Assembly: GCA_024742495.1 (NCBI GenBank)
Contig: JANSYJ010000003.1
Coordinates: 496,001-560,000 of the forward strand
DNA length: 64,000 nucleotides
DNA from: Bacteroidota bacterium
GTDB taxonomy: Bacteria > Bacteroidota > Bacteroidia > Flavobacteriales > Schleiferiaceae
Direction of reading: 5' to 3'
Shown here: one piece after another, positions 1-64,000 of the stretch
How the letters are laid out: every line of letters begins with the position of its first letter
How positions within the stretch are numbered: the stretch's first letter is position 1
Position numbers and translations under genes: made by a program
The notes under the pieces: generated by a model
What the model saw: only the letters and a program-made list of their open reading frames with translations
Databases searched by the model: none
What the model was told of the DNA's origin: nothing

Positions 1-58
1 ATTATTAAAGAATCATTTCGATAAAAAGCTTTTACCCCTGCTATTTAGTAATGACTAA
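1..58 (+). CDS. V-type ATP synthase subunit E, C-terminal end (partial)
   Basis: An open frame enters from the left edge, covers 18 codons and stops with TAA at 56-58. The residues (…FDKKLLPLLF…) resemble the end of the peripheral-stalk subunit E, and E precedes DUF2764 and subunit A in the bacterial V-type operons that have this gene order. The stop overlaps the next gene by 8 bases (ATGACTAA, 51-58). The call rests mainly on gene order because only the tail is present. Confidence 0.55.
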   Translation, partial: LLKNHFDKKLLPLLFSND

Positions 59-878
59 TTATTACTACATATTAAGCTCCATGCCGCTCCTATCCTTGGA
101 TAAGAGGCCCAAGGAAGATGAACTAGATGAGGCGATAGACCTTATAAAAAGGCAGCTTTCAGAAAATGATTTAGAGGCCTTTAATTGGTTTTTATTCCGA
201 AACGATCTATATAACTTAATTGAGTATTGGCAGCATCATTTTCAAGGTTTACTTCATCGTTCACTTCGCAAACCCTACGGCTTGAGCAGAGAAAAGCTTG
301 CTAACTTAAAAGCAAGCCCTGAGGATGTGCCGCCCTTCCTGCAAGATTGGTATGATGCCTATAAAGACCTTATCCCTCATTGGTCGACAAACCAAATAGA
401 ACTAGCACTTAATGAGCTCTTTTTCAGTGAAGTAAAACGCTTAGAGAAAGGCTTTGTCCGGGACTATTTCCTCTTTGAAATGGAACTTCGAAAACAGATG
501 GCTTATTTTAATCAAACGCGCTATTCCTTTCTAAGCAAGGTGGAAATAAATTCAAATTCACCGCTTTACGCTGATTTGCGTCGAGACCCACTTCAGTTAA
601 GCGCAACATTATTACAGGAATATCCTCATCTCCAAGAGATACTATCTGCCCTGCAAACTAAAGATCCCACGCTCATAACTAGCGCGGTTCATCAAGTGCT
701 GTGGCAAAAAGCTGATGCCCTTTGCGAGGGCCATTACTATGACATCCACGCGCTACTTAGCTACATCGCTAAACTGTTTTTACTCTACCGTAGAGAACAG
801 CTAGCCAGCCCTAATAAAAGAGATCGCTTAGGGGTATTGCGCCAAGAAGCCCTTCAAAATTTTAAACAAAATGACTAA
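51..878 (+). CDS. DUF2764 family protein of the V-type ATPase operon
   Basis: A 275-residue soluble, acidic, largely helical protein without signal peptide or membrane segment. It sits between the end of subunit E and subunit A, the place of DUF2764 proteins in the Bacteroidota, Chlamydia and spirochaete type of V-ATPase operon. No gene resembling the classical subunits C, F, G or H is seen in the visible part of the operon. It is therefore a candidate for the subunit C position linking the V1 and Vo sectors; this is inference. Both ends overlap their neighbours by the same 8 bases (ATGACTAA), which points to translational coupling. Family assignment is by context and sequence character. Confidence 0.75.
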   Translation: MTNYYYILSSMPLLSLDKRPKEDELDEAIDLIKRQLSENDLEAFNWFLFRNDLYNLIEYWQHHFQGLLHRSLRKPYGLSREKLANLKASPEDVPPFLQDWYDAYKDLIPHWSTNQIELALNELFFSEVKRLEKGFVRDYFLFEMELRKQMAYFNQTRYSFLSKVEINSNSPLYADLRRDPLQLSATLLQEYPHLQEILSALQTKDPTLITSAVHQVLWQKADALCEGHYYDIHALLSYIAKLFLLYRREQLASPNKRDRLGVLRQEALQNFKQND

Positions 879-2631
879 AGGAAAGATCATTGGAATACTC
901 AGTAACCTGATACAAATCAAGGTTTTAGATTCCGTTAAACAGAATGAGATTTGTTTTGTAGAAAAGGGATCGCAGCGTTTAATGGCCGAGGTGATTAAGA
1001 TTAATGGAGCCATTGCCTTTGCCCAGCTTTTTGAGGCTGGTACCGGTTTACAAGCTGGCGACGAAGTTTCATTCACCGGCGAATTATTGGAAGTTAGCTT
1101 GGGCCCAGGCTTGCTCAGTAAAAACTTCGATGGCCTCCAGAATGACCTTGAAGCTATGCCGGGCAGCTTTATAAAAACAGGCCAAAGAAGCCCTGCCCTC
1201 GATTTAAGTCAAAGCCATAAGTTTAGTCCATTGGCTAATGTTGGTAACACCTTAATGGCGGGTTCCATTATTGGGGAGGTTCCAGAGAAAGCTCTGAAGC
1301 ATAAAATAATGCTCCCCTTTAAATTCAAGGGTGCTTATAAATTACTTGAAGTAGCCCACGCAGGTGTTTATAAACTAGATGATTGCATCGCTAAAGTAGA
1401 AGGTGAAGACGGTCGGGTTCACGAAATTACAATGGTGCAAAAATGGCCGGTAAAATGGCCTATTAAAGTATATAAGGAAAAATCAAGACCCTCTGATATT
1501 TTCCAAACTGGCTTACGGGTTATCGATACCTTAAATCCAATAACAGAAGGCGGTACTGCTTATATCCCGGGTGCCTTTGGTACGGGTAAAACCGTATTAC
1601 AACAAGCCATAGCGAAGAATAACCGAGCCGACGTGGTGATTTTAGTGGCTTGTGGAGAGCGCGCGAATGAGGTGGTGGAAATTTTTCACAGTTTCCCTGA
1701 ACTGGAAGATTTAGCCACGGGAGGGAAATTAAAGGATAAAACAACCATTGTTTGTAATACCTCAAATATGCCCGTTGCGGCCCGTGAAGCCTCGGTTTAT
1801 GTAGGTATGACTATGGCGGAATATTACCGTTGCATGGGATATAAGGTGCTTCTTTTGGCCGACAGTACCTCGCGCTGGGCCCAGGCCTTGAGGGAGATGA
1901 GTAACCGTATGGAGGAACTACCCGGCACCGATGCCTTTCCAGTTGAATTACCAGCTGTAATTGCCAACTTCTATGGTCGGGCGGGAATCACTAAAATGGC
2001 TGATAACCGCCGTGGTTCCGTTACCTTCTTAGGTACGGTTTCGCCCGCAGGTGGTAATTTTAAAGAGCCTGTAACCGAATCTACTTCTAAAGTAGCCCGT
2101 TGCTTTTATGCGCTTTCGCAGAAGCGAGCCGATGCTAAACGCTATCCAGCGATAGACCCACTAGGTTCCTATAGTCGCTATCTCGATTATGAGGAGTTTC
2201 AACAGTTTAGTGAGAAGCACATCGAAAAGGATTGGATTAAAAAAGTGAATAAGGCTAAAACCTTGCTTTCTAAAGGAATTGAAGCGCGGGATCAAATATC
2301 CATTTTAGGCGATGACTCTGTTCCGCTCGATTATCACCTCGACTTTTGGAAGAGTGAATTAATCGATTTTGCTTTTATCCAGCAAGATTCCTTCGACGCT
2401 ATTGATATGAATTCGAGCCTAGAACGACAATCTTTCCAATTAAATCGAGTCTTGGAAGTTTGCGATCGTTCTTACGAATTCGAAGACTTTAGCGCTGTTT
2501 CTCAGCATTATAAAAAGCTAATCAATCTGTTTAAACAGATGAACTACAGCGATTTTAATTCTGAAGATTTTAAAAAGTTTAACCAGCAAATTGAAGATGA
2601 ATTCAAAGCTGAGCAAATTCCTGCCTCATGA
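871..2631 (+). CDS. atpA: V-type ATP synthase subunit A (catalytic)
   Basis: 586 residues, the usual length of the catalytic A subunit of V/A-type ATPases. The P-loop GAFGTGKT lies at about residues 234-241. The A-type bulge region (about 90-200) is present, and the nucleotide-binding core contains GERANEVVE and the conserved segment around LLADSTSRWAQALREM. It hydrolyses or makes ATP in the cytoplasmic V1 head with subunit B. The start overlaps the DUF2764 stop by 8 bases and the stop overlaps subunit B by 4 bases (ATGA). The frame is intact. Confidence 0.97.
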   Translation: MTKGKIIGILSNLIQIKVLDSVKQNEICFVEKGSQRLMAEVIKINGAIAFAQLFEAGTGLQAGDEVSFTGELLEVSLGPGLLSKNFDGLQNDLEAMPGSFIKTGQRSPALDLSQSHKFSPLANVGNTLMAGSIIGEVPEKALKHKIMLPFKFKGAYKLLEVAHAGVYKLDDCIAKVEGEDGRVHEITMVQKWPVKWPIKVYKEKSRPSDIFQTGLRVIDTLNPITEGGTAYIPGAFGTGKTVLQQAIAKNNRADVVILVACGERANEVVEIFHSFPELEDLATGGKLKDKTTIVCNTSNMPVAAREASVYVGMTMAEYYRCMGYKVLLLADSTSRWAQALREMSNRMEELPGTDAFPVELPAVIANFYGRAGITKMADNRRGSVTFLGTVSPAGGNFKEPVTESTSKVARCFYALSQKRADAKRYPAIDPLGSYSRYLDYEEFQQFSEKHIEKDWIKKVNKAKTLLSKGIEARDQISILGDDSVPLDYHLDFWKSELIDFAFIQQDSFDAIDMNSSLERQSFQLNRVLEVCDRSYEFEDFSAVSQHYKKLINLFKQMNYSDFNSEDFKKFNQQIEDEFKAEQIPAS

Positions 2632-3947
2632 AAGCTGCTGCATTTCAACCCGTTTACACTAAAATAAAAGCCTTAACCAAGGCCACCTGCACTCTTGAAG
2701 CCTCAGGAGTGCAATACGATGAACTCGCCTGGGTAGATGGTCGTACGGCTCAGGTTATTAAGGTGGATGGATCGTCAGTTACCCTGCAGGTTTTCTCTGG
2801 CACCGAAGGAATAGGCACTAAGGCTAAAGTGGTATTTTCTGGCAGCCCACCCCAGCTAAAGCTCAGTCCCCTACTGGCTGGTCGATATTTCAATGCTTTT
2901 GGCATCGCCATAGATGATGGCAGCGAATTGCAGGCGGAAGAACGTGATGTTAAAGGTCAGACTGTTAACCCAGTCCGTAGGCAACTCCCCTCTGAATTTT
3001 TAGCGACTGGTATTGCGGGCATTGATTTAAACAACACCCTTGTTACTGGGCAGAAGATTCCCTTCTTCGCTAATCCCGATCAGCCCTACAATCAAATACT
3101 GGCCGAAGTGGCCTTAAGGGCAGATTCTGATCGTATAATCCTTGGTGGTATGGGCATTTCTCATGATGACTACCTCATGTTCCGGGAGAAATTTGAACAA
3201 AGTGGAGCGAGCGATAAGATTGTAAGCTATATCAACACTAGTGAAGACCCTCCTCTGGAAAGACTTTTAATTCCAGATTTAGTATGTACCACTGCAGAAT
3301 ATTTCGCTTATGAAAAGCAGGAAAAGGTATTGGTACTCCTAAGCGATATGACCCTTTATGCCGATGCCTTGGCGATAGTGAGTAATAAAATGGATCAAAT
3401 TCCCAGTAAAGACGCTATGCCGGGTTCCCTTTACTCTGATTTAGCTCGAATTTATGAGAAAGCAGTTCAGTTTCAAGAAGGTGGGTCCATTACCATAATC
3501 GCGGTAACCAGTTTAAATGATGGTGATATTACACATGCCATTCCCGATAATACGGGCTATATCACTGAAGGACAACTCTATTTAAAGAAGGATCCCGAAA
3601 GTGGCTTAACCATCATCGATCCCTTTCGTAGCCTTTCTCGACTTAAGCAAAACGTCATTGGGATAAAAACCCGAGAGGATCATCCCCAATTGATGAACGC
3701 CTTAGTTAGGCTTTATGCCGACGCTGCAGAAGCTCGGAGTAAAAAAGAAAATGGTTTCGACTTAAATGCCTATGATCTAAGGAGTTTAAAGTTTGCTCAG
3801 GCCTATGTGCGAGATTTACTGGATGTACAATTAAATATTGGTCCCGAAGAAATGCTAGACCGAGGTTGGAAGCTTTTAAGTGATCATTTTGAGCCTTTTG
3901 AAATCGGCATTCGTCAAAAGTTTATTGATACCTACTGGCCTAAGTAA
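2628..3947 (+). CDS. atpB: V-type ATP synthase subunit B (non-catalytic)
   Basis: 439 residues, standard for the B subunit. It lacks a Walker A P-loop, as expected for the non-catalytic partner, but keeps typical B-subunit stretches such as GTGIAGIDLNN-like (here ATGIAGIDLNNTLVTGQKIP), LLSDMTLYADALAIVS and IPSKDAMPGSLYSDL. It alternates with subunit A in the V1 hexamer. Its start codon overlaps the stop of subunit A by 4 bases. The gap to subunit D is 5 bases. Confidence 0.96.
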   Translation: MKAAAFQPVYTKIKALTKATCTLEASGVQYDELAWVDGRTAQVIKVDGSSVTLQVFSGTEGIGTKAKVVFSGSPPQLKLSPLLAGRYFNAFGIAIDDGSELQAEERDVKGQTVNPVRRQLPSEFLATGIAGIDLNNTLVTGQKIPFFANPDQPYNQILAEVALRADSDRIILGGMGISHDDYLMFREKFEQSGASDKIVSYINTSEDPPLERLLIPDLVCTTAEYFAYEKQEKVLVLLSDMTLYADALAIVSNKMDQIPSKDAMPGSLYSDLARIYEKAVQFQEGGSITIIAVTSLNDGDITHAIPDNTGYITEGQLYLKKDPESGLTIIDPFRSLSRLKQNVIGIKTREDHPQLMNALVRLYADAAEARSKKENGFDLNAYDLRSLKFAQAYVRDLLDVQLNIGPEEMLDRGWKLLSDHFEPFEIGIRQKFIDTYWPK

Positions 3948-3952
3948 ATAGT

Positions 3953-4539
3953 ATGGCACGCGCAATTTCCTATAACAAGAGTACAATCCAGGAGTTTCAA
4001 AAGCAGCTTCAGGTGCGCCGTAATGCCCTTCCGGTACTGATGCGCAAGGAAACTGCTCTCCGTCAGGTTCTTGCCAATCGAAAACCAGAATTAAAAGCGC
4101 TTAGGGTTGAGTTTAAAAAACAATTAGATCACATGGATGGCTTTGCCTCCATTTGGAATGATCTGCCTTCCGTTTTACGTGTTGATCGGATTGAAGATCA
4201 AACTGTTAATGTTGCTGGCAGCAAGGTGAAGCGATTGCAAAAACTTCACTTTAAAGATTTAAATATCAATCCACTTTATGAGCCAGCCTGGATGCCGGCC
4301 GCGCTGGAGATGTTGATGCATCTAATTGAAAATGAGCTCAAAGTAGAATATCTTGAAAAGGAGATCTCCCAATTAGAATTAGCGCGAAAGAAGACTACCC
4401 AAAAAGTAAATCTTTATGAGAAGGTGCAAATTCCGGAATATGAAGAGGGCATTCGAAAAGTGAAACGCTTTTTGGAGGACAAGGAAAACATCTCCACTGC
4501 TGCAAAAAAAATAGCTAAGAATCGTAAAAGCATGGAAGG

Positions 4540-4543
<4 letters not shown>
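3953..4543 (+). CDS. atpD: V-type ATP synthase subunit D (central stalk)
   Basis: 196 residues forming two long basic or amphipathic helices at the N- and C-termini, as in the rotor shaft subunit D of V/A-type ATPases. The opening region (STIQEFQKQLQVRRNALPVL…) and the closing helix (…KVQIPEYEEGIRKVKRFLED…) are characteristic. It turns inside the A3B3 head and transmits torque to the membrane ring. It lies 5 bases after subunit B and overlaps subunit I by 4 bases. Confidence 0.93.
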
Positions 4544-6809
<2,266 letters not shown>

Positions 6810-6811
6810 GC

Positions 6812-7738
6812 ATGAAAAGTAAAACAGCCTATAAACGAGTGATGATCGCCTTGGAGGGTGAGCTGCACGATGATTTAATTCTAAAGTACAGCGCCTATCT
6901 CCTCTCCTTCTTCGAGGTAGATCAACTCTTTTTACTGCATGTTAGCCCCGACTTAAGTCTAGAACCCGAGCTTCAGCACAAGTACAAGGATGTTTTGGCG
7001 TCCAAGGAGGAAAATCTTGAGAAATTTTTTGAAGAATTGCATCACTATGCCTTTGGTGAAGATGCCCCGCATAAACTTCATATCGTTTTAGAAGAGGGCC
7101 AGGCTTTTGAAAAAATACTTCGGCAATGCCATATTAAGGATATCGACCTATTAATAATGGGCCGCAGAGCTTCCGATACTGACCATGAATTAATCGGTGC
7201 CCGTATAGCCGAGCAAGGCCCCTGCTCTGTTCTTCTGATACCAGAAACAAGCTCCTGTGAGATTAATGAGGTCTTTTTACCCTTAGATTTTAGCGCTGCC
7301 GGCCAGGGAGCGGTTCATTTTAGCAAGGAACTAATGCAAGTTTGTGATGCTGAAGTTAATTGCCTACATTTTTTTAATCCCGCTAGTGGCTACCTTAAAT
7401 CAGCGGAAGCGGAAAAAGAATTACGCCAAGATATAAAGGCCAAAGCGCAACAAGAATGGTTGAATTATAAAGAGGAACTCAATTTAGAGGAGACCTGGAC
7501 TTGTGAGCTAATTGAAAACCGCGGTCAAGCTCCAACACATGCCATTTTTTTAGCAGAGCAATCAGGCAGTGACCTGATAGTTATTTCTTCCAAGGGACGC
7601 ACTGCATCTGCCTCTGTATTAATGGGTTCATTTGCAAAAGAAACCGTGCGGATGAATCGAAAGATTCCGATTATTATTCTGAAACGCAAAAGGGAAAACC
7701 TCGATTTCTTTGGAGCCTTAAAGGATCTTGTTGATTGA
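6812..7738 (+). CDS. Tandem universal stress protein (UspA family)
   Basis: 308 residues made of two Usp domains (about 8-145 and 150-295). Each ends with the ATP-loop type signature: LLIMGRRASDT with GPCSVLLIP in the first, LIVISSKGRTASASVLMGSFAKETVRM with IPIIILKR in the second. It starts 2 bases after the K-subunit stop, so it is probably the last gene of the ATPase operon and may tie energy or ion state to stress responses; that role is inference. No membrane segments are seen. Confidence 0.9.
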   Translation: MKSKTAYKRVMIALEGELHDDLILKYSAYLLSFFEVDQLFLLHVSPDLSLEPELQHKYKDVLASKEENLEKFFEELHHYAFGEDAPHKLHIVLEEGQAFEKILRQCHIKDIDLLIMGRRASDTDHELIGARIAEQGPCSVLLIPETSSCEINEVFLPLDFSAAGQGAVHFSKELMQVCDAEVNCLHFFNPASGYLKSAEAEKELRQDIKAKAQQEWLNYKEELNLEETWTCELIENRGQAPTHAIFLAEQSGSDLIVISSKGRTASASVLMGSFAKETVRMNRKIPIIILKRKRENLDFFGALKDLVD

Positions 7739-7762
7739 CTTTCGCTTGATGACAGCTTAGTC

Positions 7763-9220
7763 TTAACGCCTTTGCCAGAAATAGGGCATAAACAGAATTA
7801 AGACCGTGAACAGCTCTAATCGACCAAGAAGCATTAAAAAGCTTAGGAACAGCTTGCCTCCTGAGGGAATATGAGCAAAATTATCTACCGGTCCTACCGA
7901 TCCTAAACCGGGGCCAATATTACCTAAGGTTGCGGTAACCGATCCTACGGCTGACATAAAATCGAGGCCAAACATAGACATTACGAAAGAGCCAATAAAG
8001 AGCACTATCAACCAAATAAGCACGAAGGCCGCCACAGTATTGGTAATTCCCTGAGGAACCGCTTTATCATTAAAGCGCACCGGGATAATGGCGTTAGGGT
8101 GAATTTGTCGCTTTAATTCTAAAAAGGAGTTTTTAATGAGAATGATATGACGCATCACTTTAATTCCACCCGAAGTACTTCCGGTAGATCCACCGGAAAA
8201 GAATAAAACGAAGATTAAGAAAATCAAGAAGTTGGGCCAGAGTAAGTAGTTCTCAGTGATGAAGCCAGTGGAGGTCATAATTGAAATCACTGTAAAGAAG
8301 GCCCCTCTAAATCCTTCTTCGATAGAATAGTTTTGGAAAATAATGAGCACCAAGGCCACTACCATACTAAAGAGTAAGGTATTCCACGCGTAAACGCGAA
8401 ACTCCTCATTCCGCCAAAGGGTTTTCACTTTTCCGCTAAAGCCGAAAAATAATAGAGTAAAGTTTACCCCCGCTAAAAACATGAATACCATTATGATATA
8501 ATGAATCGCTTGGGAATCAAAGGCGGCAATACTGGCATTGCGGGTGGAAAAACCACCAGTTGCCATGGTTGCCATCGCGTGATTAACGGCATCAAACCAG
8601 CCCATACCAGCAAGGGCTAAAGCGATGGTTTCAGCAATAGTAAGTGCAAAATAAATCAACCATAAACGCTTGGCCGTACCGGTAATTCGCGGATGCAGTT
8701 TATCGGGGGTAACCCCAGGGGCTTCAGCTACAAAAAGCTGCATACCTCCAACACCCAATAAGGGTAAAATGGCAACGGTTAAAACAATTATCCCCATCCC
8801 TCCTATCCAATGGGTCATGCTTCGCCAAAAAAGTATCGATCGATCTTGGCCTTCAATATCAGTGAGGATAGTTGCTCCAGTAGTGGTGAATCCACTTACT
8901 GTTTCAAAAATTGCATCAACAATATTTGGAATCGAGCCAGTTAGCGCATAGGGTAAACTTCCCATTATCGACATGGCGATCCATCCAAGGGAGACAATTA
9001 AAAATCCATCTCTCTTTCGAACTTCCTTATTAGAATTGCTAATGTTTGCTGAATAAAGCAAAACTCCAGCTGTAAAAGTGAGGCCACTGGAAAGCAATAA
9101 GCTTTGCCAGTCCTCGCCATAATATAGTGCTACAAATACCGTAAGTAGCATCATACTGGCAACAATGCCGAGTAAGGTGCCAATTAAGGCGGCGATCATA
9201 CGGGGATTAAAAAGATGCAT
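7763..9220 (-). CDS. trkH: TrkH family potassium uptake protein
   Basis: 485 residues, polytopic inner-membrane protein of the Trk/Ktr superfamily with four M1-P-M2 repeats. Pore-loop sequences are visible: TTTGATI near residue 114, MATGGFSTRN near 220, TSTGFITENY near 310 and TLGNIGPGLGSVGP near 435. SGGSTGSTSGGIK near residue 345 is the conserved TrkH stretch. It imports K+ together with TrkA, whose gene ends 2 bases upstream, so the two form one operon. It converges on the ATPase operon with a 24-base gap. Confidence 0.95.
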   Translation of the reverse strand: MHLFNPRMIAALIGTLLGIVASMMLLTVFVALYYGEDWQSLLLSSGLTFTAGVLLYSANISNSNKEVRKRDGFLIVSLGWIAMSIMGSLPYALTGSIPNIVDAIFETVSGFTTTGATILTDIEGQDRSILFWRSMTHWIGGMGIIVLTVAILPLLGVGGMQLFVAEAPGVTPDKLHPRITGTAKRLWLIYFALTIAETIALALAGMGWFDAVNHAMATMATGGFSTRNASIAAFDSQAIHYIIMVFMFLAGVNFTLLFFGFSGKVKTLWRNEEFRVYAWNTLLFSMVVALVLIIFQNYSIEEGFRGAFFTVISIMTSTGFITENYLLWPNFLIFLIFVLFFSGGSTGSTSGGIKVMRHIILIKNSFLELKRQIHPNAIIPVRFNDKAVPQGITNTVAAFVLIWLIVLFIGSFVMSMFGLDFMSAVGSVTATLGNIGPGLGSVGPVDNFAHIPSGGKLFLSFLMLLGRLELFTVLILFMPYFWQRR

Positions 9221-9222
9221 GT

Positions 9223-10563
9223 TTAGCGAAAGTAACGACTAACCTTTTTAGCACACTCTGATTTGGCAAAAACAACCACTTTATCCAGCGGCTGAATTAT
9301 AAAATTGCCATTGGGAATAAGTCCCTCATTATTGCGGATTACCCCGCCAATTATGGCTCCTTTAGGCAAATTTAAATCCTTTATAGCCTTTTCGGTTACA
9401 TCGCATTTACTGGTAACATTAAACTCCATTACTTCCGAGTCAATCCCGTGAATAGTGGAGAGTGTTACGAAGTCTCCGCGGCGTATATACCGATAAATGA
9501 AGTTGGCTGCTGCTAGTTTTTTATTGATTAGGCTATCAATTCCAATACTTTGAGTTAAAGAAAGGTATTCGATATTCTCAACCATAGCGATGGTTTTCTT
9601 TACCCCACGGTCTTTTGCCACCAAACAGGTTAATACATTCGTTTCCGAGTTGCCTGTAACCGCCACCAGAACATCCGTATTTTTCAGACCTTCTTCTTCC
9701 AGTTTTTCTACATCAGTACCATCAAAATTGAGGACCAATACTTCGGGATGGCTACTGGCTATTTCTTCCGCCATTTCTGGATCTTGCTCCACTAGTTTTA
9801 CGTGGAAGTTTCGCGAAAGCTTACGCGCAAGGTGTCTGCCAGTGCGGCTTCCGCCGATAATCATAATATCGTCAATCTGAATTTTCCGACGACCAGTAAC
9901 CTCTAGCACCTGCTCCATTCCATTGGCATGAGTAATCACAAATAAGTGATCATTGGCATGCACCACCGTATCTCCTTTCGGGATAATTGTTTGCTGATCG
10001 CGACGAATGGCCACTACCACGTAATCTCGAACCGGACTAAGCTCTGCTATTTGGGCCATGTTCTTCCCAACGATGGTAGCATCTTCGGTAATATCCAAGC
10101 CCAATAGATTGATTTTACCGTTTTCAAACTCTATTGACTCTGATGCGGCATTGGTATTTATAAGGTGACGAACCTCCCGTGCAGCTAAGGATTCTGGCGA
10201 AATAAGCTCGTCGATCCCCAATTCGCGAATATTAAGAATATCATCATCGGTGAGATACTGCATTTGGCTAATGCGGGCGATAGTTTTCTTCGCCCCTAAG
10301 CGTTTAGCATAAATGGCACTTAAGATATTGGCTTCTTCTACGGAAGTAACCGAGATAAACAAATCCGCTTCTGCCACCTGCGACTTCTGTAAAATAGAAA
10401 AATCGGTCACCTCCCCCGAAATGGCAATTGCATCGATATTTTGATCAACGGATTGCAAACAATCGGGATTGTGGTCGATGATAGTGATATCATGGGATTC
10501 GCTCGCAAGCCATGTGGCTAGGTGGGTTCCCACTGCTCCAGCTCCAGCAATTACAATCTTCAT
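9223..10563 (-). CDS. trkA: Trk system potassium transport regulator TrkA
   Basis: 446 residues with two RCK_N (Rossmann) domains. GAGAVGTHLA near the N-terminus and GGSRTGRHLA near residue 235 are the nucleotide-binding loops, and each is followed by an RCK_C domain. It gates TrkH from the cytoplasmic face in response to NAD(H) or ATP. The ATG at 10563 is chosen over an upstream in-frame GTG at 10593 because a -7 box (TACATTTG on the minus strand, 10590-10583) lies between them; the longer form would begin inside its own promoter. It is followed by trkH after 2 bases. Confidence 0.94.
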   Translation of the reverse strand: MKIVIAGAGAVGTHLATWLASESHDITIIDHNPDCLQSVDQNIDAIAISGEVTDFSILQKSQVAEADLFISVTSVEEANILSAIYAKRLGAKKTIARISQMQYLTDDDILNIRELGIDELISPESLAAREVRHLINTNAASESIEFENGKINLLGLDITEDATIVGKNMAQIAELSPVRDYVVVAIRRDQQTIIPKGDTVVHANDHLFVITHANGMEQVLEVTGRRKIQIDDIMIIGGSRTGRHLARKLSRNFHVKLVEQDPEMAEEIASSHPEVLVLNFDGTDVEKLEEEGLKNTDVLVAVTGNSETNVLTCLVAKDRGVKKTIAMVENIEYLSLTQSIGIDSLINKKLAAANFIYRYIRRGDFVTLSTIHGIDSEVMEFNVTSKCDVTEKAIKDLNLPKGAIIGGVIRNNEGLIPNGNFIIQPLDKVVVFAKSECAKKVSRYFR

Positions 10564-10582
10564 ATAGTGCAGAAATAGTAGG

Positions 10583-10590
10583 CAAATGTA
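10583..10590 (-). promoter_or_regulatory. -7 promoter box of trkAH
   Basis: TACATTTG on the minus strand matches the Bacteroidota consensus TAnnTTTG exactly and lies 19 bases before the trkA ATG. It decides the start codon choice for trkA. Confidence 0.6.
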
Positions 10591-10671
10591 CACAGGAATG
10601 AATGCTTTCCAAGCATTGCCGTAAAAAGCGAAAAAGCCATTACTTTAATGGCCTTCTTAAGGCATCAGAAA

Positions 10672-11046
10672 ATGGAAAAATACCAGCACCGAATAAAGGT
10701 TCAACAGGAGCATTTAGACGATCTTAAACATGTAAACAATGTTATTTATTTACAATGGGTGCAGGATATTGCCGCTAAGCATTGGTTTGCAAGGGCCGGT
10801 AAAGAAAGTGGTGTTATTTGGGTGGTTCGAAAGCACAGCATAGAGTATTTCAATGCCGCTCATTTAAATGATGATTTAGATGTTCAAACCTGGGTAATAT
10901 CCATGTCGGGACTAATTAGCAAACGAAAAGTAGTTTTTTACCGCGAAGAAAGTTTGATTTGCGAATGTGTAAGCGATTGGGTGATGCTCGATGCTCAAAG
11001 CTTTAAACCCAAAAGGATTCCAGAAGAACTTGCAGCTTTGTTTTAA
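10672..11046 (+). CDS. Acyl-CoA thioesterase (hotdog fold, 4HBT family)
   Basis: 124 residues from the ATG at 10672; an ATG at 10648 would add 8 residues (MAFLRHQK) that are not typical of the family. The segment HLDDLKHVNNVIYLQWVQD is the hotdog signature with the catalytic acidic residue and HVNN before the long helix. It probably hydrolyses acyl-CoA or acyl-ACP thioesters in the cytoplasm; the substrate cannot be read. It stands alone, divergent from trkA. Confidence 0.85.
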   Translation: MEKYQHRIKVQQEHLDDLKHVNNVIYLQWVQDIAAKHWFARAGKESGVIWVVRKHSIEYFNAAHLNDDLDVQTWVISMSGLISKRKVVFYREESLICECVSDWVMLDAQSFKPKRIPEELAALF

Positions 11047-11066
11047 CAAGAAATGGCAATTCGAAT

Positions 11067-11074
11067 TATATTTG
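11067..11074 (+). promoter_or_regulatory. -7 promoter box of the DUF3667 gene
   Basis: TATATTTG, exact TAnnTTTG, 19 bases before the ATG at 11094. No clear -33 TTG is seen at the usual distance. Confidence 0.5.
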
Positions 11075-11093
11075 AAAAAACGACTAACGGAGA

Positions 11094-11840
11094 ATGCAGA
11101 ACCCCAAGTATTTAGTGAAAAATGAGCGCATGGTGCGCCGCTACGATCTTCGAAATTTAGGAAGCTCCCTAATGGATGCTTTTAATTTGGAATACGGCAT
11201 TTTAGCTACTTTATGGTCGCTGATAACTAGGCCTGGAAAGAGCACTAAGCATTATTTAAGTGATGGTCGCCTTAAGTACTTCTCTCCTTTTCGCCTGCTC
11301 ATTTTAAGCACTGCCCTTCTTCTAATTTTAATCCAGAGTTCGGATATGGCCAGTAATTTTGAAGAAGGCTTTATGATGAGTGTTGAGGAAAACAATCAAG
11401 GGGAAGCGGAAGCTAAAAAGTTTGAAGCCCAGAAAGTTGCCCATCGTATCGCTTTAATTTTTCAGGAATACTTCAATATTCTGCTTTGGCTTTATATCCC
11501 TATTATAAGTCTTTTCACCTTTCTTTTTAATCGCAAGAAAAATTTGAATTACGCTGAGCACGTGGTATTTAATACCTACTATACCTCAGTAATAAATTTG
11601 TTTTCTGTGATTTTGGTGCCCGGTTATTTCTTTGGCTATGAGTCAATAATGATGTACATCTATTTAATCTTATCCATCGGCTACTTCATTTGGTACTACC
11701 GTGAGTTATTCGAAAAATCTTGGGGAAGAGCCCTTTTAGACACCATTTTGGCGTCACTTATTTCCTTTACAATTTACAGCTTGGGTACGGGCTTCCTAAT
11801 TGGCGCAGCACTGGCCAGTGGAATTATTCCAATGAACTAA
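11094..11840 (+). CDS. DUF3667-like integral membrane protein
   Basis: 248 residues. A soluble N-terminal part contains the Bacteroidota DUF3667 pattern: LRNLGSSLMDAFNLEYGILATL, then a P-G-K segment, YLSDGRLKYFSPFRLLI and a first membrane helix near residue 75. Four further hydrophobic helices lie between about residues 130 and 245. The zinc-ribbon head seen in many DUF3667 proteins is absent. Function is unknown. It converges with the DUF4294 gene, overlapping its stop by 4 bases. Confidence 0.7.
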   Translation: MQNPKYLVKNERMVRRYDLRNLGSSLMDAFNLEYGILATLWSLITRPGKSTKHYLSDGRLKYFSPFRLLILSTALLLILIQSSDMASNFEEGFMMSVEENNQGEAEAKKFEAQKVAHRIALIFQEYFNILLWLYIPIISLFTFLFNRKKNLNYAEHVVFNTYYTSVINLFSVILVPGYFFGYESIMMYIYLILSIGYFIWYYRELFEKSWGRALLDTILASLISFTIYSLGTGFLIGAALASGIIPMN

Positions 11841-12508
11841 GGACTTAAAGTTGTGATTGGTACCCTTTCGGTAAGGTAACCTTGAATAAAGGCTCTTTGA
11901 AGAATGCCTTCAATAAGTTTATCCTCTTCATCCTCTAAAGGTGCATAAGGTGTTTTTAAGTCGATATGGTTAAAATAGGCTACCGTATTCCACCAAAAGG
12001 CATTCCAGCCAGAACGATATTCGGATATTAACTTATAGGTCGTTATGCCGGTTTCTCTTGAGACCAGTTTGGATAAAATTTGACCCTCACTGTGGGTGAG
12101 TTTTACTATCTCTTCTTCAAAGTCTTCGCGAATGTATTCTTGAAACTCTTTGATGAGCTTCTTGCGACGCCATTTGCTTTTGCCTTCTAAAAGTAGGTTT
12201 AAACTATCGAGCTTATTTCCCGCAATTACCGCATAAGGATAAACTTTCATCACCTTGCGTTTAAGGATGTAATAACGGCGACGAGCCTCCCTAGAATCAA
12301 AGGTGGGCTTATCCATCAGGAGTACTTCATCCAAAATCATAATTGGAATGGTATCTCCATCCACAATTATTGCATCCATGATATCCGTGCGATTCATGGC
12401 TGCATATTGAACGATGCTATCCTTTAACTGACCTGACTTATCCGGCTGTGCAACAGCAAATAAGGTGCTCAGCAAACATAATACAACAATGGCTTTAAGC
12501 CTATTCAT
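11837..12508 (-). CDS. DUF4294 domain-containing exported protein
   Basis: 223 residues with an N-terminal signal peptide (MNRLKAIVVLCLLSTLFAVA). The DUF4294 core runs from about residue 45 (VDGDTIPIMILDEVLLMD) through a basic RRRYYILKRKVMKVYPYA stretch to about 190. The family is confined to Bacteroidota and its function is not known. The start codon directly follows the stop of the biotin carboxylase gene, so both are probably on one transcript. Confidence 0.85.
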   Translation of the reverse strand: MNRLKAIVVLCLLSTLFAVAQPDKSGQLKDSIVQYAAMNRTDIMDAIIVDGDTIPIMILDEVLLMDKPTFDSREARRRYYILKRKVMKVYPYAVIAGNKLDSLNLLLEGKSKWRRKKLIKEFQEYIREDFEEEIVKLTHSEGQILSKLVSRETGITTYKLISEYRSGWNAFWWNTVAYFNHIDLKTPYAPLEDEEDKLIEGILQRAFIQGYLTERVPITTLSP

Positions 12509-13990
12509 TTAAGAGCGTTTAATTTTCCAATTACTACGACTGCCTTCGCTATCATTTAATACTTCAGGCTTTTTATTGGCATCGGCCACAAGCTTGGCTA
12601 CTATGGTGCTTGCTACATCTTCATTATTATTCGACTTAGCATCCAATAGTTCTGGCTGAAAATGCTTGTTGACAAAATGCGTATCGAAGTTACCTGAAAT
12701 AAAAGCATCATGCTCCATTACAAAACGCGCAAATTCCATGGTAGTGCGTAAGCCCACAATCTTATAATCATCAATGGCTCGGATCATTCGCAAACGTGCT
12801 TCTTCCCGATCTTTTCCATGCGTTACCAGTTTTGAAATCATCGGATCATAGTAAATCGGAATGTCCATTCCTTCCTCAAAACCATCATCAACCCTAACGC
12901 CCACGCCATGTGGTCTTTGGTATACGCGCAAGTTTCCAATATCGGGCATGAAATTGCTTCGCGCATCTTCGGCATATACCCTAACCTCTATCGAGTGTCC
13001 ATGAATATGCAAATCTTCTTGCTTAAAGCTGATCTCTTCTCCGCGTGCTACTCGAATTTGTTCCTTCACCAAATCAACACCCGTAATCATTTCCGTAACC
13101 GGATGTTCTACTTGCAAACGGGTATTCATTTCCATGAAATAGAAATTGTGTTGTTCATCCATAATGAACTCCACCGTTCCCGCACCTAGATAATCACAAG
13201 AACGCGCTACATCAACTGCCTTCTGACCCATTTTAGCCCGCAGTTCAGGACTGATAATAGGTGAAGGTGCTTCTTCTATAACCTTTTGGTGACGACGCTG
13301 CACTGAGCACTCTCGCTCGAAAAGATGCACCATATTTCCATGAGAGTCGCATAAAACCTGCACCTCAATATGTCGTGGAGAACCCACATATTTTTCAATA
13401 AAAACCGCTCCATTACCAAAAGCACTTTTCGCTTCCGAAATGGCACTTTCGATTTGTTCTGCTAGTTCTTCTTCGCGCTCTACTACGCGCATTCCTTTTC
13501 CGCCACCACCTGCAGAGGCCTTTATTAAAACCGGAAAGCCAATCTCCTTTGAAATACGAATGGCCTCTTCTTGATCGTCGATCTCACCCTCAGTTCCTGG
13601 AACCAATGGAATATCAAAGGCTCGTGCGGCTTCCTTTGCCGCAAGCTTATCGCCCATAACCTTCATAGAATGGGCTTTTGGTCCAATAAAAATTAAACCC
13701 GCCTCTTCCACAGACTGGGCAAATGCCCCATTCTCACTTAAAAAGCCGTAGCCTGGATGAATGCCATCAACATTTAAAGCTTTACAAGCGGCAATAATTT
13801 TATCGCCCAATAAATAAGACTGAGCCGAAGGCGCTGGCCCAAGGTGCACCGCTTCATCGGCATATTTAACATGGGGGGAATTACGATCGGCATCGGAATA
13901 AACCGCCACCGTTTTTATGCCCATCTCACGGGCTGATTTCATGATGCGTAAAGCAATTTCGCCGCGATTGGCAATAAGAATCTTATTCAT
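12509..13990 (-). CDS. accC: Biotin carboxylase subunit of an acyl-CoA carboxylase
   Basis: 493 residues: N-terminal MNKILIANRGEIALRIM, glycine-rich ATP-grasp loop KASAGGGGKGMRVV near residue 160, ERECSVQRRHQK near 225 and MEMNTRLQVEHPVTE near 290. It carboxylates biotin on a BCCP partner using ATP and bicarbonate. The length and a divergent C-terminal tail (about 450-493) are closer to the acetyl/propionyl-CoA carboxylase alpha type than to the about 450-residue E. coli AccC. No biotinyl domain is fused and no BCCP or carboxyltransferase gene is in the window, so the acyl-CoA substrate is open. Confidence 0.9.
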   Translation of the reverse strand: MNKILIANRGEIALRIMKSAREMGIKTVAVYSDADRNSPHVKYADEAVHLGPAPSAQSYLLGDKIIAACKALNVDGIHPGYGFLSENGAFAQSVEEAGLIFIGPKAHSMKVMGDKLAAKEAARAFDIPLVPGTEGEIDDQEEAIRISKEIGFPVLIKASAGGGGKGMRVVEREEELAEQIESAISEAKSAFGNGAVFIEKYVGSPRHIEVQVLCDSHGNMVHLFERECSVQRRHQKVIEEAPSPIISPELRAKMGQKAVDVARSCDYLGAGTVEFIMDEQHNFYFMEMNTRLQVEHPVTEMITGVDLVKEQIRVARGEEISFKQEDLHIHGHSIEVRVYAEDARSNFMPDIGNLRVYQRPHGVGVRVDDGFEEGMDIPIYYDPMISKLVTHGKDREEARLRMIRAIDDYKIVGLRTTMEFARFVMEHDAFISGNFDTHFVNKHFQPELLDAKSNNNEDVASTIVAKLVADANKKPEVLNDSEGSRSNWKIKRS

Positions 13991-14243
13991 GGTATATGCT
14001 GATTAGCTCTGCTAAATTAGGGCCTAAATCCGAGATATAGCTTGAATTAGACGATAATTATCCACAGTTGAATTTCATCATTAGCTCTCCAAAACACTAA
14101 TTGTTAAGGACTTAAATTTTAAGGTTAAGACTTTTAAACGGCAGCTATTAAAGCTTGGCTTTTATTTAATTAAGTCTCGCAATCTTGGGCTTCATCAAAG
14201 CTCGGATTTGACAATTATCCGGATATAATAGCTCGGGCAATGC

Positions 14244-14251
14244 TACCTTTG
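14244..14251 (+). promoter_or_regulatory. -7 promoter box of mnmE
   Basis: TACCTTTG, exact TAnnTTTG, only 4 bases before the first ATG (14256) and 10 before the second (14262). The transcript would start at or almost at the initiation codon. Confidence 0.5.
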
Positions 14252-14255
14252 CCGA

Positions 14256-15659
14256 ATGCGAATGGAAGACACCATCTGTGCTTTAAGCACCGCTCCGGGG
14301 ATGGGAGCTATTGCGGTTATACGATTGAGTGGTAAGGAGACTTACCCCGTAATTAATCGCATTTTCAGAGGCTATTCAAAGCGTCATCAATTAGAGGGAT
14401 CAAAGGAATACCAAAGTGTATTGGGATCTATATACGATGAAGATCAGCTGGTAGATGAAGTAATGCTCACGCTGTTTAAAGGTCCACAATCCTATACCGG
14501 TGAGGATGTAATAGAAATTGCTTGTCATGGCAGCACTTATATCCAAGAAAGAATTTTAAGGCTGCTCAACAAGGAAGGCATTCGACTTGCCGATCCTGGG
14601 GAATATACCTTGAGGGCTTTTATTAATGGCAAGATGGACTTATCGCAAGCGGAGGCCGTTGCCGATTTAATTTCCTCAGAAAATCAAGCTTCGCATCAAA
14701 TTGCATTGCAGCATTTGAGAGGTGGTATTTCCAAGGAGATAAGAGAATTACGGGCAGAGTTGATTGATTTCGTTTCCTTAATAGAGTTGGAACTCGATTT
14801 CTCAGAAGAAGATGTGGAATTTGCTGATCGCTCGAAATTTTTAGAATTGCTCCATCGCATTCAAGCGGTACTAAACAGTTTAATAAGCTCTTATGATACG
14901 GGTAATGCTATAAAAAGCGGAGTGCCAGTGGCCATTGTTGGGGCGCCAAATGCTGGGAAATCAACCTTGCTTAACACCCTGCTAAAAGATGACAAAGCGA
15001 TAGTCACTGAAATTGCTGGAACTACCCGTGATGCCATCGAGGATGAAATTCAAATTAATGGCATTAGCTATCGATTTATAGATACCGCGGGTATCCGTGA
15101 AACCGACGATATGGTAGAATCGATTGGTATTCGAAGAACTTATGAAAAGGTAGAGCAAAGCGACTTGGTGCTCTTCCTCTTTGCTGCCGATCGTTTGCAA
15201 GAGCCCTCTGGATGGCAAGCGCTCAAGGAGGAATATCAATCCATAAAGGAAAAAGCTCAAGATCGTAAGTTCTTGTTTTTGATAAATAAGCAGGAAATGC
15301 TACCGACCCTAAGAACGGAGGAAGAGCAATACTTAAATAGTTTAAAACCTTTATTTCTCAGTGCCAAGGCGAAAGAAGGCATTCAGGAATTACAGGACAA
15401 AATTGGTTCCTTTTACCGCTGGGGCGATTTGGCTGCTAGTCAGAATATTATCACTAATGTCCGTCATTTAGATGCTTTAAAGAAAAGCCTTGATCAAGTT
15501 CAAGTGGTGATGGACAATCTAGAAGCTGGTATTAGCGGTGACCTTCTTTCCATCGACATCCGCACTGCCCTCAGCGAATTGGGCAGTATCATTGGAGAAG
15601 TAGATGTAGATAAAGACATCCTTGGGAATATTTTTGGGAAGTTTTGTATCGGGAAATAG
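14256..15659 (+). CDS. mnmE: tRNA uridine-5-carboxymethylaminomethyl modification GTPase MnmE
   Basis: 467 residues. The N-terminal formyl-THF-binding domain (DTICALSTAPGMGAIAVIRLSG) is followed by helical domains, an inserted G domain with GAPNAGKST (about 229-237), TAGIRE and NK, and the C-terminal FCIGK motif essential for the family. With MnmG it modifies U34 of tRNAs. The ATG at 14262 (MEDTICA) is an equally good start. It is transcribed divergently from accC across a 265-base spacer. Confidence 0.97.
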   Translation: MRMEDTICALSTAPGMGAIAVIRLSGKETYPVINRIFRGYSKRHQLEGSKEYQSVLGSIYDEDQLVDEVMLTLFKGPQSYTGEDVIEIACHGSTYIQERILRLLNKEGIRLADPGEYTLRAFINGKMDLSQAEAVADLISSENQASHQIALQHLRGGISKEIRELRAELIDFVSLIELELDFSEEDVEFADRSKFLELLHRIQAVLNSLISSYDTGNAIKSGVPVAIVGAPNAGKSTLLNTLLKDDKAIVTEIAGTTRDAIEDEIQINGISYRFIDTAGIRETDDMVESIGIRRTYEKVEQSDLVLFLFAADRLQEPSGWQALKEEYQSIKEKAQDRKFLFLINKQEMLPTLRTEEEQYLNSLKPLFLSAKAKEGIQELQDKIGSFYRWGDLAASQNIITNVRHLDALKKSLDQVQVVMDNLEAGISGDLLSIDIRTALSELGSIIGEVDVDKDILGNIFGKFCIGK

Positions 15660-15803
15660 GCCCTATCATCCCTAAATACAGACAATCTAAAAACCTCTTT
15701 TTTTTAAATGTTTACCGCATTATCTCTTAAGCTAATGGTGAGTAATTAGAGGGCGTTTTTATTATTTAGTTGCGCTATTATTAAGAGATGGCACATTTTA
15801 TTC

Positions 15804-17063
15804 CTAAAACCTAAAAGCTCTTGACTTAAGCTCACACTCCGCATTGGAAATACCATGTTTTTTGGCAACACTCCTCCAGTGTTTCACGGCAGTGCTAACT
15901 TCTTCCATAATTTGGTGTGCATGCGCTTCTTCTAATCTAAAGTATTTAGTCACTTCCATCGCTAAATCTAAGTCCAATGCATTGTCACTATCCGAAATAT
16001 TTAAACTAAGTCCTGTTGCTGTCTCCACAGGGTTGATATCGTAGGCTGGAGATAAGATCCATCCTTCGGGCTTTAAAATAAAACCGTGATTTCGCAAATG
16101 GTCATCGGTATTCGATACACTAATGCTAAAAACAATTCTTCTCCAAAGCTCTTCCAAATCAGCTTCTACATTTCCTCCGTTGCTAGTCAAAAAATCAACA
16201 ATATCCAGGTAACTGCCTCCATCTTGGCCGTCAACAAAACCAAGCATGGTCATGGCGGAAGCGAAATGAACTCTCCCTCCATCCGGTGTGCGATCGAAGC
16301 GTTTGGTTAAAAAAGTGTGGTGTTTGCTCGAATACTGTTGTGCCTTACATTCTGCCATGCTAATTCCGGCAGCTTTCGCCAAGTCATATGTCACCATTTC
16401 CCAGGCTCCAATATTAAATTGATCATTGCCACTCGGGAATTTTGCAATCCATAGATGGCCTTGTTCATCAACTATACTTGCTTTTGGTCTTGCACCACCC
16501 AAAGAACTACCCGGAGCCACTAAGATATTTAACCATTTAAGGTAGTCTGGGTCATCCACCACATTTTCATTTTCCAAGTTTAAACTGGCTTGTTCCAAGT
16601 CCCGAATAGATGCCCATGGCGGAGATGCCATTTCTTTATTGTTATCTAAAAATGGTCCATCTGCAGCCAGTTTAAAACGAAGTCCCCCGATCCGATGGCC
16701 GTCATATACGCCCAATAAATAATCCGTTTCACACAGATTCTCTTCTCTCCTTCCTTGCTTTCTGGCTAATGCAGCTTCCCTTCTGCGCATTAAAACTCTG
16801 CCCCACCTGTCTGGTGAAGAATCGAGGAAAGCGCCAAAGTTTGTTTTATCATCTTTTAGAAAGTGCAGGCCCGAATACAAGTCCAGTTCTGGATCTAAAA
16901 CTTGTGCAAAGCCCTGCTTAAGCCATTCTTGCTCATATTCAAATGAAAAGACCTCTTTTCCGCGTAAGAGCTCAGAATGAAGTACGCCCATTAGTTTAGG
17001 ACCGCGTAATTCGCGCCAATCGGCATAAACATATAAATCTCTTCGTGAGCTTTTTTTGCTCAT
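15804..17063 (-). CDS. hipA: HipA-family serine/threonine kinase toxin (first pair)
   Basis: 419 residues. The N-terminal HipA_N-like region covers about 10-110. A glycine-rich ATP loop GSSLGGARPK lies at 185-194 with IAKFPS at 206-211. The catalytic loop SNTDDHLRNHGF is at 317-328 and the Mg-binding aspartate D342 lies in SPAYDINP. All kinase residues seem intact. Members phosphorylate translation factors such as aminoacyl-tRNA synthetases; the target here is unknown. ATGA-type 4-base overlap with the antitoxin gene upstream. Its 3' end is repeated elsewhere in the island (17681-17700 and 18978-19097). Confidence 0.92.
   Translation of the reverse strand: MSKKSSRRDLYVYADWRELRGPKLMGVLHSELLRGKEVFSFEYEQEWLKQGFAQVLDPELDLYSGLHFLKDDKTNFGAFLDSSPDRWGRVLMRRREAALARKQGRREENLCETDYLLGVYDGHRIGGLRFKLAADGPFLDNNKEMASPPWASIRDLEQASLNLENENVVDDPDYLKWLNILVAPGSSLGGARPKASIVDEQGHLWIAKFPSGNDQFNIGAWEMVTYDLAKAAGISMAECKAQQYSSKHHTFLTKRFDRTPDGGRVHFASAMTMLGFVDGQDGGSYLDIVDFLTSNGGNVEADLEELWRRIVFSISVSNTDDHLRNHGFILKPEGWILSPAYDINPVETATGLSLNISDSDNALDLDLAMEVTKYFRLEEAHAHQIMEEVSTAVKHWRSVAKKHGISNAECELKSRAFRF
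15811..15830. repeat. 20-bp direct repeat, left copy (inside hipA 3' end)
   Basis: CTAAAAGCTCTTGACTTAAG, identical to 17681-17700. It codes for the last residues of HipA and lies just inside the gene's 3' end. Confidence 0.85.
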
Positions 17064-17383
17064 GATGGCTTTTTTCTTTTAGGAGCACGCTTAGCTGTTT
17101 CCAAATTTGCATCCTGTAATTTCCTTCCTAATTCATCATCCTTGGCTACAAGTAATAAATCCTTCTCTAGACCTAGGACTTTTAAAACATTTAAATACTG
17201 ACCAACCCCAACACCAGAATGACCTTGCTCGATCTTCACTAATGTACTCCGCCCCATCCCAGCACGTTCGGCCACTTGGCTAGTACTTAATTTTCTTCTT
17301 AGTCGCGCCAGGCGTAGATTCTCGCCAAGTTCTTCCAATATTCGCTGAATTCTTGGTAGTAAAGTCGGAGTCTTATTCGCCAT
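17060..17383 (-). CDS. hipB: HipB-like XRE antitoxin (first pair)
   Basis: 107 residues. A helix-turn-helix of the Xre/Cro type covers about 17-73 (LGENLRLARLRRKLSTSQVAERAGMGRSTLVKIEQGHSG). A basic, probably disordered tail (KRAPKRKKPS) follows and may help to bind DNA or toxin. It overlaps hipA by 4 bases and is expected to repress the operon and neutralise the kinase. An imperfect palindrome and a -7 box lie immediately upstream. Confidence 0.9.
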   Translation of the reverse strand: MANKTPTLLPRIQRILEELGENLRLARLRRKLSTSQVAERAGMGRSTLVKIEQGHSGVGVGQYLNVLKVLGLEKDLLLVAKDDELGRKLQDANLETAKRAPKRKKPS

Positions 17384-17401
17384 AATGTTTTATTATTAAA
17401 A

Positions 17402-17451
17402 CAAAATTAGGCAAAATTGTCTATTTAAACGCACATTATACATTGATGTGC
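17402..17451 (-). promoter_or_regulatory. Promoter and putative operators of the first hipBA pair
   Basis: On the minus strand a -7 box TAATTTTG lies at 17409-17402, 19 bases before the hipB ATG. An imperfect palindrome AGGCAAAATTGTCT (17409-17422) and an inverted repeat GCACAT-N9-ATGTGC (17431-17451) overlap or precede it. These are plausible autoregulatory sites and differ from those of the second pair. Confidence 0.45.
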
Positions 17452-17680
17452 TTCCATTCACTTTCGTTCGAGATGTGCTAATTAGACTGATTTCGGCTGC
17501 CTTTATACAGAATCTTATCCTCTATTGCTGGTCTAAAATCGGTCGCCAAAATGAAGTAATTACAAAAGGATTCACTTGCATATTAGCCTTCTTTGATCTT
17601 GCTAACTTGATACACTACCAAAGGCCAAAACAGGCAGCATTTGCCGATTTGTTGTACGATGACGCATTCTGTTGAGAAAG

Positions 17681-17700
17681 CTAAAAGCTCTTGACTTAAG
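17681..17700. repeat. 20-bp direct repeat, right copy (beyond hipB)
   Basis: Identical to 15811-15830 and in the same orientation, so the first hipBA pair is bracketed by the repeats (about 1.87 kb from start to start). Sequence on either side differs between the copies. Confidence 0.85.
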
Positions 17701-17726
17701 ATTAAGCAACAGCTTTTGTTTCCATA

Positions 17727-18938
17727 TTATAAATTGCTGTATTTACTCCTCAGTGTTTGATAGATTTCTTGAGCTTCTTTTAGGCTTATACCGCAACCCG
17801 AAGCTAACTGAACGAGATCCGGATGCGCGCCGGAATTAATAAAGGGAATAAGCAAGCCTAAAAATTTATTTATTCGATCGCGTTCCTCATTTGAAATGTT
17901 AGACTCATTAGAATCGGAAAAGTGTTTTTCGTAAGGATTAATCGACAAATCATGTTTCAAAATACGATTCATAGTGTTGACCATACTCAATCCAACTGAA
18001 TAATCTTCCTCTATAGGCACAGTAAGTCCAGCTTTACATAGCTTATTGGTCATGGCCTTAAAACCTTCTTGGGTCATTGCATATCTGAACAACAGATTCT
18101 CTTTTTCAATAAAATATGTTGCCGCAAAATGGGGTGATCTGTTCCATTCATCTAAGGAGAACTGAAAAATCCCCTTATTCCATTGAACCTTAAAATGCTC
18201 CTTTACTTTGAAGGTTTCTAAATCCGTAGTTTCTTGTTCTGCAACATGATGCTTTAAAACAGTATTTCCCCCCATTACCTTTGGCATTTCTTGTCCATAG
18301 AGAAGCATGAAATAAGGAAAAGGATTTGCATAAACAGATTTCATAAAACTTTCATCATCATCCACATCGGTAAACACCTCTGTTGCATAAATGTAAATAT
18401 CATCTACATCAAAGGATAAGAAAGGGGCTATAAGACCAAAGGTCTGCCAGCATTCACCATTATTTCCCAGCAGTAAGAAATAGAGAGAATGCTCATGACC
18501 GTTTTTACAATTGACTTCTATTCCAGGAGAATAAACCAGGAGTTCATCTCCTAGAATTTCATCTCGCATAATAAAGAATTCGTCTTCAGGACGCTCTACG
18601 ATTCTACCAAACACATACCTCCATGGGGTTGATAATTGAAATTTTAAATACTCCTGTTCTTCTTTGGGAAGTTGATTAAGCATTGGATGGTGAAGGTATT
18701 TATTGAGTAAGCCATCTTTCATTAATGCCTTTCCGATAATAAACTCTGCACTTGCTTTGGGAAAAAATGCTTTAGGCATCTCTCTTATTATGTGCTTGTA
18801 CTTTCTTTCTGCCAGTTCAATTTTCTTTGTTACCCCTCCCCTTGCAGCGATGAAATGCATTAAGAAATTGTCTATTGCTCGCTCACATAGTTGACTATGT
18901 TTGACACACAATGCTTTGATATTCGAATATTCTTTCAT
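17727..18938 (-). CDS. Hypothetical protein, 403 aa, in the hipBA region
   Basis: I do not recognise this protein. It is soluble and acidic with no signal peptide or membrane helix. Visible parts: a helical N-terminus (1-70), a middle section rich in aromatic and acidic residues (about 90-300, with a run DVDDIYIYATEVFTDVDDD), and a C-terminal section (about 340-403) whose end looks like a small helix-turn-helix (LASGCGISLKEAQEIYQTLR). It is preceded by a TACCTTTA box and the sequence AAAAAGG before the ATG. It lies between two copies of hipA 3'-end sequence, in the orientation of the first hipBA pair. It is probably expressed, but its role is unknown. Confidence 0.65.
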   Translation of the reverse strand: MKEYSNIKALCVKHSQLCERAIDNFLMHFIAARGGVTKKIELAERKYKHIIREMPKAFFPKASAEFIIGKALMKDGLLNKYLHHPMLNQLPKEEQEYLKFQLSTPWRYVFGRIVERPEDEFFIMRDEILGDELLVYSPGIEVNCKNGHEHSLYFLLLGNNGECWQTFGLIAPFLSFDVDDIYIYATEVFTDVDDDESFMKSVYANPFPYFMLLYGQEMPKVMGGNTVLKHHVAEQETTDLETFKVKEHFKVQWNKGIFQFSLDEWNRSPHFAATYFIEKENLLFRYAMTQEGFKAMTNKLCKAGLTVPIEEDYSVGLSMVNTMNRILKHDLSINPYEKHFSDSNESNISNEERDRINKFLGLLIPFINSGAHPDLVQLASGCGISLKEAQEIYQTLRSKYSNL

Positions 18939-18977
18939 CCTTTTTAAATTCTTAGTGAAATTCTCAATATATCCACT

Positions 18978-19097
18978 TTATAAAGGTACTTGATATGCGC
19001 TGGACTTAAGCTCACACTCGGCATTAGAAACACCATGTTTTTTGGCAACACTCCTCCATTGTTTCACGGCAGCGCTAAATCTTGCTATGTTCGGTTC
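18978..19097 (-). pseudogene. Remnant of a further hipA gene (C-terminal end only)
   Basis: Translated on the minus strand this gives …AAVKQWRSVAKKHGVSNAE and then CELKSS, followed by a new tail and a TAA stop at 18978-18980. That closely matches the HipA C-terminus at 15804-15900, and about 75 bases are nearly identical (19002-19077 against 15822-15897). Upstream the frame closes with a stop at 19098-19100, so only the last 40 codons or so remain. Confidence 0.8.
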
Positions 19098-19132
19098 TTA
19101 GTCAATTCAACAAAATCGAACTAGTGCAAATA

Positions 19133-19150
19133 TGATGCATTTATCCATCA
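19133..19150. promoter_or_regulatory. Putative HipB operator 1 (TGATG-N8-CATCA)
   Basis: TGATGCATTTATCCATCA, an inverted repeat of 5 bases with an 8-base spacer, upstream of the second hipBA pair. Same 5-8-5 layout as the E. coli HipB operator (TATCC-N8-GGATA). Confidence 0.7.
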
Positions 19151-19173
19151 CTAAATAGATTTATCATTAGTTA

Positions 19174-19191
19174 TGATGATTATATACATCA
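19174..19191. promoter_or_regulatory. Putative HipB operator 2 (TGATG-N8-CATCA)
   Basis: TGATGATTATATACATCA, 41 bases from site 1 start to start, about four helical turns. Confidence 0.7.
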
Positions 19192-19223
19192 CTTATTTTT
19201 TAGGTAAACATTTTATAATCCTT

Positions 19224-19231
19224 TATATTTG
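19224..19231 (+). promoter_or_regulatory. -7 promoter box of the second hipBA pair
   Basis: TATATTTG, exact TAnnTTTG, 38 bases before the ATG at 19270. Confidence 0.55.
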
Positions 19232-19247
19232 ATGTGATTTTACATCA
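19230..19247. promoter_or_regulatory. Putative HipB operator 3, overlapping the -7 box
   Basis: TGATGTGATTTTACATCA, 56 bases after site 2. It overlaps the last two bases of a -7 box TATATTTG (19224-19231), so occupation would block transcription of the second hipBA pair. Confidence 0.75.
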
Positions 19248-19269
19248 TTAAAGCTTAATTTAAGTTATT

Positions 19270-19620
19270 ATGAAGGAATTTTCCACCATAGAATTAAGGC
19301 GAATGACCGATGACATGGTCATTAAGGCCATTGGTGAATACATACGATCAGTACGTTTAGACAGGAATTTAACCCAAGCGCAATTAGGGGATCGCTCAGG
19401 TGTACATAGAACAACCATCCGTGACCTTGAATTGGGAAAAAGAAGTACACTACTGACCCTAATACAAGTATTGCGTTCATTGGACCAATTGCAAACTCTG
19501 AAAAACTTTAAGATTTCAAAGGACTTGAGTCCACTTGAGCTAGCCAAACTCGAAATCAATGAAAGAAAACGAGCAAGCGGTTCAAAGTCTGAACAGAAAC
19601 CTAAAACATCAGACTGGTAA
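19270..19620 (+). CDS. hipB: HipB-like XRE antitoxin (second pair)
   Basis: 116 residues. An Xre-type helix-turn-helix spans about 12-72 (AIGEYIRSVRLDRNLTQAQLGDRSGVHRTTIRDLELGKRS). A basic C-terminal tail follows (KRASGSKSEQKPKTSDW). The stop TAA shares one base with the toxin ATG, typical of a coupled antitoxin-toxin pair. Three matching inverted repeats upstream are its likely binding sites. Only the fold is shared with the HipB at 17060-17383. Confidence 0.9.
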   Translation: MKEFSTIELRRMTDDMVIKAIGEYIRSVRLDRNLTQAQLGDRSGVHRTTIRDLELGKRSTLLTLIQVLRSLDQLQTLKNFKISKDLSPLELAKLEINERKRASGSKSEQKPKTSDW

Positions 19621-20921
19621 TGATTAAATCTGCATACGCCAATATTTGGGGCAAACGTGTGGGTGCAGTTACCTGGAATGAGAATGATGGAACAGCATCA
19701 TTTGAGTATGATCCTGACTTCATTGAAACTGGATTAGACTTATCCCCTATTATGATGCCCTTGGGTGAGTCTCGCAATTACAGATTCCCGGATCATCGCA
19801 ATACAACTACGTTTAAAGGTTTGCCTGGGATGCTCGCTGATGTGCTACCAGACAAGTATGGAAATGCACTCATCAATCAATGGCTTGTAAGGCACAACAG
19901 GCCGGCCAATAGCATTAATCCCGTTGAAACCCTGAGCTTCATTGGTGAAAGAGCCATGGGGGCCTTGGAGTTTGAGCCTATTGTACCTAAGGTGAAAAGC
20001 CAGTCCCTTAAGCTAGAAATGAATGATTTGATTGACATTACTTCAAAGATTCTTTCTGGTAGGCAAGACTTACTCACCAAACTCCAGCCAGATGAGGAAA
20101 AAGCCTTGCAAGCAATCTTAAAAATCGGAACATCTGCCGGAGGCGCGCGAGCAAAAGCATTGATTGCATTTAATAAGGAGACCGAAGAAATAAGAAGTGG
20201 CCAAGCTAATGCTCCTAAGGGATTTGAACATTACCTGATTAAGTTTGACGGAATTGAAGATGAGCAGTTTGGTACATCCAGTGGCTATGGTCGAGTTGAA
20301 ATGGCCTACTACAAAATGGCCCTTGATGCAGGAATTGAAATGATGGAAAGTGACTTACTCGAAGAAAACGGCCGGGCACACTTCATGACCAAAAGGTTTG
20401 ACCGTGTTCATGGAAAGGGTAAAATTCATGTCCAGTCTTTCTGTGCATTGCGTCACTATGACTTCAAAGACATTGATATTTACTCCTATGAAGACTTGTT
20501 TGAGACAATGAGGCTTCTTGTACTGCCCTACCCTCAAGCAGAACAGCTATTCAGGAGAATGGTGTTCAATGTTATTGCTCGAAACTGCGATGACCACACC
20601 AAGAATTTCGCCTTCACCATGGATAAAAATGGAGAATGGTCACTTTCCCCAGCCTTCGACCTATGTCATGCCTATCGACCATCCAGTACATGGGTAAGTC
20701 AACATTGCTTGAGCCTTAATGGTAAAAGGAACAACATTGAAAGATCAGACTTGCTCGAGGTGGCCAAAAAAATGAATATCAAAAAAGCCAGTGAGATTAT
20801 TGATCAGGTTGACCAGGTGATTGGGAGATGGAAAGAATATGCTGATGAGCAGAAAGTTGATCCAGACTTAAGGGATGCTATCGACAGTACACTTGTTAGA
20901 ATGAATAAGGCCAAAGCATGA
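19620..20921 (+). CDS. hipA: HipA-family kinase toxin (second pair)
   Basis: 433 residues. A HipA_N domain covers about 5-110 (ANIWGKRVGAVTW, FKGLPGMLADVLPDKYGN). The ATP-binding GTSAGGARAK is at 170-179, the catalytic loop RNCDDHTKNF at 321-330 and D347 in SPAFDL is the metal ligand. The kinase centre appears complete. It belongs to a different HipA subgroup from the first pair, so the two are independent systems, not a recent duplication. It is followed by a 640-base stretch with decayed sequence. Confidence 0.93.
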   Translation: MIKSAYANIWGKRVGAVTWNENDGTASFEYDPDFIETGLDLSPIMMPLGESRNYRFPDHRNTTTFKGLPGMLADVLPDKYGNALINQWLVRHNRPANSINPVETLSFIGERAMGALEFEPIVPKVKSQSLKLEMNDLIDITSKILSGRQDLLTKLQPDEEKALQAILKIGTSAGGARAKALIAFNKETEEIRSGQANAPKGFEHYLIKFDGIEDEQFGTSSGYGRVEMAYYKMALDAGIEMMESDLLEENGRAHFMTKRFDRVHGKGKIHVQSFCALRHYDFKDIDIYSYEDLFETMRLLVLPYPQAEQLFRRMVFNVIARNCDDHTKNFAFTMDKNGEWSLSPAFDLCHAYRPSSTWVSQHCLSLNGKRNNIERSDLLEVAKKMNIKKASEIIDQVDQVIGRWKEYADEQKVDPDLRDAIDSTLVRMNKAKA

Positions 20922-21042
20922 ACCCACAAAAGATAGATTAAGGCGATCATAAACCGCCGCAGAAAGAAGACCTCATTTAGCCTAAGAATGCTTCAATGCT
21001 GGCCCACTGTGCTTATAATCCCTGGGACTGAATGTCGATTGA

Positions 21043-21300
21043 GAAGCTGCCGACTTCATTGCCATGTATATTGGTGGAAACTGGATATTTAGAGTAGAGA
21101 TGAAAGAATGGGTGACCATCCACTAGAAGTATTTAGGTAGAGACAATTGGCTTGTTGCTTCCCTTGGCCAAAGCAAAAAACGCTGCCTATATGACGAAGC
21201 ATGGGAATTGGTTTCTACTCATTCGGATGGCGCAAAAAAGAATGGCGCAAGAAGTATTCACTGTTTTCCAAAACGGCATTTTCCTCTGCAGGTGACGTGA
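21043..21300 (+). pseudogene. Decayed coding remnant (unidentified)
   Basis: The spacer 20922-21569 has no intact gene of normal size. One frame is protein-like but broken by stops at 21040-21042 and 21124-21126; fragments read EAADFIAMYIGGNWIFRVEM and GRDNWLVASLGQSKKRCLYD. An overlapping 53-codon frame (21201-21362) in another phase is probably chance or part of the same decay. The family is not recognised. Confidence 0.3.
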
Positions 21301-21518
21301 AAATTGAAATAAGCCTTGAGCCTATTTGCAACTTTCATCCTTATGGTATTGAATATCAGTAATGGTTACTTTTGACAAGAATTGGGGTTAGATATAAGGC
21401 ACTAGGATTCTGATAAATCAGGCATTTCAGATCACTAGAATGTATTGGAAACCAATAGAGTAATAGAGATGAGCTGTTACGATCAATTATCCTGTAATGT
21501 TTAAAAAACCACCCCACG

Positions 21519-21576
21519 TTTCAACTCACACTACATTCCTGAATATGGTAAAACGAATCTTTGGTTCTTATGAAAG
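21519..21576 (+). repeat. 58-bp duplicated leader, copy 1 (before the AraC-type regulator)
   Basis: Identical base for base to 34916-34973. It starts with TTTCAACTCACACTACATTC and ends inside the second and third codons of the regulator (ATGAAAG). It includes a -7-like box AATCTTTG at 21556-21563. Confidence 0.9.
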
Positions 21577-22142
21577 CTGAGCAAATACTACACATCAAAA
21601 ACATGGTTTGTCCACGCTGTATTATGGCTGTGAAGGACATTCTTACCCAACTCGAAATTCAATATCAGGATGTTCAATTGGGGCAAGTAATTGTTTCAGA
21701 TCAGATAGATCAGTATAAACTGCTAACACTTGACGACAAATTAAATGCGTTGGGATTTGAGTTGCTTGAACCAGGAAAATCTGCATTGATTTCACAAATA
21801 AAAAGCGTGATTATTGATCAGGTGCATCATAAAAATGAACCGTTTTCTATTAACTTTTCTGCTTTAATTTCGGATAACCTGCACCATGAATACACATACT
21901 TGAGCAGGCTGTTCTCTTCTGTTGAAGGGATAACCATTGAGAAATTCATCTTGCTTCAAAAAATTGAAAAGGCCAAAGAGTATTTGATTTACAACCAAAT
22001 GACCTTATCGGAGATAGCCAATGAAATGAACTATAGCAGTGTAGCGCATCTTTCTTCTCAGTTCAAGAAAGAAACGGGAATGACCCCTACTCAATTCAAA
22101 GGTCAAACGAGCCACCACAGAAAGCCCTTAGATAAGCTCTAA
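21570..22142 (+). CDS. AraC-family regulator with N-terminal CxxC metal-binding head
   Basis: 190 residues from the ATG at 21570. The in-frame TTG at 21561 is rejected because it lies inside the probable -7 box. The N-terminus (residues 5-70) resembles an HMA domain with NMVCPRC, placing C14 and C17 as a metal site. The C-terminal part (about 95-180) is an AraC helix-turn-helix (YLIYNQMTLSEIANEMNYSS, then HLSSQFKKETGMTPTQFK). It probably senses Cu+ and activates the copper genes that follow. It precedes copA by 88 bases and shares its 58-bp leader with the Fur-type regulator. Confidence 0.88.
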   Translation: MKAEQILHIKNMVCPRCIMAVKDILTQLEIQYQDVQLGQVIVSDQIDQYKLLTLDDKLNALGFELLEPGKSALISQIKSVIIDQVHHKNEPFSINFSALISDNLHHEYTYLSRLFSSVEGITIEKFILLQKIEKAKEYLIYNQMTLSEIANEMNYSSVAHLSSQFKKETGMTPTQFKGQTSHHRKPLDKL

Positions 22143-22152
22143 GCGTAATTTC

Positions 22153-22179
22153 ATAAACCAAAGTCAATATTGTGTAACA
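22153..22179 (+). promoter_or_regulatory. Putative metal-regulator operator before copA
   Basis: ATAAACCAAAGTCAA followed by TATTGTGTAACA. It matches 24808-24834 in 23 of 27 positions. It ends 20 bases before a -7-like box CATTTTTG (22200-22207), where the -33 region would lie, as for an AraC-type activator. Confidence 0.65.
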
Positions 22180-22230
22180 GCCTTTGATGCCTTCCTTCTC
22201 ATTTTTGTAGTGTCAACAAAATAGAAAGAT

Positions 22231-24483
22231 ATGGCAGCTGCGAACGTAATAGAAAGTAAAGACGATCAGAAGGCAAGAGCATCTATCAGTAATAGTTTTC
22301 CAGTCACTGGAATGACCTGTGCTGCCTGTGCATCTAGTGTAGAGTCTATTTTAGGTCACACCGATGGCGTAAAAAATGCCAGTGTCAATTTTGCCTCTTC
22401 ATCTGTGTTGGTCGAATACGATGCAACTCTTGTACCTGAAGACTTGCAGAAGGCCCTACAAGCAGTAGGGTATGATTTGATTGTAGATGCAGAAGATCCG
22501 GCAGAAACACAGGAAAATCTGCAAAAACAGCATTATCAGGATGTTAAACAACGAACCATTTGGTCAGCCATTTTAACTCTGCCCGTATTCATCATAGGCA
22601 TGTTTTACATGGAATGGATTCCAGGGCGATGGATTTCAATGCTATTCAGTATACCGATCCTTTTCTGGTTTGGCCGCAGCTTCTATAGCAACGCTTGGAA
22701 GCAAGCCAAGCACGGAAAAGCCAATATGGATACCTTGGTTGCCCTCAGTACCGGAATTGCTTTTGTTTTCAGTGTGTTCAATACATTTTTTCCTGATTTC
22801 TGGCACGATAGGGGCATTCACCCACATGTTTACTATGAAGCAGCTACGGTCATTATCACTTTCATTTCACTAGGTAAATTGCTTGAAGAGCGTGCCAAGT
22901 CGAATACCTCATCAGCCATTAAAAAATTAATGGGGTTACAGCCTAAAACACTAAAGGTTATCCAAAATGGTGAAGAAGTAGAGATGCTTATCTCTTCTGT
23001 CCAAAAAGGATATACCATCGTGGTAAAACCTGGGGAAAAAATACCCGTAGATGGGGAAGTTTCTGAAGGTAGCTCATTTGTGGATGAAAGTATGATTACG
23101 GGCGAACCCGTTCCTGTAGAAAAATCCAAAGGTGCCGAAGTATTTGCAGGAACGGTCAATCAAAAGGGTAGTTTTCAGTTTATCGCCAAAAAGGTGGGTG
23201 GAGAAACTTTGCTTTCACAAATAATTAAAATGGTGCAGCAAGCACAAGGAAGCAAAGCACCTGTTCAGAAATTGGTTGATAAAATTGCTGGTGTATTTGT
23301 ACCGGTCGTAATCACAATCGCAATAGTCACATTTATCACCTGGATCATCATAGAGGGTGATGACGCTTTAACACATGCACTGCTCACGTCTGTGGCGGTA
23401 TTAGTAATTGCGTGTCCTTGTGCTTTAGGTTTAGCCACACCAACGGCCATTATGGTAGGCATTGGTAAGGGAGCTGAAAACAATATCCTAATCAAAGATG
23501 CCGAGAGTCTGGAATTAGGACATCAAACCAATGCCATTGTATTGGATAAGACAGGTACGGTAACAAAAGGTAAACCGACCGTCACTAATTGGCATTGGGA
23601 AAATAGTAATGACTACCACAAGCAGGTGCTTTTAGCCATTGAGTCTCAGTCGGAACACCCTTTGGCTGATGCAGTGGTAGTCGGGCTAAAAAAGGATGGA
23701 CTTAAACCTGAAAGTATCAAGGATTTTCACAGCATCACTGGAATGGGTGCAGAAGCCCAATCACCAGATGGTGAAAAGTTCTACATTGGTAATCAACGAT
23801 TGCTAAATAGCAAAGACATCACGCTTTCATTGGCTACAGAAAGGCAGGCCAATGAATGGAGAGACAAGGGAAAAACAGTAATCTTTTTTGCCAACCAGTT
23901 GACCGTCCTGGCTATTCTTGCCATCGCTGATGAAATAAAGGAGAGTTCATCAGCAGCCATTAAAACGTTGCAAGATCGCGGCATAGACGTGTATATGCTT
24001 ACGGGCGATAATGAACAAACGGCAAAAGCTGTCGCTAAACAAGTAGGAATAGAGCATTTCAAAGCCGAAATGATGCCTTCAGACAAGGCCGATTTCGTGA
24101 AGGAATTACAAGAGCAAGGAAAAGTAGTTGCTATGGTGGGTGACGGAATCAACGATTCCCATGCACTTGCCCAGGCAGATGTGAGTATAGCGATGGGTAA
24201 AGGATCAGACATTGCCATGGATGTGGCTAAAATGACCCTTATCACGTCCGACTTAGAAGCCATTCCCAAAGCCTTGAAATTATCCAAACTTACAGTACAA
24301 GGCATCAGGCAAAATCTGTTCTGGGCGTTTATTTACAACATCATCGGTATTCCAATTGCCGCAGGTGTATTGTTTGCCTTCAACGGATTCTTGCTTGACC
24401 CAATGATTGCAGGAGCAGCCATGGCTTTTAGCTCTGTATCAGTAGTAGCCAATAGTCTGCGGCTTAAAGCAGCAAAACTTTAA
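22231..24483 (+). CDS. copA: Copper-translocating P1B-type ATPase CopA
   Basis: 750 residues. One HMA domain has GMTCAACAS (C30, C33). Eight membrane helices are expected, with the P1B-1 motif CPC at 395-397, TGEPVPVEK in the actuator, DKTGT with phosphorylated D439, SEHPLA and GDGIND. It exports Cu+ (or Ag+) from the cytoplasm at ATP cost. The hinge reads [11 protein letters not shown] instead of the usual GDGINDAPAL. It follows the AraC-type regulator and precedes a CopZ-like protein. Confidence 0.96.
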
Positions 24484-24511
24484 TTCATGTTTAATTCAAA
24501 ATAATCATAAA

Positions 24512-24721
24512 ATGAAAACACTAAAATTCAAATCAAATATTAATTGTACAGGTTGCCTATCTAAAGTTTCACCAGTACTAAACGAAGAAAAAAACATTCA
24601 AAAGTGGGATGTCAACCTAGAGCATGATGACCGTATTCTCACCGTTGAAACGGATAGTCTAAGCTCAGATGAAATCAAACAAACCGTGCAAAAGGCGGGC
24701 TTTAACGCTGATGAAATATAA
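24512..24721 (+). CDS. Small HMA-domain protein, CopZ-like copper chaperone
   Basis: 69 residues covering a single ferredoxin-like HMA domain. The metal motif is NCTGC (C12, C15) in place of the common MxCxxC. It presumably carries Cu+ to CopA or buffers it in the cytoplasm. It lies 28 bases after copA and probably shares its transcript. A short spacer with the second copy of the shared motif follows. Confidence 0.85.
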   Translation: MKTLKFKSNINCTGCLSKVSPVLNEEKNIQKWDVNLEHDDRILTVETDSLSSDEIKQTVQKAGFNADEI

Positions 24722-24807
24722 GATTCACACATTCAAATGATCTCAGGCCCTTGTTCAATTTCCCTGAATAAGGGCTTTCATATTCAAGGGGCAACGAACC
24801 GAATTAT

Positions 24808-24834
24808 ATAAACCAAAGTCAAATTTCTGTAATA
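24808..24834 (+). promoter_or_regulatory. Putative metal-regulator operator before the HYC_CC_PP/cusA operon
   Basis: ATAAACCAAAGTCAA followed by ATTTCTGTAATA, the partner of 22153-22179. It ends 19 bases before the -7 box at 24854-24861. Confidence 0.65.
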
Positions 24835-24853
24835 CATCCCAATTATGAATTCT

Positions 24854-24861
24854 TACCTTTG
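24854..24861 (+). promoter_or_regulatory. -7 promoter box of the HYC_CC_PP/cusA operon
   Basis: TACCTTTG, exact consensus. The GTG start codon lies 5 bases downstream and an ATG 11 bases downstream, so the mRNA would have almost no leader. Confidence 0.6.
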
Positions 24862-24866
24862 CTTTT

Positions 24867-25286
24867 GTGAAAATGGTCATCTCTATATCGCTCGCATTCC
24901 TAATGTTGGTTTCTAACATCGGGTTTGCTATGAATACGCACTTCTGTGGTGGTGAAGCGGTAGAGACTACTTTTACCCTGGGTTTGGGAAATCCTAGCTG
25001 TGGCATGGAAGATATGGAACAGGGATGCGAGAACGTACCATCTGAAGATGAGCAGATCAAAGCTAAGCCTTGCTGTGAAAATCAGCATCAAGTCATACAA
25101 ACGGATGACATTGCTAAAACTCAACCCTCTGCATCTGTAATTAGTCCCTTTTTCTTTGCTTCCTTTGTTCAGGTTTTTATACAACCTCTGTTCTTTGTTG
25201 AAAAAGGGCAAACAAAATATCCAGAATATCCCCCTCCCTTCTTTGAAAGAAACGTTCATGTTCTTTTTCAAACCTTCTTGATTTAA
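24867..25286 (+). CDS. HYC_CC_PP family exported protein
   Basis: 139 residues from GTG (137 from the ATG at 24873). It has a signal-peptide-like N-terminus (VISISLAFLMLVSNIGFAMN), then the three landmarks of this small Bacteroidota family: an HFC motif right after the signal, CC in KPCCEN near residue 72 and PPP in YPPPFF near the end. A second hydrophobic stretch lies at about 90-112. The family is regularly found beside heavy-metal efflux genes. Function is unknown; periplasmic copper binding through Cys/His is a reasonable guess. It opens the operon containing the CusA-type pump. Confidence 0.85.
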   Translation: MKMVISISLAFLMLVSNIGFAMNTHFCGGEAVETTFTLGLGNPSCGMEDMEQGCENVPSEDEQIKAKPCCENQHQVIQTDDIAKTQPSASVISPFFFASFVQVFIQPLFFVEKGQTKYPEYPPPFFERNVHVLFQTFLI

Positions 25287-25293
25287 GCCATTA

Positions 25294-25388
25294 ATACAAT
25301 TTGAAGCTCTAGGTTAATAGATCGCTGAGCACTTTGGCATTTCCTGCCATTGAACAATTCTTTTCTGTTCAATCAAATTCAATTGTAT
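25294..25388 (+). promoter_or_regulatory. Nested inverted repeats before cusA
   Basis: Outer arms ATACAATT (25294-25301) and AATTGTAT (25381-25388) enclose the hairpins GGCA-N4-TGCC (25336-25347) and TTGAACA-N9-TGTTCAA (25350-25372). The outer arm ends one base before the cusA ATG, so folding could hide the translation start. Confidence 0.45.
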
Positions 25389-25389
25389 T

Positions 25390-28300
25390 ATGCTCAATAA
25401 AATCATAAAATATTTCTTAGAGAATAAGTTGGTCACTGTTCTCGTCCTTACAGGTTTTGTAGCCTGGGGAATTGTAACTGCTCCATTTGGATGGCAAGTG
25501 GGTGCATTGCCTTCTGACCCTGTTCCGGTAGATGCCATTCCGGACATAGGAGAAAACCAACAAATCGTTTTTACCCAGTGGGCTGGCCGCTCGCCACAGG
25601 ATATTGAGGATCAAATCTCTTATCCTTTAACTACCTACTTATTAGGTATCCCAGGAGTAAAATCTATTAGAAGTTCATCCATCTTCGGTTTTTCCAGTAT
25701 CTATATCATCTTCTCAGAAGATGTAGAGTTCTATTGGTCACGATCCAGAATACTCGAAAAACTCAACTCTTTACCTTCTGGATTACTCCCTGATGCCGTC
25801 CAGCCTGCGTTGGGACCAGATGCTACCGCCTTAGGTCAGGTATATTGGTACACCATAGAAGGAAGGGATAAAAACGGAAATCCAACTGGCGGTTGGGATT
25901 TGCACGAAATCCGCACAGTTCAGGACTTCTATGTGAAGTATGGTTTAAATGCAACAGAAGGCGTTTCAGAAGTTGCTTCCATTGGCGGTTTTATTCAGGA
26001 ATACCAAATTGATGTAAATCCTGACGCCTTGAAAGCCTACAACATCCCCTTGCATAAAGTCATGCAGGCAGTACAAAAATCCAATAAGGATGTTGGTGCT
26101 AAAACCATAGAAATCAATCAGGCTGAATATTTAGTGCGTGGTTTAGGCTATGTCAAGAAAGTAGAAGACATAGAAAAAGCAGTAGTTGCAGTACAAGACA
26201 ATGTGCCTATAAGGATAAAAGACATTGGTGTAGTATCTCTTGGCCCCGCTACAAGACGAGGTATTTTGGACAAAGATGGTGCTGAAGTAGTAGGTGGTGT
26301 TGTAGTAGCTCGATATGGAGCGAATCCCCTGCAAGTCATCAATAACGTAAAGGCTAAAATTAAGGAAATAGCCCCAGGCCTTCCCAAGAAGACATTGGCT
26401 GATGGTAGAGAAAGCCAGCTTACAATTGTCCCGTTTTATGATCGCTCAGAATTGATCTATGAAACCTTAGGTACACTGGAAGAAGCCTTGTCGCTGGAAA
26501 TTCTCATTACCATTCTGGTGGTGATTGTGATGGTATATAACCTAAGAGCTTCATTCCTAATTTCCAGCCTTTTGCCCATTGCCGTACTCATGGTGTTTAT
26601 TGCCATGCGATACTTTGGTGTGGATGCGAATATTGTAGCACTATCAGGAATAGCCATTGCTATCGGAACGATGGTGGACTTAGGGATTATTCTTTCTGAA
26701 AATATCATCAAGCATATTGATGAAGCCCCACCGGGTCAAAAACTAATTGATACCATTTACAATGGAGCATCAGAAGTGGCAACTGCGATATTAACGGCTG
26801 TCTCTACCACAATTGTAAGTTTTATCCCTGTATTCACCATGCAGGCAGCAGAAGGCAAACTATTTGGTCCCCTGGCATTTACAAAGTCATTTGCTCTTTT
26901 GGCTGCATTGATCGTTTCATTGCTGATTTTGCCAACACTGGCACATTGGTTTTTCGGCTTTAATATCAAAAACAAGTTCTTAAAAAAGTACGGTCATTAC
27001 GGCTTAGTACTTATTGGAATTGTAAGCCTCTTTATTGGACAGGTTTGGACGGGAGTGTTGCTGATTCTATTTGGAATTATCGGTATTGTAAAAAACATTG
27101 AACAGCTCAAAAATGCTTCACTTCCGACTGTAATAAAGTTCTTACTCAAGTATGCGGAATTAATCATTGTCCTGTTGGGAGTCATTTGGTTGCTGGCAAA
27201 ATATTGGTTACCACTAGGTGCATCTAAATCCCTTCTCCTCAATTTTGTTTTTGTTGCCCTATTGGTCGGTGTTATACTCGGTGCGTTTAGGCTATTAGAG
27301 TTTCAATACAAAAAAATCCTCACTTGGTGTTTAAATAACAAAATCAAGTTTTTGATTATCCCGACTATACTCATCCTATTAGGTGCAAATATTTGGCTTG
27401 GCTTCAATGCTGTTTTTGGTTTTGTTTCCAAGGGTTTTGAGAAGGTTGGATGGAATTTGGATCAGACCAAAGGATGGTCAGCCATGTCCCATACCTTTCC
27501 CGGGATAGGCAAAGAATTTATGCCTTCTCTGGATGAAGGAAGCTTTCTGTTGATGCCAACCTCAATGCCTCATTCCGGAGTAACATTCAATCGAAAGATA
27601 GTAGGCCAATTGGATATGCTACTTACCAGTATCCCCGAAGTAGAGCTAACGGTTGGTAAACTCGGACGGGTAGAATCAGCCCTTGACCCAGCCCCTATTT
27701 CTATGTATGAAAACATTATCAATTACAAGTCAGAATACATCCTAAACAAAAAAGGACATAGACAAAGGTTTAAGGTGGACAAAGACAATCGGTTCATTAC
27801 TATTTCGGGAGATGCCCTTACTAACAAAGAAGGTTTGGAACAGGGCATAGAAGCGACTGCATTAATTGCAGATGATAATGGCGAGTATTACCGCAATTGG
27901 CGTGATCACATTCAATCTCCCGATGATATTTGGAATGAGATAGTAAAAGCCACCAAACTACCAGGTGTCACCTCAGCACCTAAGCTTCAACCGATTGAAA
28001 CTCGGTTGGTCATGCTCCAAACAGGGATGCGAGCTCCTATGGGAATCAAGGTATATGGCCCTGACCTGAAAACAATAGAGAACTTTGGATTGCAGTTGGA
28101 GAACGTTCTAAAAGGAGTGCCTTCTGTAAAGGCAGAAGCAGTATTTGCGGATAGAATTGTAGGTAAACCCTACATACACCTCAACATAAACAGGGATGAA
28201 ATCTCACGATATGGATTGAATATAGAAGATGTTCAGCGGACCATAGAAACTGCAATTGGTGGAATGAAAATCACTTCCACTGTAGAAGGTCGAGAAAGAT

Positions 28301-29214
28301 TTCCTGTCAGGGTACGCTATCCAAGAGAATTGAGGGATGACCCTGAAGCATTGGGTAAAATACTAATGCCTACACCCACAGGTGCTCAAATTCCATTATC
28401 TCAAATCATTGACTTTGAATATGTAAGGGGCCCACAAGCGATAAAAAGTGAAGAAACCTTCTTGGTTGGTTATGTGCTGTTTGATAAACGTGCTGGTTTC
28501 TCAGAAGTAACTGTGGTAAACGATGCTCAACAAATGATTCAGGATAAAATTGATTCAGGTGAACTGACCGTACCTGCTGGTGTGAGCTATAAGTTTTCAG
28601 GGAGTTATGAAAATCAGGTGAGGGCAGAAAAACGACTTTCTATCATTGTTCCTTTGGTATTAGGCATTGTATTTCTCATTCTTTATTTCCAGTTCCGTTC
28701 GGTATCTACTTCATTAATGGTATTTACAGGAATTGCAATGGCTTTTAGCGGTGGTTTTATCATGCTATGGCTTTATGGACAAAATTGGTTTGCAGACTTC
28801 TCAGTCTTCGGCACAAATTTTCGTGATTTATTCCAAATACACACCATTAATCTGAGTGTGGCCGTTTGGGTTGGGTTTATTGCACTCTTTGGAATAGCAA
28901 CTGACGATGGGGTATTGATGGCTACTTATCTGGATCAAAGCTTTGATAGAAATAAAACAGATAATATAAAAGGAATAAGAGCGGCAACAGTGGAAGCAGG
29001 ACAGCGCAGAATAAAGCCAGCAGTAATGACAACTGCCACGACCATCATTGCTTTACTACCTATCCTCACTTCAACAGGAAGAGGTTCAGATATTATGATA
29101 CCCATGGCATTGCCTGCTGTTGGAGGGATGCTATTTGCTGCCATCACTTATTTCATCGTTCCGGTGATTTACTGCTGGAGAGAAGAACGTAAAATTTCAA
29201 AAGGCCAATCATGA
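25390..29214 (+). CDS. cusA: CusA-type heavy-metal RND efflux pump (Cu/Ag class)
   Basis: 1274 residues with the RND layout: 12 membrane helices, two large periplasmic loops and repeated symmetry. The TM4 motif SGIAIAIGTMVDLGIILSEN (about 419-438) is of the monovalent Cu/Ag (HME4) type and lacks the DFG…DG aspartates of divalent pumps. Compared with the about 1050 residues of E. coli CusA it has extra hydrophobic segments around residues 520-680, seen in other Bacteroidota members. It works with the TolC and adaptor proteins encoded downstream. The stop overlaps the TolC gene by 4 bases. Confidence 0.95.
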   Translation: MLNKIIKYFLENKLVTVLVLTGFVAWGIVTAPFGWQVGALPSDPVPVDAIPDIGENQQIVFTQWAGRSPQDIEDQISYPLTTYLLGIPGVKSIRSSSIFGFSSIYIIFSEDVEFYWSRSRILEKLNSLPSGLLPDAVQPALGPDATALGQVYWYTIEGRDKNGNPTGGWDLHEIRTVQDFYVKYGLNATEGVSEVASIGGFIQEYQIDVNPDALKAYNIPLHKVMQAVQKSNKDVGAKTIEINQAEYLVRGLGYVKKVEDIEKAVVAVQDNVPIRIKDIGVVSLGPATRRGILDKDGAEVVGGVVVARYGANPLQVINNVKAKIKEIAPGLPKKTLADGRESQLTIVPFYDRSELIYETLGTLEEALSLEILITILVVIVMVYNLRASFLISSLLPIAVLMVFIAMRYFGVDANIVALSGIAIAIGTMVDLGIILSENIIKHIDEAPPGQKLIDTIYNGASEVATAILTAVSTTIVSFIPVFTMQAAEGKLFGPLAFTKSFALLAALIVSLLILPTLAHWFFGFNIKNKFLKKYGHYGLVLIGIVSLFIGQVWTGVLLILFGIIGIVKNIEQLKNASLPTVIKFLLKYAELIIVLLGVIWLLAKYWLPLGASKSLLLNFVFVALLVGVILGAFRLLEFQYKKILTWCLNNKIKFLIIPTILILLGANIWLGFNAVFGFVSKGFEKVGWNLDQTKGWSAMSHTFPGIGKEFMPSLDEGSFLLMPTSMPHSGVTFNRKIVGQLDMLLTSIPEVELTVGKLGRVESALDPAPISMYENIINYKSEYILNKKGHRQRFKVDKDNRFITISGDALTNKEGLEQGIEATALIADDNGEYYRNWRDHIQSPDDIWNEIVKATKLPGVTSAPKLQPIETRLVMLQTGMRAPMGIKVYGPDLKTIENFGLQLENVLKGVPSVKAEAVFADRIVGKPYIHLNINRDEISRYGLNIEDVQRTIETAIGGMKITSTVEGRERFPVRVRYPRELRDDPEALGKILMPTPTGAQIPLSQIIDFEYVRGPQAIKSEETFLVGYVLFDKRAGFSEVTVVNDAQQMIQDKIDSGELTVPAGVSYKFSGSYENQVRAEKRLSIIVPLVLGIVFLILYFQFRSVSTSLMVFTGIAMAFSGGFIMLWLYGQNWFADFSVFGTNFRDLFQIHTINLSVAVWVGFIALFGIATDDGVLMATYLDQSFDRNKTDNIKGIRAATVEAGQRRIKPAVMTTATTIIALLPILTSTGRGSDIMIPMALPAVGGMLFAAITYFIVPVIYCWREERKISKGQS

Positions 29215-30443
29215 AAAAAATAATCATAATCATATTCACGGCATTTGGCTTTTCCACATTAACAAATGCTCAGTCGTTAGATGACTATTTCAAGTTAGCG
29301 GCAGAAAACAATCCGGGATTGCAGGCTAAATATAAATCCTTTGAAGCTGCCATGCAAAAAGTGACACAAGTTAGCAGTTTGCCGGACCCCAATCTTTCCT
29401 TCGGTTATTTCGTGTCTCCGGTGGAAACAAGAGTGGGGCCGCAACGAGCAAGGTTTTCTTTGGCACAAATGTTTCCATGGTTCGGCACTTTAAAAGCCCA
29501 GGAAGATGCTGCTACTTTAATGGCAGAAGCATCATATCAAGAGTTTTTAGATGCCCGAAACAAATTGTACTACCAAGTATCAGCATCATATTATCCACTC
29601 TATGAGCTGCATAAGTTGATTTCCATTGAAGAAGAAAATCAACGCATCCTGTCCTCATACAAAGAGATAGCCACAACTCAATTTCAAAACGATAAAGGCT
29701 CAATGGTAGATGTATTGAGGGTGGACATTATGCTCAAAGATGCAACTAGTAATTTGTCTATACTGGAACAAAAGCAAAAACCTCTTGTAACTCGTTTTAA
29801 TAAGCTTTTGAATCGGTCTGATGACGACATTATTGTTGTTCAGGACTCTTTATTCACTTTTAGTTTACCTGCAAACTATCGTAAAGACTCGTTACTCGCG
29901 TCCAATCCTATTCTTGATGAATTGGAGTTGAAAATTGAAGCAAGTAAAGCAAGTGAACAAGCCGCAATCAAGCAGGGTCTTCCAAAACTTGGTGTAGGCT
30001 TAGATTATGTAATCGTAGGTCAACGTACGGATGTGTCATTACCTGATAATGGTCAAGATGTATTTATGCCAATGGTGTCTGTGAGCCTTCCAATTTTCAG
30101 AGGAAAATATAAGGCAGCACAAAAAGAAGCTCAACTCATGCAAGAATCTTATTCCCTGCAAAGAGAAGAAGCTGCTAACAGGCTAACCAGTTCCTATGAC
30201 ATGATTTGGTTCGAGATCCAAGAACAGATTGAGTTGATACAGTTATACGAAGAACAAATACAGGAGTCTAGGCAATCATTAAACCTTTTATTCGCTGCTT
30301 ACAGCAATTCGGGAAAAGACTTTGAAGAAGTACTCAGGATGCAACAACAAATATTAAAGTATCAAAAAATGAAAGCTACTGCCTTGTCGGAATACCACAT
30401 CGCATTAGCAGAACTGGATTATATCACAGCTAAATCGAAATAA
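29211..30443 (+). CDS. TolC family outer-membrane efflux channel
   Basis: 410 residues with an N-terminal signal peptide ([21 protein letters not shown], cut after the AQ region). Two OEP-type repeats of long amphipathic helices with short strands follow, e.g. [18 protein letters not shown] and the second-half counterpart near 230. It forms the outer-membrane exit of the copper/silver RND complex. ATGA overlap with cusA implies coupled translation. Confidence 0.92.
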
Positions 30444-30445
30444 TC

Positions 30446-32476
30446 ATGGAAAATAAACATCATACTAACCAAGATTACAAGCATAGTCATGAACACCATG
30501 ACCATAGTAATCATAATAATGGCCATGAATCTCATGACCACATGATTGAAGATTTCAAAAAACGCTTTTGGATTTCTTTAGTCATCACCCTGCCTATAGT
30601 AGTGCTTGCACCAATGATACAGGGATTAATCGGTTATGAACTTCGCTTCAATGGTGATCGATATGTTCAATTCGTGCTTTCATCCATTATTTTCTTTTAT
30701 GGAGGTTGGCCATTCCTAAAAGGTCTCGCAGATGAAGTAAAAAAGAAAGCTCCGGGTATGATGACTTTGATTGCTTTAGCTATTTCAGTTGCCTATTTCT
30801 ATAGTTCGGCAGTAGTTTTTGGACTTGGTGGGAAAATCTTCTTTTGGGAACTCGCCAGCTTAATCGTCATCATGCTGTTAGGCCACTGGATAGAAATGAA
30901 ATCTGTTATGGGGGCTTCCAATGCCTTGCAGGAATTGGCCAAAATGATGCCTTCCACCGCTCGCAGAATCAAGGAAGATGGGGAACATGAAGATGTGCCT
31001 ATTGATAATTTAAAAGGCAATGACACCATACTAGTAAGACCAGGCGAAAAAATCCCTGCCGATGGTATCGTATTGGAAGGTGAAAGTCATGTAAATGAGT
31101 CCATGCTTACTGGGGAATCAAAACCAGTATCCAAACATAGAAATGATCAGGTTATTGGTGGTTCGGTCAATGACAATGGCACCTTAAAAATCAAAGTGAA
31201 GCATACGGGCAAAGATTCCTACTTGTCTAAGGTGATAGAAATGGTGAAAGAAGCTCAGGAAACGAAATCCAAAACCCAAAATCTGGCAGATAAAGCCGCT
31301 GCATGGTTATTCTACATCGCTTTAGGAGCAGGTATGACCACACTTGTAGTATGGTTGAGCCTCGGTAAAGACTTTGAATATGCATTAGAACGTATGGTAA
31401 CCGTCATGATTATCTCATGTCCTCATGCTTTGGGCTTAGCTGTCCCTTTAGTAGTGGCCATTTCCACGGCTGTTTCTGCTAAAAATGGATTATTAATCAG
31501 AAACCGAACAGCATTTGAGAATGCAAGGAAACTAACCGCAATCATATTCGACAAAACAGGCACTTTAACCAAAGGTGAATTTGGGGTAACACGGATTAAA
31601 AGTACTTTAGACAATTACTCGGACAATGAATTACTTCAAATTGCTGCGTCTATAGAAAATAGTTCTGAGCATCCTATAGCGGCAGGTATCGTTCGTAAGG
31701 CAAAAGCAAATGATTTGGCTTTACAAGAGCCTGAGAACTTCCAAAATATTACAGGAAAAGGAATCAAGGCAAACCTAAAAGGACAGGAAATCAAAATTGT
31801 TAGTCCAAGAATGCTTACAGAGCAGGGATTTGACACTCCATCTGATGCTTTTAAAACAGAGGATGAAACGGTAGTATTTGTTTTGATTGACAATTCATTG
31901 GTAGGATACATTGCCCTTGCAGACGAAATTCGACCAGAATCTTTATCAGCAATAAATACGCTAAAAGAGAGAGGTATAAAAGTTTACATGGCAACAGGTG
32001 ATAACCAGCAAGTGGCAAAAGCAGTTAGCCAGCAACTCTCTTTGGACAACTTCTATGCAGAAGTACTCCCCGAAGACAAACAACGCATCATTAAAGAGCT
32101 TCAGGAAAAAGGTGAATTTGTAGCCATGACGGGTGATGGTGTAAATGATGCCCCTGCTCTTGCACAGGCTAATGTGGGGATTGCCGTTGGTTCGGGCACA
32201 GATGTAGCAGCCGAAACGGCTGATATTGTTTTGGTCAACAGTAACCCGAAAGACATTGCCAATTTGATTCTTTTCGGTGCGGCTACTTACAAAAAAATGA
32301 TGCAAAACTTATGGTGGGCAGCAGGTTACAACATTGTAGCCGTTCCTTTAGCTGCTGGTGTTTTGGCAGGTGTTGGCATTATTCTCAGCCCTGCCATCGG
32401 TGCGGTTCTAATGAGCCTTAGCACTGTGATAGTTGCTTTCAATGCGCAATTATTAAAAAGACAAATCAAGAATTAA
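30446..32476 (+). CDS. copB: CopB-type P1B ATPase (CPH motif)
   Basis: 676 residues. The N-terminal 30 residues are His-rich and serve as the metal-binding head in place of an HMA domain. The transmembrane motif is CPH (325-327), typical of CopB/P1B-3 enzymes that move Cu or Ag. The catalytic motifs TGES, DKTGT (D369), SEHPIA and [10 protein letters not shown] are all intact. It complements the CPC-type CopA in the same cluster. It starts 2 bases after the TolC stop and ends 1 base before the adaptor gene. Confidence 0.94.
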
Positions 32477-32477
32477 G

Positions 32478-34256
32478 ATGAAAAATATAAATAATACAAC
32501 AGTAATTATAGCCATAAGCACAATGGCTATCGGCTTGCTACTTGGCTGGATAATTTTCGGAAGATCCAATGAAAACCAAACGGATGAACATAACCATACT
32601 GCAATGGCAGATTCCGAAACAATTTGGACATGCTCTATGCATCCACAGATCAGGAAGAGTGAATCAGGCGATTGTCCTATTTGTGGTATGGACTTGATTC
32701 CTTTGGAATCCACAGATGGTGAATTAGACCCTATGGCAGTGAGCATGTCACCAACTGCCATGCAGTTGGCACAGATTCAAACTATGGTGGTCGATAAGGG
32801 TAAGGCTGATAAATCAATTCGTCTAAATGGAAAAGTACAGGCAGATGAACGTTTGCTATCTACCCAATCTTCACACATCCCAGGCAGGATTGAAAAGCTT
32901 TCAGTCAATTTTACAGGAGAATTTGTGTCGTCAGGTCAGGTTTTGGCAATTGTGTATTCCCCTGAATTGGTGACTGCACAAGAAGAATTGTTTGAAGCCA
33001 AAAAAATAAAAGAAACACAGCCTGCATTGTTTAATGCTGCCAAAGAAAAATTGAAAAACTGGAAACTCTCAGATAAACAGATTGATCAGATAGTCAAATC
33101 AAATAAGACCATAGAACAGTTTCCAATTCTCGCCAATGTTTCAGGATATGTAACTAAAAAAATGGTCAATCTGGGTGACTATATCAAACAAGGGGAAGCC
33201 TTATATGAAATAGCGGACTTATCTAAAGTATGGGTGCTTTTTGATGTGTATGAAACAGATATGACTTGGATAAACAAAGGTGATGCGGTGATATACACAG
33301 TGCAATCAATCCCTGGTAAAACATTTAAAGGAAAAATTAGCTACATCGATCCTGTTATCGATCCAAAGACCAGAGTGGCAAAAGCAAGACTTGAAGCAAC
33401 AAACAAAGGTTTAATGCTCAAACCAGAAATGTTCACAACTGGAACGATAGAAGCAAAAACCAACACCAATTATACATCCTTAACTGTCCCTAAAACTGCT
33501 GTAATGTGGACGGGCAAACGCTCTGTAGTTTATGTGATGCAAATGTCAGCTCAAGGTGTAAGTTTCAGAATGCGAGAAGTTACGCTAGGTCCCGAATTAG
33601 GAGATAGTTACGTAATTGAGTCAGGTTTAGAAGCTGAGGAAGAGATAGCAGTTCACGGTACCTTTAGCATTGATGCAGCAGCTCAATTGGCTGGAAAACC
33701 TAGCATGATGAACCCTCAAGGCGGAGTGGCTATGACAGGTCATAATCATGGAGGTGACCAAAAAAATCAAATAACAGGTATGCTCGTATCTTCAGAACAA
33801 CTCTCCATATCTGCTGAAGCTAAGAATGCTTTAAAGTCTCTTTTTACATGCTATTTTCGAATGAAAGACGCATTGGTAAACGATGATCTAGGAAAAGCCA
33901 AAGAAGCTGGAGTAAGATTAGACGGAGCCTTAGAGTCAATAGATATGAAGCTTTTTGTAGGTGATGCACACGATGGATGGATGCAAAAGTCAAGCGAACT
34001 TAACAGAACAATAGAACATATCAACCATGCTGATGACATCAATTCCGTTCGTGATCTTTTCAAAGAAATTTCGGCTTCTATAATAACAATTGCAGAATCA
34101 TTCGAACCCGTTTCAGCCACACTTTTTATTCAACATTGCCCAATGGCGGATTCTAATAAAGGGGCAGATTGGCTGAGCCAAGAAAAGGAAATACTAAACC
34201 CCTACTTCGGTGAGTCTATGCTGACCTGCGGAGAAGTAAAAAAAGAGATCAACTAA
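32478..34256 (+). CDS. cusB: CusB-type RND periplasmic adaptor with HMBD and DUF3347 domains
   Basis: 592 residues. An N-terminal membrane anchor (TTVIIAISTMAIGLLLGWII) is followed by a heavy-metal-binding zinc-ribbon-like domain (about 50-75, WTCSMHPQI and CPICGMDLIPL). The adaptor hairpin, lipoyl and barrel domains span about 105-390. A C-terminal DUF3347 domain (about 435-590) ends with QHCPMA, NPYFG and LTCGEV. It bridges the CusA pump and TolC in the periplasm, and the extra Cys/His domains are probably copper-binding. It lies in the same operon as cusA, tolC and copB. Confidence 0.93.
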   Translation: MKNINNTTVIIAISTMAIGLLLGWIIFGRSNENQTDEHNHTAMADSETIWTCSMHPQIRKSESGDCPICGMDLIPLESTDGELDPMAVSMSPTAMQLAQIQTMVVDKGKADKSIRLNGKVQADERLLSTQSSHIPGRIEKLSVNFTGEFVSSGQVLAIVYSPELVTAQEELFEAKKIKETQPALFNAAKEKLKNWKLSDKQIDQIVKSNKTIEQFPILANVSGYVTKKMVNLGDYIKQGEALYEIADLSKVWVLFDVYETDMTWINKGDAVIYTVQSIPGKTFKGKISYIDPVIDPKTRVAKARLEATNKGLMLKPEMFTTGTIEAKTNTNYTSLTVPKTAVMWTGKRSVVYVMQMSAQGVSFRMREVTLGPELGDSYVIESGLEAEEEIAVHGTFSIDAAAQLAGKPSMMNPQGGVAMTGHNHGGDQKNQITGMLVSSEQLSISAEAKNALKSLFTCYFRMKDALVNDDLGKAKEAGVRLDGALESIDMKLFVGDAHDGWMQKSSELNRTIEHINHADDINSVRDLFKEISASIITIAESFEPVSATLFIQHCPMADSNKGADWLSQEKEILNPYFGESMLTCGEVKKEIN

Positions 34257-34280
34257 TTATTCACTTCAAATTTAAATACA

Positions 34281-34838
34281 ATGAAATCAACAATTCAGAA
34301 ATTCAACACAAAAACATATAAAACGATGATGAGAGCATTTCTTGGATTACTTGTATCCATCGGGTTAACAACTACCCTTTTTTCTTGTGGTAACTCACAG
34401 ATAAGCGATGAGAAAAATAAAACAGAGCAATCCACTATTGATGCTGGTCAAGATTCTAGCGTATTAGATAACTATCTTAAAGTGAAAGATGCCCTCGTAC
34501 AATCTGATGGATCAGCAGCTAGCAAAGCGGCAGGGAAACTTATACTAAGCATTCCTGATGGTCAAGATGAACTAATGAAAAAAATACGCTTTGATGCTCA
34601 GCATATAGCAGATACAGAAAACGTAGATCACCAACGAGATCACTTCAATACCCTTTCAGACAACATTTACGCGTGGGAAAAAGAATCTAATGTAAATGAT
34701 CAAAAGCTTTACAAACAATATTGCCCTATGGCATTCAACAACGAAGGTGCCTACTGGCTCAGTGCCGAAAAAGAAGTAAATAATCCTTATTTTGGTGATA
34801 AGATGCTGCATTGTGGAAGCATAAAGGAAGAATTGTAA
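34281..34838 (+). CDS. DUF3347 lipoprotein
   Basis: 185 residues with a lipoprotein signal ending in LFSC (lipobox cysteine near residue 36). DUF3347 covers about 60-185 and shows the same closing pattern as the CusB C-terminus (YCPMA, WLS, NPYFG, M..CG). It is probably a periplasmic or outer-membrane copper-binding accessory. It is separated from cusB by 24 bases. The first ATG gives a rather long n-region; the internal ATGs at codons 16 and 17 would give a more usual signal peptide. Confidence 0.85.
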   Translation: MKSTIQKFNTKTYKTMMRAFLGLLVSIGLTTTLFSCGNSQISDEKNKTEQSTIDAGQDSSVLDNYLKVKDALVQSDGSAASKAAGKLILSIPDGQDELMKKIRFDAQHIADTENVDHQRDHFNTLSDNIYAWEKESNVNDQKLYKQYCPMAFNNEGAYWLSAEKEVNNPYFGDKMLHCGSIKEEL

Positions 34839-34915
34839 CTAGGATCAATTAATGCCTCAAGCGTAATACTTGGGGTTTAAACCCTTTCTACGCCTATGTC
34901 GTTTCAGTAATGGTA

Positions 34916-34973
34916 TTTCAACTCACACTACATTCCTGAATATGGTAAAACGAATCTTTGGTTCTTATGAAAG
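34916..34973 (+). repeat. 58-bp duplicated leader, copy 2 (before the Fur-type regulator)
   Basis: Identical to 21519-21576 including the -7-like box (34953-34960) and the first codons ATGAAAG of a different regulator gene. Confidence 0.9.
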
Positions 34974-35380
34974 ATGTAATCGAAAATAAATTAAAACTCA
35001 GGTCAGTTAAACCCACGGCCATGCGAATACTTGTTTTGCAATACCTTATGGAACAAGACAAAGCTATTTCCCTTCAAACTATTGAAAATGCTTTTGATAT
35101 TGCAGATAAATCTACACTATATCGAACTTTAAAAACATTTGAAAAAAACAAGCTCGTTCACACAATAGATGATGGTACAAAACAACTCAAATATGCCCTT
35201 TGCTTAGAAAGCTGCGAATGTGAAACCATTGACCAACATTACCATTTTCACTGTATCAAGTGTCAGAATACGTTTTGTCTTACCAATCAAAATGTACCCA
35301 CAATCGACTTACCAAAGAATTTCAAAATGCAGCAAGCGAATTTGGTAATAAAAGGGTTATGTGAAAATTGCAATACGTAA
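34967..35380 (+). CDS. Fur-family metal-responsive regulator
   Basis: 137 residues from the ATG at 34967; an in-frame TTG at 34958 lies inside the -7-like box of the duplicated leader. A winged helix covers about 1-75 (KPTAMRILVLQYLMEQD, DKSTLYRTLKTFEK). A short dimer domain carries two CxxC pairs (CIKC and CENC) and HYHFHC, as in zinc-sensing Fur relatives. It probably controls the divalent-metal module that follows. Its first codons come from the sequence shared with the AraC-type regulator. Confidence 0.9.
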   Translation: MKDVIENKLKLRSVKPTAMRILVLQYLMEQDKAISLQTIENAFDIADKSTLYRTLKTFEKNKLVHTIDDGTKQLKYALCLESCECETIDQHYHFHCIKCQNTFCLTNQNVPTIDLPKNFKMQQANLVIKGLCENCNT

Positions 35381-35391
35381 AAACATTGCAA

Positions 35392-35421
35392 TTGGGTTGC
35401 ATACATCTTGTCGTATATTTG
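35392..35421 (+). promoter_or_regulatory. Promoter of the DUF6660 gene
   Basis: -33 TTG at 35392-35394 and -7 TATATTTG at 35414-35421 with a 19-base spacer, matching the Bacteroidota two-part consensus. It starts downstream of the Fur-type gene's stop and supports the DUF6660 start at 35431. Confidence 0.65.
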
Positions 35422-35430
35422 ACCTCAATA

Positions 35431-35751
35431 ATGAGAATATTGGCATTCATATTATGTATCTATATCACAGCACTATCTGTAGTGCCGTGTTCAGATGGTA
35501 TGCCAAAAACTTCCCATTCTTCAAACACTGAGGTATCTGCCGCAGAACACGACCACAGTCATTCAGACCACCAAGATAGTTGCACACCGTTTTGTGTATG
35601 TGATTGTTGTGGCACTATGATTACTATGCCTACTTTACAACCTTTGGTGCAGGCAAAAGTGGTTATTTATACAGATTACCTTTTTCATTACACATTCGAT
35701 TATTCCTTTGACTATAGCGAAGGAGAATGGCACCCACCAAGCCAGAGTTAA
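35431..35751 (+). CDS. DUF6660 family exported protein
   Basis: 106 residues from the ATG at 35431 (MRILAFILCIYITALSVVPC), which gives a proper signal peptide. A longer frame from 35368 would overlap the Fur gene and contain the promoter. The mature part has a His-rich run (EHDHSHSDHQD) and a Cys cluster CTPFCVCDCC, so metal binding is likely. It occupies the same position relative to an RND pump as the HYC_CC_PP gene in the copper module. The family function is unknown. Confidence 0.82.
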   Translation: MRILAFILCIYITALSVVPCSDGMPKTSHSSNTEVSAAEHDHSHSDHQDSCTPFCVCDCCGTMITMPTLQPLVQAKVVIYTDYLFHYTFDYSFDYSEGEWHPPSQS

Positions 35752-35801
35752 ACCACTTTTCAAGGGATAACTATGCTCTTTTCAATCATAGTTCTGGTTT
35801 A
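35749..35801 (+). promoter_or_regulatory. Nested inverted repeats before the RND-TolC fusion gene
   Basis: Outer arms TAAACCA (35749-35755, including the DUF6660 stop) and TGGTTTA (35795-35801) enclose a hairpin AACTATG-N11-CATAGTT (35769-35793). The position matches the structure at 25294-25388. Confidence 0.45.
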
Positions 35802-35823
35802 ACTTTTACAAAATCAAATTTTA

Positions 35824-38800
35824 ATGTTCGATAATATAATCGCTTATTCGGTTAAGAATAAGTTTGTTGTAGGGCTATTCGTAGCAGCCCTCATGGTTTG
35901 GGGATTTTTTTCGCTCAAACAGCTACCTATTGATGCCGTACCTGATATAACCAATAATCAAGTACAGATAATTACCATATCGCCCACTCTTGCCACACAA
36001 GAAGTGGAGCAATTTATTACTACCCCTGTTGAACTTGCAGTGCAGAGCCTGCAAAGAACAGAAGAGATACGTTCTATTTCTCGTTTCGGGTTGTCTGTGA
36101 TAACAGTGGTCTTCGAAGAGGATTATGATATTTACTTGGCTCGTCAATTGGTGAGTGAAAAGCTGAAACAAGCGCAAGAAAATATTCCGGAAGGCTTAGG
36201 CACGCCCGAGATGGCACCACTTTCTACAGGATTAGGGGAAATTTATCAATATGTAGTCCGACCAGAAGAAGGTTTTGAAACCAAGTATCCACCAACGGAG
36301 CTGCGTAGTATTCAAGACTGGATTGTTGCTCGTCAACTTCTTGGAGTAGAAGGAGTAGCAGAAGTAAACTCTATGGGTGGCTACCTCAAACAGTATGAAG
36401 TTGCAGTAAACCCAAGCCTCTTAAAATCTGTGGGGATTAGCATTACAGACATTTTTACCGCTTTAGAGAAAAGCAATGAAAATACAGGTGGTGCGTACAT
36501 AGAGAAGAACTCCAGCGCTTATTATATACGCTCAGAGGGCTTGGCTAAGTCTTTAGATGATATTGGAAACATAGTCGTTAGCGATAATGAAAATATTCCT
36601 GTATTAGTTAAAGATGTTGCAAACGTTCAATATGGCAAAGCCCCTCGCTATGGAGCTTTAGTTAAGGATGGTGAGGAAATAGTTGGAGGAAAAGTAATGA
36701 TGTTCAAAGGGGCAAACTCTGCGCAGGTAACAGAGTTGGTCAAAGAACGAGTAATTCAAATACAAAAATCGCTTCCTGAAGGTGTTGTAATTGAACCCTA
36801 TTTGGTAAGAGATAAATTGGTAAGCACTGCCATTGGCACAGTTAAAAAGAATTTAATTGAAGGCGGACTTATCGTTATTTTTATTCTTGTCTTACTCTTA
36901 GGTAATTGGAGAGCAGGACTTCTAGTTGCTTCGGTCATTCCATTGGCCATGCTGTTTGCCGTGTCAATGATGAACGTACTGGGGATTTCTGCTAACCTCA
37001 TGAGTTTAGGGGCAATTGATTTTGGGTTGATTGTAGATGGTGCGGTTATCATCGTAGAAGCCATAGTACATCGCCTTCAAGTCAAAAAAGCAGGTAGTTT
37101 CTTATCACAAACTGAAATGGACTCTGAGGTAATTAGCTCTTCTCAAAAAATAAGAAGTTCAGCAGCCTTTGGAGAGATTATTATTCTGATGGTGTACATA
37201 CCTATATTGGCTTTGGTGGGTATAGAAGGTAAAATGTTTAAACCAATGGCTCAAACCGTGATGCTTGCCATTGCGGGAGCATTGATACTTTCGTTGACTT
37301 ATGTACCGATGATGGCGGCCTTGGTACTGAAGAAAAAGGTTGTCAATAAAGAAACCTTTGCAGATAAAATCATTGCCTTTTTCCAAAGAGGTTACACCCC
37401 GATTTTAAACACTGCCCTGGGGTTTAAAAGAGTTTTTGTAGGTGCTACAGTTCTCGTTTTCTTCATTAGTCTTTTTGTCTTCAGCAAAATGGGTGGAGAG
37501 TTCATTCCTACCTTAGAAGAAGGCGACTTAGCAATGCAACACATCCTTCCACCGGGAAGCTCACTTTCTCAAAGTGTGGAAACCGCAAAAATGATACAAA
37601 ACAAGCTACTTAAAGATTTTCCAGAAATAGAAGATGTAGTGGCCAATATTGGTTCAGCAGAAATTCCCACCGATCCTATGCCTGTTGAAATTGCAGATTA
37701 TGTGTTGGTAATGAAACCCAAATCCGAATGGACTTCTGCAATCTCAAGACAAGAAATGTTTGAAAAACTGGAAGAATCTTTACATAATATTCCGGGTGTT
37801 GGCTTCGAATTTTCGCAGCCTATTCAGCTGCGTTTTAATGAGTTGATGACAGGCTCGAAAGCAGATATTGCCATTAAACTATTTGGTGAAGACTTAGATG
37901 TGTTATTCCAGAATGCTACTAAAGCTGAAAACATAATTAAGCGAATAGACGGTGTAGGAACAGTGAATGTGGAACAAACCATTGGAATGCCACAAGTTAT
38001 GGTAAAGTATTATTATCAACGAATGGCTCAATATGGCATGCATATTCAAGAAGCTAATCAAGTTATTCGTTCGGCATTTGCAGGTGAAAAAGCAGGAATT
38101 ATCTATGAAGGAGATAAACGGTTTGATTTGGTCATTCGCTTAGCTGAAGAAAATAGAACGGGAATTGAGGATGTAGAAAATCTATTCATATCCCTTGGAA
38201 ATGGAAGTCAAATACCACTTAACAATGTCGCAAACATTGACCTGATTAATGCACCTATGCAAGTATCTAGGGAAAATACCAATAGAAGGATAGTCATAGG
38301 TGTTAATGTTGGTAACACAGATGTGGAATCATTGGTTGAGCAAATTCAAACTGAATTGGATGCCAAAGTAAACTTGCCGGCAGGCTACTATTTTACGTAT
38401 GGAGGACAGTTTGAAAACCTTAAAGCAGCCAATGCAAGATTAACCATAGCTGTTCCAATGGCTTTAGCATTAATTTTCATTTTGCTCTTCTTCACCTTTG
38501 GTTCAATTTCGCAAGCAGCTTTGATTTTTACCGCTATACCTCTTTCTGCCATTGGCGGAATTTGGGCTTTACAACTAAGGGGTTTGCCATTTAGCATTTC
38601 TGCTGGAATTGGATTTATTGCTCTATTCGGAGTTGCAGTTCTCAACGGGATTGTCCTTATCGGCTATTTTAATCAACTTAAAAAAGAGGGAATAAAGGAT
38701 ATTAAAGAGCGAATTATAACAGGAACTGGTGTAAGATTAAGACCCGTATTAATGACCGCAGCAGTGGCTTCACTTGGGTTTTTACCAATGGCAATATCTA

Positions 38801-40143
38801 CTTCCGGTGGTGCTGAAGTGCAAAGACCATTAGCCACAGTGGTAATTGGTGGCTTGATCACAGCAACTTTTTTAACATTGGTCATATTACCTATTCTCTA
38901 CTATTGGATAGAAAAATGGAGCGAGAGAAAATCTAAAAGAATGAATGTTTCTAAAAGTGGCGCCTTTGCGATTTTATTTTTAATCGGTTTATCAATTCCT
39001 GCCCAAGCACAGCGGCAAGCGTTAGAATTGGATAGCGCAATTGCCCTTGCTATTTCTAATCACCCGAGTATAAAAGCAGCCAGTTTAGCAGTAGAGAAAA
39101 ACAAGTCTCTGCAAGACCTGAAATACAACTTGGGTACAACAGAATTTTTATATCAAGGAGATGGATTAGTTGATGAGCAATTTGGACAACAGGTAAATCA
39201 ATTTGGTGTAGTTCAAAATTTTCCGAGCCCAGGTGTTACAAGAGCTCAGAATAAACTTCAAGATGCATACACAAGCCAAAGTAGTGCGCAACAGCAAATA
39301 ACGCAGAACGAGCTAAAATGGAAGGTCAAGCAACTTTACTTCGACATTCAGTACAAGAAGGAATTGGAAAAGCTTTATGGCAATCTGGTTTCTACATATA
39401 AGGAATACCACAGAAAAGCATCCATACGTGTTCAAGCAGGAGCCGCGAACCGTATCGAGGTGCTGACCTTGCAATCCAAATGGAATGAATACGAACTACT
39501 TTTAAATCAGACTACTACGGAAATAGAAAGTCTAAATGGGCAACTTCAGCTTTTACTAAATACCAATGAGTCTGTTACTACTATAAGTAGTTTAACAGTA
39601 GCAATTTATTCCACTGAAGTTGATGCAGCTACAAATCCTCTTTTATTGCAAAGTCAGCAAGCTATTGCAGTAGAAAATGCTGAGACAGATGCAATGAGAG
39701 CTGATTTAAAACCCAGTTTCAATGTAGGCTATGCTGCACAGTATTTTAATCAAGGTGGTTGGCTAAATGCAGTTCAAGCCGGTATTACTATCCCCTTATT
39801 CAATGGTCAAACCAAGAATAGAATTGAGGCTCAGAGAATGCAAATTGAAATAAGCGACTATGAGTACCAAAGCACACTACTCGGTTTTAAACAAGAACAA
39901 TTAGAGATAGAAAATACGCTGAAATTATATAAAGCAGGTGTGGATTTTTACGAAAACCAACTTGAAACCATTAATCCAGAAATGCTCAGAATTAGTGAAC
40001 TTAACTACCAAACAGGGGAAATCTCTTACTTGGAATTACTGAACACTTTACAACTGATGACAGTGAATAACAAAAATTATTGGGAACAAGTGTTGGCCTA
40101 CAATAAGGCTGTTGCAGACTTCCAATTTCTTTCGAATAAATAA
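35824..40143 (+). CDS. czcA: CzcA-type divalent-metal RND pump fused to a TolC-like protein
   Basis: 1439 residues. Residues 1-1035 form a complete RND pump whose TM4 motif GAIDFGLIVDGAVIIVEA contains D399, D405 and E412, spaced as in CzcA (Zn/Co/Cd class). Residues 1040-1439 form a TolC-like outer-membrane channel, starting with an internal signal-peptide-like stretch (MNVSKSGAFAILFLIGLS… ending near AQAQ) after the last pump helix. Such fusions are known in Bacteroidota. The channel half could be freed by signal peptidase or made from the internal ATG at 38941. The adaptor gene follows 11 bases downstream. Confidence 0.93.
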   Translation: MFDNIIAYSVKNKFVVGLFVAALMVWGFFSLKQLPIDAVPDITNNQVQIITISPTLATQEVEQFITTPVELAVQSLQRTEEIRSISRFGLSVITVVFEEDYDIYLARQLVSEKLKQAQENIPEGLGTPEMAPLSTGLGEIYQYVVRPEEGFETKYPPTELRSIQDWIVARQLLGVEGVAEVNSMGGYLKQYEVAVNPSLLKSVGISITDIFTALEKSNENTGGAYIEKNSSAYYIRSEGLAKSLDDIGNIVVSDNENIPVLVKDVANVQYGKAPRYGALVKDGEEIVGGKVMMFKGANSAQVTELVKERVIQIQKSLPEGVVIEPYLVRDKLVSTAIGTVKKNLIEGGLIVIFILVLLLGNWRAGLLVASVIPLAMLFAVSMMNVLGISANLMSLGAIDFGLIVDGAVIIVEAIVHRLQVKKAGSFLSQTEMDSEVISSSQKIRSSAAFGEIIILMVYIPILALVGIEGKMFKPMAQTVMLAIAGALILSLTYVPMMAALVLKKKVVNKETFADKIIAFFQRGYTPILNTALGFKRVFVGATVLVFFISLFVFSKMGGEFIPTLEEGDLAMQHILPPGSSLSQSVETAKMIQNKLLKDFPEIEDVVANIGSAEIPTDPMPVEIADYVLVMKPKSEWTSAISRQEMFEKLEESLHNIPGVGFEFSQPIQLRFNELMTGSKADIAIKLFGEDLDVLFQNATKAENIIKRIDGVGTVNVEQTIGMPQVMVKYYYQRMAQYGMHIQEANQVIRSAFAGEKAGIIYEGDKRFDLVIRLAEENRTGIEDVENLFISLGNGSQIPLNNVANIDLINAPMQVSRENTNRRIVIGVNVGNTDVESLVEQIQTELDAKVNLPAGYYFTYGGQFENLKAANARLTIAVPMALALIFILLFFTFGSISQAALIFTAIPLSAIGGIWALQLRGLPFSISAGIGFIALFGVAVLNGIVLIGYFNQLKKEGIKDIKERIITGTGVRLRPVLMTAAVASLGFLPMAISTSGGAEVQRPLATVVIGGLITATFLTLVILPILYYWIEKWSERKSKRMNVSKSGAFAILFLIGLSIPAQAQRQALELDSAIALAISNHPSIKAASLAVEKNKSLQDLKYNLGTTEFLYQGDGLVDEQFGQQVNQFGVVQNFPSPGVTRAQNKLQDAYTSQSSAQQQITQNELKWKVKQLYFDIQYKKELEKLYGNLVSTYKEYHRKASIRVQAGAANRIEVLTLQSKWNEYELLLNQTTTEIESLNGQLQLLLNTNESVTTISSLTVAIYSTEVDAATNPLLLQSQQAIAVENAETDAMRADLKPSFNVGYAAQYFNQGGWLNAVQAGITIPLFNGQTKNRIEAQRMQIEISDYEYQSTLLGFKQEQLEIENTLKLYKAGVDFYENQLETINPEMLRISELNYQTGEISYLELLNTLQLMTVNNKNYWEQVLAYNKAVADFQFLSNK

Positions 40144-40154
40144 AAAGAAATACG

Positions 40155-41477
40155 ATGAATCATATAAAATTTGGCATAGCAATTATTGCTTTACTCTTTC
40201 TTACCATAGTTACTTCATGTGATCAAAAGCATTCTGATGGCTATGGACACAACCATGGAGCTGAAAAACCTACCCATACCCATGACGATGGGCACAACCA
40301 CGGAACTGAAGAAAATACTCACTCTAATGATGATAGACATAGTCATGGAACAGATGAAACCGAGCATTCCGAAGGAGATGGACACAACCATGATGAAGAG
40401 GAACAACACGAAGAAGGATTGCGTCTTTCTAAAGCTCAAGCGGAGAATATAGGTTTAGAGTTTGGAGAAATGTCCTATATCAAAGTCAATGACTTTGTAA
40501 AGGCTACAGGTTCGTTGGGTTTGCCCCATAATGCATATTCTTCCGTTTCAGCTAAAACCAATGGCATAATTAAGGGAACAAAGAAATTCGTGGAAGGAGA
40601 TTTTATAAGTAAAGGTACAGTGATTGCTTATTTAGAAAATATTGATTTAATAATTACGCAACAAGAATACTTAGAGGCTAAGGCACTACTGGAGCTTAAA
40701 AGACTGGAGGTTGATCGTCAAAAAACCTTAGTGGAATCTAATGCTGGAGTCTTAAAAAATTTACAAAATGCCCAAGCAGAGGAAGCAGTATTGGATGCCA
40801 AAACACAAGGACTTGCCAAGCAACTTTCCTTTTTAGGCATATCAACTGCAAATCTATCTGCGAGCACAATAAAACAGCAGATAGCCATTGTAGCACCAAT
40901 GAGTGGCTACATTTCTAAGATTAATTTTTACAATGGAATGCATGCCAAATCTTCTGTTTCTTTAATGAATATTATTTCTTCGGAGCACTTGCATTTAGAG
41001 CTAGATGTATTTGAAAAGGATATTGCCAATGTTAAAAAAGGTCAGAGGATTAGCTATACTGTTCCCGCACTTGGACCTTCTATTTACTACGGAATAGTAA
41101 ATGTTATTGGTAAGGAATTCAATCCCAATTCTAAAACCATGCGTGTACACGGACACTTAAATGGGGTAAAACCTATCTTTATAAAAAATTTGTTTATTAA
41201 CGCTAAAATTTATTTAAATGATGTTGAGTCATCAGCCCTGCCAGAAAAAGCAATTATTAAGGATGGTGCCAACAGTTTCATTTATGTCGCCAATGAAAAG
41301 GTAAATGATAGCGAATTAAAATTTGAAAAGATTGCAGTCATTACAGGGGCAACAGATGGTGGATATACCAATGTGAATTTGATTGATAAAATTCCTTTTG
41401 GAATGAGAATAGTAACGAAAGGGGCCTATTATGTTTATGCGCAATCTAAGGCTGGTGAACTAGAACACGAACATTAA
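40155..41477 (+). CDS. czcB: His-rich RND periplasmic adaptor lipoprotein (CzcB-like)
   Basis: 440 residues. A lipoprotein signal ends at LTIVTSC (C22). A His/Asp/Glu-rich linker (about 31-92) is built from three 15-residue repeats plus part of a fourth (GHNHG…). The membrane-fusion domains (hairpin, lipoyl, beta-barrel) follow from about 95. It connects the CzcA-type pump with its channel half in the periplasm; the His linker probably captures Zn2+ or related ions. It lies directly after the fusion gene. Confidence 0.92.
   Translation: MNHIKFGIAIIALLFLTIVTSCDQKHSDGYGHNHGAEKPTHTHDDGHNHGTEENTHSNDDRHSHGTDETEHSEGDGHNHDEEEQHEEGLRLSKAQAENIGLEFGEMSYIKVNDFVKATGSLGLPHNAYSSVSAKTNGIIKGTKKFVEGDFISKGTVIAYLENIDLIITQQEYLEAKALLELKRLEVDRQKTLVESNAGVLKNLQNAQAEEAVLDAKTQGLAKQLSFLGISTANLSASTIKQQIAIVAPMSGYISKINFYNGMHAKSSVSLMNIISSEHLHLELDVFEKDIANVKKGQRISYTVPALGPSIYYGIVNVIGKEFNPNSKTMRVHGHLNGVKPIFIKNLFINAKIYLNDVESSALPEKAIIKDGANSFIYVANEKVNDSELKFEKIAVITGATDGGYTNVNLIDKIPFGMRIVTKGAYYVYAQSKAGELEHEH
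40245..40400 (+). repeat. 45-nt tandem repeats coding the His-rich linker
   Basis: Units at 40245-40289, 40290-40334, 40335-40379 and a partial one from 40380. Each encodes GHNHG or RHSHG followed by ten acidic, His or Thr residues. Confidence 0.85.
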
Positions 41478-41491
41478 TCAAAAAAGGAACA

Positions 41492-42091
41492 ATGTTTTTA
41501 TTCTATTTTTTCATTCTTTATTTTGTAACAGTCTTTGTGCTCAAGTCCTTTCGTGTTTGGACAAAAAACAAAGTTAACCCACTCACCATTACAAAGGGTA
41601 AGGATGCCCACGGCTATAATGGGAAAGTCTTCAGCTGTATTTTGCTTATAGAATTACTTGTAGTATCCATCTATGCCTTTATTCCAAATTGGCTTGTATT
41701 TCTATTGCCTATTTGGTATTTAGAACAAGATACCTTGATTTATATCGGTTGGGGACTTATTGTTTCTTCACTACTGTTTGTTTGGCTTGCACAATTCAAT
41801 ATGAAGGAGTCATGGCGAATAGGTATAGATGAGGTAAACAAAACAGAATTAGTAACAGGCGGCTTGTTTACTTTTTCGCGCAATCCAGTTTTTCTAGGAA
41901 TTGTTACAACAAACATTGGTCTGTTCTTAATTGTGCCTAATGCGATTAGTTTGTTAATCTTGGCTGTAACAATAGTTACTTTAAACACCCAGATTAGGCT
42001 TGAAGAAGAGTTTTTAGCAAAGGAGTTTGGCAGTAAATATTCTCAGTATAAAAATGAGGTCAGACGATGGATTACTATAAAGTTTAACTAA
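41492..42091 (+). CDS. ICMT/PEMT-like integral membrane methyltransferase
   Basis: 199 residues with about five membrane helices. The conserved C-terminal part covers about 105-195: SWRIGID, LVTGGLFTFSRNPVFLG and RLEEEFLAKEFGSKYSQY followed by VRRW. This is the SAM-binding pattern of the isoprenylcysteine/phospholipid methyltransferase family. Homologues are often carried in metal-resistance clusters next to czcD, but the methylated substrate is unknown. It lies 14 bases after the adaptor gene and ends next to the DUF3703 start. Confidence 0.85.
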   Translation: MFLFYFFILYFVTVFVLKSFRVWTKNKVNPLTITKGKDAHGYNGKVFSCILLIELLVVSIYAFIPNWLVFLLPIWYLEQDTLIYIGWGLIVSSLLFVWLAQFNMKESWRIGIDEVNKTELVTGGLFTFSRNPVFLGIVTTNIGLFLIVPNAISLLILAVTIVTLNTQIRLEEEFLAKEFGSKYSQYKNEVRRWITIKFN

Positions 42092-42475
42092 ATGAATTAT
42101 AATACCAAAATGCCTAAAACTCTTGCTCCCTACTTTAACCGAGAGTTATTAGAGTATCAAAGATGTTTTAAGGCAGGAGAACTGCAAAGAGCCTGGCATC
42201 ATTTAGAAAGAGCTCATATTATTGGCCAATTATATCCTTATCATCATAGCTACGTCCATTGGAAAATGCTCCTTTTCGGAATTCATATCAAAGACGCGAA
42301 AGAAATAGCAGGGCAAATCCCAAGACTCGTGATAGGAGGTGTTAAGTCTTTTGTAGGAAAGATACCAGTAGGTAACACAGGAGGAGCAAACATACCCCCC
42401 TTAAAATCACTTCCGGTTTCAGATGAATTGTTGTCAATTTTCAAAAAAGCAGGGATAGAAAGTTATGAGGCATAA
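42092..42475 (+). CDS. DUF3703 family protein
   Basis: 127 residues, soluble. The family pattern includes YFNRELLEYQRCF, AWHHLERAHIIGQLYPYHHSYVHW and GKIPVGNTGG; the His-rich centre (HH, H, H) suggests a metal site. It starts directly after the methyltransferase stop and overlaps czcD by 11 bases. It regularly accompanies czcD-type exporters, but its role has not been established as far as I know. Confidence 0.85.
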   Translation: MNYNTKMPKTLAPYFNRELLEYQRCFKAGELQRAWHHLERAHIIGQLYPYHHSYVHWKMLLFGIHIKDAKEIAGQIPRLVIGGVKSFVGKIPVGNTGGANIPPLKSLPVSDELLSIFKKAGIESYEA

Positions 42476-43352
42476 TCACAAGGATGCACTTCAAAATTCA
42501 GAGAGTAATGTAAAAGTTGCCTTCTTTCTCAATCTAGCCTTTACTATCATCGAAATCATCGGCGGTATCAGCACAAACAGTTTAGCCATTCTTTCAGATG
42601 CCTTGCATGACTTGGGAGACAGTCTGAGTTTAGGGCTTTCTTGGTATTTACAAAAACTGTCAAAAAAAGGCAGAACCAAAACCTTTTCTTACGGATACAG
42701 GCGTTATTCTTTGTTAGGTGCAGTCATTAATTCAATTGTGCTATTAGCTGGTTGTGCTTTTATTCTGACTAAAGCAATTCCAGAACTTTTCAACCCAGGA
42801 GAAACCAACGCACAAGGCATGCTCTATCTCTCAATTCTTGGTATAGCAGTAAATGGTGCAGCAGTTTTCAAACTCCGTAAAGGCGAATCTCTGAATGAAA
42901 AAGTTGTTTCACTTCATTTATTGGAGGACGTATTAGGGTGGGTAGCTGTATTTATTGGAAGTATTATCATGATATACCTGAATGCACCTTTCATAGATCC
43001 TATGCTATCTGTGTTAATCTCACTTTATGTCTTGTATAATGCGTATAAAAATCTGCGTAGGAGTTTGTTTGTGATTTTACAGGCAATTCCAGAAGAAGTC
43101 TCCATTGAAAATATCAGGGAAAGACTCAAGAGTTTACCTGAAGTAATAAATATTCACGATTGCCATATTTGGTCCATGGACGGTCAATACAATATACTTA
43201 CCATTCACTTAAATTTAGACAAGGACTACAAACTGTCAGAACAATCAGATTTTAAGCAGAAGATTCGTTCTGAATTAAAAGATGCTTCTATTAATCACGT
43301 TACAATTGAATTTGAAGGGAAAGATGAAACCTGTGAGATGAAGGATTGCTAA
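42465..43352 (+). CDS. czcD: CDF family Zn2+/divalent cation exporter CzcD
   Basis: 295 residues with six membrane helices and a C-terminal cytoplasmic domain. The TM2 site HDLGD (H48, D52) and the TM5 site HLLED form the HxxxD pair typical of zinc-selective exporters. The cytoplasmic end carries HDCHIWSMDGQ. It moves Zn2+, Co2+ or Cd2+ to the periplasm in exchange for protons, feeding the CzcA-type complex. It overlaps DUF3703 by 11 bases and is the last gene of the island; 286 bases of spacer with no intact gene follow. Confidence 0.95.
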   Translation: MRHNHKDALQNSESNVKVAFFLNLAFTIIEIIGGISTNSLAILSDALHDLGDSLSLGLSWYLQKLSKKGRTKTFSYGYRRYSLLGAVINSIVLLAGCAFILTKAIPELFNPGETNAQGMLYLSILGIAVNGAAVFKLRKGESLNEKVVSLHLLEDVLGWVAVFIGSIIMIYLNAPFIDPMLSVLISLYVLYNAYKNLRRSLFVILQAIPEEVSIENIRERLKSLPEVINIHDCHIWSMDGQYNILTIHLNLDKDYKLSEQSDFKQKIRSELKDASINHVTIEFEGKDETCEMKDC

Positions 43353-43626
43353 GTTCTTTTAATATCCCGCACACCGCCATGTTCCAGATGAGCTTCCCAG
43401 AACATTTAGGACGCTAAATTGCCAAACTCCTTTTTTAAGGAACCTAATCCTTGTGCTTTTCTATTGCTCGTAAAAGCGGAGGTTTAGTTATAGTATTATC
43501 TACTTTTATTTGCTGATGGTGAACGTCCCCCATTATTCCAAGTCTATCGTTCATATCCTTGTTGAATTTTAAGTGTAACAGCTCCCCTATTTTCAAGGAT
43601 AAAACTTAGGTTTGTTAGCACCATCA

Positions 43627-43634
43627 TAATTTTG
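43627..43634 (+). promoter_or_regulatory. -7 promoter box of the glycosyltransferase gene
   Basis: TAATTTTG, exact consensus, only 4 bases before the ATG at 43639. Confidence 0.5.
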
Positions 43635-43638
43635 CCCC

Positions 43639-44838
43639 ATGCAAGAGTTCTGGCATTATTTCGAACTTATTTTTCTAATCCTAATCGGCATTCAGGTTTT
43701 CTATAGCCTAATCTTTGCTTTGGCCGCCCATATCCCTCGCAAGCTTCGTCGGCATTCGGAACAGGAGCATCGCATTTGCATTTTAATTCCATCCTACAAG
43801 GAAGATGTTATCATTCTCCAAACCGCTAAACAGGCTTTAGATCTTGATTATCCCAAGCATTTAATGAATGTGGTTGTGGGTTCGGATCAGATGAAGGCCG
43901 AAACGGTTGAGACATTGCGTGAAATGGGTGCGGAAGTGGTCGTTATGAACTTTGAGCATTCAACCAAATCTAAAAATCTTCTATCTCAATTGCAGTCACA
44001 GGAAGGTGATAAATGGCCAGATTACTTTTTAATTTTAGATGCGGATAATCGCATGGATAGCAATGGATTACGGGAAACTAATACCGTTTTGCATTCCGAT
44101 ATCCCGGTGTATCAACTGCATCGTACTGCTAAGAATAATAATACCAAATTGGCGGTTTTAGATGGCATTACTGAGGGTATTGCCAATAATATTTTCCGTG
44201 AAGGTCACCGTAATTTGGGCATTTCTAGCGCCTTGATTGGCAGCGGAATGGTATTCGAAGCCAATCTATTAAAGGAAACCTTGGAGAATATTAACAAGGA
44301 CTCTGCCGTGGAGGATAAATTGTTTGAATTCTATTTACTTGAAAATCGTAAAACCATAGAGTTTGTTCCGCATATTCCAGTTTATGATGAAAAGGTGTCG
44401 CAGGGCAAAAATTTCAGTAATCAGCGGAAGCGATGGATAGCAGGTCAATTTCATGCTTTTAGGGTATTCTTCTTCCCAGGTTTAAAAGCCCTGTTGAAAG
44501 GCAATATTGGCTTTTTCGATAAAATGCTCCAAATGGGATTGGTGCCTAAGCTTCTGTTTGCCGTTCTCCTTTTTATGCTAGCCTTACTGGCATTTGTTTT
44601 AAAAACGCCGCACGCAATTTGGTATTGGTATTTAGGCCTCTATGCCTTTACCCTTTTCATCTGTATTCCAAAGAGCTACTTTAAATGGAAGAATATTGGA
44701 ATCCTTTTCGAATTACCCAAAGCGGCATTTTTTATGGTCTTAGCCATTTTGCGTATTAAGCGAAATCAGAGTGTAAAGACTTTTGAGCACACGCAAAAGG
44801 AATATGTTGGGGAGGATTCTGAAAGTGAGTCCAAATAA
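43639..44838 (+). CDS. Family 2 membrane glycosyltransferase
   Basis: 399 residues. An N-terminal membrane helix is followed by a GT-A domain (about 45-270) with ILIPSYKEDVI, the metal-binding LDADNRMD near 133, the catalytic VEDKLFEF near 228 and QRKRW near 265 as in processive GT2 enzymes. Three C-terminal membrane helices lie at about 300-375. It probably builds a surface polysaccharide at the inner membrane; the product is unknown. It is monocistronic and marks the return to ordinary genes after the island. Confidence 0.88.
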   Translation: MQEFWHYFELIFLILIGIQVFYSLIFALAAHIPRKLRRHSEQEHRICILIPSYKEDVIILQTAKQALDLDYPKHLMNVVVGSDQMKAETVETLREMGAEVVVMNFEHSTKSKNLLSQLQSQEGDKWPDYFLILDADNRMDSNGLRETNTVLHSDIPVYQLHRTAKNNNTKLAVLDGITEGIANNIFREGHRNLGISSALIGSGMVFEANLLKETLENINKDSAVEDKLFEFYLLENRKTIEFVPHIPVYDEKVSQGKNFSNQRKRWIAGQFHAFRVFFFPGLKALLKGNIGFFDKMLQMGLVPKLLFAVLLFMLALLAFVLKTPHAIWYWYLGLYAFTLFICIPKSYFKWKNIGILFELPKAAFFMVLAILRIKRNQSVKTFEHTQKEYVGEDSESESK

Positions 44839-44840
44839 AA

Positions 44841-44866
44841 ATCCCGCTCGGTAAACCGAACGGGAT
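44841..44866 (-). terminator. Rho-independent terminator of the RRM gene
   Basis: Hairpin ATCCCG-C-TCGG / CCGA-A-CGGGAT with a 4-base loop. On the minus strand it is followed by a T-run (revcomp of AAAAA before 44841), so it serves the RRM gene and may also act for the converging glycosyltransferase. Confidence 0.7.
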
Positions 44867-44891
44867 CTAAGGTCAATTCTTTAAGGAAAGA

Positions 44892-45206
44892 CTAGTAACG
44901 GTCGCGACGGAATCCGCCTCCGCCACCGCCTCCGCGATAGCCTCCACCATTATTACTGCGCTCAGATTGTGGACGAGCCACTTTAACGGCCATGTCACGG
45001 CCACGCAAGCTAGCACCATTCAAGGCTTCGATAGCCTGATTTCCTTCATCATCAGAAGGCATTTCAACAAAACCAAAACCTTTTGAACGGCCGGTTTCAC
45101 GATCGGTAACGATCTTTACGGATGATACTTCACCAAATGATTCGAAAGCCTCACGAAGATCATCTTCCTGAACGGCATAGTCTAAACTTGCAACAAAAAT
45201 ATTCAT
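44892..45206 (-). CDS. RRM-type RNA-binding protein with Gly-rich tail
   Basis: 104 residues. A single RNA recognition motif (1-80) has RNP2 NIFVASL and RNP1 RSKGFGFVEM. A short Gly/Arg-rich tail (GGGYRGGGGGGGFRRDRY) follows. Such small RRM proteins are abundant in Bacteroidota and act on RNA structure or post-transcriptional control; the targets are unknown. The 5' region contains a short hairpin CTCCC-N7-GGGAG (45232-45248) and an A/T-rich leader. Monocistronic, with a terminator downstream. Confidence 0.93.
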   Translation of the reverse strand: MNIFVASLDYAVQEDDLREAFESFGEVSSVKIVTDRETGRSKGFGFVEMPSDDEGNQAIEALNGASLRGRDMAVKVARPQSERSNNGGGYRGGGGGGGFRRDRY

Positions 45207-45304
45207 AGAAAAAAATAAAAAAATTAAAATTCTCCCTTGTTACGGGAGCGGCCGCAAGATACAAGCTTATTAGCCGCCAAGCCTACTTTTTAGAGAATTA
45301 ACAA

Positions 45305-45727
45305 TTAGTTATTAATGCCTTTACGAAACCTCATTAGAAGAATGGTGAAAGTGAAGCCTATAAAGACTTCCAAGAGATTTAGCACCAAGGGTGCATAGCT
45401 GCTTAAGCCGAGATAAAGAACTATTCTTAATACTGCCATCAGGACTAAGGGCCTTAAAAACGGCTTAAAACGATCTTGAGGAATGAATATTTGACTTAAA
45501 AGGACTAGTAAAATTAAGCCATACCAGATAATGGAATAAGCAGTAAGCTCACTCCAAAAATTTAGTTCTCCAACCTTAAATGGAGTACCTTCAGAAACCT
45601 GCTGACCGATGAACCACAATTTTGCATTCAGAAATGCAAAAGTCAGTTCCAAAAAAATAATGGAATAATAGAGAAGCTTTATAAAGTCGGAATTAGCGAC
45701 CGTCTGCCTGCAGGCTAAGTACCTCAT
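45305..45727 (-). CDS. Small membrane protein of unknown function
   Basis: About 140 residues if started at the ATG at 45727, with four predicted membrane helices and a basic C-terminus. The frame extends further upstream (to 45787) but that part overlaps the preceding gene by 95 bases and looks non-native (KRKCSYLVTPKKKTS). Even the chosen start overlaps by 35 bases, so the true start may be a non-ATG codon nearer 45690. No family recognised. Confidence 0.6.
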   Translation of the reverse strand: MRYLACRQTVANSDFIKLLYYSIIFLELTFAFLNAKLWFIGQQVSEGTPFKVGELNFWSELTAYSIIWYGLILLVLLSQIFIPQDRFKPFLRPLVLMAVLRIVLYLGLSSYAPLVLNLLEVFIGFTFTILLMRFRKGINN

Positions 45728-46604
45728 AGTCGAGGTTTTCTTCTTGGGGGTAACTAAATAAGAACACTTCCTTTTCGAGCTTGGCATTGTCGCTGTAGCT
45801 AATCTCTTCTTTTATCTTTCGTCCTTGAGCGTCGAAATTAACAATGCTTTTTTGAATTATCTCGGTATCTAGTGCCTGAAAGAATGTTTTCTCAATTTGG
45901 TAAGCCCCATCATCGCTGTATGTATAGCGGCGACTTTCCTTTAAGTGCTGCGCTGTTTGCTGCAAATCAATTATGCTTAGACTTTGTATTAAACTATCAC
46001 GATATGAATAAGTGGCAATGCTTTGTAAGTTTCCAAAAGCCCAAAGCTCTTCTTTTGCCAGATTCCCATTAAGGCCATAGGAGAATTTCAAAACCTTTTG
46101 ACGTTCCCCATTCAGGTAAAACTTAATCTTTACCAAACGATTAGCCCCTTCATCATAAACAAAAATCTCTTCCTTTAATTCTTGGCCCGATTTAATACTA
46201 ACCCTTTCCAAAAGGTCATCATTGTATTTAAAAATCGCGATACTTTGATTGGCCTTCGAATCTAAATTGTTGATTTCAACAATCTTATCACCCTCCAATT
46301 TAATCAGAGTCTCACTGCCATTATAACGATAGATGCGAACTTGATTTTCGCCTTCCCAAACATAGCGATCAACACCTTGCCAATAAGCTTCACTAGAAAA
46401 GAATTCTTCTTGGTAAAGAAAAGGCTCCACCTGCTTTCCTATGGAACGATAGAGCGTATCTTTGTTGGTGTTGATTTGATAATGGATGTACTCATTCCAT
46501 TCCGGAACGGGACTCTGATGAGCCGTACTTATTAGCGCAGGGAACTGACCAAAGCTTGCAGAGCAGATCAGTGAAACGAGTGAAATCAAATAGGTCTTCT
46601 TCAT
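45693..46604 (-). CDS. Exported protein with YD/RHS-like repeats
   Basis: 303 residues with a signal peptide (MKKTYLISLVSLICSASFGQ). The rest is a series of antiparallel strand pairs of the form F-x-Y-(N/D)…G…K/EE, e.g. FKYNDDLLERVSI, FVYDEGANRLVKI, FSYGLNGNLAKEEL and YTYSDDGAYQIEK, resembling YD/RHS or MORN-like repeats. It is probably periplasmic or surface-exposed. Function is not recognised. A -7 box TAATTTTG (46617-46610) ends 5 bases before the ATG. Confidence 0.7.
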   Translation of the reverse strand: MKKTYLISLVSLICSASFGQFPALISTAHQSPVPEWNEYIHYQINTNKDTLYRSIGKQVEPFLYQEEFFSSEAYWQGVDRYVWEGENQVRIYRYNGSETLIKLEGDKIVEINNLDSKANQSIAIFKYNDDLLERVSIKSGQELKEEIFVYDEGANRLVKIKFYLNGERQKVLKFSYGLNGNLAKEELWAFGNLQSIATYSYRDSLIQSLSIIDLQQTAQHLKESRRYTYSDDGAYQIEKTFFQALDTEIIQKSIVNFDAQGRKIKEEISYSDNAKLEKEVFLFSYPQEENLDYEVLSLQADGR

Positions 46605-46609
46605 AGTCT

Positions 46610-46617
46610 CAAAATTA
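46610..46617 (-). promoter_or_regulatory. -7 promoter box of the YD-repeat gene
   Basis: TAATTTTG on the minus strand, exact consensus, 5 bases before the start codon at 46604. Confidence 0.5.
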
Positions 46618-46795
46618 TTGAGAGTCTAAGCACCTTATTATCAACACTTATATTTCTATTAACATTGTTTTTTTAATAACTCAAAATGTTAATTATTTTT
46701 CCTAACTAACTGATTTAAAGACTTATAAATTATCACTTTTTAGCGATTCAGCTTTTTTTTGATCTAATTATTGATAGTGCTAAGCTTTCAGAACG

Positions 46796-46803
46796 TATTT
46801 TTG
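46796..46803 (+). promoter_or_regulatory. -7 promoter box of the DUF4399 gene
   Basis: TATTTTTG, exact consensus, 29 bases before the ATG; a TTG at 46771-46773 is a possible -33 element. Confidence 0.45.
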
Positions 46804-46832
46804 AAGCGCAACAATGAAACAATACTCCTATT

Positions 46833-47315
46833 ATGAAGAAAATTAGTTTGCTATTCGTACTTGCTCTATTCTTTAGTGCTTGTCAAAACAATCCTGCCGA
46901 AGGAGAAGAGAAATCAGAAACTACTCCAGAGCCTGCCGCGGCAGTAGAAGAAGATCCTAATAGCCCACCAGCTGCTCCCGAAGGTGCTAAAGTGTTTTTT
47001 GCTAACCTTATGGATGGCGACACGGTAAGCAGTCCTTTTTTAGTAGAATTTGGGATTGAAGGAATGGAAGTGGAGCCTGCCGGTGAAGTAAATGCTGGTA
47101 AAGGACATCATCACATTATCATCAATAATTCTTTCATCGAGTTTGGCGGTACCGTTCCTGCCGATAGCGTGAATATCCACTATGGTAAAGGCCAAACCAG
47201 CGATAGCCTCGATTTAATTGCAGGCAACTATCGCTTAACGATGCAGTTTGCCGATGGTTTTCATCGCTCCTACGGTGAAGCACTATCCTCTAGCATCGAA
47301 ATTGTAGTTCAATAA
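46833..47315 (+). CDS. DUF4399 lipoprotein
   Basis: 160 residues. A lipoprotein signal ends in FFSAC (C16) and is followed by a Glu/Pro/Ala-rich linker. The DUF4399 domain (about 50-160) contains the conserved KGHHHIIIN and LTMQFADGFHRSYG segments; the His cluster suggests metal or ligand binding. Function is unknown. Single gene with its own promoter and a strong terminator immediately downstream. Confidence 0.88.
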   Translation: MKKISLLFVLALFFSACQNNPAEGEEKSETTPEPAAAVEEDPNSPPAAPEGAKVFFANLMDGDTVSSPFLVEFGIEGMEVEPAGEVNAGKGHHHIIINNSFIEFGGTVPADSVNIHYGKGQTSDSLDLIAGNYRLTMQFADGFHRSYGEALSSSIEIVVQ

Positions 47316-47332
47316 ATCTTTGAAACAGACTA

Positions 47333-47373
47333 AAAAGGTCGCTTTAGTTTATTACTAAAGCGACCTTTTTTTT
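47333..47373 (+). terminator. Rho-independent terminator of the DUF4399 gene
   Basis: Long perfect stem AAAGGTCGCTTTAGT / ACTAAAGCGACCTTT with a short loop and an eight-base T-run on the plus strand. Confidence 0.92.
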
Positions 47374-47384
47374 GGCTGATGTCT

Positions 47385-47415
47385 AAAAAAAAGCCATCCG
47401 ATAAAGGATGGCTTT
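47385..47415 (-). terminator. Rho-independent terminator of the T9SS gene
   Basis: Stem AAAGCCATCC (47390-47399) / GGATGGCTTT (47406-47415) with a 6-base loop; on the minus strand it is followed by a T-run from the A-tract at 47385-47390. Confidence 0.88.
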
Positions 47416-47434
47416 CACAATTATTGTTGAAGTC

Positions 47435-48196
47435 TTATTGTACAATAATCTTCTTAGCGTTAATCTGCTTTCCGTCTACTTCTAACACTGCTAACAAAAT
47501 ACCCTTAGGCATATCGTTAAGGCTAATTTCGGAGCGAATTTGATTGCCACTGGCGGTATAGCGCTGATAATAAACTGTACGACCCGTTAAGTCTACAAAA
47601 CTTACTACAACTTGCTCAGAACCTCTAAGGTTATAAACATTGGTGTAAAAGGTAGTACCGTCGGAATAAGAACCATCTAATACCGCTAATGAACCTTGAC
47701 TGTAAAGTACATTTTCAGCTAAACCAATAGTTCCACCATTTGGATCGTATGGTAAAGACTGACAATCGGTATTGTTTGTAGTGTCACTCTCGGTAACGCC
47801 ATTCCAATTTGAACCGATGGCGAAAGTTCCACCGCAGAAATCTACATTAGTAGCCATGCCATTTTGAATGCTTAAACCACCGAAAGAGATTGAACGACTT
47901 TCGGTATCGTTAGTATTCATTGTAGTTCCCGTAATAGAAAATGCAATTGGTACTTGCTGACCACCTTGGGTAGTAACTAGTAAACTTCCATTCAATAGCG
48001 GATAGTAGATTACGGTATCGGTAGCGCTTACTGCTTGGCTGCCTAAATTGGTGATGGTTACATCAAAATCAAAAGCTAAACCTGGACCTAAGGTAGTACC
48101 AGCGCTCGGAGATGTCATTGCAATAGACAAATCATTTTGGGCACTAGCCACAAAAAGACTTGCGGACAAAGCTAGAGTGAGTAAAATTTTCTTCAT
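47435..48196 (-). CDS. Secreted protein with type IX secretion sorting domain
   Basis: 253 residues. A signal peptide (MKKILLTLALSASLFVASAQ) is followed by an Ig-like or CARDB-type beta domain (about 22-150) with many Asn/Thr residues and a disulfide-capable Cys pair. The C-terminal T9SS sorting domain covers about 170-253 (VYNLRGSEQVVVSFVDLTG, then GKQINAKKIIVQ). It is expected to pass the outer membrane by the type IX system and be attached or released. Function unknown. Promoter and terminator are both visible. Confidence 0.87.
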   Translation of the reverse strand: MKKILLTLALSASLFVASAQNDLSIAMTSPSAGTTLGPGLAFDFDVTITNLGSQAVSATDTVIYYPLLNGSLLVTTQGGQQVPIAFSITGTTMNTNDTESRSISFGGLSIQNGMATNVDFCGGTFAIGSNWNGVTESDTTNNTDCQSLPYDPNGGTIGLAENVLYSQGSLAVLDGSYSDGTTFYTNVYNLRGSEQVVVSFVDLTGRTVYYQRYTASGNQIRSEISLNDMPKGILLAVLEVDGKQINAKKIIVQ

Positions 48197-48220
48197 TTTA
48201 TTTAATTAAGAGTTAATTTT

Positions 48221-48252
48221 CAAAGGTACTTTTTTCCTCAAGTTTTTTCCAA
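48221..48252 (-). promoter_or_regulatory. Promoter of the T9SS-cargo gene
   Basis: On the minus strand a TTG (48252-48250) precedes TACCTTTG (48228-48221) with a 21-base spacer; the start codon is 24 bases further. Confidence 0.55.
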
Positions 48253-48286
48253 TAAACGGGGGCTATAATTTACATTTAGCGTGTTT

Positions 48287-49015
48287 TTAACGCTTAGCAC
48301 TGCGCTTCCGCATTCTCAAATTAATAACCTCCACCACTAAAGAGAAGGCAACGGCAAAATAGATATAACCTTTGCTAATGTGCTGATGGAATCCTTCGGC
48401 AATTAACATTACCCCAATCAGTATCAAGAAACTAAGGGCTAATACTTGTAAGGTAGGATGCTTGGCAATAAATGCTGCGATCCGACCCGCAAAAATGAGC
48501 ATCACGATCAGTGAAACAATTACGGCCATAATCATTATGGCCAACTCATCTGTCATACCAACAGCAGTTAAAATTGAATCGAAGGAAAATACTATATCCA
48601 GTAGAGCAATTTGAATAATAATACTGGTAAAACCTTTGCGTACCGAGGGTTTCTCTTCTTTTTCTTCCCCGTTTATACCTTCCATTTTATGATGGATTTC
48701 CGAAGTAGACTTCGCCAAAAGAAATAAGCCCCCAGCTAGTAGCACCAAATCGCGTCCGGTGAAGCCCATCTCAAATAAGGTGAAAAGTGGTTCGGTAAGT
48801 TGGATAATCCAGGTGATTCCAAAAAGCATCGCAACCCTTAATACCAATGCTAGGGCAATTCCCGCAAAACGAGCCTTGCCTTGCTCCTCCTTAGGAAGCT
48901 TATTGGTTAATATTGAAATGAAAATAATATTATCTATACCTAGAACAATCTCCAGAATACTGAGGGTTAAAAAGGCAATTAGCCCCTCAGTAGTGAATAG
49001 CGCGGCGAAATCCAT
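48287..49015 (-). CDS. TerC family integral membrane protein
   Basis: 242 residues with about seven membrane helices. TerC signatures: LEIVLGIDNIIFISIL near residue 20 and ALLDIVFSFDSILTAVGMT near residue 135, whose acidic residues lie in helices. A charged loop (about 110-125) separates the two halves. Related proteins take part in metal (Mn2+) efflux or tellurite resistance. It follows the DUF6340 gene by 5 bases, so the two form an operon. Confidence 0.93.
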   Translation of the reverse strand: MDFAALFTTEGLIAFLTLSILEIVLGIDNIIFISILTNKLPKEEQGKARFAGIALALVLRVAMLFGITWIIQLTEPLFTLFEMGFTGRDLVLLAGGLFLLAKSTSEIHHKMEGINGEEKEEKPSVRKGFTSIIIQIALLDIVFSFDSILTAVGMTDELAIMIMAVIVSLIVMLIFAGRIAAFIAKHPTLQVLALSFLILIGVMLIAEGFHQHISKGYIYFAVAFSLVVEVINLRMRKRSAKR

Positions 49016-49020
49016 AATTT

Positions 49021-50076
49021 TTACTGCAATTGGTTTTGTAAAGCACGGGCATCATTCATGCGGCCCTGTAACTGAGATGAATAGGAACGAGCTGTTCTAT
49101 TGCCATAGCGGGAATAGGCATTTTGTGACCAAATTCTGGCTTGCTCCAAATCACCAAGCACTTCGTAAGCTACCGCGATATTATAGGCCATTCTGCCCTT
49201 GTCTTTTTGTTCGGCCGCTTTAGGTATCCCTGCTTCCCAAACTGCAATGGCTTCGCGCCACTGCCCTACTTCTGCCATTCTCCCTCCTTCTTCCAATTCG
49301 GGAGATTCTTTAGACTTTGTGTAAAATACGCGCCTTAATGTAATGGGCATTGGGGCAACCTTATAAGCGTAATCATGTCCTATTTGTCCGCATAAATGAC
49401 GAACAGCATCTGTTCTGGAGATTAATGCCGCAATGGCTCCGGCCTTGCTATCCGCCGCACCAGTCCAAGTATTTGTTTGAGAGATCATCTGTTGATCGAT
49501 TAGCTCCTTATTGCGAGGATTGTAGAAACGTAGGCCTACTTTAATATTTCCCACTCCTTCAGCATACCATTCATCAACTTCTATTTCTCTGCGGTTATCG
49601 CCTTTTCCTACCGTGCGCTTTACCTTTCGCTTGCCTTCGGTAATAATAAAATCGCTGTCCATAACTTCAATGGCAATCAAGGCATCCGCCTGATAGCGAT
49701 TGATCATGTTAAACTGTAAATATTCTGGCAATTGATCAGGGAAAGCAGCGGTTAAACTCCCGCCTTCCAAACGTTCTGCTGCAATTAAGACTTCATAACG
49801 CGGCGAAGCCTGCAAGGCATTCTTAAGACTATTTAGTGCCTCTTGTGCGGCCGCTCTATCTTGGGCGGGCATCTCTCCAGTGAGAACGCCTTCACCGATA
49901 TTTATCCAACTTTCACGCCTAGAAGGCTTGGTACGATCTACTAATAAAATGGTTTGAATTCCTTGATCAACAGCAATATCTGCAGGACGCATAGTGTTGA
50001 TTAACACGGGTTTTTGTCCGCCGCAAGCACTAAGAATTAATGCTAAAGCGAAGTAGGCTAATATTCCCTTTTTCAT
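49021..50076 (-). CDS. DUF6340 family lipoprotein with TPR-like end
   Basis: 351 residues from the ATG at 50076. A 15-residue longer frame (MASFWKGATTTNNKI) is rejected because MKKGILAYFALALILSAC is a normal lipoprotein signal. The middle part (about 30-240) is the DUF6340 region, with features of CsgG-like periplasmic domains. The C-terminus (about 275-345) looks like two tetratricopeptide repeats. Function unknown; it probably faces the periplasm at the outer membrane. Confidence 0.78.
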   Translation of the reverse strand: MKKGILAYFALALILSACGGQKPVLINTMRPADIAVDQGIQTILLVDRTKPSRRESWINIGEGVLTGEMPAQDRAAAQEALNSLKNALQASPRYEVLIAAERLEGGSLTAAFPDQLPEYLQFNMINRYQADALIAIEVMDSDFIITEGKRKVKRTVGKGDNRREIEVDEWYAEGVGNIKVGLRFYNPRNKELIDQQMISQTNTWTGAADSKAGAIAALISRTDAVRHLCGQIGHDYAYKVAPMPITLRRVFYTKSKESPELEEGGRMAEVGQWREAIAVWEAGIPKAAEQKDKGRMAYNIAVAYEVLGDLEQARIWSQNAYSRYGNRTARSYSSQLQGRMNDARALQNQLQ

Positions 50077-50137
50077 AATTTTATTATTGGTTGTTGTGGC
50101 GCCTTTCCAAAAGCTTGCCAAATTTTGCTTTTATGGA

Positions 50138-52165
50138 TTAAAGGTTAGAATAGCGCTCCCCGTACATGAGCATTTGCTCCAAAAAGTCCATTGGATATTC
50201 CAGCTCAACGTCTATAATTTCGTCACCATTCATCACCGGTTTCATTACGGGTTGTATAAATCCTTGGTAAGGCGCAATATTGAGTTTCTCAGTTCGGTTT
50301 AAAACCTCCTGATGTAATTCTGCATCCACCTGTACACCATAATTTTCCACTAAGGTGCTTCCGGCTTTAAAATCTCCTTGGGATTTAATCCTTTGAATTT
50401 CACGCAGCTGTTGGCCAAAGATTTCTCTCAAAGCATCGTAATCGTTTATTACAAAATAGGTTTTAGCATCAATTACCTTTCTTTCAATAACATTGGCTTC
50501 CTTACCCATTTCATAAGCCCAAGCAGCAATGAGTTGGCGGTTTCGCATGTGGTCTTCCTCAATTACTTCACCTGGCTTTAAGCGCCTGAGCTGCAGCATT
50601 AAACCATTACGGATGTAATTATCGTATTCCGCTTTGCCGGCCTCGAAGCTGTCCATTAAACCGAGGTCCAATACCTTTTGATCCAAAATAAAATAGAGTG
50701 CAACTAAATCGGCTCTTGCCTCTTCCAAGGTGCTGGAATAATTTTTCAGGGTCTCGTTTGGAGTCTTCACATTTGGCTCTAATTTTCCAGAGGCATGACC
50801 TACCACCTCATGCAAGGCGGTATGCATTTTTGAGCTTACGGCGCCATATTTCTTTGCACGCTCTAGCTCCTCGCTACTAAAAGCAAACTCTTCTAAAAAT
50901 CCTTCTCCTTTTGCATTTTCATAAGCCCCTTCGATATTGGTTAGGCTAATCGACTTAGAGCCATGCATTTCTCTAATCCATTGTGCATTAGGTAAATTAA
51001 CCCCAATTGGCGTTGCCGGTGTAGTCGCACCTGCCTCACCAACTACATTAATCATGCGATAAGAAACGCCAACTACTTTCTCTTTTTTATGAATATCCAT
51101 TATCGGACTTTCATCCTCGAAGTATTGAATATTCTCAGAAATTACTGCCATCTTTTCACTGGCATCTAAATCCTTCACTTGAACTACTGTTTCATAAGTG
51201 GCTTTATAACCTAAAGGATCATGATATACTTCTATAAAGGAATTGATATAATCAACCGTACTGGCTGTATCCATTACCCAGGCAATATTGTACTCATCCC
51301 ATTTTTTAAGATCACCGGTTTTATAATATTCTATTAGTAAGGCCAGGGCCTTTGCCTGTTGGGGATTTTCCGCTACCCCTTGAGCCAATGTTAACCAGTC
51401 AACAATTTTGCTAATTGCGGCGCTATAAAGGCCATCGATATGCCAAACCTTTTCTACTAACTGGCCGTTTTCTCGCACCAATTTGGAATTTAAACCCTGT
51501 GAAACTGGCATCATAGCTCCTTCAATCGCCTTGGCGGCATAAAAGGCAATTGCTTCTTCTTCGCTTATGTCGGCATCGTAAAAGTTAATCGCTGAGTTTA
51601 AGAGTAAATCCTTGCTAGAATCTTTGCTTACTCCCTTGGCGTCTTCATCATTAAAAATTACAGCAAAAGCTTCTTCACTTAGGCTAGCGCCGGTTTTCGA
51701 CATTAAATCTCGTAGGTATTCTTCGGAAAAGTCAGCTTCAATTTTAGCATGACTATAATGATGATGAATACCATTGCTAAAAAAGACCCGTTTCGCATAA
51801 ACTAAAAAAGCATCCCACTCCGCTCCTTTATCTTCAGGAACATTGCTTAGAATGGTTTCTAAGGCTTTGCGTATTTCTAAATTATGACGGTAAAGTTGAT
51901 CCCATAAAATATCGCGACCTTCCATTCCGGCCTGACATAAATAATAGGCTAATTTTTTCTGCTTGAGGCTAAGTTTCTCCCATCCAGGAATTTGGTATCG
52001 AAGAATTCTTAAATCAGCAAACTGCTCTGTTTGCCATTGAAAGTCATTTGCAGATTCTTTCATTTCAGATTGCTCTTTTTCAAGATTAGTTGGGGCTTCT
52101 TGAGGATTGGTGCAGGCCTGATTTACAAGTAGAGAAATCATGGCTAGAAAGCCTATTTTACGCAT
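50138..52165 (-). CDS. Dipeptidyl-peptidase III family metallopeptidase (M49)
   Basis: 675 residues. A lipoprotein signal (…LLVNQAC near residue 18) suggests export to the periplasm or envelope. The zinc site typical of M49 is visible as HEVVGH and, downstream, EEARAD, both between about residues 440 and 485. The family removes dipeptides from the N-termini of oligopeptides. Envelope localisation fits peptide utilisation. It is followed by the DUF6340 gene after a 61-base gap. Confidence 0.9.
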   Translation of the reverse strand: MRKIGFLAMISLLVNQACTNPQEAPTNLEKEQSEMKESANDFQWQTEQFADLRILRYQIPGWEKLSLKQKKLAYYLCQAGMEGRDILWDQLYRHNLEIRKALETILSNVPEDKGAEWDAFLVYAKRVFFSNGIHHHYSHAKIEADFSEEYLRDLMSKTGASLSEEAFAVIFNDEDAKGVSKDSSKDLLLNSAINFYDADISEEEAIAFYAAKAIEGAMMPVSQGLNSKLVRENGQLVEKVWHIDGLYSAAISKIVDWLTLAQGVAENPQQAKALALLIEYYKTGDLKKWDEYNIAWVMDTASTVDYINSFIEVYHDPLGYKATYETVVQVKDLDASEKMAVISENIQYFEDESPIMDIHKKEKVVGVSYRMINVVGEAGATTPATPIGVNLPNAQWIREMHGSKSISLTNIEGAYENAKGEGFLEEFAFSSEELERAKKYGAVSSKMHTALHEVVGHASGKLEPNVKTPNETLKNYSSTLEEARADLVALYFILDQKVLDLGLMDSFEAGKAEYDNYIRNGLMLQLRRLKPGEVIEEDHMRNRQLIAAWAYEMGKEANVIERKVIDAKTYFVINDYDALREIFGQQLREIQRIKSQGDFKAGSTLVENYGVQVDAELHQEVLNRTEKLNIAPYQGFIQPVMKPVMNGDEIIDVELEYPMDFLEQMLMYGERYSNL

Positions 52166-52195
52166 TGTTTTGATTTTGATGCTCGAAAATACAAC

Positions 52196-53794
52196 TTATA
52201 GCCTAAGGAGGCTAAAGCGAAAATCGAGCGGATCCAGGGCATCCAGTAAAGACTGTATAAGTTGAGGCCCATAATCGGCATAATACTGGCTTAAATTATC
52301 ATGGCGCTCTTGAAGTGAGCCTTTGGGAAAAAGGGCTTCATGCACCCTTTCCAATTTCTCCATCAATTCTTTATGCTTTCTTTTTTCAGAGCGGATTAGC
52401 TTTTTACGCAAGTTTTCGATTCCGTTTAGCTGTTTTTGTCTTTGGGCATTTACCGCCCCCATCATGCTTTCATCTGTTAGCTCCGCAATTTTTTCTAAAT
52501 CACTAAACATGGAATCGATTATTGCATCAAAGCGATTTAAATCAGCATCTTCTGGAAAACGCTGCTTAAGGTAATTCGCTTTTAAATCATCTAGATTCTG
52601 AAAAAGATCTCTTGGCTCTAAATGGAGGTCCTGCAATCTATTGGCCCATTTTTCAGCGTAAAGCAAAACCGAATTACGCAGCATTAAAATTGGAAAGGGC
52701 ACATCCTGCAAATCAAACATGGCTTTGAGTTGAAACCAATAAGCCAGCTCTCCACCGCCGCCAATATAAGCTAGATTTGGAAGGATTACCTCTTGGTAAA
52801 GAGGCCTTAATACCACATTGGGGCTAAAGCGTTCAGGATGTTTTTCCAATTCCGCTAAAAGTTCCGCCTCATTGAATTCAAATGAAGTATTTAATACTTT
52901 CCATTTACCATCTACTTTTTCTATTCGCTCCCTTATTCCGGGCATCAAATAAAATAGGTTTATGGGCCTTGGATGAACCTGAGCGAAGTAGTTCTTTTGC
53001 AAGCTTTCACTCTGATTCTCTACTTCTCGATGTAGGCTGTGTTCAATCAGGTCCTTTTTAAAATGAGGAATCATGGCCTTTTTTAACTCGGCTCTATTGG
53101 CATCCAAAATGAGAAGCCCCTCATCTTTAAAAAGCTGGTGCACGAAATAGCGCGTGGCTTTACTTAAATCTGGCTGTTCGTGATAGGCATCCCGGAAAAT
53201 TTGAATAATCTCTGCCGCCTTATTACCAGGACCTAGATGACTTTCGAGCTCATCAATGACTTTGCCCATTCCAAAGGTGGGCATGGGTCCTACTGCTCCA
53301 TTAAGGCTATTTTGCCATTTTAACTTTCCCCCAAATAAATTAATAAAGGATATCTCTTCAAAATCATGATCCTCACTGGCCATCCAGTAAACGGGAAGGA
53401 AATTTTTATCGGGGTAAGCTGATTTAAGACGCTTGGCTAAATTAATGGCTCCTACAATCTTATAGATGAAATACAATGGCCCGCTAAGGATATTTAGCTG
53501 ATGTCCAGTAGTTACGGTGAAAGTATCAGCGCGGCTAAGCAAATCGAGATTATCCTCGAGCGCGGCATTCAACTTTATTCCTGCTTCTTCATATTGCGCC
53601 TTAAAAGAGCTTTGCAGATTAAATCTATGGCTTTGCGAAAAAGATTCTCTTGCTTTTATACGATTCTTAAAGGCATCTAGACTTGGGAAATCTGAGACGA
53701 ATTCCTTTAATTCATCCTTTTCATCAAGGTAGTCGAGAATAAGATTACTAAAATAACCGGTCTCCCGGTAAGGCATACACTCCGCATCTTTCAT
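52196..53794 (-). CDS. bshC: Bacillithiol biosynthesis cysteine-adding enzyme BshC
   Basis: 532 residues, the usual BshC length, with the N-terminal RETGYFSNLILDYL, TGHQLNILSGPLYFIYKI (near 97) and YWMASEDHDFEEI (near 140) stretches. It ends in a long coiled coil (about 400-490). It adds cysteine to glucosaminyl-malate in the last step of bacillithiol synthesis, a thiol that can also buffer metals. It is encoded downstream of the DCC-family thiol protein, 34 bases apart, in one likely operon. Confidence 0.93.
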   Translation of the reverse strand: MKDAECMPYRETGYFSNLILDYLDEKDELKEFVSDFPSLDAFKNRIKARESFSQSHRFNLQSSFKAQYEEAGIKLNAALEDNLDLLSRADTFTVTTGHQLNILSGPLYFIYKIVGAINLAKRLKSAYPDKNFLPVYWMASEDHDFEEISFINLFGGKLKWQNSLNGAVGPMPTFGMGKVIDELESHLGPGNKAAEIIQIFRDAYHEQPDLSKATRYFVHQLFKDEGLLILDANRAELKKAMIPHFKKDLIEHSLHREVENQSESLQKNYFAQVHPRPINLFYLMPGIRERIEKVDGKWKVLNTSFEFNEAELLAELEKHPERFSPNVVLRPLYQEVILPNLAYIGGGGELAYWFQLKAMFDLQDVPFPILMLRNSVLLYAEKWANRLQDLHLEPRDLFQNLDDLKANYLKQRFPEDADLNRFDAIIDSMFSDLEKIAELTDESMMGAVNAQRQKQLNGIENLRKKLIRSEKRKHKELMEKLERVHEALFPKGSLQERHDNLSQYYADYGPQLIQSLLDALDPLDFRFSLLRL

Positions 53795-53828
53795 GAGGTA
53801 AAAATACTATTCTTCTTAAGCTCTGCAG

Positions 53829-54293
53829 TTATATCAACAGTAGGTATAGCAATACAAACAAGTAAATGAACCAAAAAGGTTTAAGACTTTCTGGATCTGA
53901 GCCAAATAGAAATTTTGTGATGCGAAAGCAAAAGTTGCGATTATTGGCAATCCATTGATAGAGATGATCACTAATATTTCGGAAAATGGCATTATTTGCA
54001 TAACTGCGATGGAGCCATTTGAACTTTTCTAAATGATATAAACTGCGGTATGCCGCATCCGGTCCACTGTAAACCAAACCATCAGTGGCAATAAAGCGAA
54101 CCGCCTCTTTAAAGTTCTGTTCCTCAATATCCGGGAAATCTTTGGCTACTTCTTGATAGGGCTCAAATTGAATAGATGAACCCGACATTTTTTTCCAATA
54201 ATCAATCCAATAGCGGCAAAAAGAACAATCCCCATCCCAAACCATCAACAGCTGTGGCGGAGGGAATTTTGTTTGATATAATTTGTGAAACAC
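53829..54293 (-). CDS. DCC (DUF393) family thiol-disulfide oxidoreductase-like protein
   Basis: 154 residues beginning with GTG. The DCC motif WDGDCSFC (near residue 20) has the CxxC-like redox site of the DUF393 family; a hydrophobic helix lies at the C-terminus (LFVLLYLLLI). It precedes bshC, which makes a thiol cofactor, so a redox link is plausible. A TATCTTCG box upstream resembles a -7 element. Confidence 0.85.
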   Translation of the reverse strand: MFHKLYQTKFPPPQLLMVWDGDCSFCRYWIDYWKKMSGSSIQFEPYQEVAKDFPDIEEQNFKEAVRFIATDGLVYSGPDAAYRSLYHLEKFKWLHRSYANNAIFRNISDHLYQWIANNRNFCFRITKFLFGSDPESLKPFWFIYLFVLLYLLLI

Positions 54294-54318
54294 TAATTTT
54301 TAAGGCGAAGATAAGTCC

Positions 54319-54459
54319 TTAGGCCGTTTGTTTCTCTTGCTTTAAAGCAAAGTTGATTTCGCAATCTTTGAGCATCTTACCCTGACTAACCGCTAAGGTT
54401 CTTCCTTCATTTTGAATATACTCCTTGATGGTTCTAGCGAGTGAAATTGCGTCTAACAT
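54319..54459 (-). CDS. Small protein of 46 residues with its own promoter
   Basis: An ATG-to-TAA frame in the 400-base spacer between the DCC and HMG-CoA lyase genes. The product (MLDAISLARTIKEYIQNEGR… ending KQEKQTA) is helical and soluble with no signal peptide. It is supported by a promoter of nearly perfect form 19-49 bases upstream (TTG, 20 bases, TATATTTG). The family is not recognised; an antitoxin-like or regulatory peptide is possible but unproven. It is short enough to be missed by ordinary gene calling. Confidence 0.55.
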   Translation of the reverse strand: MLDAISLARTIKEYIQNEGRTLAVSQGKMLKDCEINFALKQEKQTA

Positions 54460-54477
54460 AGGGGGCCTTGTTTTACT

Positions 54478-54508
54478 CAAATATACAAGTCAACTTAACT
54501 CCAGTCAA
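54478..54508 (-). promoter_or_regulatory. Promoter of the 46-residue gene
   Basis: On the minus strand: -33 TTG (54508-54506), 20-base spacer, -7 TATATTTG (54485-54478), then the ATG at 54459. The surrounding bases hold repeated TTGAC/GTCAA units. Confidence 0.65.
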
Positions 54509-54544
54509 GTATTTTGACAACTTAAAAACCTTTACCTACTTGAC
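54487..54544. repeat. Cluster of TTGAC/GTCAA half-sites over a promoter
   Basis: GTCAA at 54489-54493 and 54504-54508, TTGAC at 54514-54518 and 54540-54544. The middle two form GTCAA-N5-TTGAC. Two tandem 10-mers TTAGACTGCT/TTAGACTACT follow at 54568-54587. No other gene is seen in the remaining spacer up to 54694. Confidence 0.55.
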
Positions 54545-54694
54545 CTACAGACTTATTGCGTAAAAAGTTAGACTGCTTTAGACTACTTTAAATAATGGAT
54601 ATCCCATGCTTAATCCTTTAATTTTGATGAGCTTAAAATCAAGGATTTTATTTTGAGGAAGCGTAGCTATTTTTTCGTAACCGTGGAAAATGTT

Positions 54695-55558
54695 TTATGC
54701 AGGAAAAACTGATAATGCTCGATTATAAGCTGATTCAAAGGCTAACATATCCACCCCATGATCTACTTTTTGCTCATTAAAAAAGCTCAATAGCTTTTCA
54801 GTGGGCATATTTCCAATTAAATCATCATCAGCCATTGGGCAACCGCCATAACCTTTTATGGCGCCATCGAAACGACGGCAACCTTCGGCATAAGCCGCCT
54901 CTACTTTTTCGCGCCAATTATGAGCGTGGGTATGCAGATGCGCACCAAACTCAACCTGCGGAAAAGCCGGAATAAGCTTTCCGAATAAATGCTCAATACT
55001 TTCGGGGTTAGAAGTTCCAATGGTATCAGACAGCGAAAGCGTTTTCACCCCCATATCTACCAATGCGGAACAAAAATCCTCTACGATATCAACAGACCAT
55101 GACTCGCGATAAGGATTACCAAAACCCATTGAAACATACACCACTAAGTCTTTGGAACTATTGGAACTTAAGTCCAGCAGTTGTTTTACAAGCTCCTGAC
55201 TTTCCTTTATTGATTTATTGGTGTTTCGCTTTTGAAATATTTCTGATACCGAGAATGGATATCCTAAAAAGTTAATCGCTTCTTGTTGGGCCGCAGCTTT
55301 AGCTCCGCGTAAATTGGCCACAATGGCCAAGAGCTGAGTTTTGGTATCACTCAGATCCAAACCTTTAAGTACCGCTTCGGTGTCTCTTAGCTGAGGAATG
55401 GCTTTGGGAGAAACAAAACTTCCAAAATCTAAAGTATGAAAGCCTACTTCCAATAAATCTTGGAGGTAGGCTATCTTCTGTTCGGTGGGAATAAAATCGT
55501 AAAGGCCTTGCATGGCATCACGAGGGCATTCCACAATATCAATGCTCGTTTGAATCAA
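54695..55558 (-). CDS. Hydroxymethylglutaryl-CoA lyase family protein
   Basis: 287 residues of the HMGL/DRE-TIM family. The start appears to be TTG (55558-55556) since no upstream ATG is in frame. The N-terminal loop is ECPRDAMQG instead of the classical GPRDGLQ. The metal-binding HLHTHAHNW is near residue 205 and GYGGCPMADDDLIGN near 235 has the catalytic cysteine loop. It cleaves HMG-CoA to acetyl-CoA and acetoacetate in leucine breakdown. It stands between PepD and the small gene above. Confidence 0.87.
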   Translation of the reverse strand: MIQTSIDIVECPRDAMQGLYDFIPTEQKIAYLQDLLEVGFHTLDFGSFVSPKAIPQLRDTEAVLKGLDLSDTKTQLLAIVANLRGAKAAAQQEAINFLGYPFSVSEIFQKRNTNKSIKESQELVKQLLDLSSNSSKDLVVYVSMGFGNPYRESWSVDIVEDFCSALVDMGVKTLSLSDTIGTSNPESIEHLFGKLIPAFPQVEFGAHLHTHAHNWREKVEAAYAEGCRRFDGAIKGYGGCPMADDDLIGNMPTEKLLSFFNEQKVDHGVDMLAFESAYNRALSVFPA

Positions 55559-55600
55559 TTTCGCGCTTTTTTGAGAGGTGACGCGAAAATACTCCCAATT

Positions 55601-57061
55601 TTAGGATTTTGGAACCCTTTTAAGAGCTTCCATGAAATAGCCCCAAAATTTCTCCACCGACGCAATTTTCACTTTCTCATCTGGCGAGTGCGGATTCTTA
55701 ATAGTTGGACCAAAAGAAATCATCTCTAAGTTAGGATAATGTTGACCTAATAGCCCGCACTCCAAACCGGCGTGGCATGCTAAAACCCGCGGCTCTTCCT
55801 TAAACAGCTCTTGATACAAATCCTTCATCATGCCAAGCATAGGCGCATTAGGATCTAATTTCCATCCCGGGTAAGAGCCGCTATGCTCCACCTTAGCACC
55901 GAGTAAACGCCAAGGTGCACCGATGCTATCGGCTATGTCAAATTTGGCGCTCTCACGATCGGAGCGTTGTAGAGCCTTTAAGCTCATCGTCCCTCCTGCT
56001 AAGCTTACATGCGCAACATTATTACTGGTTTCTACCAGATCTTCTACATCCTGACTCATCCGGCGGATGCCATCATGGGTGCACTGCAAGGCCGCAGAAA
56101 ACCGTTGAAAGTCATCATTCACCATTTTAGTTTTTGGTAAATCAACCGCATCAACCTTTATGGTGATATTAGGATCGGTAGTGGCAAATTCCTTTACCAA
56201 GGCGGCACCTAAATCCTGCCAATAGGCCTCGGCTTCCTCAGCCTTATCCTTTGAAACCACAATTAAAGCCTCAGCTTCGCGAGGGATAGCATTGCGCAAG
56301 CCACCGCCTTCAAAGGAACTTATACTCCAAGCGAAGCGATCACTAGGATCATAGATCAAGCGATTGAGGATTTTGTTTGCATTCCCGCGTCCAAAAACGA
56401 TGTCCATACCACTATGACCACCAAAAAGACCCGTAACCTTTACGCTGAATGCCACTTCATCTGAGGTGGTATCTGTTTCAGCGTAGTTCCATTCTACGTC
56501 GGTATCAATTCCGCCAGCGCAGCCAATACTTAGTTCATCATCGTCTTCTGTGTCGAGATTCATCAAAATGTCGCCACTTAAAAAACCGGGCTGAAGATTA
56601 TGAGCGCCAGTCATACCTGCTTCTTCATCAGCAGTAAAAAGTGCTTCCAATGGTGGATGCTCAATATCGTTTGATGCCAATACCGCCATTATGGAAGCGA
56701 CTCCCATTCCATTGTCGGCCCCTAATGTGGTGCCTCGGGCCTTAACCCAGTCGCCATCCACATACATCTTGATACCTTCCGTTTCAAAATCAAAATCAGT
56801 GTCTTTGTTTTTCTGACAAACCATATCGAGATGAGCCTGTAAAACAACCGTCCTGCGATCTTCCATTCCTGGGCTAGCTGGCTTGGAAACCAATATATTA
56901 CCTACTTCGTCTTGTTTCCAGTCCAAAGCTAAATCGGTGGCAAATTGAATCATAAAGGCTTGAACCTTTTCCTCCTTTTTTGAAGGACGTGGCACAGCAT
57001 TTAGTTCGGCAAAATGACCCCAAACCCTTTTGGGCTCGAGTTGGCGAATTTCGTCTGACAT
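55601..57061 (-). CDS. pepD: Aminoacyl-histidine dipeptidase PepD
   Basis: 486 residues of the M20 metallopeptidase family. Metal ligands are recognisable in LQAHLDMVCQ (near 75), GADNGMGVA (near 118), TADEEAGMTGA (near 144) and NLDTEDDDE (near 172). A lid domain occupies about 205-380. It hydrolyses Xaa-His and other dipeptides in the cytoplasm; no signal peptide is present. It is followed on the same strand by the HMG-CoA lyase gene after 42 bases. Confidence 0.94.
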   Translation of the reverse strand: MSDEIRQLEPKRVWGHFAELNAVPRPSKKEEKVQAFMIQFATDLALDWKQDEVGNILVSKPASPGMEDRRTVVLQAHLDMVCQKNKDTDFDFETEGIKMYVDGDWVKARGTTLGADNGMGVASIMAVLASNDIEHPPLEALFTADEEAGMTGAHNLQPGFLSGDILMNLDTEDDDELSIGCAGGIDTDVEWNYAETDTTSDEVAFSVKVTGLFGGHSGMDIVFGRGNANKILNRLIYDPSDRFAWSISSFEGGGLRNAIPREAEALIVVSKDKAEEAEAYWQDLGAALVKEFATTDPNITIKVDAVDLPKTKMVNDDFQRFSAALQCTHDGIRRMSQDVEDLVETSNNVAHVSLAGGTMSLKALQRSDRESAKFDIADSIGAPWRLLGAKVEHSGSYPGWKLDPNAPMLGMMKDLYQELFKEEPRVLACHAGLECGLLGQHYPNLEMISFGPTIKNPHSPDEKVKIASVEKFWGYFMEALKRVPKS

Positions 57062-57073
57062 CTTTCTAAATTA

Positions 57074-57889
57074 TTATTGGTTTCCTAAAATTAATGGCAA
57101 TCCATCTTTACCGGACCCAACTACTATAACTTTGGAATTAGGAGATTCGGCAAGCTTAAGGGTGGCATCAATACCTTTCTCCTTTAAGATCTTATCGGTT
57201 AATGAATTGCTAATAATTTTATTCGCACGGGCCTTACCTTCTGCTTCAATACGCTGACGTTCAGACTCCTTGCGAGCACGCTCTAGCTTAAACTCATATT
57301 CCAAAGAAGCTTGTTCTTGCTCAAGCTTACGCTCAATAGCCGCTTTTAGCTTAGCCGGTAATTTCACCTCACGAATTAAAACCGCATCCAATATCAAGTA
57401 GTTTTTGTCCAATGACTCTTTGGTTCTCGAAAAAATTTCAAGTTGAATAGCCTCACGTTTACTAGAATATAACTCTTCGGAGCTATACTTTCCGATTACC
57501 TCACGGGCGGCAGAACGGATGTAAGGAATGATAATTTTCTCGTGGTAACTCTCTCCAATTTCATCGTGAAGGAAACCAATGCGATCTTGCTTTGGATAAT
57601 AGCGATAAGAAAGCTCTAAGGTGATGGTTAAACCATTGCGGTCTAATACATCCATTGAGCTGCGAGCCTCACGCTTACGCACGTCATAGGTGTAGATATC
57701 ATCCCATGGCCATTTTAAATGAAAGCCCTGGCCGTAAACATTTTCTTTGTCCAAACCACCTTGAAACTTGCGGAAGATAATTGCTTTTTCCCCAGATTCA
57801 ATGGTATATGTGATCGAGTTCCATGTGAGAATTACCACCAAAATGGCAATAAAACCTACAATAATTAAATAGGTTGATCTTTGATTCAT
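57074..57889 (-). CDS. Prohibitin family (SPFH/band 7) membrane protein
   Basis: 271 residues. An N-terminal membrane helix (YLIIVGFIAILVVILTWNSI) is followed by the SPFH domain (about 30-190) and a helical segment rich in Glu, Ala and Arg (about 175-235). Prohibitin-like features include EKAIIFRKFQGG and YSSEELYSSKREAIQ. It probably forms oligomeric scaffolds in the inner membrane and may assist FtsH-type proteases. It ends 12 bases before pepD. Confidence 0.92.
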   Translation of the reverse strand: MNQRSTYLIIVGFIAILVVILTWNSITYTIESGEKAIIFRKFQGGLDKENVYGQGFHLKWPWDDIYTYDVRKREARSSMDVLDRNGLTITLELSYRYYPKQDRIGFLHDEIGESYHEKIIIPYIRSAAREVIGKYSSEELYSSKREAIQLEIFSRTKESLDKNYLILDAVLIREVKLPAKLKAAIERKLEQEQASLEYEFKLERARKESERQRIEAEGKARANKIISNSLTDKILKEKGIDATLKLAESPNSKVIVVGSGKDGLPLILGNQ

Positions 57890-57904
57890 AATTGTGTTAT
57901 TAAT

Positions 57905-59938
57905 TTAATAATGCCCCCAGAATTTTCGCAAAAACCATTCTAGGCTTAAGCCAGTCAAAACTACAAAGAAGAGCCACCATTTGCTTATTAATTCGCGCTT
58001 ATTCTTGCGTTCAACTAATTGTCGAGGAGCTTTTAAGTCTTCCAAATCATTTAACAAGTTAGACCAGTCATTTAGTTCATAGGATTTACCACCACTTTTC
58101 ACTGAAAGGTATTGAAGTAAATCTCGCCGAGCCTGCAAATCTTGTTCTTCCAAGGCATTGGCACGAACCCAAATTCTTCCGCTTACTTGATATTGCTTTG
58201 ATCCCAATTGCGTTTTTGCCTGATATTGATAAAAACCTGCCGGTAATCCATCCAGTTTTAAACGGTAGAAATTGGCTTCACGGCTAAATTTAAAATCATA
58301 CTGAGCCCCTCCCTCCTCACTACTTAATCGCAGGTCGATATCTGGCTGATTAACCATCGCTCCGCTTGGGTCGTATAATTTGGCCAGTACCTTAGAGCTC
58401 TCTTCCGCGTAAATCTGGTTCTCAAATTCCAATACCAGTTGTTCCTCACGTTCTTGCGATTGCAGGTAATCCACCCAGGAACGGAAAAAATTATCGAAGG
58501 CATCGGTGTTTTCGCGATGCTTGTAATTATATAGTCGCCAGCGCCAAAATCCATCTCCAATAAATATACCTGTCCTTAAACCATCTTGCTCCCCACTAAA
58601 GGCAATTGCTTCGGATAAGTCAATTGCACCAATTCGCTTGTATAGAAGAGCTTCGGCCCAAGTTGGTGAATTTATGCTGCCATAGACGCCGCGGATCGGG
58701 GGCCAAGTATTTATTTCTTCTCGATCTTCTTCACTTAGTTTAAAGAGACCCAAATTCGAATTGATTCGCCCAAACTGCTGCTCCTCCTCCCTACTTAATC
58801 CATTAAAACCCAATAGATCAATTGGCGATTCAGCGGAAGCTATAAACAAGCTGGGCACTTTTTTAATTCTAATTTCATCCAGTAGGTCGAGGTCCCAGTC
58901 AAAGGCTATAATGCTCTTAACTTCTTCGAGCTCTATATCTTCACGATTACTCACATATTTGATTTCCCAATTCTGCGCCGTATTTAAAGCTTGACGAATT
59001 GCCCCAACATCGGGATGGGTTTTAGGGCTATATAGGAGCACCTTAAAAGCTTCATCAATTACTTCAAAGCCAATACTCCTTTCATTATTCTGTGGATTGG
59101 CGTCTGCCCTAGAGCCAGCCGCAACCAACTTGTATTTCTGAAAGCCCAGATCATTACAGGGAATTTCCAGGATGATGCTCTCAAACCAATTCTTGCGATT
59201 TACCCTAAATCTCCGCAAGGCCACCGACTTTCCTTGAGCATCTAACAATTTTAGATCAACATCTTCACCTAAGGCATTAATTGCGGCTATGTCAATTTCG
59301 AGGCTAAGGCTGCGACCCTGACTAATTTTGGAATTGTAACGAAGATCAGCAATAGATAGGTCCCTTAATTGACTGGTGTTTCCATGCATTAGGCTGTAAA
59401 TCGGCAAGGAGTCGCCTCGATTTTCAAATTGAGCTGGATTGCGGCCCTGATTGTAAATACCGTCGCTAATGAGAACGATTGCCGCAATATCTTCCCCGTA
59501 AAACTGATCGCTACTTTTATACAAAGCATAATGCAGATTGCTATACTTTGGATTTATAGCTTCTGGACTTTCTCCAAGGTCGGCCCCAAAGGAAAGCCAA
59601 GTTTGTTGAAACTTATCATCCAGCCCAGATCTTGACTTTTGCAAGTTTAAAAGAACCGAATCCAATCGCATTGAGTCATTATGAAAATGCATTGAATTGG
59701 ATTGATCTTCCAACCAAATAAGCCTAGGCTTGATGCTGTAATTCTCGCGTTGTAGAATAAAAGGTTGCAATAAAAAGAACAAAACTGCAAATAGGCTTAT
59801 AAACCTCAATCCCGCTAATGTCCATCTTCGGCGACCTTTATAGGCAGATGAGCGGAAGTAAAAAAAGTAAATTCCTAAGGCTAAAAGAATAGCCCCAGGA
59901 ATTAATAATATGGGAGCGTAAACGAAATTAATTTCCAT
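57905..59938 (-). CDS. Membrane protein with VWA-like domain (BatA-like, unassigned)
   Basis: 677 residues. Two N-terminal membrane helices (about 8-30, 43-62) and one at the C-terminus (WWLFFVVLTGLSLEWFL) enclose a large extracytoplasmic part. A VWA-like fold is suggested by LEDQSNSM near residue 75 (DxSxS MIDAS pattern) and VLISDG near 155. A second domain (about 290-420) resembles a glutamine-amidotransferase-like fold, and beta-rich stretches follow. Similar proteins are common in Bacteroidota without known function. It lies in a run with the prohibitin gene (15 bases). Confidence 0.75.
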   Translation of the reverse strand: MEINFVYAPILLIPGAILLALGIYFFYFRSSAYKGRRRWTLAGLRFISLFAVLFFLLQPFILQRENYSIKPRLIWLEDQSNSMHFHNDSMRLDSVLLNLQKSRSGLDDKFQQTWLSFGADLGESPEAINPKYSNLHYALYKSSDQFYGEDIAAIVLISDGIYNQGRNPAQFENRGDSLPIYSLMHGNTSQLRDLSIADLRYNSKISQGRSLSLEIDIAAINALGEDVDLKLLDAQGKSVALRRFRVNRKNWFESIILEIPCNDLGFQKYKLVAAGSRADANPQNNERSIGFEVIDEAFKVLLYSPKTHPDVGAIRQALNTAQNWEIKYVSNREDIELEEVKSIIAFDWDLDLLDEIRIKKVPSLFIASAESPIDLLGFNGLSREEEQQFGRINSNLGLFKLSEEDREEINTWPPIRGVYGSINSPTWAEALLYKRIGAIDLSEAIAFSGEQDGLRTGIFIGDGFWRWRLYNYKHRENTDAFDNFFRSWVDYLQSQEREEQLVLEFENQIYAEESSKVLAKLYDPSGAMVNQPDIDLRLSSEEGGAQYDFKFSREANFYRLKLDGLPAGFYQYQAKTQLGSKQYQVSGRIWVRANALEEQDLQARRDLLQYLSVKSGGKSYELNDWSNLLNDLEDLKAPRQLVERKNKRELISKWWLFFVVLTGLSLEWFLRKFWGHY

Positions 59939-59953
59939 AATGCTGATGCCGAC

Positions 59954-60700
59954 CTAGGTCAACATCCCTCCATCTACTTGTAGGGTTTGTCCGGTTATAT
60001 ATGCCGATAAGTTAGAGGCTAAAAATAGGCAGGCATTGGCCACATCTTCCGGATTTCCGCCGCGTTTTAATGGAATAGCATCTCGCCATCCCTGAACGGT
60101 TTTCTCATCCAGTTTTTCGGTCATTTCTGTTTCAATAAAGCCGGGCGCAATTGCATTGCAACGAATATTTCGAGAGCCTAATTCTAAGGCTACCGATTTG
60201 GTAAAGCCAATAATCCCTGCTTTTGAAGCGGCATAATTTGCCTGTCCGGCGTTTCCTTTAATACCAACTACCGAACTCATATTAATGATGGATCCGGCGC
60301 GCGATTTCAACATGGTGCGCTGCACGGCTTTGGTTAAATTAAAAATGGACTTAAGGTTGATTTGCACCACACGGTCAAAATCCTCTTCCGTCATCCGCAT
60401 AAGCAGCGTATCCTTGGTTATGCCGGCATTATTAATAAGAATATCGATGGTTCCAAAATCCTTAAGCACTTCCGCTACTAAGTCTTCCGCCGCTTTAAAA
60501 TCAGAAGCATCGGAGCGATAAGCTTTTGATTTTGGGCCATAGGATGATAATTCCTTTTCAACTTCCTCTGCTTGAGGAGCAGAAGAGAGATAGGTAAAGG
60601 CTACCTGACAACCATTTTTCGCAAATACTTCTGCTATTCCTTTGCCAATACCTTTGGAAGCCCCAGTAATGAGGGCTACTTTGCCTTCTAATAAATTCAT
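59954..60700 (-). CDS. fabG: 3-oxoacyl-[acyl-carrier-protein] reductase FabG
   Basis: 248 residues, short-chain dehydrogenase. NADP-binding GASKGIGKGIA at 15-25, NNAG near 90, catalytic Ser in MSSVVG near 140 and YAASK near 155, all in the FabG arrangement; the end is QTLQVDGGMLT. It reduces 3-oxoacyl-ACP in fatty acid elongation. It lies between the thioesterase gene (14 bases upstream) and the VWA-like gene. Confidence 0.94.
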   Translation of the reverse strand: MNLLEGKVALITGASKGIGKGIAEVFAKNGCQVAFTYLSSAPQAEEVEKELSSYGPKSKAYRSDASDFKAAEDLVAEVLKDFGTIDILINNAGITKDTLLMRMTEEDFDRVVQINLKSIFNLTKAVQRTMLKSRAGSIINMSSVVGIKGNAGQANYAASKAGIIGFTKSVALELGSRNIRCNAIAPGFIETEMTEKLDEKTVQGWRDAIPLKRGGNPEDVANACLFLASNLSAYITGQTLQVDGGMLT

Positions 60701-60713
60701 ATTCTGTTTTAAT

Positions 60714-61166
60714 CTAGTCTTTAGCTAACCACTTAAATTCTTCGTGGCGCGGTAAGTTACTAAGCTTATCGATAAAATCCTGAGGAGGTACCGTTAATTT
60801 CCGAGCCTTCAAATCTATAAAAGCTCCTAAAACTTCAACGGTGGCACATAAAGTTTCACCACGCCAAATTTCATGTACAAATGCAAATCTCCCGTAATCT
60901 TCTCTTAGGCTTTTAAGGGCCGCCGTCATTAATAGCTCATCACCAAAGTGGAGCTCGCGTTTAAAGCTTGCTTTTTCCTCAAATAATATTGGACCAAAGC
61001 CAGCGGCAGCCATATCCTGAACTTTTATGCCACGTTCAATAAAAAGCTCGGTACGCATTTGAGCAGCGAAATCGTAATAAACCGAATGGCGAACATGTCC
61101 ATTTGGATCTAAATCGCTCCAGCGAACGTGAATTCGCTTTTTAAAGGTAGAAGGTGTTTCATTCAT
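60714..61166 (-). CDS. Acyl-CoA thioesterase (4HBT hotdog family)
   Basis: 150 residues. The hotdog signature RWSDLDPNGHVRHSVYYDFAAQ has the catalytic aspartate, and the central helix and beta-sheet follow in the expected order. Cytoplasmic; substrate not deducible. Adjacent to fabG, suggesting a link with fatty-acid metabolism. It is a different subgroup from the thioesterase at 10672. Confidence 0.88.
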   Translation of the reverse strand: MNETPSTFKKRIHVRWSDLDPNGHVRHSVYYDFAAQMRTELFIERGIKVQDMAAAGFGPILFEEKASFKRELHFGDELLMTAALKSLREDYGRFAFVHEIWRGETLCATVEVLGAFIDLKARKLTVPPQDFIDKLSNLPRHEEFKWLAKD

Positions 61167-61195
61167 AAGGGCAAAACTACAATGCTCAATTTAAC

Positions 61196-62911
61196 TTAGA
61201 GACGGTAAGTGAAGCCAAACATGGCATTTATACCCTGCGCTCGGTAGCCTAAGAAAATATCGTAATCGCTATTGAGTAAATTGCTGAAATTTATAAAGGC
61301 GCCTACACGTGTATTGTAATGGTAGTCAATCTTTAAGCCTAAATCTACATAGGGTTTTAACATCGACTCGAAGTTTAAATTCTCTTCTTGTCTAAAAGCA
61401 TGTCGAGCTCCGATATAGTTTAAATTTAAGGCTAAACCTATTTTCTCACGATAGGTATAACTGCTCTCCAACTGTGCTTCAAAAAACGGTCGATACCAAG
61501 CCTGCTCTCCTTCCGACAGGGCAAAATCGCGTGCAATAGCAGAAGCAGAAAGCAAGAACTTCTCCTCCCAATTATAGCTTATACTTCCCTTAGCATAAAA
61601 GGCACTTAAATCTTGATAGAGCACCTCGAGACCATAAGAAACAGTATCCGTATAAAAGCTGGGATTTCGATATAAAAAGGCATCCGAACGAAGGTTAGAA
61701 TAACCGCCTTCCACATAAAAAGAAGTATTGCTACTTAATATGCCTTCTAAGGCTACAAAAGCCTTTATCGTTCTACTTGGCACCGTGTTTTGACCGGGCA
61801 AAATAAAAGGACTCATCTGACTTAATTGTCGATAATTATTACGTTCCAATAAACCGGTTATTCCTCCTACTACACTAAGTACCTCTGGCACCGCACGGTA
61901 ACGTAAAATGAGTTCCGGAAAGAAATAAGCGCCACTTTCAGACTCCATTGGAATGCTCTCTTCTGCCCCAACAAAATATAGATTAATACCAAAGTCTAGG
62001 GCGTATTCATCTTGCTCTACCCTTATATAGGGCTTCAATTGAAATTGAACGAAATTTTGCTGAAATACATTAGTGGAATCGGCACCTTGATAAAGGCTAT
62101 CATAGCGATTGGTGAAATAGGCACTATTGAGTTCTAAGAACAAATCTCTATCGCCTGCGGGTAAAACCCAATCCGAATTTAAATTTAAATCATGTTCCGA
62201 GGAATTGTAATTATCATAAAGATAATTGTAGCCTAAATTCATCTGCTTTAGCCAGCCCAGTTCCTTTTCCTTGGACTCCTTTATAGAAGTTTGAATGGAA
62301 AAACTGCGGTACCAATTGTAAGGCGCTTTGCCCAAAGTAAGGGTATCATCATTGGGTAGAAAGTTCAATTGCGGACGCCCATAATAGCTGTATTTATCTA
62401 AATCAATTCCACCTTGTACCGACCAGGTGTACTTGCGGAAATAGCGATTGTAATAGGCTCCAATATGATTCCTAGAAAAGGCATTATCATCATATAGTAT
62501 GTCCGAAACTCCGCCATTTGTTGAGAGATGGCGGAAATCGAAACCATAACTTCTTTGGGAACTTCTTTTGCTATTGTAGTAAATTTCGGCCAAGCCAGTA
62601 TTATAGGCCCCATAGCCACCGCGAATAAAAGCACGGTAAAGCTCAGGTACTTCAATAGCAGAAATTCTAGCCGGGCTTAAAATCTCGGGCTGCATGCGCA
62701 CCGCTAAAGGTTGACTGCTAATCCGATATTGGACCTCAATTTTCTGGTTTAGGCTATCCTGATAATTGGGTTGTTCCAAAATCTTACTGGCATCCTTAAC
62801 CTGGGCTTTGTAACGATCGGTAACTTTCAGTTCGAGTGAACCTAAATTATCGGGTTGAGCAAAGGCGCTCAATGCTGAAAACATCAGCAAAGTGATTCCT
62901 AGTTTTCGCAT
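61196..62911 (-). CDS. Outer-membrane beta-barrel protein (TonB-receptor-like barrel)
   Basis: 571 residues from the ATG at 62911, one base after the upstream stop; a TTG at 62923 is less likely. A signal peptide (MRKLGITLLMFSALSAFAQ) precedes a short N-terminal region and then many alternating amphipathic strands with aromatic girdles, ending in FTYRL as outer-membrane barrels do. No plug domain or TonB box is evident, so transport by TonB is uncertain. It is coupled to the TPR protein gene upstream. Confidence 0.78.
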   Translation of the reverse strand: MRKLGITLLMFSALSAFAQPDNLGSLELKVTDRYKAQVKDASKILEQPNYQDSLNQKIEVQYRISSQPLAVRMQPEILSPARISAIEVPELYRAFIRGGYGAYNTGLAEIYYNSKRSSQRSYGFDFRHLSTNGGVSDILYDDNAFSRNHIGAYYNRYFRKYTWSVQGGIDLDKYSYYGRPQLNFLPNDDTLTLGKAPYNWYRSFSIQTSIKESKEKELGWLKQMNLGYNYLYDNYNSSEHDLNLNSDWVLPAGDRDLFLELNSAYFTNRYDSLYQGADSTNVFQQNFVQFQLKPYIRVEQDEYALDFGINLYFVGAEESIPMESESGAYFFPELILRYRAVPEVLSVVGGITGLLERNNYRQLSQMSPFILPGQNTVPSRTIKAFVALEGILSSNTSFYVEGGYSNLRSDAFLYRNPSFYTDTVSYGLEVLYQDLSAFYAKGSISYNWEEKFLLSASAIARDFALSEGEQAWYRPFFEAQLESSYTYREKIGLALNLNYIGARHAFRQEENLNFESMLKPYVDLGLKIDYHYNTRVGAFINFSNLLNSDYDIFLGYRAQGINAMFGFTYRL

Positions 62912-62912
62912 A

Positions 62913-64000
62913 TTACTTTTCAATTATTTCGGGTTCCTCCAATGGCAGATCTTCACCTGGAGCATCTAAAAACTTTAAATCGCCATCCTCATCCAAGCTA
63001 ATGGGCGACTCTTGTTCACGCAATAAGGCTTCCTTCTCGGCAATAGCCTTGGCCTCTGCCGCTTCAATATCGCTGCGCAAGGCTTTGGCTTCTTTTACCA
63101 AATCCTCCGAGTCATTACTTCCTATAATAAAGTCAATGATGTAGTTAGATTGGAAAATATCATCCAATTTCCAAAAGTTATAAGCCATTAAGAGTAAAGC
63201 CTTCATTTTCCATTCACGGTATGATGGAAGAGCTTCAATCATTTGGTTTATGAGATTATTACTGCTATCGTAGGATTCCTGCTTTTGTAGAATTAAGGCT
63301 TGGTGGTAAAAAGCTTCCGCTTTTTGATCTCCAACCGAAGTCTCTTTTACAAGTTGAAATTTGCCATAGCTTTCCGAATAGTTAGCCTTTTCAAAGTAAA
63401 CTCTTGCTTGCAATAAATTGGCTTCTGTTCTAAGGTTTGGCTCAAGCTGCTCCATTCCTAAAAGGACATTGCTATGCTCTAAAACTCCATCTTCATCACC
63501 TAGCCTATCGCTGCTGCGCATTAAACCCAGTCGCGCTTTAAGCACCTGTTCTTTGCTTTCCGCGATAAGCAAGTATCGGCCGTAGCGTTCTTTAGCCAAG
63601 GCATAGCTGCTATCGCGCATATCTTGCGCTGCAAGGAATGGTAAGGCTTGCTGCTTCATCTCTCTTACGGTGCTATGCTCTATCGCTGCAAAAAGCGCAT
63701 AAGCCTCTTTGTTTTTATTGGTTCTCGCCGCAGCATCGGCTGCAAAGTATTGCGCTTGTTCTTTAAAAACCCCGCTTTTAAAACGAGATAAATAGCTGCC
63801 CAAGGCTTTATAGGCCTCCTCATAATTGCCTTCAGTATAAATATCAAAAGCGGCACTATAGGCGGTAGAATCAAGCGCCGATTCTTTAATATCCATAAAC
63901 TCAATGGTGGATACCCAATCTAAATACTCGGTAATATTCCTTTCTCGCTTATAAACGATTTCCGCCAAGCGAATCGCTTCATAGGCTTCTTTCGTTTCTG
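62913..64000 (-). CDS. Tetratricopeptide repeat protein (5' part outside the window)
   Basis: The frame stays open to the right edge (last visible residues ETKEAYEAIRLAEIVYKR), so a TTG at 63968 is not the true start and the gene is cut. Visible are about 360 residues of TPR-type helix pairs (e.g. NYEEAYKALGSYLSRFKSG, EAYALFAAIEHS, SESYGKFQLVKE) and a charged, Glu/Ala-rich C-terminal tail with LDEDGDLKFLD. It is probably a periplasmic or outer-membrane-associated scaffold working with the barrel protein whose gene follows after one base. Confidence 0.82.
   Translation of the reverse strand, partial: ETKEAYEAIRLAEIVYKRERNITEYLDWVSTIEFMDIKESALDSTAYSAAFDIYTEGNYEEAYKALGSYLSRFKSGVFKEQAQYFAADAAARTNKNKEAYALFAAIEHSTVREMKQQALPFLAAQDMRDSSYALAKERYGRYLLIAESKEQVLKARLGLMRSSDRLGDEDGVLEHSNVLLGMEQLEPNLRTEANLLQARVYFEKANYSESYGKFQLVKETSVGDQKAEAFYHQALILQKQESYDSSNNLINQMIEALPSYREWKMKALLLMAYNFWKLDDIFQSNYIIDFIIGSNDSEDLVKEAKALRSDIEAAEAKAIAEKEALLREQESPISLDEDGDLKFLDAPGEDLPLEEPEIIEK

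Follow-up and report, generated by a model that had tools for sequence, protein, structure and literature searches.

TGATG-N8-CATCA sites before a Bacteroidota hipBA operon as putative HipB operators

The HipB operators described in the passages cited here are all proteobacterial. In Escherichia coli, HipB binds four operators cooperatively, with HipA as a co-repressor, and the DNA is bent (cited passage of PMC3920265). The E. coli sites were said, in the sequence-only reading of the present DNA, to be TATCC-N8-GGATA, i.e., a 5-8-5 layout in several copies, and four exact copies were indeed found before hipB of E. coli K-12. HipB operator sites of Legionella are reported to be both necessary and sufficient for binding (cited passage of PMC10653801). 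Among the matches listed from the open-access literature, neither a Bacteroidota HipB operator nor a TGATG-N8-CATCA operator was found. This report is focused on three TGATG-N8-CATCA sites before a hipBA pair in a 64-kb stretch of DNA from a Bacteroidota bacterium (the window, i.e., the whole stretch analyzed). The sites are very probably autoregulatory hipBA operators, bound by HipB dimers and additionally by HipB-HipA complexes. Such operators are ordinary in kind; the half-site and between-site geometry of the present ones are new, as far as the literature was searched.

The hipBA locus and its operator-like sites

The following features of the window are considered.

hipBA1 pair: 15804-17383, minus strand; neighboring pair with recognition helix GRSTLV, unlike that of the window hipB
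Site 1: 19133-19150, strand unassigned; TGATG-N8-CATCA, TGATGCATTTATCCATCA, at frame -137 from the hipB ATG
Site 2: 19174-19191; TGATG-N8-CATCA, TGATGATTATATACATCA, at frame -96, 41 bp after site 1
-7 box: 19224-19231, plus strand; TATATTTG, matching the flavobacterial TAnnTTTG
Site 3: 19230-19247; TGATG-N8-CATCA, TGATGTGATTTTACATCA, at frame -40, 56 bp after site 2
hipB: 19270-19620, plus strand; 116 aa, XRE/HTH_3 antitoxin-repressor
Candidate fourth site, degenerate: 19271-19288, strand unassigned; TGAAGGAATTTTCCACCA, 2 of 10 half-site bases off
hipA: 19620-20921, plus strand; 433 aa, kinase toxin with Couple_hipA and HipA_C domains

The three exact 18-bp sites were confirmed at 19133, 19174, and 19230, where the sequence-only reading had placed them, and they are the only exact copies of the pattern in the window. 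Of all 5-base half-sites, TGATG alone recurs as an inverted repeat (gaps 4-12) in the 260 bp upstream of hipB; the half-site is not the TATCC of the E. coli type. The overlap of site 3 with the -7 box, claimed by the same reading, was also borne out, the first two bases of the site (TG) being common to TATATTTG. The flavobacterial -7 box has the consensus TAnnTTTG and is located at -12 to -5 (cited passage of PMC9723704); transcription would consequently start near 19236, and site 3, spanning approximately -6 to +12, overlaps both the box and this putative start. TAnnTTTG is found exactly at -46 to -39 in 5 of 12 loci of the TGATG class and in 15 of 32 loci of the SRST class, two classes of HipB locus described below, and a sigma-70 promoter scan returned 3 promoters against a shuffle mean of 3.2.

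The hipA gene directly follows hipB, with an overlap of one base with the hipB stop codon. The XRE/HTH_3 domain of HipB is detected above cut-off (PF01381, E 2e-9), and the best-scoring NCBIfam families, TIGR03070 (43.3 bits, cut-off 71.65) and NF007271 (25.6, cut-off 79), remain sub-threshold. In the AlphaFold2 model of HipB (mean pLDDT 78), the recognition helix comprises residues 47-54, in a region reading VHRTTIRDLE (R47, T48, and T49). The top Foldseek matches to this model are a restriction-modification control protein and a Vibrio regulator, and the XRE matches include the HipB structures 9u9g, 4pu7, 8ezt, and 4z5h; HipB structures from Pseudomonas, Shewanella, and Legionella are among the matches, and 4z5h is presumably that of E. 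coli HipB. HipA scores 169.8 bits for HipA_C and 62.4 bits for Couple_hipA, and is a single protein of 433 aa with N- and C-domains rather than a HipBST-type split toxin with a separate HipS. Alignment with E. coli HipA yields the motif pairs SVAGA/SAGGA, IIKLP/LIKFD, TDGHAKN/CDDHTKN, and YDI/FDL, which we take to carry the catalytic Asp, the metal Asp, and the Lys, together with the Ser that is autophosphorylated. The window HipB ends in ...SDW and E. coli HipB in ...LEW, and a C-terminal W is found in 54 of 88 HipBs. In E. coli, Ser150 is the autophosphorylated residue of HipA, and the C-terminal Trp of HipB inserts in HipA (cited passage of PMC10627512). Judging by domains, active-site alignment, and C-terminal Trp, the window HipB and HipA both look intact.

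Cross-talk with the neighboring hipBA1 pair was considered and rejected, as no TGATG-N8-CATCA site at one mismatch or fewer lies near the hipBA1 promoter. An 18-bp palindrome at 17386-17403, TGTTTTAATAATAAAACA, lies two bases before the ATG of the hipBA1 hipB and is possibly an operator of that pair. Further upstream, 14256-15659 is presumably mnmE, named from its translation. The hipBA pairs adjoin the mnmE 3′ end here and in a congener (L012:8-817), which may mark an insertion hotspot; here, hipBA1 and a 403-aa gene intervene between the mnmE end and hipBA. The window was also searched for an island boundary in the form of a duplicated mnmE 3′ end, and none was found at three mismatches or fewer. 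The 403-aa gene between the two hip pairs (17727-18938, minus strand) matches nothing in Pfam or NCBIfam at E 0.001. Downstream, 21561-29214 resembles what we take to be a heavy-metal resistance cluster, with an HMA-type P-type ATPase and a large RND-like pump.

Conservation and array geometry

Searches with the HipA protein identified homologues in 11 of 59 relatives, in 13 of 88 members of the family, and in 82 of 395 phylum genomes; each count includes the genome of the window. Seven loci with HRTT in the recognition helix of HipB, the window included, have HipAs 76-100% identical and carry the sites; they are close relatives, and two of them (L048 and L084) come from the pattern scan. The sequence-only reading had proposed a search for the same pattern before homologous hipBA pairs, and this search was positive: all three sites recur in six of the seven HRTT loci, at spacings of 41 and 54-56 bp. 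Sites 1 and 2 are each present in six, and site 3 is present in all seven (once with one mismatch); L144 retains site 3 alone, as one exact site. At sites 1, 2, and 3, respectively, identity across the seven loci is 1.00, 1.00, and 0.97 for the half-site pairs, a figure that is partly due to selection of sites at one mismatch or fewer, 0.57, 0.51, and 0.70 for the spacers, and 0.43, 0.49, and 0.60 for the flanks. Two of these loci have features of their own. L084 is a metagenome-assembled genome (MAG) labeled Verrucomicrobia whose HipB is 86% identical to the window HipB, suggestive of recent transfer or a binning error, and L048, another Bacteroidia MAG, has a second, divergent hipBA pair (L048:6498-7990) near its TGATG-type pair, in a different order.

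The count of three made by the sequence-only reading holds for exact sites, but it overlooked a degenerate one: a weak fourth site may cover the start codon of hipB, at a distance of exactly 41 bp from site 3. If it is counted, the window array reads 41-56-41. Conservation at this place is partly confounded because it is also protein-coding. Several features of the array are consistent with it and the start-codon site being by-products of descent and coding, with only the E. coli-like within-site layout functional: the fourth site, in codons for MKEFST, has two mismatches in the window, as in five of the seven HRTT loci, and three in L144 and four in L013; furthermore, three of the five locus sets (SKRT, NRST/NRTT/NRWT, and "other") lack the pair of peaks at -40 and +2 in a motif-free palindrome profile, with no peak at -40. 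We consider this alternative unlikely, since that peak pair is present in the other two sets, i.e., SRST (n=33, HRTT locus L144 included; z 10.6 at -40 and 12.5 at +2) and the TGATG class (n=11; z 6.1 and 5.8), frame +2 being over the start codon. In addition, exact TGATG sites span the start codon in L033, L034, and L060, and SRST loci have a 40/41-bp pair distally in 10 of 32 and proximally in 11 of 32. Distances of 40/41 bp between neighboring sites account for 21 of 40 in SRST, 8 of 10 in SKRT, and 10 of 17 in the TGATG class.

Half-sites, recognition helices, and searches by pattern

The loci found by protein number 97, including 16 on plasmids. The exact pattern is present between -220 and +30 in all five HRTT loci (the window and only four others) and in none of the 92 other loci. 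Left out of these counts are L014, whose contig starts inside hipA, and L021, L022, L023, and L146, in which the window HipB has no match; the 92 still include L153, which has an upstream region of only 28 bp, as well as L164 and L178, whose starts are unresolved. All 16 plasmid loci are counted, including L185, L186, L188, L196, and L197, in which no HipA gene is annotated after the HTH gene, and L193, which is without annotation. L043 and L013 are the same record, as are L099 and L012. None of eight further plasmid HipBs has an exact TGATG-N8-CATCA.

Other recognition helices are accompanied by other half-sites, counted at one mismatch or fewer; for SRST and SKRT, the loci used for counting are also those from which the motifs were derived. 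GnATGA-N4-TCATnC is found with SRSTL in 31 of 32 loci (71 sites; the dinucleotide-shuffle mean, from a set of 34 loci not confined to these 32, is 0.6), and TCGnCA-N4-TGnCGA with SKRT in 15 of 20 loci (25 sites; base-shuffle expectation 0.1). TGTTG-N8-CAACA pairs 41 bp apart are found with two Hymenobacter plasmid HipBs with DRAT and, by reading of the printed sequence, TGTTG-N8-CAACA is also present in L162 (NRTTLV) and L167 (NRSTLSQ). A Stutzerimonas plasmid with SRAT has TGCAT-N8-ATGCA, 40 bp apart. The 18-bp two-fold frame thus recurs before HipB genes in several phyla, and its half-site varies with the recognition helix, which supports the earlier proposal of a conserved HipB dimer geometry with changed base recognition.

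A motif-only scan of genome_contigs for two pattern copies 10-40 bases apart gave at least 119 stretches. Among the matches listed, a HipB-like gene lies within 100 bp of a site in 13 of 119 with the broader query set (9 of 119 with a narrower HipB query). All 13 HipBs from these listed matches have [HDN]R[ST]T, and R47 and T49 are invariant in an alignment of 13 HipB sequences (the window plus 12); the DRTT, NRTTLSD, and NRSTVV loci were detected through the pattern. The 13 listed matches comprise five Bacteroidota, a Gemmatimonadota MAG, two Thiothrix, a Cellvibrio MAG, two other gammaproteobacterial MAGs, an unplaced bacterium, and the MAG labeled Verrucomicrobia. In Thiothrix lacustris (L033), a DRTT HipB and both sites are kept, and no long hipA frame was seen after hipB. 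Eight loci with [HDN]R[ST]T (L155-L160, L162, and L167; NRST/NRTT) lack exact TGATG sites; residues outside the motif must therefore matter, and the motif is not sufficient.

Again among the matches listed, the 40-bp (7) and 41-bp (6) spacing bins hold 11 of the 13 HipB-adjacent stretches, and HipB was not detected beside the pair in the two remaining stretches of these bins, L062 and L067. Their pairs (L062:3490-3547 and L067:7127-7185, 40 and 41 bp apart, respectively) are possibly remnants of lost hip modules. The other 106 of the 119 listed stretches are without HipB and represent background, many being coding-DNA repeats; 83 of the 119 listed pairs lie within open frames of at least 120 codons, HipB loci such as L060 included. 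The phylum pattern scan gave 3 of 395 genomes, i.e., the window, L150, and L151; no relative of HipB or HipA was detected by tblastn at L150 and L151, and L069 shares the site pair of L150. In viral_contigs, the pattern scan gave 10 stretches, and no HipB was seen among the open frames surrounding the pairs; several of the pairs fall in coding DNA or repeats; two HipB relatives, both weak, were found there, and the L119 HipB had no match in phages.

The 3.6-Mb genome contains 8 exact copies of the pattern (reversed control, 1), namely the three window sites and five more, each of these five lying within a stop-to-stop open frame of 153-813 codons; the pattern is therefore not scattered through the genome at a random rate. 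A different, unlinked regulator of hipBA could in principle use the sites as its operators, given that upstream pairs can serve other factors and that HipB binding is only predicted. This is very improbable in view of the genome having no other exact copy outside open frames, of the 13 of 119 motif-found stretches (among the matches listed) with a HipB-like gene beside the pair, and of the half-site changing with the HipB recognition helix. Chance or low complexity in AT-rich intergenic DNA, for which the five further copies, all within open frames, might speak, is ruled out with near certainty by conservation of the sites in the HRTT loci and by shuffle controls: no more than one exact site arose in any of 20,000 dinucleotide shuffles of 19080-19269 (11 with one, none with two), and a three-fold repeat of any 5-base word with gap 4-12, as observed, was reached in 0 of 3,000 shuffles (46 reached two).

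Beyond the window, it is conceivable that a large group of HipBs shares an operator scaffold in which the half-site is swapped along with the recognition helix, constituting a readable protein-DNA code. Tentatively, the scaffold would consist of the 18-bp frame and 41-bp dyads. Its most complete form would have two dyads at a distance of 53-56 bp, with the last site perhaps written into the first hipB codons. The code itself, which we advance with some reserve, would read HRTT/DRTT to TGATG, DRAT and some NRTT/NRST to TGTTG, SRSTL to GnATGA, and SKRT to TCGnCA. Helices and half-sites are matched for approximately 60 HipB loci (12 of the TGATG class, 31 SRST, 15 SKRT, and a few TGTTG), so that specificity can be predicted, tested, and rewired. 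If the scaffold is real, its 41-bp dyad would imply an assembly of HipA and HipB on DNA unlike that on the 28-bp pair of E. coli.

Proposed autoregulation and comparison with known HipB operators

By analogy with the HipBs of E. coli and Legionella, which bind broadly similar operators at their own promoters, HipB most likely represses its own operon via site 3, and the upstream pair and the start-codon site add cooperativity; binding, repression, cooperativity, and use of the fourth site are what we infer from the analysis. Each 18-bp site would take one HipB dimer, whose two recognition helices (residues 47-54) would read TGATG in successive major grooves. HipB at site 3 would cover the -7 box and the transcription start and thereby block RNA polymerase. 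The array would consist of two pairs, each with a distance of 41 bp (approximately four helical turns): an upstream one made up of sites 1 and 2, and a second one made up of site 3 and the weak site at the start codon. HipB-HipA complexes could cooperate within or between the pairs. Dropping HipB levels would relieve repression. The recurring spacing, unlike that of E. coli, is relevant to the assembly of HipA and HipB on DNA and, through this assembly, to the setting of expression and persistence by the toxin-antitoxin ratio.

Among the described systems, Legionella pneumophila HipBST has three operators (O1-O3), of which the 18-nucleotide O1 overlaps the predicted promoter, as site 3 does in the window; by contrast, its repeats are of 6 nucleotides, with 53-bp gaps and largely conserved spacers (cited passage of PMC10653801), whereas the window has 5-bp repeats, gaps of 23 and 38 bp, variable spacers, two genes, and a full-length HipA. 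In Caulobacter crescentus, identical inverted repeats at intervals precede hipBA1 and hipBA2, similar to the window, as compared by description (cited passage of PMC7029023); those repeats precede two operons, whereas the neighboring hipBA1 promoter of the window is without a site at one mismatch or fewer. The HipB chains of the Shewanella oneidensis HipB-HipA-operator complex (PDB 4pu3 and 4pu4) match the fold of the window HipB model. With E. coli, the likeness is limited to the within-site layout, since the window spacing is 41-56-41 instead of 28-39-28. The half-site is TGATG in the window and TATCC in E. coli, the recognition helix has HRTT instead of KQAT, and the last window site is degenerate and lies over the start codon, unlike that of E. 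coli. Common to both are multiple 18-bp two-fold sites of 5-8-5 layout upstream of hipBA, one of which starts 39 bp (E. coli) or 40 bp (window) ahead of the ATG, and, if the degenerate site is counted, a symmetric array of four sites.
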